Virus record (IMG/VR): IMGVR_UViG_3300043015_000050
Span: 1-31,498 of that record
DNA from: a virus
DNA length: 31,498 nucleotides
Direction: 5' to 3' (one strand)
Position 1 is the stretch's first letter. The number at the start of each line of letters is the position of its first letter. This document shows positions 1 through 31,498 of this stretch, piece after piece. The notes under the pieces were generated by a model. It worked only from the letters and a program-made list of their open reading frames with translations. It searched no databases and had not been told where the DNA came from. A program made the position numbers and the translations under genes.

Positions 1-127
1 CTTCTCCATTCTCATAATCAAAGTTAGTATAGTTTATTCTTGGTAAGTCTGTATCTGTTACATCTTGTACTAAACCTAATTCGTTTACTCTTGTAGCACT
101 TGAACCTCTTGTAAAGTCAAAGTCTGC
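1..127. repeat. 127-bp exact direct repeat, left copy
   Basis: Bases 1-127 are identical to 29265-29391, and the match breaks at base 128 (t against g). Both copies lie in the same reading frame of the fibre genes, over the conserved ATRVN region. The tract starts exactly at the window edge, which fits either a contig end at a repeat or a short patch of gene conversion. Confidence 0.95.
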
Positions 128-730
128 TTCTATTATTTCTTTTACGCTTACGTTATCTACTGTAGCAGATATTAAACCACCCGCAGAAGCTCCCGCCACC
201 CAAAAAGCACCATTTGTTGAAGTTGCAGTAAATTCCCCTTCAATTAATCCCTCTGTGTTAGATGTTGCTAAAACATATACCCCAAATATGTAAATACTAT
301 AAAAACCGCTTACATTGGATACATTTAAAGAGTATTTATATATTTTACCTACAACAGAAGTGCCTAACCCTTGTTGTAATCTTTGTAAATTAGGGACATT
401 GTTTGCATTAGCTTTTCCCCCACTAATACTCCAACCCGTTCCTTTAGACCAATCACTATCCGTATCAAACGTACCATTAGTAACTAATTCACTACCAAAA
501 GTTTTAGCGGGTTTAACACTATTCAAAACACCATCTTCATAAGCAGTAGGGGTTAGTATAATACTTGGTTTTGTGCCTACTCCGTTTAAGAGCTGGTCTG
601 TAACCCAACTGTTCTCGTACTCACTTGCTCTTTTATATAATTCATTTGTTAAGTCAGCGTTTAAGTAAATGTTCCCCCATTGTTCGTTAGGGTTTCCCCA
701 TTCGCTTCTGTGATATATTTCTTGTGCCAT
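1..730 (-). CDS. Tail fibre / receptor-binding protein, copy A (3' end cut by window edge)
   Basis: The ATG is at 730-728, directly after the stop of the upstream fibre gene, and the frame runs off the left edge after 243 codons. Residues 1 to about 80 (from MAQEIYHRSEW) nearly match the gene at 28195-30006. A segment that looks like a carbohydrate-binding beta domain follows (about residues 83-200, beginning near GTFDTDSDWSKG) and is unrelated in sequence to the matching part of copy B. The last stretch (DFDFTRGSSATRVNELG and onward) is again identical to copy B. The ATRVN...PRI motif recurs in tail proteins of marine phages. By inference it is a host-binding fibre at the tail tip. The C-terminus, including any LamG domain, is not visible here. 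Confidence 0.7.
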   Translation of the reverse strand, partial: MAQEIYHRSEWGNPNEQWGNIYLNADLTNELYKRASEYENSWVTDQLLNGVGTKPSIILTPTAYEDGVLNSVKPAKTFGSELVTNGTFDTDSDWSKGTGWSISGGKANANNVPNLQRLQQGLGTSVVGKIYKYSLNVSNVSGFYSIYIFGVYVLATSNTEGLIEGEFTATSTNGAFWVAGASAGGLISATVDNVSVKEIIEADFDFTRGSSATRVNELGLVQDVTDTDLPRINYTNFDYENGE

Positions 731-1981
731 TTATAGTGTTGTTAATTCTATTGCTTCTGCTTCTGTTAATACTCTATCGTAAACTCTTGTATCATAAACT
801 TTGCCCTCAAAAAATGCAGCAGTTCCATCTCTATTCGCAAAATCTAATCTTGTAAAATTTAATGGTACACTACCGCTTGTATCTGTGTGTACTAAACTAC
901 CATTGATAAATACTTTAAATTCATTTTCTTTAAATGTTAAAGCAACTTTATTTCTTTGTGCATCTAAAATTGTTTGTGTCGTATCTAAAGATACACCACT
1001 ATCGCTTGAAACATATATTCTTAATTGATAACCATTTGCTTTGTATATAAAAGCTATTTTGTTTGCATCAGTTCCATCACTTAATCCTATATGGGTTTCT
1101 GTTCCTTCAAAATTAGTAGCATCTACAAAAAAAGTTCCCTCTGAAATATTAAACAAATCACCATCCCCACCATTTAAACACTCATCTTTTAATCTTGTGA
1201 CTGTACTTCCTTCTGTTTTTATATAGCTTGTAGGGTAACCCTCTTCCACTTGAACACCCCATACATAAGCATACGCACTATCGGAAGTATCTGAAGCATC
1301 AACAGTCCCATCCGTAGCTCTTGGGCTAAAAAGCGTTGAAACAGTAGAACTAGCATCAGTATTAAAAGTAGCTGATATTCTTACCCATCCATTACCGTAA
1401 TCTTCAACAGAAGAGCCTACAACAGTGAAATCACTACCAGCTACGCTTGTTGTTAGTGTGTTTGTACTAAATTGATATTTTACTTCGCCTCTGTTTGGAT
1501 AGCTTCCTTGTTGTCTTATAGCAAAGAAATCTCCCTCGCCTTTTTTAACAAACATAGAAGTAGTTATGTCTAATTCTGCTGATGCTGATTTACTTGCGCT
1601 ATCAATAACATAATTTGCAACAGTTGAAGTTCTTTGTACTTTGTCAGCAGTATATTCTCCACTTGGTGCTATTGTTTGATCTGCAGTTACAGTTGTACTA
1701 ACTTTACTCCATACTGCATTATCTATTTGCTCTGAATAAAATTGTCTATTAACCCTCTGCGGTTCTAAAAGTAAACTTGGACAGTCGCTATTTAACCAAT
1801 CTAATCTCGGTATATCATCAGTAACTTCCTCAATAAGACCATCCTTGCGTACTCTTGTAGCCTCTCCAGTTCTTGAAAATGTAAAATCCCCACTGCCATC
1901 ATTTGGTAAAATAGAGTATACAGTAGGATTAGTTCCTCCTTTATATCCGCTTGGTATTAATGCTAGTTTAGGATTTGTCAT
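731..1981 (-). CDS. Tail fibre-like protein with C-terminal LamG-type domain, copy A
   Basis: 416 aa. The N-terminus (MTNPKLALIPSGYKGG) leads into an ATRVRKDGLIEE...PRLDWLNSDCPSLLLEPQRVN region (about 40-82) typical of marine phage tail proteins. Then comes a beta-rich, carbohydrate-binding-like region (about 83-260) ending in VWGVQVEEGYPTSYI, and a concanavalin/LamG-like domain (about 272-416) with the usual ending FEGKVYDTRVYDRVLTEAE. The paralogue at 30008-30937 shares the first two parts, partly at identical DNA level, but lacks the LamG domain. The start overlaps the stop of a Lys-rich peptide gene by ATGA. The likely role is host receptor binding at the tail tip; this is inferred from domain type and position. 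Confidence 0.75.
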   Translation of the reverse strand: MTNPKLALIPSGYKGGTNPTVYSILPNDGSGDFTFSRTGEATRVRKDGLIEEVTDDIPRLDWLNSDCPSLLLEPQRVNRQFYSEQIDNAVWSKVSTTVTADQTIAPSGEYTADKVQRTSTVANYVIDSASKSASAELDITTSMFVKKGEGDFFAIRQQGSYPNRGEVKYQFSTNTLTTSVAGSDFTVVGSSVEDYGNGWVRISATFNTDASSTVSTLFSPRATDGTVDASDTSDSAYAYVWGVQVEEGYPTSYIKTEGSTVTRLKDECLNGGDGDLFNISEGTFFVDATNFEGTETHIGLSDGTDANKIAFIYKANGYQLRIYVSSDSGVSLDTTQTILDAQRNKVALTFKENEFKVFINGSLVHTDTSGSVPLNFTRLDFANRDGTAAFFEGKVYDTRVYDRVLTEAEAIELTTL

Positions 1982-2052
1982 TTCTTATTTTTTTTCTTTT
2001 TAAGATACTTAATGATCTTATTAAGATTCTCTTTCTTTATTTTATATTCCAT
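1978..2052 (-). CDS. Lys-rich 24-aa peptide, copy A
   Basis: A 24-codon ORF (begins MEYKIKKENLNK) between adaptor and fibre genes, joined to the fibre gene by an ATGA overlap. A longer relative with the same pattern (M-x-Y-K-x-K...N-L-N-K) sits in the same place in the right-hand module (30934-31044). That conservation of place, overlap and sequence is the reason to believe it is translated. The function is unknown. It is strongly basic, with a run of lysines at the C-terminus. Confidence 0.55.
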   Translation of the reverse strand: MEYKIKKENLNKIIKYLKKKKNKK

Positions 2053-2053
2053 A

Positions 2054-2554
2054 TTAAAGCACCCAACCTACCCAATTAGCCTCCTTATCTGGGTACATAT
2101 CGTCATTTTGATTCGAATTGTACTCTGGAAACAAACTGCTGTTAAAACTCATATAGTCTACAAATCTTCTAGTATAGAAGTCTGCAAAATTTCTATGCCT
2201 CTGTACTAAAAAGTCTACCTCTTCTTTTGTAGCGTTTTGGCTATTCTCAGAAGTATGCTTCATTAGCCCTCCATTCTTTAACTCAAAGCTACTAAAAGGC
2301 AAATAATCTACCATAGCGAAGTGTATAAGCATTGGCTGTATATATTCATTTACTATGTTTAGATAGTTTCCGCTTAAGGTATTAGAAGCTATATCATTAG
2401 TAATCTTATCGTATAGTTTTGTCCCTAAGTAGTTCTGAACGTGCATAGTTTGAGCAAGTTTAATAAAGTATATAAACTTATCTGTATCCACTCCACCATC
2501 AATAATACTGTTTTTAACAATATCAGACCTTTTTATAAATAGTACTGTAGCCAT
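2054..2554 (-). CDS. Head-tail adaptor/connector-like protein, copy A
   Basis: 166 aa, mostly helical, directly after the portal gene. That is the usual place for a head-tail connector of the gp6/DUF6712 sort in Bacteroidota phages; the family name is from memory and not tested. Recognisable stretches are IIDGGVDTDKF, NYLGTKLYDKI, TLSGNYL and a C-terminal LFPEYNSN...GWVL. The right-edge ORF 31044-31498 is a homologue with about half of its residues identical and the same C-terminal GWVL. It would act at the portal vertex as part of the neck. Family assignment is moderate; its being a virion structural protein is likely from context. Confidence 0.6.
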   Translation of the reverse strand: MATVLFIKRSDIVKNSIIDGGVDTDKFIYFIKLAQTMHVQNYLGTKLYDKITNDIASNTLSGNYLNIVNEYIQPMLIHFAMVDYLPFSSFELKNGGLMKHTSENSQNATKEEVDFLVQRHRNFADFYTRRFVDYMSFNSSLFPEYNSNQNDDMYPDKEANWVGWVL

Positions 2555-2555
2555 A

Positions 2556-4376
2556 TTATTTTCTCCAATAGTTGTTTTTAGCAGAGGCTATCTGTGCGAC
2601 CTCTGGCTCGTTTGTTTCTATTCTCGCTTCACTTCTTAGACTAGGATCTAATTCCATAATCTTAGCTCTAGCTTCTGATACAGATATTCTCTTATTGTTC
2701 TTTCTTAAATACGTTTGTCGCATCCAGTAGTGTGAGCAATTAACCCCACCTTTGTATAGCCATACATTATAGTTGTCAGCACCATCTAAACCAAAGCCCT
2801 CATTAACATTGTTAGCGTTTCCGTTATAGTTAGGATCAGAGCTATCTAAATCCTCTTTTCTATACACTTTATTAGATGACATCATTTTCTGACAAAAGTC
2901 TCTACTAGCTCCAGCAGTACTTCTACCAGCAGTATAAACGTATCTCACCTTTAATATGCTTGTATCTTGCTCACTTACTTTGTTAGGGCTACTAGATACT
3001 GCACTAGCGAAGTTTAGTGTTTTATGTATAAGGTCATCATACTCATTAGCTGGTCTCTCATCAATCAGCTCGTAGTCAGACAAATCCTCATCCTCTATAT
3101 TCATAAGAGCATCGTATAAATCCTCTTTCATTTTATCCATATCCTCTAAAGGTACACAGTTAGGGACTTCTTTACCATCCTTAATCTTTGTTCCTATCTG
3201 CTCGTATCCATCCCAGCAAGGAGATTTTAAGTGTGTATTTAACTTCTGCCCAGTCTCCTCTTCTACTTGCTCTTTAGTCATAGCATTCTCTAAGTCTACA
3301 AATTCTAAAGGCTGAAGCGTTTTAAAGTACAAATTAAGCACTATCTCGTTAAAGGCTAGTATATCATCAAAGGCATTGATTAAAAGCTCTTGAAAGGGCT
3401 TAATTACAGTGTTATCCATTAAAATACTAGCTGTGCGAAGCTCATCCGCATTATTCCCTAGTCCAGTACTGTCTTTAATACCTAATAACATAGGGCTGAT
3501 AATTCTATGAGATACCATTACTTTGGATTGACTCTCCTCACTAAGAAACTGATACTGTTGATGTGCATCACTAAGTTGCACTGGCTCTATAGATGCTTCA
3601 TTCTCTTTGCCATCATTAAAAGCTAAAATAAACTTTCCACTATTGCTAGTACCAGAGAATTTGTCTCTTATCTTTCTCTCTATCATTTCTTGAGTCTCCT
3701 CATCTGGGACTCCATTATTAAACGAAATCATCATAGAAGGACTGAGTCCGTTCTGGATATTGTTTAGGTGATAGTTAGCTATTTCGCTTTCAAGCTCTGC
3801 ATACTGTAAACCCCCTTGATAGTCTACTGGAGAATAGTAATAAAATCCAGCTCTATAAGGTTTTACACAGTATATCTCTATCGCATCATTTGAAGTACCA
3901 AAAGCACTAAATCTCTCTGGCTGCTCATTAGGCTTTATATCATCCCAATCAGCCATATAAAAATAAGAGTCTATTTCTCCATCCTCATTAGCTTTACCTA
4001 CTCTAAGAGTCTCTATAGGGAAGTGAGCTATCTCTACTATTTTAGTGTGATTAGAGTTGTATATAACTTGCATCGCACACTGTCCCATAAGCTTTAAGTC
4101 ATAAGCTAATTTTCTAACACAGCTATCTTTAAATAAAGACTTCATTTGTGCATACTCATTAGGTTTCTGACTATTGTCTGTGGCATCTAAACCTCTACCA
4201 AAAATCATTTGACTAATTCCGTTTACCGCAGCATTGTTAGTCGGAGAAGCATTATACATATCAATCAAATACTGATAGTAGTTATTATCATCCCCATACG
4301 CTACCCACTCTTTATTCTTAAACTCCTTAACCTCTGGAGTAGTGTAGGTATTCAAATTTACTATTCTTATACTCAT
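2556..4376 (-). CDS. Portal protein with fused C-terminal minor-head-like domain
   Basis: 606 aa. Residues about 20-365 look like a portal of the PBSX/HK97 type: FGRGLD at 59-64, the stretch LMGQCAMQVIYN near 96-107, and a helix-rich C-terminal clip/stem part with SHRIISPMLLGIKDSTGLGNNADELRTA at 289-316. Residues about 383-408 carry SPCWDGYEQIG...KEVPNCVP. Residues about 476-560 carry RYVYTAGRSTAGASRDFCQKM...YKGGVNCSHYWMRQ, which resembles the C-terminal part of Mu gpF-like minor head proteins. The fusion would place a head-morphogenesis domain on the portal. The portal forms the DNA channel and docks the terminase. It overlaps the upstream gene by ATGA. The portal call is strong; the C-terminal domain identity is tentative. 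Confidence 0.85.
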   Translation of the reverse strand: MSIRIVNLNTYTTPEVKEFKNKEWVAYGDDNNYYQYLIDMYNASPTNNAAVNGISQMIFGRGLDATDNSQKPNEYAQMKSLFKDSCVRKLAYDLKLMGQCAMQVIYNSNHTKIVEIAHFPIETLRVGKANEDGEIDSYFYMADWDDIKPNEQPERFSAFGTSNDAIEIYCVKPYRAGFYYYSPVDYQGGLQYAELESEIANYHLNNIQNGLSPSMMISFNNGVPDEETQEMIERKIRDKFSGTSNSGKFILAFNDGKENEASIEPVQLSDAHQQYQFLSEESQSKVMVSHRIISPMLLGIKDSTGLGNNADELRTASILMDNTVIKPFQELLINAFDDILAFNEIVLNLYFKTLQPLEFVDLENAMTKEQVEEETGQKLNTHLKSPCWDGYEQIGTKIKDGKEVPNCVPLEDMDKMKEDLYDALMNIEDEDLSDYELIDERPANEYDDLIHKTLNFASAVSSSPNKVSEQDTSILKVRYVYTAGRSTAGASRDFCQKMMSSNKVYRKEDLDSSDPNYNGNANNVNEGFGLDGADNYNVWLYKGGVNCSHYWMRQTYLRKNNKRISVSEARAKIMELDPSLRSEARIETNEPEVAQIASAKNNYWRK

Positions 4377-4723
4377 ATTATTATATAATCGTTATCGTAA
4401 CTATCCTCTGTAGTGTACTCATTTTCATTTATATCGTAGTAATCATTGCTAGACTGGTTAATAGTCTGATCAGTGCAGAACACTTTGTCTTTGTATATAA
4501 CCGCTCCATTTAACAACACATCCATAGTGTAGTAAACATCTTTCTTTAATGTACCAAATACAGCCTCAAAACTCATATAATCGTGGTCTGTAGATGCTGT
4601 AGCTGAAACAGTTACCACACCTCTAGTACTTTCGTTAGTCAGTTTTACTTGTATCTGACCATCTATATATTGTCTAGGTATTACCTTAAAGGTTTTTGTA
4701 CCACTAGTCCCTATAATCTTCAT
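4373..4723 (-). CDS. Conserved phage protein of the head/tail region, unknown function
   Basis: 116 aa. The N-terminal two thirds look like a small beta-sandwich (GTSGTKTFKVIPRQY...VSATASTDHDYMSFEAVF). The C-terminus is acidic and Tyr/Asn/Asp-rich (NDYYDINENEYTTEDSYDNDY). It lies between the tail tube and portal genes and overlaps the portal start by ATGA, so it is probably translationally coupled to the portal. A terminator precedes it and the TACGTTATATTA motif lies 3 nt upstream of its start. A structural or neck role is inferred from position only. Confidence 0.65.
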   Translation of the reverse strand: MKIIGTSGTKTFKVIPRQYIDGQIQVKLTNESTRGVVTVSATASTDHDYMSFEAVFGTLKKDVYYTMDVLLNGAVIYKDKVFCTDQTINQSSNDYYDINENEYTTEDSYDNDYIII

Positions 4724-4725
4724 AC

Positions 4726-4737
4726 TAATATAACGTA
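4726..4737 (-). promoter_or_regulatory. Recurring motif TACGTTATATTA before a late gene
   Basis: On the minus strand TACGTTATATTA ends 3 nt before the ATG at 4723. The same 12-mer occurs at 17336-17347, with near copies at 8305-8316, 18876-18886 and 9899-9911, all just upstream of start codons. Here a terminator (4758-4788) lies immediately upstream, so a new transcript or regulated read-through is needed, which favours a transcription signal. A translation-enhancer role is the alternative. Confidence 0.45.
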
Positions 4738-4757
4738 GTATTACTAACTTTTGTGTA

Positions 4758-4788
4758 AAAAAAAAGCTACCCCTAAGGATAGCCTTTT
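4758..4788 (-). terminator. Rho-independent terminator after the tail tube gene
   Basis: Read on the minus strand: AGGCTATCC, loop TTAG, GGGTAGCT, then a run of T. The stem has eight to nine pairs including G-T wobbles. It lies between the tail tube stop (4805) and the next gene, so it would lower expression of portal and adaptor relative to the tail tube. Confidence 0.8.
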
Positions 4789-4804
4789 ATAAACCATTTA
4801 ATTA

Positions 4805-5326
4805 TTATGGATTTATTTTAGAAGCACTAATTTCAGCCTCAAAAGCTGTAGCATCTACAAAGTATGCTGGTAGTGTTTCTTGAGCAGCCATAGTCAAAGT
4901 AAAGCCACTTAAGTCAGCCATTCCAGCTCCAGTTACAATAGTCCCCCCAGAACAATCTGCTCCGTGAGATGCACCTACCATAAGATAGTTTCCATTATAA
5001 TCCTTAATCACAACGTGAGGTCTAGCCTTTACCAAAAGGATTAATTCCTCTTGCGTTGCTTTATCTAATTTAGTCAAAGTCAAATTAAGAGTCTGCTCAT
5101 AAAAAGCAGTCCCATTCTCACGAGAAGCTGTGATAGTTTGCTCTAAGCTAGAGTTTCCTTTTACATCAAACTCAAAGAAATCTGGAGTACCACCGAAAGC
5201 AGTAACTTCTCCAGCAGTAACTGTCAAAGTCCCCATAGTCCCAAAGTCTGCAAAGTAAACCGCTTGAATACCACCAACGCTATCCTTGCAAGGTACTGAC
5301 CGACCAGTTGTTAAATTACAAGCCAT
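4805..5326 (-). CDS. Major tail (tube) protein
   Basis: 173 aa from the ATG at 5326 (MACNLTTGRSVPCKDSVGG). The frame is open up to 5377 and would add 17 residues (MGWNSLTYPFSLKKNNN), but that extension is encoded inside a terminator hairpin. The internal Met follows an A-rich, TAATAAT leader like other starts here, so 5326 is preferred. Features are an N-terminal Cys pair around GRSVPCKDS, a beta-rich body (GTLTVTAGEV; ASRENGTAFYEQTLNLTLTKLD) and a C-terminal VTGAGMADLSGFTLTMAAQE, consistent with tail tube folds. It follows the capsid gene and has its own terminator behind it, as expected for an abundant virion protein. Confidence 0.7.
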   Translation of the reverse strand: MACNLTTGRSVPCKDSVGGIQAVYFADFGTMGTLTVTAGEVTAFGGTPDFFEFDVKGNSSLEQTITASRENGTAFYEQTLNLTLTKLDKATQEELILLVKARPHVVIKDYNGNYLMVGASHGADCSGGTIVTGAGMADLSGFTLTMAAQETLPAYFVDATAFEAEISASKINP

Positions 5327-5346
5327 ATTATTATTTTTTTTTAAAG

Positions 5347-5383
5347 AAAAAGGGTAGGTAAGACTATTCCAACCCACCCCTTT
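5347..5383 (-). terminator. Rho-independent terminator after the capsid gene
   Basis: On the minus strand GGGTGGGT pairs with ACCTACCC (one G-T) around a 12-nt loop. The stem is extended by A-T pairs and followed by TTTTTCTTT. It lies in the short gap between the major capsid stop and the tail tube start. Incomplete termination here would give more capsid than tail tube transcript. Confidence 0.7.
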
Positions 5384-5404
5384 AATATGTTAATATTCTA
5401 TTTC

Positions 5405-6382
5405 TTAAGCTAGAGTCAATAGCACTAAATCGCTACCAATTCCATACTGTACACCAGCAGTGTATCGCATAATGACACGAACATTTTGATCTCCTAAAAT
5501 TTCGCTAGTGTCTACGAGCTTCACTTCTGTATGGTCTGACATCAAACCAGTTCCAAAGAACAAGTTAGAAGCTTCTCCAGCTACAATGTGATCTGTTGGC
5601 ATACCTGGAGCGTGTTGGATTTTAATCCCTTCAAACGCTAAAGCATTACCCATATTGTACCACTGTGATCCTTGATCATTAGTACCAGCAGCACCAAGAC
5701 CTTGAGCTCCAAATCCTCCTAAAGCTCTTACATAAGCTTGTAAAGCGATAGTCGGTAGGTAGATAGTTAAATCTTCCTTACCATATACAGCAGAAGGAAT
5801 AGCATCAACTACGTTTCCTAAAAGAGAAACGATGTTAGTAGAAGTGAAAGAAGTTTCAGATCCATTAGCAGCATCATTTACTGTTCCATCAGCAGCCATA
5901 AGAGTAGTGAAACCATCAAACTGACCATTAGTTCCATCTCCAGCACCACCCCATAGGTTTTGCTCAGTTTGCTCAGCTACTTTAGAAGCAACGTGACCGA
6001 TTAAGAAATCAGAAAACGCTGGAGGAAGAGAATCGTAAGCAGAATATCCCATCTGAATTGCTTCCCAGTCCTTACGAAAATCAGCCTTACACAAAACAAG
6101 GTTTACTTGCAACTCAGTAGGCTCAAGGATTCTTTCTGTTAGTGTTAAAGCATCAGCAGTCTCTGTGAAATCACAAGAAGCGTTAGCAACAATACCAGTA
6201 GAAGCGATTTTCTTGATAACTTCTTTGTATTTTACATTAGGTTTAATAGTGACAGCTCCATCGTTAAGAGTCTTACCACTTAAAAGTGCTGCAGCAATGT
6301 ACTTTCCAGCAAATTCTCCAGCATACGTTGAGGTAATAGTGTTTACACTACCATTACCAGCATAAAGATTAGTCTTTTTCAT
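5405..6382 (-). CDS. Major capsid protein (HK97-like fold expected)
   Basis: 325 aa. It lies directly after a scaffold-like gene and before the tail tube gene, and has strong gene-end signals. Sequence features fit a capsid protein: an N-terminal arm, a central part CKADFRKDWEAIQMGYSAYDS...FLIGHVASKVAEQTEQNLWGG (the region where the long spine helix is expected), then a Gly/Ala-rich A-domain-like part with TIYLPTIALQAYVRALGG. The C-terminal part is ILGDQNVRVIMRYTAGVQYGIGSDLVLLT. It would form the icosahedral shell. The separate scaffold-like gene agrees with the lack of a long delta domain. The fold is inferred, not tested. Confidence 0.85.
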   Translation of the reverse strand: MKKTNLYAGNGSVNTITSTYAGEFAGKYIAAALLSGKTLNDGAVTIKPNVKYKEVIKKIASTGIVANASCDFTETADALTLTERILEPTELQVNLVLCKADFRKDWEAIQMGYSAYDSLPPAFSDFLIGHVASKVAEQTEQNLWGGAGDGTNGQFDGFTTLMAADGTVNDAANGSETSFTSTNIVSLLGNVVDAIPSAVYGKEDLTIYLPTIALQAYVRALGGFGAQGLGAAGTNDQGSQWYNMGNALAFEGIKIQHAPGMPTDHIVAGEASNLFFGTGLMSDHTEVKLVDTSEILGDQNVRVIMRYTAGVQYGIGSDLVLLTLA

Positions 6383-6390
6383 TTCTTTTA

Positions 6391-6960
6391 TTATTTATTT
6401 AATTGTCTTAATACTCTATCTAGAGTAGTTTCGTTTCTGTTTTGAGAGAATTTTACCTCTTGTTTTTTAGAGGCTCTTCTTTCTGGGCTATGCTTGAATT
6501 TTTTAGACATCTCCTCTTTTTTCTCTTCTTTTTTTCCGTAAGAATCATCAAACTTTTTCTTAAGCTCTTTTAACTCTTCCTTTACTTCCTCAATAGCTGG
6601 TGCAACTACATCAACTACTGCTTGTACGATAGCTTCCACTTCTGGAGCTACTTCTTCTGGTACTTCAGTTTCGATAACTTCTTCTTCAGCTTCTACTACT
6701 ACTTCTTCTGCTGGTGCTTCGGCTTCTCCAATAGAAGCAATAACTCCCTCTTCCTCTACAACTAGGGATCTTCCATCCTCTAGCTTGTATTCTCCGATTG
6801 GAAGTGCTACACGCTCATCCTCAGTAACAATAAAAACAGACTGACCAGCCTCAAAAGACTCAGCTTCGATAACTGTACCATTGTCTAAAGTCTGTTGAGC
6901 TAACTTTACGTTAGTATTCAATAGAGCTTTAATCTTAGATAACATTTCTGTCGTTTTCAT
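6391..6960 (-). CDS. Scaffold-like, acidic coiled-coil protein
   Basis: 189 aa. Residues about 1-80 look like a small compact domain (LDNGTVIEAESFEAGQSVFI; IGEYKLEDGRSLVVEEEG). A long low-complexity Glu/Val/Ala segment follows (about 80-135), then a Lys/Glu helix (EEVKEELKELKKKF) and a basic C-terminus ending TTLDRVLRQLNK. An acidic helical middle with a basic C-terminal helix is typical of scaffolding proteins that bind the capsid protein inside the procapsid. It lies 8 nt upstream of the capsid gene, supporting that role. It may be cleaved by the protease encoded at 8992-9897. The role is inferred from composition and position. Confidence 0.6.
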   Translation of the reverse strand: MKTTEMLSKIKALLNTNVKLAQQTLDNGTVIEAESFEAGQSVFIVTEDERVALPIGEYKLEDGRSLVVEEEGVIASIGEAEAPAEEVVVEAEEEVIETEVPEEVAPEVEAIVQAVVDVVAPAIEEVKEELKELKKKFDDSYGKKEEKKEEMSKKFKHSPERRASKKQEVKFSQNRNETTLDRVLRQLNK

Positions 6961-6983
6961 ATATATTTATTTATTAATTAATA

Positions 6984-7397
6984 TTAAGACCAGTCTCTAA
7001 ACTGCATCTCATTTCTTTTATACTGATCATCAGCCTCTTTAACAGACTCTATTAGCTCTAAGTGAGCATCATAAGTATCATAAACATCATTAGGATCTAA
7101 ACCAAGCTCTTCTGCTTTTACTCTAATCTCTTCTAGTAACTGCATATCTCCCTCTACATCTTCAAATCTAACTACTGTACTTCCATTATGAGTATATTCA
7201 TCATTTAACTTTATCCACGCTTGACGATACTCTTCAAAAGCCTCATCGTGCCACTCATAAGCCAAATAACTTAATAATCCAGCTTGATCATCTAAATATT
7301 GGTAGTCATAATTAAAGTTATCTATTAAGCCTAGCTTAACTTGTTTCTTAGGCATCCCTTTAGCTATCTTGCTAAATACTGTTTTCTTTGTGTTCAT
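6984..7397 (-). CDS. Paralogous head-region protein 3 (unknown function)
   Basis: 137 aa, probably helical. It is a clear paralogue of the next gene upstream (7401-7847). Both begin MNTKxTVFS, share LGL...Y-Q/E-YL near 25-40, a conserved KAEELGLD...VY segment and the ending QFRD. It lies just before the scaffold-like gene, so an assembly or minor virion role is likely. The genes in this cluster are separated by only 3-6 nt and are probably one transcript. Confidence 0.6.
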   Translation of the reverse strand: MNTKKTVFSKIAKGMPKKQVKLGLIDNFNYDYQYLDDQAGLLSYLAYEWHDEAFEEYRQAWIKLNDEYTHNGSTVVRFEDVEGDMQLLEEIRVKAEELGLDPNDVYDTYDAHLELIESVKEADDQYKRNEMQFRDWS

Positions 7398-7400
7398 AGT

Positions 7401-7847
7401 TTATACGCTTTTACTTGCGTCTCTAAATTGTTGTTGTTGCATAATGAAACGCTGCTCTAGTTCTGCTAGATAGTCTATTTCTCTTATGTGTTCTTCATAG
7501 TTTGGATAAACTTCTGAAACATCTAATCCTAGTTCCTCAGCTTTTTCTTTAATCTGCATTAGCTTATCTTTATCATTAGCCAAATCCTCTGGGCTTAAAA
7601 AAGTCTCACTGTTTTGAAAATATACAGAATAAATCTCTCTACTTATTTCAAACCATACATCAAACTTCTCGTCAAACCACTCATCTACAGAATAAGATAA
7701 ACGACCTACCTCTTCTTGTAAGTAGTCAAATTCGTAGTCTAGCTCATTTACTAAGCCTAACTCTAATTTTTTTTCTGCTTTTAGCTTCAGCTCTCTATGC
7801 TTATCTGCATCAAACAGCCTACTGAATACTGTATTTTTAGTGTTCAT
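7401..7847 (-). CDS. Paralogous head-region protein 2 (unknown function)
   Basis: 148 aa, helical and acidic. It is paralogous to 6984-7397 (MNTKNTVFSRL start, KEKAEELGLDVSEVYPNYE, QQQQFRDAS end) and shares the same general design with 7854-8291. Tandem duplication followed by divergence is the simplest origin. No known domain is recognised. It sits between the protease and scaffold genes, pointing to capsid assembly or an internal virion protein. Confidence 0.6.
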   Translation of the reverse strand: MNTKNTVFSRLFDADKHRELKLKAEKKLELGLVNELDYEFDYLQEEVGRLSYSVDEWFDEKFDVWFEISREIYSVYFQNSETFLSPEDLANDKDKLMQIKEKAEELGLDVSEVYPNYEEHIREIDYLAELEQRFIMQQQQFRDASKSV

Positions 7848-7853
7848 ATTATA

Positions 7854-8291
7854 TTAGTTGAATAACATTTTTAAATAATTATTATACTCATTTACATCTG
7901 CTCTTACTTGCTCCTCTAAATCTTGTAGTTTAGCAATTTCATTAACAGCATTATCTAAAACTGCTGGTCTAGGTATAGTAATCCCTAAATCATTTTCTGC
8001 TTCTCTTAGTTTATCAGCTTCTATATTATAAGACTCTTCTAAGCTCTGTAAAGCATCTATAAAGCTAGAAATATCAATATCTGCATTTACCTCAGACATA
8101 AGTTTTTCTATTTCTCTAACTGGAACAAAACTCTCATCTATCTTATCATTTAAGTCTTGATATATTTTCTTAACAATATCTATTTCAGTTTGTAGATTTT
8201 CTCCTAAACTTAAGTCTACTTTTTTCTGCTTACTTAATTGCTTTTTGCTATAGTCAGATAGCTTAGAGAATATTCTTTTTTGTAGAGTCAT
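7854..8291 (-). CDS. Paralogous head-region protein 1, coiled coil (unknown function)
   Basis: 145 aa, almost entirely predicted helical with heptad-like spacing (LQTEIDIVKKIYQDLNDK; LQSLEESYNIEADKLREAE). The N-terminus (MTLQKRIFSKLSDYSKKQ) resembles the first residues of the two following genes, which suggests a shared targeting or binding segment such as F-S-K/R-I/L. The body is otherwise divergent. The gene starts 14 nt after the conserved AACGTTATATTA motif and may begin a transcription or translation unit. Confidence 0.6.
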   Translation of the reverse strand: MTLQKRIFSKLSDYSKKQLSKQKKVDLSLGENLQTEIDIVKKIYQDLNDKIDESFVPVREIEKLMSEVNADIDISSFIDALQSLEESYNIEADKLREAENDLGITIPRPAVLDNAVNEIAKLQDLEEQVRADVNEYNNYLKMLFN

Positions 8292-8304
8292 AGTCTTGAT
8301 TTAT

Positions 8305-8316
8305 TAATATAACGTT
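8305..8316 (-). promoter_or_regulatory. Recurring motif AACGTTATATTA
   Basis: On the minus strand AACGTTATATTA ends 13 nt before the ATG at 8291. It matches the 12-mers at 4726-4737 and 17336-17347 in 11 of 12 positions. The gap it lies in (8292-8337) is one of the longer intergenic stretches of the late region. Confidence 0.4.
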
Positions 8317-8337
8317 TGTATTATTTTTTTTGCATTT

Positions 8338-8787
8338 TTAGGCTTTCTTTTGAATGATAAACCACTCACTGCCATCACACCAAACATAAATACCCTCATA
8401 CTCTTTATTGATCTCATAGTAGTTAGTACTACCATCTAGAGTATCACTACCACTAGGAGTTAAGTAAACTCTAGTATTGGTATTAAACCCTCCATTAGAT
8501 ATAAATCTTATAGCTCTATTTGTACTGCTAGATGCACTAGGTAAGTTTAAAGTCATATTACCACTTGCACCACTCCACGTTAGTTTAACCATTTTTATAT
8601 TAGCATACTGACTATCTGATAGGTTTACAGTTTGACCGCTAGAAACAGTGATATGGGTAGGTATTAAGTAGTTTTTAATATCATTAATTGTACCTTTTTT
8701 AGTACTGCTGCTTTGCACTACTACTATATTTTCTGTGCCATCTAAAGCACTAGCACTATCTAATTGTGTAATTTTCTTATCTGACAT
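8338..8787 (-). CDS. Fibre- or decoration-like structural protein
   Basis: 149 aa. The N-terminal motif KITQLDSASALDGTENIVVVQ...TINDIKNYL is a common start of phage tail and head fibre proteins. The rest is Ser/Thr/Asn-rich and beta-type (TWSGASGNMTLNLPSAS; VYLTPSGSDTLDGS), ending GIYVWCDGSEWFIIQKKA, like trimeric fibre or head decoration domains. Its place among head genes rather than next to the fibre genes suggests a head fibre or decoration protein. The function is inferred. Confidence 0.5.
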   Translation of the reverse strand: MSDKKITQLDSASALDGTENIVVVQSSSTKKGTINDIKNYLIPTHITVSSGQTVNLSDSQYANIKMVKLTWSGASGNMTLNLPSASSSTNRAIRFISNGGFNTNTRVYLTPSGSDTLDGSTNYYEINKEYEGIYVWCDGSEWFIIQKKA

Positions 8788-8999
8788 TATAGTATTATTT
8801 TTTTGTTATTTTCTTGTAATATTAAAAAAGCATCTTCTTGTAATAAGTAGTTAAATTGCTTTGTTGTTCTACCTATACCTTGTGCCCATAGGCTGCCATC
8901 ACAGCACTTTCTAGAGTATGTAAGCTGATCCTTACACAAACATCCTCTTTTGCTACTCTTAGGACTTGTTCTACTAGGTGTCTTATTATCTTTACGCAT
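8787..8999 (-). CDS. Small Cys-rich phage protein
   Basis: 70 aa. The N-terminus is basic and Ser/Pro-rich, followed by GCLCKDQLTYSRKCCDGSLWAQGIG, which has four cysteines as CxC...CC and could bind a metal. The C-terminal half is hydrophobic/polar and of low complexity. It overlaps the protease gene by 8 nt and the following gene by 1 nt. I recall similar YSxKCCDGSLxAQGIG stretches from other Bacteroidota phages but cannot give a function. Confidence 0.55.
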   Translation of the reverse strand: MRKDNKTPSRTSPKSSKRGCLCKDQLTYSRKCCDGSLWAQGIGRTTKQFNYLLQEDAFLILQENNKKIIL

Positions 9000-9897
9000 C
9001 TAACTCTTTTAGTTTGTTAATAGCCCACTCTACACCAGAAGTGCCTCCCCAAGCATCCCACATCAATCCACCACACCCTTCAGAGTATGGTACATCCTTA
9101 TTTTGTTGATGTCTTTTAAAACTAGCCATTCTAGAAATTGTATCTCTAGTTATACCCTCTTTTTTTGCTAGTTGGTTTGCTCTTTGTTTACCTACATCAG
9201 TTCCGCAAGATCCCCATCCGTTTTTATCTGCCCACTCTAAAGCTCGTTTAGCATTGTTACTAGCACTCTCTGGATAGTCTGTATAAGACTCTAGCTTTAA
9301 TTCAGCTTCTAGGATCATCTGTTTAATCTTAAGTAATTCTAGTCCAGCTTCTATCTCTTTACTTAGCTCTTCTTTTTTACTCTTTTCTACAAAGTAGCCC
9401 TCTATTGAGAATCCCTTTACCTTACCAGTTTTTACGAAATCTTTCCAGACCTCTTCATTAGTTACTTTCATAGTACCTACCCAAGTACCTAGAGGTAAGT
9501 CCATATCGTATATTTGACTTTTATCTTTTACCTCATCCTCAACTATCCAAGACTCTACCAAGCTTAAACCAGATAACTCTAGCTTATGCTCAAAAGTAGA
9601 ATTATTTTGGTAGCCATTCATTAAAAACATTTCAGATGCTTTACGGACTGTCTCCCTAGTAAAGTAAATATAGTACTCATCATTACCATCCTTTCTGTAG
9701 ATGGTTTTATTAGGTACTAGTAAAGCTCCAGTAAGTAGTCTTTTATCTGTATCTGCTTCTGCTAGTTTATATTCCTTTTGTTGATTAAGTGCTACAAAGT
9801 TCTCCTCTATAGCTGGATGCTCTACGATACTGATTGCATCAATACCAGCGAATAAGCTGTCATCATCCTCTTCTATAATAAGTTCTACTATTCTCAT
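8992..9897 (-). CDS. Prohead protease (XkdF-like) with extra C-terminal domain
   Basis: 301 aa. Residues about 1-170 resemble XkdF-like putative head maturation serine proteases: VEHPAIEENFVAL at 25-37, ALLVPNKTIYRKD at 58-70, a candidate catalytic His in STFEHKL (about 104) and a candidate Ser in KGFSIEGYF (about 164). A helical linker follows (about 172-205), then a separate domain at about 208-300 (NNAKRALEWADKNGWGSCG; YSEGCGGLMWDAWGG) that occurs in several phage head proteins. It would cleave the scaffold and possibly the capsid N-terminus. Catalytic residues are assigned by motif and order only. Confidence 0.7.
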   Translation of the reverse strand: MRIVELIIEEDDDSLFAGIDAISIVEHPAIEENFVALNQQKEYKLAEADTDKRLLTGALLVPNKTIYRKDGNDEYYIYFTRETVRKASEMFLMNGYQNNSTFEHKLELSGLSLVESWIVEDEVKDKSQIYDMDLPLGTWVGTMKVTNEEVWKDFVKTGKVKGFSIEGYFVEKSKKEELSKEIEAGLELLKIKQMILEAELKLESYTDYPESASNNAKRALEWADKNGWGSCGTDVGKQRANQLAKKEGITRDTISRMASFKRHQQNKDVPYSEGCGGLMWDAWGGTSGVEWAINKLKELDA

Positions 9898-9898
9898 A

Positions 9899-9911
9899 TT
9901 ATAATAACGTA
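9899..9911 (-). promoter_or_regulatory. Variant of the recurring motif (TACGTTATTATAA)
   Basis: On the minus strand TACGTTATTATAA runs up to 1 nt before the ATG of the protease gene. It keeps TACGTTAT and then departs from the ATTA half of the other copies. It lies in the 33-nt gap between the tape measure and protease genes, at the switch from tail to head genes. Confidence 0.3.
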
Positions 9912-9930
9912 TTAAGTTTGTTTTTTGTTT

Positions 9931-11709
9931 TTAACTGCCAATAGTTGCGCCCTCTACAATGTTGTTTTCTAAACTCTGTGCAGTGGTTACGTCATTAGCT
10001 ACTACATAAGCTTGTACTGGCTGTTGTGTTTGACTTCCTACTGCTTCTGCTAATTGGCTAGTCTCAGTAGCACCAACTATATTGAAGCTAGGAGCTTGTG
10101 GTGTAGCTGCTGCTGCTCCAGCACTACCTCCTCCACCACTAGAATTAGGCACTTTAGTAGACACAATCTTTTTAACGTTTGCAAAACCAACCGCACCAGT
10201 AGCAATAGCTTGTGCAATAGCATAGCCTGGTATCCCTACTTCAGAGAAAGCTCGTATTTGTCCAGCAATAGAAGCATAAGTGTTGATTAAAGAAGCTGCT
10301 ACCGCCATAGCTTTACCAGCCGCAGTCTCTTGACCTATAACTCCACTAACATCAGATAACGCACTAGCATAACCCATAGCAGCAGTCATCTTAGCTTCAA
10401 ACTCTGCATCTGCTATACTTACCCTAGCATCTGCAAACTGTTGCTCTAAATCCTCTTGTTGTTTAGTGCTTAAAAGCTTATCCTCTTTAAGTATATCCTC
10501 TCTAGCTTGTAGTATAGCTCTTTGCTCATCAAAGGTTAGGGCATCAAACTCTCTATCTAGTTCTAATTCTTCTATCTTTTTAGCTTGAGCTTTTTCTCTG
10601 TCTTTTAAAGCAAACTCATCCTTCTTAGCTTGTAAGGTTTCATTTAGAGACGTTATAAGCTCTTGAGTTAATAGACCATTAGCTAAAGCCTCAGCCATTA
10701 GTTTCTTGTTATGCTCTTCTATCTTTTGTAATTCTAAAGCCCTTGCTTCTTCCTCTGTATTAGCCTCTGCTTCTCTAATTCTGTTTTTTAAGTCTGCTAG
10801 TCTTTTTTGGTAATCCTCTTCTAGTTTTAGCTTCTCATCATTCTCTTTTTTTATCCTAGCTTGTTCATCCTTATTGTCTTGTAGAATAAATCCATCTCTT
10901 TTGTTCTTTAACTCTCTTAACTTTTTCTCAGTCTCATCTATTACAGCATCCCCTTCAGCAGCTACCTCTTCTGGATTAAATAAAAATGATGATGCAGACT
11001 CTAAGTAATCCTCTGTTAGACTAGTTCCCTTTTCTAATACACCTACAGCAGCTAAGCTATTAGTAATACCATCAACTAAACCAGTAAGAATTAATATAGG
11101 TGCTGATAAAAATGCTATTATACCTTTAGCTATACTTTTGTTTCTTTCTGCTGCTTCTACTTGAGACTTTTTCATTTCTCTCTGCGTAAGTAGTTGAGCT
11201 TCTAGATTTTTTATAGTCTCTCCTAACTGTTGCTTTTTTAGGTCTCTTATTTCTTTCTCAGTTTTACCTTGAAGCTTAAGAGTATTCTCCATTGATCGAG
11301 TAACCTCTTCTTGTTTTTCAGATTCTAGTACAGCCTCTTTCTGTAAGTCTAAGGATTCTTTTTGAGCCTTACTAACTCCGTTTACAGCATTCTTAATGTC
11401 ATCCCAATAAGCTACAACTAAACCTAAAGCAACTACTAAAGCTCCTATTCCAGTAGTAAGTAAAGCTGTTCTAAAACCTTTAACAGTTTTTATTAAACCC
11501 TTAAACCCTCCTATACCATCTTTAACAGCACCAGCTAAATCTTTTACTTTAGTAGCGTACCCTCCAGTAACTTTATCTAAAGCTTTAAAACCTTTCCTTT
11601 GCTTATCTCCAGCAGTAGCTACTTTACCTAAAGCTAAATTTAGATCATTAATTGCTTTTACTGCTTTATCAGTTTTAGCTACTACATCTATCTCTACTTT
11701 TTCTGCCAT
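9931..11709 (-). CDS. Tape measure protein
   Basis: 592 aa. The N-terminal helical segment (VVAKTDKAVKAINDLN) is followed by Gly/Lys-rich amphipathic helices. Hydrophobic segments lie at about 84-101 (LTTGIGALVVALGLVVAY) and 194-212, and a long charged coiled coil at about 250-430. The Gly/Ala/Pro-rich C-terminus (SSGGGGSAGAAAATPQ) ends ETSQLAEAVGS...AYVVANDVTTAQSLENNI, a pattern I recognise from tape measure proteins of Bacteroidota siphophages. It sets tail length; at roughly 0.15 nm per residue the tail would be near 90 nm, an inference. Its upstream neighbours are tail genes and its downstream neighbours are head genes. Confidence 0.85.
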   Translation of the reverse strand: MAEKVEIDVVAKTDKAVKAINDLNLALGKVATAGDKQRKGFKALDKVTGGYATKVKDLAGAVKDGIGGFKGLIKTVKGFRTALLTTGIGALVVALGLVVAYWDDIKNAVNGVSKAQKESLDLQKEAVLESEKQEEVTRSMENTLKLQGKTEKEIRDLKKQQLGETIKNLEAQLLTQREMKKSQVEAAERNKSIAKGIIAFLSAPILILTGLVDGITNSLAAVGVLEKGTSLTEDYLESASSFLFNPEEVAAEGDAVIDETEKKLRELKNKRDGFILQDNKDEQARIKKENDEKLKLEEDYQKRLADLKNRIREAEANTEEEARALELQKIEEHNKKLMAEALANGLLTQELITSLNETLQAKKDEFALKDREKAQAKKIEELELDREFDALTFDEQRAILQAREDILKEDKLLSTKQQEDLEQQFADARVSIADAEFEAKMTAAMGYASALSDVSGVIGQETAAGKAMAVAASLINTYASIAGQIRAFSEVGIPGYAIAQAIATGAVGFANVKKIVSTKVPNSSGGGGSAGAAAATPQAPSFNIVGATETSQLAEAVGSQTQQPVQAYVVANDVTTAQSLENNIVEGATIGS

Positions 11710-11834
11710 ACTTCTTTCTTAAATTGTTTTACACTTTCCTTTATAGTTTCTGGCATTTTATATTTGCCTTTTGCTATATCTATGTACTCACCTCTAAAGT
11801 CAAACTCTAGAGCTTCTAATATATCTTTTATCAT
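11694..11834 (-). CDS. 46-aa protein coupled to the tape measure gene
   Basis: ORF MIKDILEALEFDFRGEY...KPETIKESVKQFKKEVWQKK (abridged). It is joined to the upstream 865-aa gene by an ATGA overlap and overlaps the tape measure start by 16 nt. The overlaps on both sides and the amphipathic helical C-terminus support a real gene. Its place just before the tape measure is where tail assembly chaperones are often coded, but it is too short to assign. Confidence 0.5.
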   Translation of the reverse strand: MIKDILEALEFDFRGEYIDIAKGKYKMPETIKESVKQFKKEVWQKK

Positions 11835-14428
11835 AACGTTGTTTCTGTTATACTTGTATCGAATGAATAAGCATCAGCACCGCTTATACTGTATTTTGCT
11901 CTTACCCCTATGTTGTATGTTGTGCCGCTTTCTAAAGGAGATAACTTTATACCATTGCCTAAAGTTGTTGTAAATACTCCACCATTTAAAATAACATCAT
12001 AGCCAACTACACCAGTAACCGCTGACCAAGTTATATCAATAGAGCTTGAGGTTTTAGTTGTAACTGTAACTTGTGCTACTCTGTCTAAGTAAGCGAATTG
12101 ATTGTTGTTTATCTGACTTACAAACTCGCTTCTGTTGTATAATTCTAAATCTGTTTTGTTGGTTAGTAGGTTTGTTTTTATACTGTTTATTCTATATGCG
12201 TTGTTAGCTATTACTAATTTGTCTTTTAATTGTAGCTTTAGCAATATGCTTAAAGGTAAGTATGCGGTGTATTTAAACAGCCTTGATGTTGGGTCAAACA
12301 TTGTCTGCACATAATCATAATAACCATCCTCAAATAAGTTAGTGCTTAAAGTTGGTATTTCTTGCAGAAATTCATCAGCTTCTAAACCAAAGTTTAACTG
12401 CAATCTTGTATTATAACCCCATTCCCCTATTGCTGTAACATTACTTGGACGTCTATAATTACTTGGCGCACTACCACCAATTGTTAGTTCACTATCTGTA
12501 TTGGCTTGGTATATGCTTGAAAATATTAAAGGCTCTCCAATAGTGGGCTCAAACTGTTTATTTAAAAATGCACCTTGACCAATAAGAGTTAAACTATCAT
12601 TATCGTCTGGGTCTGTTAGCCTTTCATACATCATCTTTTCAAAAGGCAATTCTACTGTATAAGTACCTCCATCGAATTTATCATCGCCAAAATCTTCTTC
12701 TGCAAATGGTACTGTTTGTATCTCGTCTGAAAACTGAACAAGAAAGCTTTCTTTACTTTTAAATTTAAAGTCCATTTTCTTGTACTGAAAAAGCCTATCT
12801 ACAGTTGCCTTTTCCATATCTACATACTTTGTAATATCGTAGGCATCTTCGTTTTGATAATATACTTTTGCTAACTCTACATTTATATTATCGCCATCTT
12901 TATAAACAAGTAAATTAAACATCTTAAACAAACCGCTTAAAAAGTCTATTACTTTCATTTCTGGCATTTGTCTACTTATCTCAAAGGTGTTTAGCACATC
13001 TTGGTTTGTCGGTGTGTAGTTAGCAGTCCATTGTGAAACGTATGTTCCAGAGTTTTGTGGTTTTCTTTCATATTCAACAGAAAATGTGTGTGTCATTGTT
13101 ATTGTATTCTCACTTTCTATCTCTACAATTAAGTCTAACAAATCAAGGAAGTTTGGACTGCTACCAAAAACACTACTTTGATTTCTAAACTCCTCTTGAA
13201 TATTTACTGTTCCACTTTGGTTTGTAAATTCTCTTGATGTAATCAAATCTCCTGTAGCACCATTTTTTATTCTTACAATGTAATTCTCTTCAGTTGATGT
13301 TGTTATTGATAGCGTTACATTATAACGATTTCTTACTCCATCTGCATTAAAATAAGGCAATAAATATAAAGTCCTTACATCGCCAATAGTACCAGAAGCA
13401 TAAGTATATTTTGGGTCTTCATCGTCTTGGTGTCTAAATCTGTTTACAGAAATGTTTACAGCACCATCTGGATTTGCGTTAGTTACATAACCCTCGTTTT
13501 TGTGCATCCACATATAAAAGTTAAAAAACATTGAAGTCTTAAAGAACCCAGTAAAACTCAACTCTGGATATGTTCTTTCTATTGCTTCTATAATAGCTTT
13601 TAATTTTATAGCTGGTTTTAAGTCTGTATAAACAAGACCAGTTGAAGTAATGCTATCCTCATAACCATCAGCAGTAGAATAACGCATATTTTTACTGTGG
13701 TGTATATTAGGCACTATTATATCATCGCTTCCGTAAGTAGAAGTTAGCGTAGCTAAATCAGCAGTAAAGAAGTTCTCTATGTTTGTTTGGTTATATGTAA
13801 AGTTATAAGCATTGTCATATATCAAGCCTTGTAAAGTTGTATCTCCTACAATCTCTTTTAATACTACCGCATCGCCAAAGAACACTACTTTGTATGCGTG
13901 TGCTTTGTTGTCTTTTAATGTTACGCTTTTAAACTGTATCTTTCCTTTTTTGTAATCTACTCCATTGAGCTTTATTATAGCATCGTGTTTAAATCGTGCA
14001 TCAAAACTGTTAAGCACATTTTGTTTCTCGTAATGTCTAAATAGTTTGTTATTGGTTTTAGAAGCTGGTAGATTAAACTGTTGGCTAAAAGGTGTAAATA
14101 CCTTGCCTATGTCTTTAAGGTTTAGTAAGGTATCTGTTATAGTTATACTCTCATCCTCAAATAAGTCTGCTCTAAAGTAATCGCTTTCTATTATGAATTG
14201 GTCTGTATTAGGACTTGCAAATATATCAGCAGAAAGGCTCAACTGCGTATCGCTATCAATAGCTGTAATTGATGCGGTTAGATGTGTTCTTTTGTTAGTG
14301 ACAATATCTCCTACACTTACGCTTGTATTAAACACACCAGTATTGTCTACAAGTTTATTAGTTGCAAAACCAGTAACACCGCCCTCTAATCTATTGTAAC
14401 CTTTTATGTATAGTTCTATTATCTGCAT
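11831..14428 (-). CDS. Large tail-tip / baseplate-like protein with C-terminal FN3 domain
   Basis: 865 aa. Residues about 1-120 contain beta-rich modules, with LLNLKDIGKVFTPFSQQFNLPASKTNN near 105-131. This is a pattern I associate with distal-tail and tail-tip proteins of Bacteroidota phages. The middle part is long, mixed alpha/beta and Tyr/Asn-rich. Residues about 779-865 form a fibronectin type III domain (VTVTTKTSSSIDITWSAV; SPLESGTTYNIGVRAKY). FN3 domains are common surface-binding add-ons of siphophage tails. It follows a 371-aa tail gene directly and precedes the tape measure, the reverse of the usual order. The likely role is tail-tip hub or host adhesion, inferred. Confidence 0.6.
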   Translation of the reverse strand: MQIIELYIKGYNRLEGGVTGFATNKLVDNTGVFNTSVSVGDIVTNKRTHLTASITAIDSDTQLSLSADIFASPNTDQFIIESDYFRADLFEDESITITDTLLNLKDIGKVFTPFSQQFNLPASKTNNKLFRHYEKQNVLNSFDARFKHDAIIKLNGVDYKKGKIQFKSVTLKDNKAHAYKVVFFGDAVVLKEIVGDTTLQGLIYDNAYNFTYNQTNIENFFTADLATLTSTYGSDDIIVPNIHHSKNMRYSTADGYEDSITSTGLVYTDLKPAIKLKAIIEAIERTYPELSFTGFFKTSMFFNFYMWMHKNEGYVTNANPDGAVNISVNRFRHQDDEDPKYTYASGTIGDVRTLYLLPYFNADGVRNRYNVTLSITTSTEENYIVRIKNGATGDLITSREFTNQSGTVNIQEEFRNQSSVFGSSPNFLDLLDLIVEIESENTITMTHTFSVEYERKPQNSGTYVSQWTANYTPTNQDVLNTFEISRQMPEMKVIDFLSGLFKMFNLLVYKDGDNINVELAKVYYQNEDAYDITKYVDMEKATVDRLFQYKKMDFKFKSKESFLVQFSDEIQTVPFAEEDFGDDKFDGGTYTVELPFEKMMYERLTDPDDNDSLTLIGQGAFLNKQFEPTIGEPLIFSSIYQANTDSELTIGGSAPSNYRRPSNVTAIGEWGYNTRLQLNFGLEADEFLQEIPTLSTNLFEDGYYDYVQTMFDPTSRLFKYTAYLPLSILLKLQLKDKLVIANNAYRINSIKTNLLTNKTDLELYNRSEFVSQINNNQFAYLDRVAQVTVTTKTSSSIDITWSAVTGVVGYDVILNGGVFTTTLGNGIKLSPLESGTTYNIGVRAKYSISGADAYSFDTSITETTL

Positions 14429-15544
14429 CTAGCGTATGTTGTTAATAGTGTCAAAAGCAAAGTCTACTTCTATTGTGTAGTTTATTAGTTTGTCGTTTAA
14501 GTGTGTTTTATAGTTTAGACTGCTACTGCTTACGTTTATTGGTAATGTCTGTGAGTTTATCTCAATCCAACAATCTTCGCTTAACTGCATCTGCTTAAAT
14601 ACCTCGTTATACTCCTCTGGATAAAAGCCAGTGTTTAGCGTTAGCTTCTCGCTTCCGTTTTTAGTCAGTATCTTTTGCTGATGTCTGCTTGTATCGTAAG
14701 AGCCATTTACAATAATGTTTCGCTTAAAGTTTTCTGTTTTAGTAGTTAGTACCTCGTTAGTTCTTTTGAAAAACCATAGGTCTTGTAATGCACCAAACTT
14801 ATTTACAAACGTAACTTTATAAGGATCATACTTGCACTCCTCTATATTGTCTACTGTTAGCTTTATTACTCCACTATCTGTATCAATATATATAGTATCA
14901 AAATCAAATAAAGTAAACTCATTAGCAAACTGCTCTAAACAACTACTCTCCTCAAAAGTTCCACCATCTTGTATAACCCTATCCTTAAACTCATCAGAGC
15001 CATTTATTGTATTGCTAACGTATTCTATTTGCTCATCACTTTCATCACTATCTGTTATAGCTTTAGTGTATATCAGCTCTCCATCAAGCTCGTAAGAAAC
15101 TCTGTTTGTTATTTCAGTATAAACTGGAATTGTTGCTGGAGCATCATCTAACTTTACAACCTTTAAGTTTGACTGCAATAGTCCACTATCGTTTTGTGGA
15201 TTAGCACCATCCTCATAAAAGCCATAACTATCAAAGCCAGCTAATTCAGTATAAGAAGGAGGATACCCTTGTGCAACACCTTGTATATAGTTATTTGTTC
15301 TGTAATCCACCCAAACATTAGCAGTTGCGTAATCTCCATCAAAAGTATTAAGTATATAATCTCTTACTATTTCGCTAATTTCAAACGTCACTACATTATT
15401 AATTGCAAAAGATGTAAGCGTAAACAAATTAGTTCTGTCTGTTGTTTGTGTACCAGTATATACATACAGCTCCATATCTACTTGCGTAAGATTTGCAGCT
15501 GTTAGGGTTATATAATATGGGCTTCTTGCGTTTATCTTGCTCAT
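14429..15544 (-). CDS. Tail protein, distal-tail-like (function inferred)
   Basis: 371 aa. The N-terminal beta-sandwich-like part begins ARSPYYITLTAANLTQVDMELYVYTG and continues TFEISEIVRDYILNTFDG. The middle is acidic and loop-rich. The C-terminal part (NKFGALQDLWFFKRTNE; EDCWIEINSQTLPINV; HLNDKLINYTIEVDFAFDTINNIR) could be a domain that interacts with the tail tube. It is joined by ATGA overlap to the upstream gp10-like gene and abuts the 865-aa gene, so the three probably form one tail-tip assembly unit. I do not recognise a named family with certainty. Confidence 0.5.
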   Translation of the reverse strand: MSKINARSPYYITLTAANLTQVDMELYVYTGTQTTDRTNLFTLTSFAINNVVTFEISEIVRDYILNTFDGDYATANVWVDYRTNNYIQGVAQGYPPSYTELAGFDSYGFYEDGANPQNDSGLLQSNLKVVKLDDAPATIPVYTEITNRVSYELDGELIYTKAITDSDESDEQIEYVSNTINGSDEFKDRVIQDGGTFEESSCLEQFANEFTLFDFDTIYIDTDSGVIKLTVDNIEECKYDPYKVTFVNKFGALQDLWFFKRTNEVLTTKTENFKRNIIVNGSYDTSRHQQKILTKNGSEKLTLNTGFYPEEYNEVFKQMQLSEDCWIEINSQTLPINVSSSSLNYKTHLNDKLINYTIEVDFAFDTINNIR

Positions 15545-16107
15545 TTCTCTACTGTTATTTTAATCATTATTTCTGTATCTAGTTTCAAGGCTTTTTCTAA
15601 TTGGCTACTCATATCTTGCTGAGCTTTCTCAAAAGCATTAGTAAAAAATAAGCTAGGCTTTAATCCTCTATAGTATATGTTTCTAGCTATTATCTTTCCT
15701 ATAGTTTCATAAGTGCCTCTAACAAATCTACCCTTCTCATCTCTTAACCTAAATCCTTTACCTTTTGCCCAGTCTCCTACACTCTTAGCGAAGTCATCAA
15801 AAGTACCCTTCATATTACCACTCCCAAACTTATAAGGGCTGTTAGGAGCTTGTTGAGGTTTTCTGTATTTCTCTTTTACTTTTTGTTTACTAGGATCTGC
15901 ACCCTTTACCCCTTTATCTTGAAAGAGTCCATAGCTCTCCATTTCTATATTGAAGTGAATCTTATCTTTAGTTTCGTAAACAGTACCGCCCTTTATACTC
16001 TCATATAGCTTACCTACCTTACCTTGCTCTGCTAAGTTCTTTTTAGAGTCCTCTATTATTTGGTCTCTTATCTCTTCTAATACTTTTTTAAAGTTATCAG
16101 TTTTCAC
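15541..16107 (-). CDS. HK97 gp10-like neck / minor tail protein
   Basis: 188 aa. The stretch VGKLYESIKGGTVYETKDKIHF...YGLFQDKGVKGA is typical of the HK97 gp10-like family, which has a beta-rich core with a conserved Y-x-x-x-x-x-x-G segment. The C-terminal part (IYYRGLKPSLFFTNAFEKA) also fits, since these proteins commonly end in an RP-x-F-x-x-A helix. Members act at the head-tail junction. It overlaps the upstream tail-completion-like gene by 11 nt and the next gene by ATGA. The family call is moderately strong; the exact position in the neck is inferred. Confidence 0.65.
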   Translation of the reverse strand: MKTDNFKKVLEEIRDQIIEDSKKNLAEQGKVGKLYESIKGGTVYETKDKIHFNIEMESYGLFQDKGVKGADPSKQKVKEKYRKPQQAPNSPYKFGSGNMKGTFDDFAKSVGDWAKGKGFRLRDEKGRFVRGTYETIGKIIARNIYYRGLKPSLFFTNAFEKAQQDMSSQLEKALKLDTEIMIKITVEK

Positions 16108-16582
16108 AGATGTCTATATTATTCATTACCACTAAAGAAAAAGAAACAGACCATCCAGCTAACTGATTTTCAAAACTATCCTTAAAAGCATCTAAGCTAG
16201 TACTGCCTTCTACTTGGTATCCCTCTCTATGAGTAGTACCCTTTCGTAGTTTTTGTATAAACTTATTTAGTACCGCTAGTTGAGTATTGAGTACATCCAT
16301 TTCATTATTGTTCCCTCTAAATATATCAGTAGTCTCTTCCTTGTTAATGTCTACTATATCCATAGCTAGTACACTAAAGCTAAAGGTCATAGTCTGACCA
16401 TCCTCTGTAACGTTGTTTAGCATAATATGAGACAATGGGAAGATGTCTGCTTTGTTTAGGTTTACTTGTGTGATGTCTCCTCTGGTTACTGTATTTACGT
16501 TCACATCTGCTAGTAGTAAATCCTTTAGGGTGTCCATTACATCATAGTAGGCTATAGCTCCTCTGTGGGTTAGTGCTGTCAT
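16097..16582 (-). CDS. Tail completion / terminator-like protein
   Basis: 161 aa, mixed alpha/beta. The N-terminal helix YYDVMDTLKDLLLADVNVNTVTRGD is followed by FPLSHIMLNNVTEDGQTMTFSFSVLAMD, a helix around MDVLNTQLAVLNKFIQKL and a final strand GWSVSFSLVVMNNIDICEN. This layout (helix, strands with the phrase xFSVxxMDxV, helix, final strand) resembles tail terminator/neck proteins that sit before gp10-like genes. It is coupled upstream to a 37-aa ORF by ATGA. The assignment rests on layout and context. Confidence 0.5.
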   Translation of the reverse strand: MTALTHRGAIAYYDVMDTLKDLLLADVNVNTVTRGDITQVNLNKADIFPLSHIMLNNVTEDGQTMTFSFSVLAMDIVDINKEETTDIFRGNNNEMDVLNTQLAVLNKFIQKLRKGTTHREGYQVEGSTSLDAFKDSFENQLAGWSVSFSLVVMNNIDICEN

Positions 16583-16692
16583 TTAAAATTCTTTTTTATG
16601 TTTTTGCTCTCTAAGTCTGTTTTATCTTTCATAAAGGCTAAAGCATATAAACACTTATGTATATTTAGCTTAGTAACCTTATCTATATTCAT
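16579..16692 (-). CDS. 37-aa basic ORF between two tail genes
   Basis: ORF MNIDKVTKLNIHKCLYALAF... ending NIKKNFK. Its ATG overlaps the stop of the 213-aa gene (TGATG), and its stop overlaps the start of the next gene (ATGA). Without it there would be a 109-nt gap in a stretch that has no other gaps. The double coupling argues for translation. It could be the short partner of a tail-assembly chaperone pair, but I see no convincing slippery site joining it to the upstream gene. Confidence 0.5.
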   Translation of the reverse strand: MNIDKVTKLNIHKCLYALAFMKDKTDLESKNIKKNFK

Positions 16693-17333
16693 CACATTAA
16701 ATCCGCTAAGTGCTTGTATTGATTGATACCAACCCCATTTATTATTGAAGTTTGAGAAGCTGTCAAGCCCTCCAGAGTCCCCTCCTCCTCCAAATATTTC
16801 GTCATAGCTATCGATAATTCTTTCCCTAAATTGTAAAAAAAAACCATTGAGCTTACTACTGCATCCATAGGTGTATGTATCATAGCGTCATAATACAAGT
16901 CTCCTTTATATTCTTCAATCAAATACTTGTCCCCTACCTTTTGCTTTATAGGTCTGTATAGTACAGCCATAGCTTTGTACATATTGTCCCAGTTCCCTAA
17001 GTTACTATCTAGATCAACATACTCCCCAAAGGTCATATCGTCTAGCTTAGGTATAAAACCAAACTCGGTATCCCCTAGCTTAAAAGTCCTTACCAGGTCT
17101 GGCTGTTTGTTTAGTGTAGAAGTGATTATCTGTACCACTTTCCTCACGTCTGACATCTTGTATTCAACCGCATCTAGTAGAGGCACTCCACAAAATATCT
17201 CTAATACTTTTTGATGCACAAATACATCGCTGTAGGCATCATCTTCATTCACTTCTAATACTTTCAGATACTTAACGTAGTCTGATAGCTTTATCTCTCC
17301 TAAATCATTAGGCACTGTTAGTTTTAGCTTCAT
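16692..17333 (-). CDS. Conserved phage protein, possible tail assembly chaperone
   Basis: 213 aa, mostly helical, with no signal peptide or membrane segment. Notable parts are LKLTVPNDLGEIKLSDYVKYLKVLE at the N-terminus, FGFIPKLDDMTFGEYVDLDSNLGNWDNMYKAMAVLYRPIKQKVGDKYLIEEYKGD in the middle, and a helical C-terminus with TASQTSIINGVGINQYKHLADLM. Similar proteins are common in Bacteroidota siphophages, coded close to terminase or tail genes. I suspect a tail assembly chaperone-like role because it is helical and followed by a tiny overlapping ORF, but this is inference. The TACGTTATATTA motif sits 2 nt upstream of its start. Confidence 0.55.
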   Translation of the reverse strand: MKLKLTVPNDLGEIKLSDYVKYLKVLEVNEDDAYSDVFVHQKVLEIFCGVPLLDAVEYKMSDVRKVVQIITSTLNKQPDLVRTFKLGDTEFGFIPKLDDMTFGEYVDLDSNLGNWDNMYKAMAVLYRPIKQKVGDKYLIEEYKGDLYYDAMIHTPMDAVVSSMVFFYNLGKELSIAMTKYLEEEGTLEGLTASQTSIINGVGINQYKHLADLM

Positions 17334-17335
17334 AA

Positions 17336-17347
17336 TAATATAACGTA
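17336..17347 (-). promoter_or_regulatory. Recurring motif TACGTTATATTA before the tail gene cluster
   Basis: This is the exact 12-mer also found at 4726-4737. It ends 2 nt before the ATG at 17333, within the short gap after the large terminase gene, at the start of the tail gene run. If it is a promoter element the transcript would be nearly leaderless. Confidence 0.45.
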
Positions 17348-17360
17348 AAAATTCTGTGTT

Positions 17361-18515
17361 TTAACGGATTGCATACTTACCAAAGTTAGGCTGACTCATA
17401 ATAGAGTAACAAGCGTATCTCGTGCTGTCTATTAAGTGATTATTTTTATCTACTGGTTTGTTAGTAAGCTTTCCACTTTTATCCTCTACCCACTTGTAGT
17501 CTCTAAACTCTTGTATAGCGTTATGACTATCTTTAGTAATGTTTATTTTAAATCTCTTTAGTAAATCTATACCAGCATTGATAGAGTCTTTGCCCTTTAC
17601 ACTAGGTCTTATATTCCAGCCCATTCTTCTTAACTCATCGTTTAGTCTTGGCTCTGCTGAATCAGCATATATTAAATCCCTATCTACTCCTATCTCTTTT
17701 AGCTTCTGGTGTATGTCTCTACCAGTCATCATAGTTTGGTAGATGTATTCTTTTATGTATAAATCATAGCCTCGCTTCCAAACCCCTACCATAGCTGTAC
17801 TGTCATTAGTATAGCCATAGTCTAATCCATAACTCACAAACTCCGCATCGGATGGTACGCTATCAGTCTCATAGTATTTAAAGATAGTTGCTTTACTATA
17901 CCCTCTCTCTCCTAGTCCGTATATCCTCCAGTAGTGTTCGTCTGTTTCTTTTAGTCTCTCTATCTCTTCTATTATACTAGCATCTAGAAACTTGTTATCT
18001 AAGTATGTAGTCTTAAAAAATTCTACATCCTCTCTAGGGATAACCTTGTCATATATCCAGTGATAGAAGTCTGAAGGGTTAAAGTCTATAACTATCTTCT
18101 CAGTTGTTCTAAATACGAGCTGCTGCCAGTCCTCATAGTCTAACTCATTAGCTTCATTAATAAAAAGAAACTCACGCTTACGACCTCTAATCTTTTGTGG
18201 CTGATCTACACTAATAAACTCTATAAGGTTTCCATCTAACTTATACTCGCTATTACTTTTGTTATGGTTTGCTTCGTTGTACTTGTTGTGTATTTTGAGT
18301 ATGTCTATGAAGTCTCTCATTACTGATGACCTAAGAGCTGGGAACGTCTTACGACATATAGTGATGGTCTTACCAGTATGACTTTGGCAATAGTGGAATA
18401 TAATAAAGAGCAAAATGTTATAAGTCTTTCCAGACCTAGTCCCCCCTTGCTCTACTACTATTTTTTTATGACTATCTAAAAGATGCTCAAATACTACATT
18501 GACATTTACATCCAC
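17361..18515 (-). CDS. terL: Terminase large subunit (ATPase and nuclease)
   Basis: 384 aa. Walker A is GGTRSGKT at residues 24-31 and Walker B is FLFINEAN at about 116-123. The RNase H-like nuclease carries Asp residues in GLDYGYTND (about 232), YADSAEPR (about 285) and HLIDSTRY (about 363), as in the Terminase_3/PBSX-type family. It drives DNA into the procapsid through the portal and cuts concatemers. The start is GTG at 18515-18513, overlapping the small-subunit stop by one base (TAGTG). The ATG at 18511 is out of frame. Length is slightly below the family's usual 400-450 residues, but all core motifs are present. Confidence 0.93.
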   Translation of the reverse strand: MDVNVNVVFEHLLDSHKKIVVEQGGTRSGKTYNILLFIIFHYCQSHTGKTITICRKTFPALRSSVMRDFIDILKIHNKYNEANHNKSNSEYKLDGNLIEFISVDQPQKIRGRKREFLFINEANELDYEDWQQLVFRTTEKIVIDFNPSDFYHWIYDKVIPREDVEFFKTTYLDNKFLDASIIEEIERLKETDEHYWRIYGLGERGYSKATIFKYYETDSVPSDAEFVSYGLDYGYTNDSTAMVGVWKRGYDLYIKEYIYQTMMTGRDIHQKLKEIGVDRDLIYADSAEPRLNDELRRMGWNIRPSVKGKDSINAGIDLLKRFKINITKDSHNAIQEFRDYKWVEDKSGKLTNKPVDKNNHLIDSTRYACYSIMSQPNFGKYAIR

Positions 18516-18862
18516 TATCTATGAATCTTTATGTTTATCTCTTTGTCTGTTGTATCGTGTTTAATCTCTCTCTTTGTTCCGTTTAGTCTGTGTGCTTCCT
18601 CATCATCTGCTATTAGTTTCATCAATCCTATTTGCAGTGTAGGATTATCTGACTCGTACCACTTAGCTCTCATATCTACTTTCATATTAACTCTATTAGT
18701 TTCTAAAGCCCTTTTTATGTCGTTGCATTCTTGCAATTTATGATCGTAGAAAGCTCTTTTACTGAAAGCAGTGTAGCCAAATATATCTCCTATAAAGATA
18801 AGTTTTTTTTCTTTGATTGCTTTTAGGCAGTCTCTTCTTAAGTCCTCTGTTTTATAAGCCAT
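18515..18862 (-). CDS. terS: Terminase small subunit (likely)
   Basis: 115 aa, helical and basic. It lies directly upstream of the large subunit with a 1-nt overlap, the standard place. The N-terminal helices (LRRDCLKAIKEKKLIFIGDIFGYTAFSKRAFYDHKLQE) could form the DNA-binding helix-turn-helix. The C-terminal part contains NPTLQIGLMKLIADDEEAHRLNG, similar to small subunits of Bacteroidota phages. It would recognise the packaging site and regulate the large subunit. The call rests on context plus the helical design. Confidence 0.75.
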   Translation of the reverse strand: MAYKTEDLRRDCLKAIKEKKLIFIGDIFGYTAFSKRAFYDHKLQECNDIKRALETNRVNMKVDMRAKWYESDNPTLQIGLMKLIADDEEAHRLNGTKREIKHDTTDKEINIKIHR

Positions 18863-18875
18863 AGTTATCCTTTAC

Positions 18876-18886
18876 TAATATAACGA
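18876..18886 (-). promoter_or_regulatory. Recurring motif TCGTTATATTA before the terminase genes
   Basis: On the minus strand TCGTTATATTA lies 13 nt before the ATG at 18862, in the gap between the DnaA-like and terminase genes. It shares CGTTATATTA with the exact copies at 4726 and 17336. This is the boundary between early and late genes, where a late promoter would be expected. Confidence 0.45.
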
Positions 18887-18891
18887 GTTAT

Positions 18892-19320
18892 TTAATTTAT
18901 TTGTAACGCTTCTACTGCATCTTGTATAGCATCTCTTACCTTTAGTATGTCTTTGTCTATATCTCGCTTCTCTCCTCTTGGTTTCTTTCCTATGAATATC
19001 TGCTCAGAGTCCATCTCTAATAGTATGTATTGATATACTTTATTAAAGCTATACTCGTATTTCTCAACAGTATCAAAGTTCCTCATATAGTGTAGCATAG
19101 TGCAGTGTGATCTACCTAAGTATTTGCCTATTACGTTAAAGGTCATTTTATACTCGTCTCTCATTATCTTACAGAATACCATCCTAGCGTATACATAGTC
19201 TCTTTCTCTAGTGTTTTCTTTTACATCTAGCCCTATATAAAATAGTATTCTTTGTCTAATATAATTAAGGTCTCTCTCTCTTCTTTCTTGTCTCTCTTTC
19301 TTTAGTTGTTCTTTTGTCAT
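18892..19320 (-). CDS. DnaA domain IV-like DNA-binding protein
   Basis: 142 aa. Residues about 44-82 (ARMVFCKIMRDEYKMTFNVIGKYLGRSHCTMLHYMRNF) match the DnaA C-terminal DNA-binding domain. The pattern is A-R...y-l-r-e...s-l-x-x-I-G-x-x-x-G-R-x-H-x-T-x-x-x, with the signature loop GRSHCTML where DnaA has GRDHSTVL. There is no AAA+ part. A standalone domain IV could mark the phage origin, compete for host DnaA boxes, or act as a repressor. It lies last in the early gene run, next to the methyltransferase and terminase genes. The domain call is strong; the role is open. Confidence 0.75.
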   Translation of the reverse strand: MTKEQLKKERQERRERDLNYIRQRILFYIGLDVKENTRERDYVYARMVFCKIMRDEYKMTFNVIGKYLGRSHCTMLHYMRNFDTVEKYEYSFNKVYQYILLEMDSEQIFIGKKPRGEKRDIDKDILKVRDAIQDAVEALQIN

Positions 19321-19321
19321 A

Positions 19322-19987
19322 TTAAAATAATTCTGTTTGTTGTACGTTTTGTTTTTTAATAATTCCTATTGCAGTTTCTAATATTGTTTTACCTGCTTCA
19401 TAATCTACTAAGTTTCTTGCTATTTTTCTTATATCTTGTTTGCCCTTGTATTTATAAAAATTATAATCGTGATAAGAACACAAACTTTTTACAATTTCTT
19501 TCGATGTACCTCTACTTAATTGTGGGTTTTTTCTTTCCCCTATGTTGTTTGGTAATTTGAAATTTGTCCAATACAAATGTCTACCTCTTTGGTTTGCTGC
19601 TATTAATGGCTCATAATAAGGTATAACGTTTTCAACTACATATTTACCATCAAACCAATTATCTAAAAATATAATTTCTTCATAAAGTTTCATATCGGGA
19701 TATTTCATTTTCCAAACCTTATTAGTTTTCATTGAATAATTAAACCTACTATGTGTAGGGCAAGGTGGGCTACTCCATATAAAGTCAAACTCTTTGTAAT
19801 GGTCTAATAAGTATTGGTGCGCATCTGCTACTATTACCTTATCATTAGGGAAGCGTTCTTGGTATAGTCTTGCAAGTTCTTCATCCCATTCCACTGCTGT
19901 TACCTCAACATCTGTAACCTCATCCCACTTGTATCTATTGCCACCTAAACAAGCGTATAAGTTTAGTATTTTTATTGGCTTATGCAT
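19322..19987 (-). CDS. DNA (cytosine-5) methyltransferase, short orphan
   Basis: 221 aa. Motif I-like LNLYACLGGNRYKW is at about 9-22. Motif IV is SSPPCPTHS with the catalytic Cys at about 75. Motif VI is VVENVI. A QRGRHLYW stretch matches motif VIII, and the final helix carries a motif X-like segment. No restriction endonuclease is coded nearby, so it is an orphan enzyme, probably protecting phage DNA from host restriction or marking it. It is shorter than typical m5C enzymes (over 300 aa), so the target recognition part must be small, giving an unusual or relaxed target. It lies 1 nt upstream of the DnaA-like gene. Confidence 0.8.
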   Translation of the reverse strand: MHKPIKILNLYACLGGNRYKWDEVTDVEVTAVEWDEELARLYQERFPNDKVIVADAHQYLLDHYKEFDFIWSSPPCPTHSRFNYSMKTNKVWKMKYPDMKLYEEIIFLDNWFDGKYVVENVIPYYEPLIAANQRGRHLYWTNFKLPNNIGERKNPQLSRGTSKEIVKSLCSYHDYNFYKYKGKQDIRKIARNLVDYEAGKTILETAIGIIKKQNVQQTELF

Positions 19988-20006
19988 TATTGTATTTTTG
20001 TAAATT

Positions 20007-20783
20007 CTATAGTATTCCTGTTATAGTAAAGTCATTTACATCAAAGTCCTCTCTTTTGTACTCCTCATATGTTTCTAAGGCTCTTTGTACTTGCTCCTCT
20101 CCTACTTCATAAAACTCTTTGCTTACATCCCATACAGCTATGTCTAGATTCTTTTTGTCTATACATAGGAATTTAAAGTCCTTATAGCTACACTTAAAAA
20201 GCTCACAGTAAATATACACTTGTAAAAAGTAACGAAACTTATAGGCTGATCTATTAAAGTTCTTTACGTCTATAGTTGTTTTTAAATCTACTATACCTCC
20301 AGAGTTTTTTAGGATGTCTGCTTTTGCTCTGAACGGATAGCCAAAAAGTGTATCTACTGCTGGTATTTCTGTTCTACTATCTCTCATCAGCTCCATAGCT
20401 CTAGAGTTTTTACTCATAGCATCTACTAGCCTCTCACAGTCATCTCTTTCTTTAGCTGTAAACACATCTGGATACTCTGCTTTAGCATCTTTAAACTTTT
20501 TAGTATTCTTGCTCTGCACATCTACAAAGACAATATCTTCTAGCTTCTCTGGCTCTAGGAGGTAGGTATGAAATAACCACCCATCTCGAAGGGCTTGAGA
20601 GCTTGACTCGTTTCCGTAAGTCATAGCGTAGTGATAGCTTTTAGGACTATCTAGTAGCAGCTTTAAATTACTAGATGAGAAGGCTGCCTTACCTAAGTAG
20701 CCATAGTAAAACTCATCTGAGTATGCGTTATCTATTAGTTCTTGTTGTTCGTGGATAGTATTATCCAGTAGTTTTATCTTCAT
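20007..20783 (-). CDS. PD-(D/E)XK exonuclease (RecE/RecB-type)
   Basis: 258 aa. Catalytic core: AKADIL (Asp about 156) and GIVDLKTT (Asp 166, Lys 168), followed by a helix with the QxxxY motif (Q188, Y192 in LQVYIY). These are hallmarks of RecB/RecE-type exonucleases (PDDEXK_12-like). The N-terminal part (FSSSNLKLLLDSPKSYHYAM; ALRDGWLFHTYLLEPE) is the typical start of phage RecE-like nucleases that act on double-stranded ends. It probably works with the OB-fold protein (24730-25110) in recombination or concatemer formation. No obvious annealing partner of the RecT type was recognised. Confidence 0.75.
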   Translation of the reverse strand: MKIKLLDNTIHEQQELIDNAYSDEFYYGYLGKAAFSSSNLKLLLDSPKSYHYAMTYGNESSSQALRDGWLFHTYLLEPEKLEDIVFVDVQSKNTKKFKDAKAEYPDVFTAKERDDCERLVDAMSKNSRAMELMRDSRTEIPAVDTLFGYPFRAKADILKNSGGIVDLKTTIDVKNFNRSAYKFRYFLQVYIYCELFKCSYKDFKFLCIDKKNLDIAVWDVSKEFYEVGEEQVQRALETYEEYKREDFDVNDFTITGIL

Positions 20784-20901
20784 ATTTGTTTTCTAATTGT
20801 TCTACCCTTACTTTAAAAGCTTCTACCTTAAGATACATCTCAGTAACTAGCCTCTCTAGCCTAGCTATTCTTTGTACTTGATTTAGTTTGTTTTTCTTCA
20901 T
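20761..20901 (-). CDS. 46-aa coiled-coil ORF
   Basis: MKKNKLNQVQRIARLERLV... with leucine/valine heptads over most of its length, so probably a short dimeric coiled coil. It overlaps the exonuclease start by 23 nt and follows closely on the ORF at 20904. The design resembles the 49-aa ORF at 25122-25271. Function unknown. Confidence 0.5.
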   Translation of the reverse strand: MKKNKLNQVQRIARLERLVTEMYLKVEAFKVRVEQLENKYEDKTTG

Positions 20902-20903
20902 TA

Positions 20904-21074
20904 CTATATGATAGCATTATCTAATTGCTGTATGAGGTGTCTTATCTCACTTCTCTCAAACTTACCACTGATCTCAGCATTATAAGTCTTAAAGGATAGA
21001 TGATAAATATCTTTTTCTGTATCCCCTTTTTTTTCTTTTTTACCTAAATACTCAATCTTTAAATCAAATTTCAT
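20904..21074 (-). CDS. 56-aa ORF, unknown
   Basis: MKFDLKIEYLGKKEKKGDTEKD... then HLSFKTYNAEISGKFERSE. Strand-helix-like pattern, soluble. Its ATG overlaps the stop of the preceding membrane peptide (ATGA). A tight chain of overlaps from 21436 down to 20761 supports translation of the whole set. Confidence 0.55.
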   Translation of the reverse strand: MKFDLKIEYLGKKEKKGDTEKDIYHLSFKTYNAEISGKFERSEIRHLIQQLDNAII

Positions 21075-21145
21075 TTCTCTAAACGTTTAAGCTCTACTAC
21101 TATAAAAAATAGTCCTAAAGCAATTAATAATCCTACTATAACCAT
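21071..21145 (-). CDS. 24-aa single-span membrane peptide
   Basis: MVIVGLLIALGLFFIVVELKRLEK: one hydrophobic segment of about 17 residues followed by a basic tail, so N-out/C-in is likely. It overlaps the next ORF by ATGA and the previous ORF's stop by a few bases. Very short, but the couplings on both sides make chance less likely. Function unknown. Confidence 0.4.
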   Translation of the reverse strand: MVIVGLLIALGLFFIVVELKRLEK

Positions 21146-21147
21146 AG

Positions 21148-21315
21148 TTAATAATTTACTTCCATAAATTCAGCGTGTTCTTTGCAATCTGAGCATATAT
21201 CTGTTTCCATCCATCTCTCTGCACCACAGCACTCAGAAACCCAGTAAAACTCTTCATTAGGCAAATTCTTTGCTCTTATCCAATCTCTAATTGGTTTCGG
21301 TAATCTAAATCTCAT
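21148..21315 (-). CDS. 55-aa putative zinc-binding protein
   Basis: MRFRLPKPIRDWIRAKNLPNE leads into SECCGAERWMETDICSDC: a CC...CxxC arrangement that could hold one zinc ion, in a small ribbon-like fold. It overlaps the upstream 43-aa ORF by 11 nt. Such tiny zinc ribbons are common in phage early operons, often as modulators of host enzymes, but the target is unknown. Confidence 0.55.
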   Translation of the reverse strand: MRFRLPKPIRDWIRAKNLPNEEFYWVSECCGAERWMETDICSDCKEHAEFMEVNY

Positions 21316-21436
21316 AACGTAGTTTTACAGATTGCCACCAGCTCATATGCTGATATTCTTTCTCGGTAAAGACATAAACCCTACCCTTACTGTTAGTAAT
21401 ACAGTGTAATCCAGTACTTAATACTTTGTGTTTCAT
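21305..21436 (-). CDS. 43-aa ORF, unknown
   Basis: MKHKVLSTGLHCITNSKGRVYVF... ending SWWQSVKLRYEI. It looks like a small beta-hairpin plus helix. Its start overlaps the preceding gene's stop (ATGA at 21436-21433), and its end overlaps the zinc-binding ORF. Function not recognised. Confidence 0.5.
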   Translation of the reverse strand: MKHKVLSTGLHCITNSKGRVYVFTEKEYQHMSWWQSVKLRYEI

Positions 21437-21645
21437 TGTTCTATGTGTTGTTTAATTAATAATTCTTTTATCTCTTCTAACTGATTCGCATCTAGTAGAT
21501 TGTAGATGTCTTGAGTACCTACGAATATTGAGAATAAATCTACATCTGGAGCTGAGCCTACATAATCATTAGTCTGCTTCTCTCCATCATAAAAATTATA
21601 CTCTACCCATAGGGTTACATCATTTAGCTTTACTTCTGTCATCAT
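21433..21645 (-). CDS. 70-aa acidic protein, unknown
   Basis: MMTEVKLNDVTLWVEYNFYDGEK begins with beta-type residues. The second half is helical (DLFSIFVGTQDIYNLLDANQLEEIKELLIKQ). Overall acidic. It overlaps the 81-aa gene upstream by 26 nt in another frame and is coupled downstream by ATGA. No family recognised. Confidence 0.55.
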   Translation of the reverse strand: MMTEVKLNDVTLWVEYNFYDGEKQTNDYVGSAPDVDLFSIFVGTQDIYNLLDANQLEEIKELLIKQHIEQ

Positions 21646-21865
21646 TAAGTTTTAAGTTAAAGTTATCGTCTCTTAGTTTCTTTAGCTGTTTCTCTAAAAC
21701 CATATTGTTCATCTCTACATTGTTAGTATAGATATACATCTCATAAAGGCACTGAGCTAAAGAATCTAGTGTTTTGTTGTCTGGCTTAGCCTCTTTCCAC
21801 TTAACAAACTGATTAGCCACAGCCTCAAAGTTTGCTTCAAATAGTTGTTTTTCTAGTATGTTCAC
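21620..21865 (-). CDS. 81-aa helical protein, unknown
   Basis: MNILEKQLFEANFEAVANQFVKWKEAKPDNKTLDSL... with a coiled-coil-like C-terminal half (NNMVLEKQLKKLRDDNFNLKLND). It is preceded by a 67-nt A/T-rich gap (21866-21932), the longest gap in this part of the early region. I found no clear TAnnTTTG promoter in that gap. It overlaps the next gene by 26 nt. Confidence 0.55.
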   Translation of the reverse strand: MNILEKQLFEANFEAVANQFVKWKEAKPDNKTLDSLAQCLYEMYIYTNNVEMNNMVLEKQLKKLRDDNFNLKLNDDRSKAK

Positions 21866-21932
21866 TTGTTATCATTATTAAATTGCTTACAATACTACAA
21901 AATTGTTTATAACTTTCCAAATTAATTAACAA

Positions 21933-22379
21933 TTATTTCTTTTTGAAGTACTCATCCCATACTCTAGGCTCATCCTCTTCATACCTATTTACCACCGAAG
22001 CTTGAGACTCTGTAAGCATATATACTTCTTTTTTTACTTTAGTCTTATCCCACATAGTTGTTTTAGGACAGTTGGACTCTTCTATAGTAGGCATCTCTAT
22101 TTTATTCAACCAGTATAGATAATTCCCTTTAGGATCATTAACAAAGTATATTTTAACCACATCCTCCTCTAAGCCCATTAGCCTATCGTATTTGGCTTTT
22201 TCTAGCATTTTTGTGTCGTAGTACTTGTTTCTACATTTAATCTCTACAACAGCCTTAAAACGCTTTGGTGTGTATCCACGAGCATCATAAAAGGTATTCT
22301 CATCCCCACACCATTCAAGATCCCAACCATCAAGATTGAGTAAAGCTATTAGAGATTTTTCGTATTTTTCTATATTCAT
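21933..22379 (-). CDS. PD-(D/E)XK endonuclease, resolvase-like
   Basis: 148 aa. The core is DARGYTPKRFKAVVEIKCRNKYYDTKMLEKAKYDRL: an Asp (about 32), then ExK (Glu 46, Lys 48) on the next strand and a basic helix, as in Holliday-junction-type and VRR-like nucleases. The C-terminal part is mixed (KIYFVNDPKGNYLYWLNK). It could resolve recombination or replication intermediates before packaging, complementing the RecE-like enzyme. It is coupled to the upstream 72-aa gene by ATGA. The nuclease fold call is fairly good; the substrate is inferred. Confidence 0.6.
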   Translation of the reverse strand: MNIEKYEKSLIALLNLDGWDLEWCGDENTFYDARGYTPKRFKAVVEIKCRNKYYDTKMLEKAKYDRLMGLEEDVVKIYFVNDPKGNYLYWLNKIEMPTIEESNCPKTTMWDKTKVKKEVYMLTESQASVVNRYEEDEPRVWDEYFKKK

Positions 22380-22594
22380 TCTGTTGGTTTCTCTATACTC
22401 TCAAAGTGAGCATTAAGTTCGTTTATCCATCTTTGGTATGTTTTGAAGTTACAAGATGTACAAGATGGTTTCTGGTACTTTTTTTTATATACTTCTGAAT
22501 AGTATCTAGCTATCATCTCAAACTCTTGAGCAGTAACCTTATTGGTTTTTTTCTCTCTAAACTGATCCCAGTTGGTGTATTGTTCTAAAGTCAT
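22376..22594 (-). CDS. 72-aa protein with CxxC, unknown
   Basis: MTLEQYTNWDQFREKKTNKV... then SCTSCNFKTYQRWINELNAHF. There is a single CxxC and a helical body. ATGA overlaps on both sides place it firmly in the operon. It may act with the following nuclease, to which it is coupled, but no function can be read from the sequence. Confidence 0.55.
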   Translation of the reverse strand: MTLEQYTNWDQFREKKTNKVTAQEFEMIARYYSEVYKKKYQKPSCTSCNFKTYQRWINELNAHFESIEKPTE

Positions 22595-22725
22595 TTTCTA
22601 TTAAAATAATTATCTAGTTTATCTCTTCTCTCTTCACAGCCACAGTCCTCTCCCCATATCTTTTTAACTATCCACTGTATACCTATAGCTTTAAATATCT
22701 TCTCTAGTAAAGTCCCTACTTTCAT
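22591..22725 (-). CDS. 44-aa phage peptide with CGC motif
   Basis: MKVGTLLEKIFKAIGIQWIVKK then GEDCGCEERRDKLDNYF. An amphipathic N-terminal helix is followed by a C-x-C-E-x-R-x-x-x-L-N-like ending that I recall from small proteins of other Bacteroidota phages. It overlaps the 3' end of the sigma-like gene by 35 nt and the next gene by ATGA. Function unknown. Confidence 0.55.
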   Translation of the reverse strand: MKVGTLLEKIFKAIGIQWIVKKIWGEDCGCEERRDKLDNYFNRK

Positions 22726-23227
22726 TTATTTGTTTTTTAATATGTCTCACTGTATTATATAAAGAGTAGTAGCTTATACCAGTTTCTCTGCTAAGCTGTG
22801 TTATCTTTTTACCATTCTCAAAAACTTCTTCGTATATAGTTTTATAGTATATCTTTTTTAGTACCTCGCTATCATAGTCTAACTCTTCTGCATTATGATC
22901 AATATAGTTTGACTCTAACCAATTACTAATAGCTTTTATCTTATCATCATAATTAGGCTCTGTGTACTCTTCTACCTCTGCCTCTGGTAAATAATCTAAT
23001 TCTAGAAACTCTACTTGTTTTTCTTTCCTCTTTAAATCAAATACCATATTCCTAAGCACTACATAGCACCCATAGAAATTAGGGCTATTCTCATCATAAA
23101 AGTAATCTTTGTATTGCATTTTTATGTAAAACTCTTGTACGATATCTTTTGCAGTATCTATGTTGCATCCTAAATCTAAGACATACCCTATCCATAGTCT
23201 TTGGTATTTGAAGAGTTTACTCAACAT
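22691..23227 (-). CDS. Sigma-70/ECF-like RNA polymerase sigma factor
   Basis: 178 aa. Region 2-like AKDIVQEFYIKMQ at about 26-38 is the typical 'A-(E/K)-D-(L/I)-(V/T)-Q-E-x-F/Y' helix. It is followed by FYGCYVVLRNMVFDLKRKEK at about 51-70, then an acidic linker. A C-terminal helix-turn-helix (GKKITQLSRETGISYYSLYNTVRHIKKQI, about 139-167) corresponds to region 4. It would redirect host RNA polymerase, most likely to late genes. It overlaps the upstream membrane protein gene by 11 nt. Candidate targets are the TACGTTATATTA sites before late genes. The sigma-like fold is a good call; promoter specificity is inference. Confidence 0.7.
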   Translation of the reverse strand: MLSKLFKYQRLWIGYVLDLGCNIDTAKDIVQEFYIKMQYKDYFYDENSPNFYGCYVVLRNMVFDLKRKEKQVEFLELDYLPEAEVEEYTEPNYDDKIKAISNWLESNYIDHNAEELDYDSEVLKKIYYKTIYEEVFENGKKITQLSRETGISYYSLYNTVRHIKKQINESRDFTREDI

Positions 23228-23435
23228 CTCTAGTATAGGATAAAGAGATTAGTAGTATGCCTAGCATTAACTGATATATGACTCTCTTACCTTCCTCTTT
23301 GTAGGTTTCATCATACAGTATTAAAAAACCAAACCCAGTAATAATACTAAATTGAATGACTGGACTGTACTGATCAGTATAAGCTATTAAAAATATTATT
23401 AATAATACTAGGCTGGATAGTAAATAAAATAGCAT
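23217..23435 (-). CDS. Small membrane protein, about three spans
   Basis: 72 aa with hydrophobic stretches at about 3-18 (FYLLSSLVLLIIFLIAY), 25-41 (VIQFSIITGFGFLILYD) and 53-66 (VIYQLMLGILLISLS). It lies between the helicase and sigma-like genes in the early operon, so a lysis role is unlikely. Membrane peptides in early operons often affect host physiology or superinfection, but nothing in the sequence shows which. Confidence 0.55.
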   Translation of the reverse strand: MLFYLLSSLVLLIIFLIAYTDQYSPVIQFSIITGFGFLILYDETYKEEGKRVIYQLMLGILLISLSYTRDVE

Positions 23436-23469
23436 AACTTTAATTTTTTCTTAAAGCTACGAATTTTTT

Positions 23470-24396
23470 TTAAACTTTTTTTAAGAATTGCTGAGCTTTG
23501 ACATCCTCACTTATCATTCTAAGTATAGGCTGTGCATTAATTTCAAACCCTACATTATTTTTCATAGACCTCAACTGTATAGGCTCATCCATACTAGTAG
23601 GTCTCCCACCAGTCTCAACCTCTTTAACTTTTCTAACGTGTATATGAGTAATCATAAAGTCACTAGGATGCTGTATATATCTATGTACTACCCAGAAGTC
23701 ATCAGCTCTGTTTACAAACTTACCACCGCCCTCAACATCACTAGCCATAGGAGGTATGGGGTATCCAGCGTATTGATGGTCAATCCTATGCAACATCCTA
23801 ATAGCTCCAGTGTTTGCGTGAACATTAAGCCATATAGATATATTATTGTTTTTACAGAATAATCTAAACTCAGTAGTAGCTTGATAGTCGTACTCGTGAC
23901 CACCTAAGCTCTTCATTAGTTTCTCATCCTTTGCTAGTGAGTTATATGGATCTATCATAAACCCATCATAGTCCCAAGCGTTTTTATACTGTAAACCTAA
24001 TTGTAATAAATCTCTATAAGTGTAAAGCTTCTCTGGATCTATTATCTTAAAGTAATCCTCAATGAAGTCTGTGCATCTTATAAACTGCTCTTCATCTATT
24101 AAGTGTATTGGTTTCTTAGCTAGATACTCTACTAGCTTTCTTATTATACTGTGAGGCTGGTTTTCGCTTGAGAATACTAACCATCTCTTATTATGCTTAA
24201 GTGTATAGCACAGCATTAAAAATAATACTGCTGAGGTCTTACCTACATTAGCTTGACCTAGTATTACGTTGAAACCATTAGGCTTAAATCTTAAGTACTC
24301 ATCTATGTCTGGAATATCTAATTTTAATCCCTCCTTGATGCTACCATTTCTTATCTGCCTTAGCTTCTCTAGTTGTTCTTTATAGTTTATCGTCAT
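23470..24396 (-). CDS. DnaB/RecA-fold replicative helicase-like ATPase
   Basis: 308 aa. Walker A is GQANVGKTS at 47-55. Walker B is FMIDP at about 146-150, with DGFMIDPYNSL as in DnaB-type enzymes. A later strand ends in NVHANTG (sensor-like His), and SDVEGGGKFVNRADDFWVVHR resembles the DnaB H4 region with the expected L2-like loop. The DnaB N-terminal domain is missing; only the RecA-like C-terminal part is coded. It probably unwinds DNA at the phage fork, perhaps as a ring. The start lies right after a strong terminator hairpin (24402-24431), implying controlled read-through. Confidence 0.75.
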   Translation of the reverse strand: MTINYKEQLEKLRQIRNGSIKEGLKLDIPDIDEYLRFKPNGFNVILGQANVGKTSAVLFLMLCYTLKHNKRWLVFSSENQPHSIIRKLVEYLAKKPIHLIDEEQFIRCTDFIEDYFKIIDPEKLYTYRDLLQLGLQYKNAWDYDGFMIDPYNSLAKDEKLMKSLGGHEYDYQATTEFRLFCKNNNISIWLNVHANTGAIRMLHRIDHQYAGYPIPPMASDVEGGGKFVNRADDFWVVHRYIQHPSDFMITHIHVRKVKEVETGGRPTSMDEPIQLRSMKNNVGFEINAQPILRMISEDVKAQQFLKKV

Positions 24397-24401
24397 AGTT
24401 C

Positions 24402-24431
24402 AAAAAAAAGGCTACCCAATTAAGAGTAGCC
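24402..24431 (-). terminator. Rho-independent terminator before the helicase gene
   Basis: On the minus strand GGCTACTC, loop TTAATT, GGGTAGCC, then eight T. The outer six pairs are perfect G/C/A/T pairs. The T-run ends only 5 nt before the helicase ATG (24396), leaving no room for a promoter. It should reduce helicase and downstream transcripts relative to the two ssDNA-binding-like genes upstream. Confidence 0.85.
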
Positions 24432-24448
24432 AAATTAACAAAATTAAA

Positions 24449-24727
24449 TTAAAAAGGCAAATCTGCACTCTCTCTGTCTGGCATATGCTCCTTAGCACTT
24501 ACTGGCTCTTTCTTTGGAGATTCATATACCCTAGCATAAAACTTGTTAGGATCTTTAGATGCTCTTAGTACATCAAATTGTAAGTATCCTTTATTAGCTT
24601 CTGCTTTGTGTTTGTTTTTCTCAATCCACTCTACCATCTCTTTAGCATTAAAAGAAACATTAGTTACAATAAAATCTAGCTTAGAGCTTCTAGGAAATAG
24701 GAAGTTTAAAAATTCTATATCTTTCAT
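24449..24727 (-). CDS. Small replication-associated protein with SSB-like C-terminal tip
   Basis: 92 aa. The N-terminal part (FLNFLFPRSSKLDFIVTNVSFNAKEMVEWIEKN) and NKGYLQFDVLRASKDPNKFYARVYE do not look like a standard OB-fold SSB. The chain ends ADLPF, matching the D-x-P-F tip used by SSB proteins to recruit partners. It lies between an OB-fold protein and the helicase. By inference it is a replisome recruitment or accessory protein. No other family is recognised. Confidence 0.6.
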   Translation of the reverse strand: MKDIEFLNFLFPRSSKLDFIVTNVSFNAKEMVEWIEKNKHKAEANKGYLQFDVLRASKDPNKFYARVYESPKKEPVSAKEHMPDRESADLPF

Positions 24728-24729
24728 AA

Positions 24730-25110
24730 TTATTTAGTTATCCAGTTAAACATTATCTCTGCATCTTCTATAACAGACTGCACATCACTTGTACCTCTAG
24801 ATGCGTGAAGCTCTGAGGATGCTTTAATACAAGTTTGCTTAATAATTGAAGTCTGTATACTGTCCTTACTACTAGCGTTTCCACTAGAGTTATTGCTGTA
24901 GCTTTTATTAGAGTAGTCATCTCTAACTAGCTTAGCGTTCTTCATCTGCTGATTTGAAATTGTATACTTAATCTCATCTCCGACAGATGCTTTAAAATCT
25001 CCCTTTGCAAAGAAAGTGTAAGCTTCCCCATCTGCAAAAGTTACTAGGTACTTGTTCATACCATTCCACTCTCCATTAGTGTCAATGTACTTGATTCTTC
25101 CGTTTTTCAT
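24730..25110 (-). CDS. OB-fold ssDNA-binding-like protein
   Basis: 126 aa. Residues about 1-62 form an OB-like barrel (GRIKYIDTNGEWNGMNKYLVTFADGEAYTFFAKGDFKASVGDEIKYTI). A Ser/Asn-rich linker follows (SNKSYSNNSSGNASS, about 67-81), then a helical C-terminal part (SIIKQTCIKASSELHASRG; SVIEDAEIMFNWITK). This matches small phage ssDNA-binding proteins with a flexible linker. It lies 2 nt before the gene with an SSB-type tip, suggesting that barrel and tip may be split over two proteins. The OB-fold call is moderate. Confidence 0.6.
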   Translation of the reverse strand: MKNGRIKYIDTNGEWNGMNKYLVTFADGEAYTFFAKGDFKASVGDEIKYTISNQQMKNAKLVRDDYSNKSYSNNSSGNASSKDSIQTSIIKQTCIKASSELHASRGTSDVQSVIEDAEIMFNWITK

Positions 25111-25121
25111 AAATTAAAATA

Positions 25122-25271
25122 TTAAAGGTTATTATATAGGTTTCTTTCTCGTTCTACTTCTAGCTTAGCTTCTAGCAGTCTGACTCTTCTTTCTAGAGCT
25201 TCTACCCTAGCATTTAAAAAGTCTATTGTCTCTGGAGTAGATACTCTCTTTATATCTTCACTATGAGTCAT
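25122..25271 (-). CDS. 49-aa coiled-coil ORF
   Basis: MTHSEDIKRVSTPETIDFLN leads into ARVEALERRVRLLEAKLEVE, a near perfect heptad coiled coil. It overlaps the upstream 68-aa gene by 11 nt and fills a gap that would otherwise be about 150 nt. It resembles the 46-aa ORF at 20761-20901 in design. Function unknown. Confidence 0.55.
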   Translation of the reverse strand: MTHSEDIKRVSTPETIDFLNARVEALERRVRLLEAKLEVERERNLYNNL

Positions 25272-25467
25272 CTCTAAAAAAGGTATAAGGACTAGTTGGA
25301 CTAGATAGTAAAAATTGCAAGTCTATGATCACATAATACTTTAGCTGTGATACATACTGCTCGTTTTCTAGAGCTATAAGAGTACTAGATACTAACTCTG
25401 TATAGTCATCTGATTTTTGGTTTAGCCTTTTAAGGTACTCTGGCTTGAGTCTTTGTAGTAAATTCAT
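25261..25467 (-). CDS. 68-aa protein, first gene of the early operon
   Basis: MNLLQRLKPEYLKRLNQKSDDY... helical, ending in a Ser/Pro/Phe-rich tail (LLSSPTSPYTFFRDDS). It is the first gene after a good promoter (25491-25520), with a leader of about 20 nt. That place often holds host take-over proteins, but no family is recognised. Confidence 0.6.
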   Translation of the reverse strand: MNLLQRLKPEYLKRLNQKSDDYTELVSSTLIALENEQYVSQLKYYVIIDLQFLLSSPTSPYTFFRDDS

Positions 25468-25490
25468 ATAGTTATCATTAAAATTCCTAC

Positions 25491-25520
25491 CAAAGCTACA
25501 TAAAAATATTTAATTAACAA
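25491..25520 (-). promoter_or_regulatory. Bacteroidota-type promoter (TTG-N19-TAGCTTTG)
   Basis: On the minus strand TTG at 25520-25518, a 19-nt A/T-rich spacer and TAGCTTTG at 25498-25491 match the TTG/TAnnTTTG consensus with ideal spacing. It sits between the terminator of the NinG-like gene and the first codon of the early operon, so it very likely starts early transcription through the replication genes. Confidence 0.8.
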
Positions 25521-25530
25521 AATAGTAAAC

Positions 25531-25557
25531 AAAAAAAGAGCATCCATAAGGACACTC
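25531..25557 (-). terminator. Rho-independent terminator after the NinG-like gene
   Basis: On the minus strand GAGTGTCC, loop TTAT, GGATGCTC, then seven T; eight pairs with two G-T wobbles. It lies about 50 nt after the NinG-like stop and just before the early promoter, so it separates the two units cleanly. Confidence 0.8.
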
Positions 25558-25608
25558 TTCTCTGAACAATGATAACAAACTTAAAAATTAAGTTGAGACA
25601 AATTTACG

Positions 25609-26001
25609 CTATAATAACCTTTCTACCAAATCTTGATAGTATTTTATTTTTGCCTCTAATTCTGTGTTATCAATCTTTAAAGTCTCTCTGCTTTTTTGTA
25701 GCATCGCATCAGCAGTACCATCTCCATACTTATTATTTAATCCTACAGAAAATTTATACTGCTCTCCATATCTAAAAACATTACATCCAGCACACTGGAC
25801 TTGACAGTTAGTCTCATCCCATCTAGTACTAAGATGCTTTCTAGACATAAAGTGACCATTCTGTAGCTTCTTCCAGTGATCTACCTTACCACAAGTAAAG
25901 CACTCACTATTATAATTCTTAGACTCCCTAAGCCTAATATACTGTGAGAATATCTTATCTAGCTTATCTATAAGTCTTTTTCTAGTACTTTTTTTAGCCA
26001 T
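25609..26001 (-). CDS. ninG: NinG/Rap-like recombination protein
   Basis: 130 aa. A zinc-binding HNH-like region: CFTCGK (C34, C37), LQNGHFMSRKHLSTRW (H50), NCQVQCAGCN (C66, C70, C73), then GEQYKFSVGLNNKYG. This order matches the lambda NinG (Rap) family, which takes part in phage recombination at branched DNA. It is shorter than lambda NinG at the N-terminus. It is a one-gene unit with its own terminator, preceded by the ACTATATAG array. The family call is strong; the biochemical role here is by homology. Confidence 0.8.
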   Translation of the reverse strand: MAKKSTRKRLIDKLDKIFSQYIRLRESKNYNSECFTCGKVDHWKKLQNGHFMSRKHLSTRWDETNCQVQCAGCNVFRYGEQYKFSVGLNNKYGDGTADAMLQKSRETLKIDNTELEAKIKYYQDLVERLL

Positions 26002-26005
26002 ACAA

Positions 26006-26013
26006 CAAAAGTA
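26006..26013 (-). promoter_or_regulatory. Possible -7 box (TACTTTTG) of the NinG-like gene
   Basis: TACTTTTG on the minus strand fits TAnnTTTG, but no TTG occurs at the right distance upstream. It lies only 4 nt before the ATG, so the mRNA would be almost leaderless. A diverged or activator-dependent promoter is possible. Confidence 0.3.
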
Positions 26014-26069
26014 AATCTAAAGTTTCTAAAAATAAATTTGGATATTAAAAAGTATTTTCTATATTCTAT

Positions 26070-26159
26070 ACTATATAGTACTATATAGATACTACTCTAT
26101 AGTAGATACTATATAGCTACTTCTATATAGTAAATTCTATATATATAATACTATATAGT
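26070..26159. repeat. Array of ACTATATAG elements (operator or origin candidate)
   Basis: The core CTATATAG occurs at 26070-26079 and 26150-26159 as the full palindrome ACTATATAGT. ACTATATAG is at 26080-26088 and 26108-26116, and TCTATATAGT at 26123-26131. Spacing is irregular. The surrounding 26040-26165 is extremely A/T-rich and lies between the terminator of the RNA unit and the NinG-like gene. Repeated palindromes in an A/T-rich gap suggest binding sites for a dimeric regulator, or an origin with iterons and an unwinding element. Confidence 0.6.
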
Positions 26160-26186
26160 AGATACCATATCTCTGGTACAAGGTAC

Positions 26187-26214
26187 AAAAAAACCCCTAC
26201 ATTTCTGTAAGGGT
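26187..26214 (-). terminator. Rho-independent terminator of the RNA unit
   Basis: On the minus strand ACCCTTACA, loop GAAA, TGTAGGGGT, then a T-run; nine pairs (one G-T) and a GNRA tetraloop. It is the strongest terminator in the window. It would end both the candidate RNA and any late transcripts reading through from the lysis genes. Confidence 0.9.
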
Positions 26215-26586
26215 TAGTTTATAGAATATTAAATAAAAGTTAGGTGGTCTGTTAGGGTGTTAGGCAACTTGATAGGGATGCCATACCCTCGTAGCTATCA
26301 AACTACTTTATTTCTTCAACCTTTAAAGAGAGCTTCTCTCTTCCTTTGCTAATGTTTATTGTCTTGTTGTTTATGTATAACGCTCTAATGTTGTTAAGCT
26401 AACACTCCCATTGGAGTACTGGGCATCTATCCCCCAGACCTTTATACACTCGCTTCTCAAATAATCAGATACTCTTTCAATCTGTTTCACACTCTTGTTG
26501 TTTAACCTCGTATTAATCTCAACGAGCAGCAATTGTCCTTATATTCAATATTCAATATGTCAATTAACGTTGTACTATTTTTTGTA
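26187..26586 (-). ncRNA. Candidate structured non-coding RNA, about 400 nt
   Basis: The unit is bounded by a Bacteroidota promoter (26592-26623) and a strong terminator (26187-26214), in a genome that otherwise codes almost everywhere. Non-overlapping helices are visible. UUGAUAG/CUAUCAA pairs 26269-26275 with 26295-26301. AGAGAG-AAG-CUCUCU is a hairpin at 26327-26341. GUGUAUAA/UUAUACAU pairs 26442-26449 with 26373-26380 and encloses two hairpins: CUGGG/CCCAG at 26419-26437 and ACUCC-AAUG-GGAGU at 26404-26417. A single-stranded-looking AAACAACAAGA occurs twice (26362-26372 and 26493-26503). No tmRNA, RNase P or 6S hallmarks were found. Alternative: a TTG-started 53-codon ORF (26371-26532). 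The late lysis transcript may also contain this sequence as its 3' end. Confidence 0.5.
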
Positions 26587-26591
26587 CACTA

Positions 26592-26623
26592 CAAATATAC
26601 AATACTTTTTTAGTTATAAACAA
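26592..26623 (-). promoter_or_regulatory. Bacteroidota-type promoter (TTG-N21-TATATTTG)
   Basis: On the minus strand TTG at 26623-26621 (within TTTG), 21 nt, then TATATTTG at 26599-26592. The -7 box is a full match to TAnnTTTG and the spacing is within the known range. The expected start site is near 26586. No ATG ORF follows before the terminator at 26187 that could explain it. Confidence 0.75.
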
Positions 26624-26677
26624 ATAATAAACATATTTTAACAAAACTTTAACATTTAGTTGTGCTTGTCTATGTAA

Positions 26678-27163
26678 CTATTTCTTCCAGTGTTTTGTAA
26701 TTTTTTCTGCGGATCTCATTCCGAAGTATCCACCATAAACTAATAGCAGTAAACTAGATAGTAAATCTATCCATCCAGAGTCTATTTTAAAGCTCTCTAA
26801 AGAGCTATCAAGTATTATGTAAAGGAATAGACTAAGCGTTAGGAATGCGAGGCTTAGAGGTCTTATATTTTTACTTAACCAGCTATCAGAGTTCATATCA
26901 GCTACCCATCTCTTAGTAGACTCTTGCATCTCAATCATATCATACCTAAGCTCCTCTAGTAGAAGTTGTTTATCAGTTTCAGATAATTGCTTATCTCCCT
27001 CTATCTTAGAGGCTAAATCTTTTAGAGCATCTATACCAGTTATACTACCAGCTATATCTAGGATCTCTGGAGCTACATCCTTGCCTTGCTTAACTAACCA
27101 TCGCAGTGCATCTCCTACCCTTGTAGTTCCGTTTTTTTCTTTATATGATTTTTTATCTGGCAT
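26678..27163 (-). CDS. Holin-like membrane protein
   Basis: 161 aa. The N-terminal half is soluble and helical (VGDALRWLVKQGKDVAPEILDIAGSITG...EGDKQLSETDKQLLLEELR). Two hydrophobic spans follow, at about 103-120 (RPLSLAFLTLSLFLYIIL) and about 131-148 (IDLLSSLLLLVYGGYFGM), with a basic C-terminus (RSAEKITKHWKK). This matches the holin family with a soluble N-terminus seen in phages and gene transfer agents (3TM holin type). It overlaps the amidase gene by one base. It would let the amidase reach the periplasm. Confidence 0.65.
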   Translation of the reverse strand: MPDKKSYKEKNGTTRVGDALRWLVKQGKDVAPEILDIAGSITGIDALKDLASKIEGDKQLSETDKQLLLEELRYDMIEMQESTKRWVADMNSDSWLSKNIRPLSLAFLTLSLFLYIILDSSLESFKIDSGWIDLLSSLLLLVYGGYFGMRSAEKITKHWKK

Positions 27164-27603
27164 TAGTATCTGTTGCTTATGTTTTCGTATTCTTTTTTAG
27201 CATCAAAACTTGGACAAGCTTTAGAGCTGAAGTCTCTGTGTCCGTATATTTTTCCACCATAGCATAATCTTAACTCACAAAGTAAGTCTACTAACGCTTC
27301 TTTTTGTTCTTCTGTTCTTGTGTCTTTTGGTACGCTTTGTTCCCCATCTGCACTCATACCACCAACATAGGCAACTCCTATGCTGTCTCTATTATGCCCT
27401 TTAGTGTGTGCTCCACTTCTTTCTAACGATCTACCCTCTTGAATTGTGCCATCTAATAAAACCAAAAAATGATACCCAACATCAGACCAGCCTCGTTCTT
27501 CAACGTGCCATCGTCTTACATCTGTGATATCAATCTCTCTACATTCTGGTGTAGCAGTGCAGTGAACGATTATTTTATTTATTTTTCTTTTTATTGGTTT
27601 CAT
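27163..27603 (-). CDS. N-acetylmuramoyl-L-alanine amidase (endolysin, T7 lysozyme type)
   Basis: 146 aa, an Amidase_2/PGRP domain over the full length. Zinc ligands are H14 (VHCTAT), H122 (GHRDF) and C130 (KACPSF). Catalytic Y44 (VGYHF) and K128 match T7 lysozyme residues in order and nearly in number. GAHTKGHNRDSIGVAYVGG is the typical central loop and strand. It cleaves the amide bond between muramic acid and the peptide stem at lysis. No signal peptide is present, so export depends on a holin. Two holin candidates flank it (26678-27163 and 27575-27733). Confidence 0.93.
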   Translation of the reverse strand: MKPIKRKINKIIVHCTATPECREIDITDVRRWHVEERGWSDVGYHFLVLLDGTIQEGRSLERSGAHTKGHNRDSIGVAYVGGMSADGEQSVPKDTRTEEQKEALVDLLCELRLCYGGKIYGHRDFSSKACPSFDAKKEYENISNRY

Positions 27604-27733
27604 ATATCTTCTGAACAGTGTATATAATAGAAGCCAGTAAAAGAATAATCTTTAAACTGTTCTCTACTTGCGTGAAGCTAACCCCTAAAGAAATAGCATT
27701 AAAAAACGCTAATCTTAAATCTCCTACACTCAT
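27575..27733 (-). CDS. 52-aa one-span membrane protein, holin-like
   Basis: MSVGDLRLAFFNAISLGVSFTQ leads into a span of about 17 residues (LKIILLLASIIYTVQKI) and a basic tail (YETNKKKNK). The amphipathic N-terminal part (FNAISLGVSFTQVENSLKI) resembles small lysis-linked proteins of marine phages. It overlaps the amidase start by 29 nt and the preceding ORF by ATGA. A holin, pinholin or anti-holin role is suggested by the lysis context. Confidence 0.6.
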   Translation of the reverse strand: MSVGDLRLAFFNAISLGVSFTQVENSLKIILLLASIIYTVQKIYETNKKKNK

Positions 27734-27828
27734 AACATCAATCCCTTTAGAAAGTTATTCCATTTAGCTATTAAGTAAAACTGTAAAGCCTCTATTTTAT
27801 CTGCAATGTATCTTAATCCTTTTACCAT
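27730..27828 (-). CDS. 32-aa ORF upstream of the lysis genes
   Basis: MVKGLRYIADKIEALQFYLI... ending NFLKGLML. An amphipathic helix. Its start overlaps the stop of the 121-aa gene (TAATG) and its stop overlaps the next start (ATGA), which supports translation in spite of the short length. Function unknown. Confidence 0.45.
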   Translation of the reverse strand: MVKGLRYIADKIEALQFYLIAKWNNFLKGLML

Positions 27829-28193
27829 TATAATTTAAATTTTTGATAGTCCACACCATAAAAACTGTGTATCCCATTACCATCTGCTATTGCTACTGCG
27901 CTTGACTTCCAACCATAAGGGTGTTCTGCTTTTATTACATTGCCCTCTTCATCAATAGTATCTTGTATCTTCCAGGCTACATCCAAATGATACTTGTCGC
28001 TTAATACTGGGGCTTTTATTTCTTTACCCTCTTCATCGTATTCTCCTTGCTCTAAAATAATATGTCCGAGCTTAACGATAGCGTGTGAGTGTGTTGGGTA
28101 CTCATTTCCTTCTTCGTCTGTTTCTACTCCTAAAGCCTTAATTTTAGCTTCAGCAGTCTTTTGGTCTTTAAATTCGTATTTTCCTATGTACAT
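27828..28193 (-). CDS. Conserved phage protein after the fibre genes, unknown function
   Basis: 121 aa. Beta-rich and acidic, beginning MYIGKYEFKDQKTAEAKIKALG. Two short acidic turns look alike (ETDEEGNEY and DTIDEEGNVI). The C-terminal part (HPYGWKSSAVAIADGNGIHSFYGVDYQ) is a pattern I associate with small tail-linked proteins of marine phages. It starts 1 nt after the fibre stop and is coupled to the lysis cluster, so it is either a fibre accessory protein or part of the lysis unit. Confidence 0.6.
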   Translation of the reverse strand: MYIGKYEFKDQKTAEAKIKALGVETDEEGNEYPTHSHAIVKLGHIILEQGEYDEEGKEIKAPVLSDKYHLDVAWKIQDTIDEEGNVIKAEHPYGWKSSAVAIADGNGIHSFYGVDYQKFKL

Positions 28194-28194
28194 T

Positions 28195-30006
28195 TTATAT
28201 AGTTGTTAATTTTTCTAATTCTGTATCACTCAATGCTTCTTTAAATACTGCAAGGCATTTGACGTTTCCGTAGAAAGGGAATGTTCCGTTTCCACTATTA
28301 AAGTCAATATTATTTAAAACACTGTCCGAAAGAACATTTCCAGAACTATCAACACCAACCTCTACTCCATCAACCCACAGCGCAAAATCATTTAAAGAGT
28401 ATTTAAAGGCAATTTTATGATAATTTGTTATAGTTGCTGCAAAAGCAATACTACACTGCGCTATACCGCTAATTTGATATCTTGCAACAATTACACCACT
28501 TGCTTCATACCTCAAAACAACACCATTTGACGATGTAGAGTCGTTTAAAGTGATAAACCTTCTGCCTGTGTAGTTTTCAGATAGAGCTGCAATCTCTGCA
28601 TATAACACACCCTCTGTTGAGTTTATTAAGTCGCTACTGCCAGCATTGTTACAGACATCTGCTAAACGAGTAACTGTGCTTCCGTTTGTTGATATGTAGG
28701 ATGTAGCGTATGATATTGCCTCCACTTGAGCACCCCATAAATATAGACCGCTTGTGCCATCGCCTTGATATGATGCACCTCTTGTCGCAGTTGTAGATGT
28801 TTGCATAAAAAACGCTAAAGTCGCTGTTGCAGTAGATGTGACAGTAAATTTTAAAATACATCTATACCAATCATTTGACAAATATTCTATTTCAGCAGTT
28901 ACAGAACCACCTGTAGCTGACACAACACCTAAATCTAAATCATAATTTGCGTATGATGAAGCTATGTGTGAGCTGCTTGGACTAATTTGCAATACACTTC
29001 TCTCTTTCTTTTTTGCATAAACACTAACCGAGTATGAAGTTCCACTTGTTAAAGTTAATGCATCCCCTATAAAGTGTTGAGCATTAGAACTGTTTTCAGT
29101 TAGTAAACTCGCGTTAATTGTACCATTAGGACTAATTGCAGAATTTGTAGTTATGCTTATATTAGTTTTAGACCAATCACTTTGACTGTAATCCTCTGAA
29201 TACGTTACAAGATTTGTGGATTGATTTTCAAGTAAAAGACTACCCTCTCCGCTATAAGGTACTACTTCTCCATTCTCATAATCAAAGTTAGTATAGTTTA
29301 TTCTTGGTAAGTCTGTATCTGTTACATCTTGTACTAAACCTAATTCGTTTACTCTTGTAGCACTTGAACCTCTTGTAAAGTCAAAGTCTGCGTCTGTTAT
29401 TTTTTTAACTGAAATATTATCAATTTTAATACTTCCTGTTCCACCACTATTCGGGCGTATTTGAAATTCCGTTGAGCCACCACTTGAAACATAGTTATAA
29501 GAAAAACTGCCTGTTGTTGTAACTGTATTGCCAGATGTACCTAAACCAATATGTACATTTGACAAAGTTCCTGTAAAACTTAAAATATCAAATGCCACCT
29601 TATAAGTTCCACTTGTTAGATTTAAAGTTGGGTTTAATTTTGCATATGCAAAAGATGTACTTGTGAATAAAGCGGTTTGGTCTATTTGCCATACAAAAGA
29701 AGCGTTATCGTTGTTTGTTATCCACCCATTAACATTTTCTTTAAACGTACCATTTGGAATTAACTCACTACCAAAAGTTTTAGGTGGTTTAACACTATTT
29801 AATACGCCATCTTCATAAGCAGTAGGTGTGAGTACAATACTTGGCTTTGTGCCTACTCCGTTTAAGAGCTGGTCTGTTACCCAACTGTTCTCGTACTCAC
29901 TTGCTCTTTTATATAACTCATTTGTTAAGTCAGCGTTTAAGTAAATGTTTCCCCATTGTTCGTTAGGGTTTCCCCATTCGCTTCTGTGATATATCTCTTG
30001 TGCCAT
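28195..30006 (-). CDS. Tail fibre / receptor-binding protein, copy B (complete) with LamG-type domain
   Basis: 603 aa. Order: conserved N-terminus (MAQEIYHRSEWGNP, about 1-80); a carbohydrate-binding-like domain (about 85-203, GTFKENVNGWITNN...GTYKVAFDILSFTG); the ATRVN...PRI...SLLLENQSTN motif (about 210-275); a second beta domain (about 275-430, SDWSKTNISITTNSAISPNG to LYLWGAQVEAISYATSYI); then a LamG/concanavalin-like end (about 465-603). The N-terminal part and the 127-bp tract equal copy A (1-730), but the first binding domain differs completely. The likely role is recognition of surface glycans at the tail tip. The previous gene ends 1 nt upstream, so the two fibres are coupled. Confidence 0.75.
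   Translation of the reverse strand: MAQEIYHRSEWGNPNEQWGNIYLNADLTNELYKRASEYENSWVTDQLLNGVGTKPSIVLTPTAYEDGVLNSVKPPKTFGSELIPNGTFKENVNGWITNNDNASFVWQIDQTALFTSTSFAYAKLNPTLNLTSGTYKVAFDILSFTGTLSNVHIGLGTSGNTVTTTGSFSYNYVSSGGSTEFQIRPNSGGTGSIKIDNISVKKITDADFDFTRGSSATRVNELGLVQDVTDTDLPRINYTNFDYENGEVVPYSGEGSLLLENQSTNLVTYSEDYSQSDWSKTNISITTNSAISPNGTINASLLTENSSNAQHFIGDALTLTSGTSYSVSVYAKKKERSVLQISPSSSHIASSYANYDLDLGVVSATGGSVTAEIEYLSNDWYRCILKFTVTSTATATLAFFMQTSTTATRGASYQGDGTSGLYLWGAQVEAISYATSYISTNGSTVTRLADVCNNAGSSDLINSTEGVLYAEIAALSENYTGRRFITLNDSTSSNGVVLRYEASGVIVARYQISGIAQCSIAFAATITNYHKIAFKYSLNDFALWVDGVEVGVDSSGNVLSDSVLNNIDFNSGNGTFPFYGNVKCLAVFKEALSDTELEKLTTI
29265..29391. repeat. 127-bp exact direct repeat, right copy
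   Basis: Identical to 1-127 and in the same frame of fibre copy B. Joining position 1 to 29264 through this tract would give an intact hybrid fibre gene. Confidence 0.95.
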
Positions 30007-30007
30007 A

Positions 30008-30937
30008 TTATGTCATTATTACTTTTTTGATTTTACCCTCACTTATTGTATAAGTTGCTGGTATTGTCGTTATAGTGTTAGTCGTATCGTCTGAAAATGT
30101 TTCTACTATTTCTGTTACTCCGCTTGGTGTTGTAACACTACAAACATCGGCAAACCTTGTTACTGTACCATTTTCTGTTTTTATATAGCTTGTAAGGTAA
30201 CCCTCTTCTACTTGAATACCCCATACATAAGCATAAGCACTATCTGAAGTATCTGAAGCATCAACAGTTCCGTCAGTAGCTCTTGGGCTAAAAAGCGTTG
30301 AAACAGTAGAACTAGCATCAGTATTAAAAGTAGCTGATATTCTTACCCATCCATTACCGTAATCTTCAACAGAAGAGCCTACAACAGTGAAATCACTACC
30401 AGCTACGCTTGTTGTTATTGTATTGGTGCTAAATTGGTATTTTACTTCGCCTCTGTTTGGATAACTTCCTTGTTGTCGTATAGCAAAGAAATCACCCTCG
30501 CCTTTTTTAACAAACATAGAAGTAGTTATGTCTAATTCTTCAACTTCTGATTTACTTGCGCTATCAATAACATAATTTGCAGCAGTTGAAGTTCTTTGTA
30601 CTTTGTCAGCAGTATATTCTCCACTTGGTGCTATTGTTTGGTCTGCAGTTACAGTTGTACTAACTTTACTCCATACTGCATTATTTATTTGCTCTGAATA
30701 AAATTGTCTATTAACCCTCTGCGGTTCTAAAAGTAAACTTGGACAGTCGCTATTTAACCAATCTAATCTTGGGGTATCATCTACTGTTAATTCCTCAATA
30801 AGTCCATCTTTACGCACCCTTGAAGCATTACCATTTCTTTCATAATCAAAATCGCCTGTAGCATCATTAGGCAAAATAGAATATACTTTACCGCTTTTAT
30901 AACCGCTTGGTATTAGTGCTAATTTAGGATTTGTCAT
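30008..30937 (-). CDS. Tail fibre-like protein, copy B (no LamG domain)
   Basis: 309 aa. Residues about 1-255 align with copy A (731-1981): MTNPKLALIPSGYK, NASRVRKDGLIEE...PRLDWLNSDCPSLLLEPQRVN and the following beta domain. Stretches of DNA are identical, for example 142 bp at 30276-30417 against 1314-1455. After TVTRFADVC the protein turns to a short ending (SVTTPSGVTEIVETFSDD...EGKIKKVIMT), where copy A has a LamG domain. Similar short endings occur in marine phage tail proteins. Probably a fibre or fibre base at the tail tip, with the binding domain supplied by the next gene. Confidence 0.7.
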   Translation of the reverse strand: MTNPKLALIPSGYKSGKVYSILPNDATGDFDYERNGNASRVRKDGLIEELTVDDTPRLDWLNSDCPSLLLEPQRVNRQFYSEQINNAVWSKVSTTVTADQTIAPSGEYTADKVQRTSTAANYVIDSASKSEVEELDITTSMFVKKGEGDFFAIRQQGSYPNRGEVKYQFSTNTITTSVAGSDFTVVGSSVEDYGNGWVRISATFNTDASSTVSTLFSPRATDGTVDASDTSDSAYAYVWGIQVEEGYLTSYIKTENGTVTRFADVCSVTTPSGVTEIVETFSDDTTNTITTIPATYTISEGKIKKVIMT

Positions 30938-31044
30938 TTCTTCTCTTTAAATTCTTTGTAAAACCTTTTTGCCTCTTTTTCGCTTTTGCTCTCTATGTAC
31001 TGCTTTAGCTTGTTAAGGTTTATTTCTTTTACTTTATACTTCAT
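30934..31044 (-). CDS. Lys-rich 36-aa peptide, copy B
   Basis: MKYKVKEINLNKLKQYIESK... ending FKEKK. Homologous in pattern and place to the 24-aa peptide at 1978-2052. It overlaps the adaptor stop by one base and the fibre start by ATGA. Presence in both modules, with the same couplings, supports a real gene. Function unknown. Confidence 0.6.
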   Translation of the reverse strand: MKYKVKEINLNKLKQYIESKSEKEAKRFYKEFKEKK

Positions 31045-31498
31045 TACAGCACCCATCCTTTAAAAGTTGTATCACTATCTGGGCTAATATCCTCGTTAGT
31101 GTTGCTTAAATACTCTGGAAATAAGTTATTGTTAAAACATAAATAGTCTACTAATCGTGTTGAGTAGTAGTTTGCGTATTCCCTTGCTTTTCCAACTAAA
31201 TAATCTACCTCGTTTTTGTCTACGTTCTGCGCTGTTTCGCTGCTGTGTTTAAGTACAGATTTATTTGTAATTGTATACGCTGCAAATGGTATGTAATTCA
31301 TCTGCGCAAACCAAATCAATGTTGGCTGAACGTATGTGTTTACCAATGTCAAATAATCGCCACTTAATGTATCAGCTATAATGTCAGCACTAATCTTGTT
31401 GTATAAGTCTGTACCTAATAAGTTCTGTATGTCTATTTGCTGTGCAACCTTAACAAATTGTAGCATCTTGTCAATGTCTACATTCCCATCAATGATGG
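31044..31498 (-). CDS. Head-tail adaptor/connector-like protein, copy B (5' end cut by window edge)
   Basis: About 151 codons are visible. The frame is open to the right edge (IIDGNVDIDKMLQFVKVAQ), so the Met at 31466 is internal. By alignment with copy A about 16 N-terminal residues are missing. Shared parts include NLLGTDLYNKI, DTLSGDYL, LFPEYLSNTNED and the final GWVL; roughly half of the residues are identical. A phage needs only one such neck protein, so a second diverged copy is unexpected. Confidence 0.6.
   Translation of the reverse strand, partial: IIDGNVDIDKMLQFVKVAQQIDIQNLLGTDLYNKISADIIADTLSGDYLTLVNTYVQPTLIWFAQMNYIPFAAYTITNKSVLKHSSETAQNVDKNEVDYLVGKAREYANYYSTRLVDYLCFNNNLFPEYLSNTNEDISPDSDTTFKGWVL

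Follow-up and report, generated by a model that had tools for sequence, protein, structure and literature searches.

A covariation-supported RNA family in flavobacterial-type phages, probably carried as an autonomous accessory cassette

Lambdoid morons are self-contained units of promoter, cargo, and terminator that lie between genes adjacent in relatives and are variably present, and the pRNA of phage phi29 is a phage RNA of the head-packaging neighbourhood. GOLLD and ROOL are large structured phage RNAs of ~600 to 800 nt, often found near tRNA islands, with covarying kissing loops and unknown function (PMC12286853). The cabRNA of staphylococcal phages is a structured RNA of ~400 nt which is transcribed inside terS-terL and varies in sequence between phages (PMC10686824). 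The RNA described here is like GOLLD and ROOL in being a large structured phage RNA with covarying kissing loops and no known function, like cabRNA in its size of ~400 nt, its structured nature, and its link to the terminase region, like phi29 pRNA in its head-packaging neighbourhood, and like the lambdoid morons in unit layout and variable presence. It differs from GOLLD and ROOL in its length (~312 to 350 nt across the family), its flavobacterial-type phages, its rrn boxA, its exchangeable slot, and the lack of an Rfam match. Unlike cabRNA, it is framed by a promoter and a terminator of its own, is located outside genes, and is found at other places too, and unlike phi29 pRNA, it is missing from phages with near-identical TerL and has no fixed link to the terminase. 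Compared to the lambdoid morons, the difference lies in the cargo, which is a structured RNA whose leader contains a host rrn boxA.

The window, i.e., the whole stretch of DNA that was analysed (31,498 nucleotides, IMG/VR virus record IMGVR_UViG_3300043015_000050), carries this RNA between a holin gene and a NinG-like endonuclease gene. An earlier note, made from the letters alone, had proposed a 400-nt candidate RNA unit here; what it observed was borne out and its interpretation was supported, although the mobile-cassette nature of the unit, its rrn-type boxA, and its pseudoknot had been missed. The features of the locus were as follows:

26678 to 27163: holin gene, upstream neighbour (phrog_3427)
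26171 to 26673, minus strand: whole cassette (promoter, boxA, RNA, and terminator), ~503 bp, between the holin and NinG genes
26621 to 26623, minus strand: −33 element TTG of the promoter, from sequence, with a spacing of 21 to the −7 box
26592 to 26599, minus strand: −7 box TATATTTG, from sequence, of the TAnnTTTG type
26551 to 26568, minus strand: boxA-like element GTTAATTGACATATTGAA, differing from the flavobacterial rrn boxA by one mismatch
26233 to 26544, minus strand: structured RNA core, from the P1 5' strand (26538 to 26544) to the P1 3' strand (26233 to 26239), from alignment A1 and pair counts
26346 to 26532, minus strand: 5' domain closed by P2 (26528 to 26532 with 26346 to 26350) and holding P3, P4, and the multibranch P5 to P8, from covariation
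26375 to 26447, minus strand: multibranch unit, P5 (26442 to 26447 with 26375 to 26380) around hairpins P6, P7, and P8, from covariation
26255 to 26341, minus strand: 3' domain with hairpin P9, hairpin P10, helix P11, and hairpin P12
26269 to 26301, minus strand: loop-loop pseudoknot, UUGAUA (26296 to 26301, P10 loop) with UAUCAA (26269 to 26274, P12 loop), from covariation
26187 to 26216, minus strand: intrinsic terminator with a GAAA loop and a run of seven T, from its stem-loop sequence
25609 to 26001: NinG-like endonuclease gene, downstream neighbour (PF05766)

The promoter TTG-N21-TATATTTG and the GNRA-loop terminator (a GAAA-loop stem with its T run) had both been named in the earlier note and were confirmed at these positions; the stretch between them is ~370 nt long and holds no convincing gene. 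TAnnTTTG is a sigma-A −7 box type reported for flavobacteria (PMC9723704), and a similar promoter region was seen ahead of most family members. As far as sequence signals alone can tell, the unit has a promoter and a terminator of its own, as expected of a moron. The RNA proper, from P1 to P1, takes up ~312 nt of a predicted transcript of ~400 nt.

The RNA was found in 38 viral contigs, two of which are essentially the window itself; 24 came from a search with the translation of a TTG-initiated frame in the RNA, and another 14 from three DNA patterns of conserved stretches, checked by profile searches. Since the family was seen only in metagenomic viral contigs, the host is inferred, also where the window phage is called a marine flavobacterial phage. 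Cultured phages and plasmids gave only weak, chance-level matches to the window RNA, and cultured phages gave none to four diverged members. A covariance model restricted to the 5' domain (R1; the length of a full model was expected to rule out calibration) had no match in 397 Flavobacteriaceae genomes, nor did a pattern scan find one among 395 genomes of the class, neither set including a positive-control genome. In a pattern scan of genome contigs, all matches among the at least 80 loci listed were chance matches. Scans of the window RNA and two diverged members against Rfam 15 found no family above the gathering threshold, 6S included, and nothing near a gathering score for the window RNA. 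ARAGORN detected no tRNA or tmRNA, and the window holds no tRNA genes. The earlier failure to match tmRNA, RNase P, 6S, or tRNA was thereby upheld. No description of such an RNA family in flavobacterial phages was found in the open-access literature. Within the scope of these searches, the family is not catalogued before and has no Rfam family.

A GGUGAAA..GGUAAGAG stretch forms a junction in RNase P RNA. A GUGAAA motif with a GAAAGAG-loop hairpin in the phage RNA resembled this stretch and was considered, and rejected, as an RNase P-like tRNA-docking module; flavobacterial RNase P lacks the hairpin. RNase P RNA itself was rejected for want of an Rfam match and of the conserved P4-region stretches (AGGAAAGUCC and ACAGAA..GGCUUA), in comparison with flavobacterial RNase P (L425 and L426). 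tmRNA and tRNA were matched neither by ARAGORN nor by Rfam, and cabRNA was set aside since transcription from within terS-terL does not apply. By the tests made, the RNA is not phi29 pRNA-like and is not RNase P, tmRNA, ROOL/GOLLD, or cabRNA.

Folding of the 414-nt transcript gave −102.2 kcal/mol (z = −4.3), with 0 of 100 shuffles as good, and single-sequence folds of diverged members also beat their shuffles (z = −3.8 for L336 and −2.0 for L186). At least six helices had been proposed previously; we drew twelve and one loop-loop pseudoknot. Of the cells at paired positions in alignment A1, which was built from sequence alone, 81.7% could pair, compared to 41 to 51% when the partners were slid by 1 to 3 columns. 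Two-sided changes occurred in 28 of 57 pairs, with 136 such cells compared to 57 in shuffles, and none of 500 shuffles scored as high; these cell counts are inflated, as many members are close relatives. Because MAFFT alone shifts several helices by 1 to 2 columns, P1 to P12 and the loop-loop helix were resolved by hand segmentation of up to 22 members, and a swap control, in which each 5' strand was set against its own and other members' 3' strands, guarded against picked complementarity. Own partners paired at 91 to 100% of positions, compared to 51 to 78% with swapped strands (97% and 87%, respectively, for the loop-loop helix). The contrast was smaller when sliding was allowed on both sides, and the short helices P8 and P9 were weakly supported taken alone.

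The changes themselves were compensatory. P2 was UUGCU/AGCAA throughout, except for UUAGC/GCUAA in L171, while P5 and P6 were built from 7 and 9 different strand pairs, respectively, nearly all fully complementary (for P6, e.g., CUGGG/CCCAG, UUAGG/CCUAA, GUAGG/CCUAC, CUAGG/CCUAG, CAUAG/CUAUG, CUGUG/CACAG, CACAG/CUGUG, and CUUGG/CCAAG). The P10 and P12 loops covaried as UUGAUA/UAUCAA, CUGAUA/UAUCAG, CUGACA/UGUCAG, and GUGAUA/UAUCAC. Nearly all the same helices were backed by the most diverged members (L171, L186, L223, L331, and L336). The aligned sequences thus show a conserved, covariation-supported fold whose helices are maintained by selection. The multibranch unit drawn in the earlier note is real and encloses three hairpins (P6, P7, and P8) rather than two. 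The AAACAACAAGA repeat does occur twice as had been noticed, but is not kept in the homologues and, judged by that comparison, is incidental. Along with the covariation, the lack of a conserved frame and of an Rfam match supports the previous suggestion that a new RNA class is plausible. Of the three outcomes that the note had named as refuting it, absent covariation and a conserved reading frame were both checked, and neither applied; the covariation is strong.

Relatives of the locus were fetched via both flanking genes. In three of them (L007, L011, and L013), with flanking proteins 90 to 92% and 96 to 98% identical to those of the window, the holin-NinG gap measures 174 bp, compared to 676 bp between the same flanks in the window; the 676-bp gap is kept in both contigs with 100% identical flanking proteins. 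The junctions (slashes) are clean, with TAGTTAC/ATAGACA...CCAGAG/ATATGG in the window and TAGTTAC/TATATGG in L013. The cassette is hence inserted between genes that are adjacent in close relatives, as morons are. Since the RNA is also missing between holin and NinG in more distant relatives, gain in the window lineage would be the simplest reading of these comparisons. Inspection of the window junction by eye showed no terminal repeats or target duplications, and an IS605-type insertion at TTAC was considered and found no further support.

Other features were noted around the locus. Before NinG, window positions 26030 to 26170 hold palindromic repeats (TACTATATAGTA, with variants like TACTCTAGAGTA), which also occur in the same gap of L004 to L010 and L040, with the sequence shifting in concert between relatives; these are possible operator or origin sites. 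In L044, L046, L058, L062, and L073, the holin-NinG gap measures 545 to 548 bp and holds other cargo, and among relatives the cargo of this gap includes a GIY-YIG endonuclease-like ORF (called by eye) or small ORFs, so that the gap looks like a second cargo slot. Three tail genes (731 to 1981, 28195 to 30006, and 30008 to 30937) match phrog_5939/phrog_34853 and two genes (2054 to 2554 and 31044 to 31496) match phrog_35048, so that tail modules which are apparently paralogous lie at the two ends of the record.

The RNA sits behind terL in most members, and the TerL proteins can be of different lineages (L191 and L183). Elsewhere it precedes a portal gene (L221) or a terS-like gene (L336, called by eye), lies in the early region (L238 and L329), or comes after a NinG gene (L328), as though placed on the far side of the gene that neighbours the RNA in the window. 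The L186 copy is situated between terL and a phrog_32199 gene, on the strand opposite to both. In the window, terL (17361 to 18515) and the phrog_32199 gene (16692 to 17333) are separated by only 27 bp, and this slot is therefore empty. Among 80 terL relatives, 76 were informative; 9 of the 76 carried the RNA behind terL, and most of the others had an empty slot with a gap of 28 to 75 bp; the RNA was absent also from phages with ~95% identical TerL. The slot also holds DNA methylases (N6/N4; PF01555 in L348, and similar by eye in L351 and L364) and small proteins (L384, L385, and L387, which have no Pfam family, and L409), and these other cargos end in near-identical terminators.

Two apparently non-coding cargos of ~420 bp, in L349 (2421 to 2850) and L350 and in L346 (2838 to 3265), have the same promoter, boxA, and terminator and no recognised gene. 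They matched neither the window RNA family nor Rfam and are candidates for additional RNA families. An optional 5' extension of ~120 to 150 nt was seen between boxA and the RNA in L164, L167, L191, and L331; in L164 and L167, an L346-like element lies between promoter and RNA, and the L346 cargo may be the extension domain alone. In L331 (2466 to 4477), a stretch of ~1.65 kb, with direct repeats AATTGTTTATA at its junctions, interrupts the RNA within P5 and contains several small ORFs separated by TTGTTTATAACG-like repeats; this arrangement suggests a cassette array or an integron-like insertion.

The boxA copy of the window is the sole match within 3 mismatches in 31.5 kb, with 0.05 expected. 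A variant of GTTCATTGACATATTGAA stands between promoter and P1 in most members; the element scored 14 to 18 of 18 within 40 nt in 17 of 21 members, 15 of 18 and displaced far upstream in L191, and was weak, with the GTTCATT core only, in L172, L177, and L186. In flavobacterial rRNA operons (L427 to L432), the 18-mer occurs in the rrn leader, as GTTCATTAACATATTGAA 147 nt upstream of 16S in one genome with several copies, and in the 16S-23S spacer (ITS), as GTTCATTGACATATTGA[AG] in three genomes. The rrn form GTTCATT[GA]ACATATTGAA is identical to the 18-mer of some members and differs from the window copy at one position; with its leader position, the phage element therefore qualifies as an rrn-type boxA. 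Among the slot cargos, boxA was restricted to the apparently non-coding ones (12 of 18 in L346 and 14 of 18 in L349), whereas four protein cargos lacked it (8 to 9 of 18, the chance level). As boxA is a NusB-NusE site proposed to shield rRNA transcription from Rho (PMC4807359), the match suggests that the phage probably borrows host rRNA antitermination to make a long RNA that is not translated. The 18-mer is held in common with the rRNA operons, but the phage copy precedes a phage RNA and its function there is inferred.

Several other explanations were weighed. The only long reading frame in the RNA (53 aa, TTG start, 26371 to 26532) could mark a gene for a small protein that starts at a codon other than ATG; it is open in the window and the near-identical L161, and its translation retrieved the family. 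However, every other aligned member has 1 to 7 stops in it, most with frameshifts, and compensatory changes run throughout the helices. No reading frame is kept among the aligned homologues, and the longest ATG frame has 10 aa in the window RNA (0 to 19 aa across aligned members), in agreement with the earlier note, which had seen no ATG gene; a protein gene can hardly be upheld. A cis-acting leader or trailer of a neighbouring gene (riboswitch, attenuator, or 3' UTR) would fit an intergenic element mostly on the same strand as its neighbours. Its own promoter and terminator, its many different neighbours, its antisense orientation in L186, and its movement as a unit make this very improbable. 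A packaging-motor RNA working with the terminase, as in phi29, would explain the usual place directly behind terL, and other members lie before portal or terS. Yet most relatives with ~95% identical TerL lack the RNA, unrelated cargo occupies the same slot, in L186 the RNA runs antisense to terL, and in the window the two lie far apart, so that the obligate motor association of a phi29-type pRNA is not met; given the presence/absence pattern, a terminase partner is improbable.

The covarying loops also allow an ornate RNA of the ROOL/GOLLD kind, whose P10 and P12 loops would pair between molecules to build a multimer, and the quaternary kissing loops of ROOL and GOLLD (PMC12286853) offer a precedent. 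The RNA is, however, about half their size, no ROOL or GOLLD covariance model matched in the Rfam scans, the window lacks tRNA genes, and the loop-loop contact can equally be intramolecular; we regard a multimer as unlikely, without dismissing it. Absence from close relatives and presence at many places might instead reflect a mobile element, either a remnant or a non-autonomous one, spreading by its own ends without any function for the phage. Against this stand the unremarkable window junction, the selection on the helices, and the constant flanks at terL, which better fit homologous recombination, and we hold such an element to be rather improbable.

We consider it likely that the locus is an autonomous accessory, moron-type phage RNA cassette. 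Because the RNA is independent of position and strand and has its own signals, action in trans is the simplest inference. Transcription (without transcript data), action on the host, and benefit to the phage are likewise inferred. In the proposed course of events, the host sigma-A promoter would start a transcript near 26587, the rRNA boxA copy would presumably load Nus factors so that the long untranslated RNA is neither terminated by Rho nor misfolded, and the ~312-nt RNA would fold into a 5' domain (P2 to P8) and a 3' domain (P9 to P12) with the loop-loop pseudoknot, the strong terminator closing the unit ahead of the next gene. The RNA would then act in trans on a host function. Since DNA methyltransferases and small unknown proteins occupy the same slot, the RNA would most likely serve as an accessory factor that counters defence or modulates the host; a specific counter-defence role, inferred only from this company, is a tentative suggestion that may well be wrong. 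A broader conjecture, speculative and rather doubtful, is that flavobacterial phages have a standard slot in which unrelated boxA-headed structured RNAs (the window family and the L349 and L346 types) replace small anti-host protein genes and serve as counter-defence agents.

Only a few phage RNAs are known to be this complex, and for most of them the function is unknown. If working, a boxA ahead of a phage non-coding RNA would explain how a long untranslated RNA escapes Rho, and the combination of promoter, boxA, and no frame gives a search handle for further such RNAs. The RNA is probably an optional tool used inside the host, and with a supported fold, near-identical phages with and without it, and an exchangeable slot, its role is directly testable.
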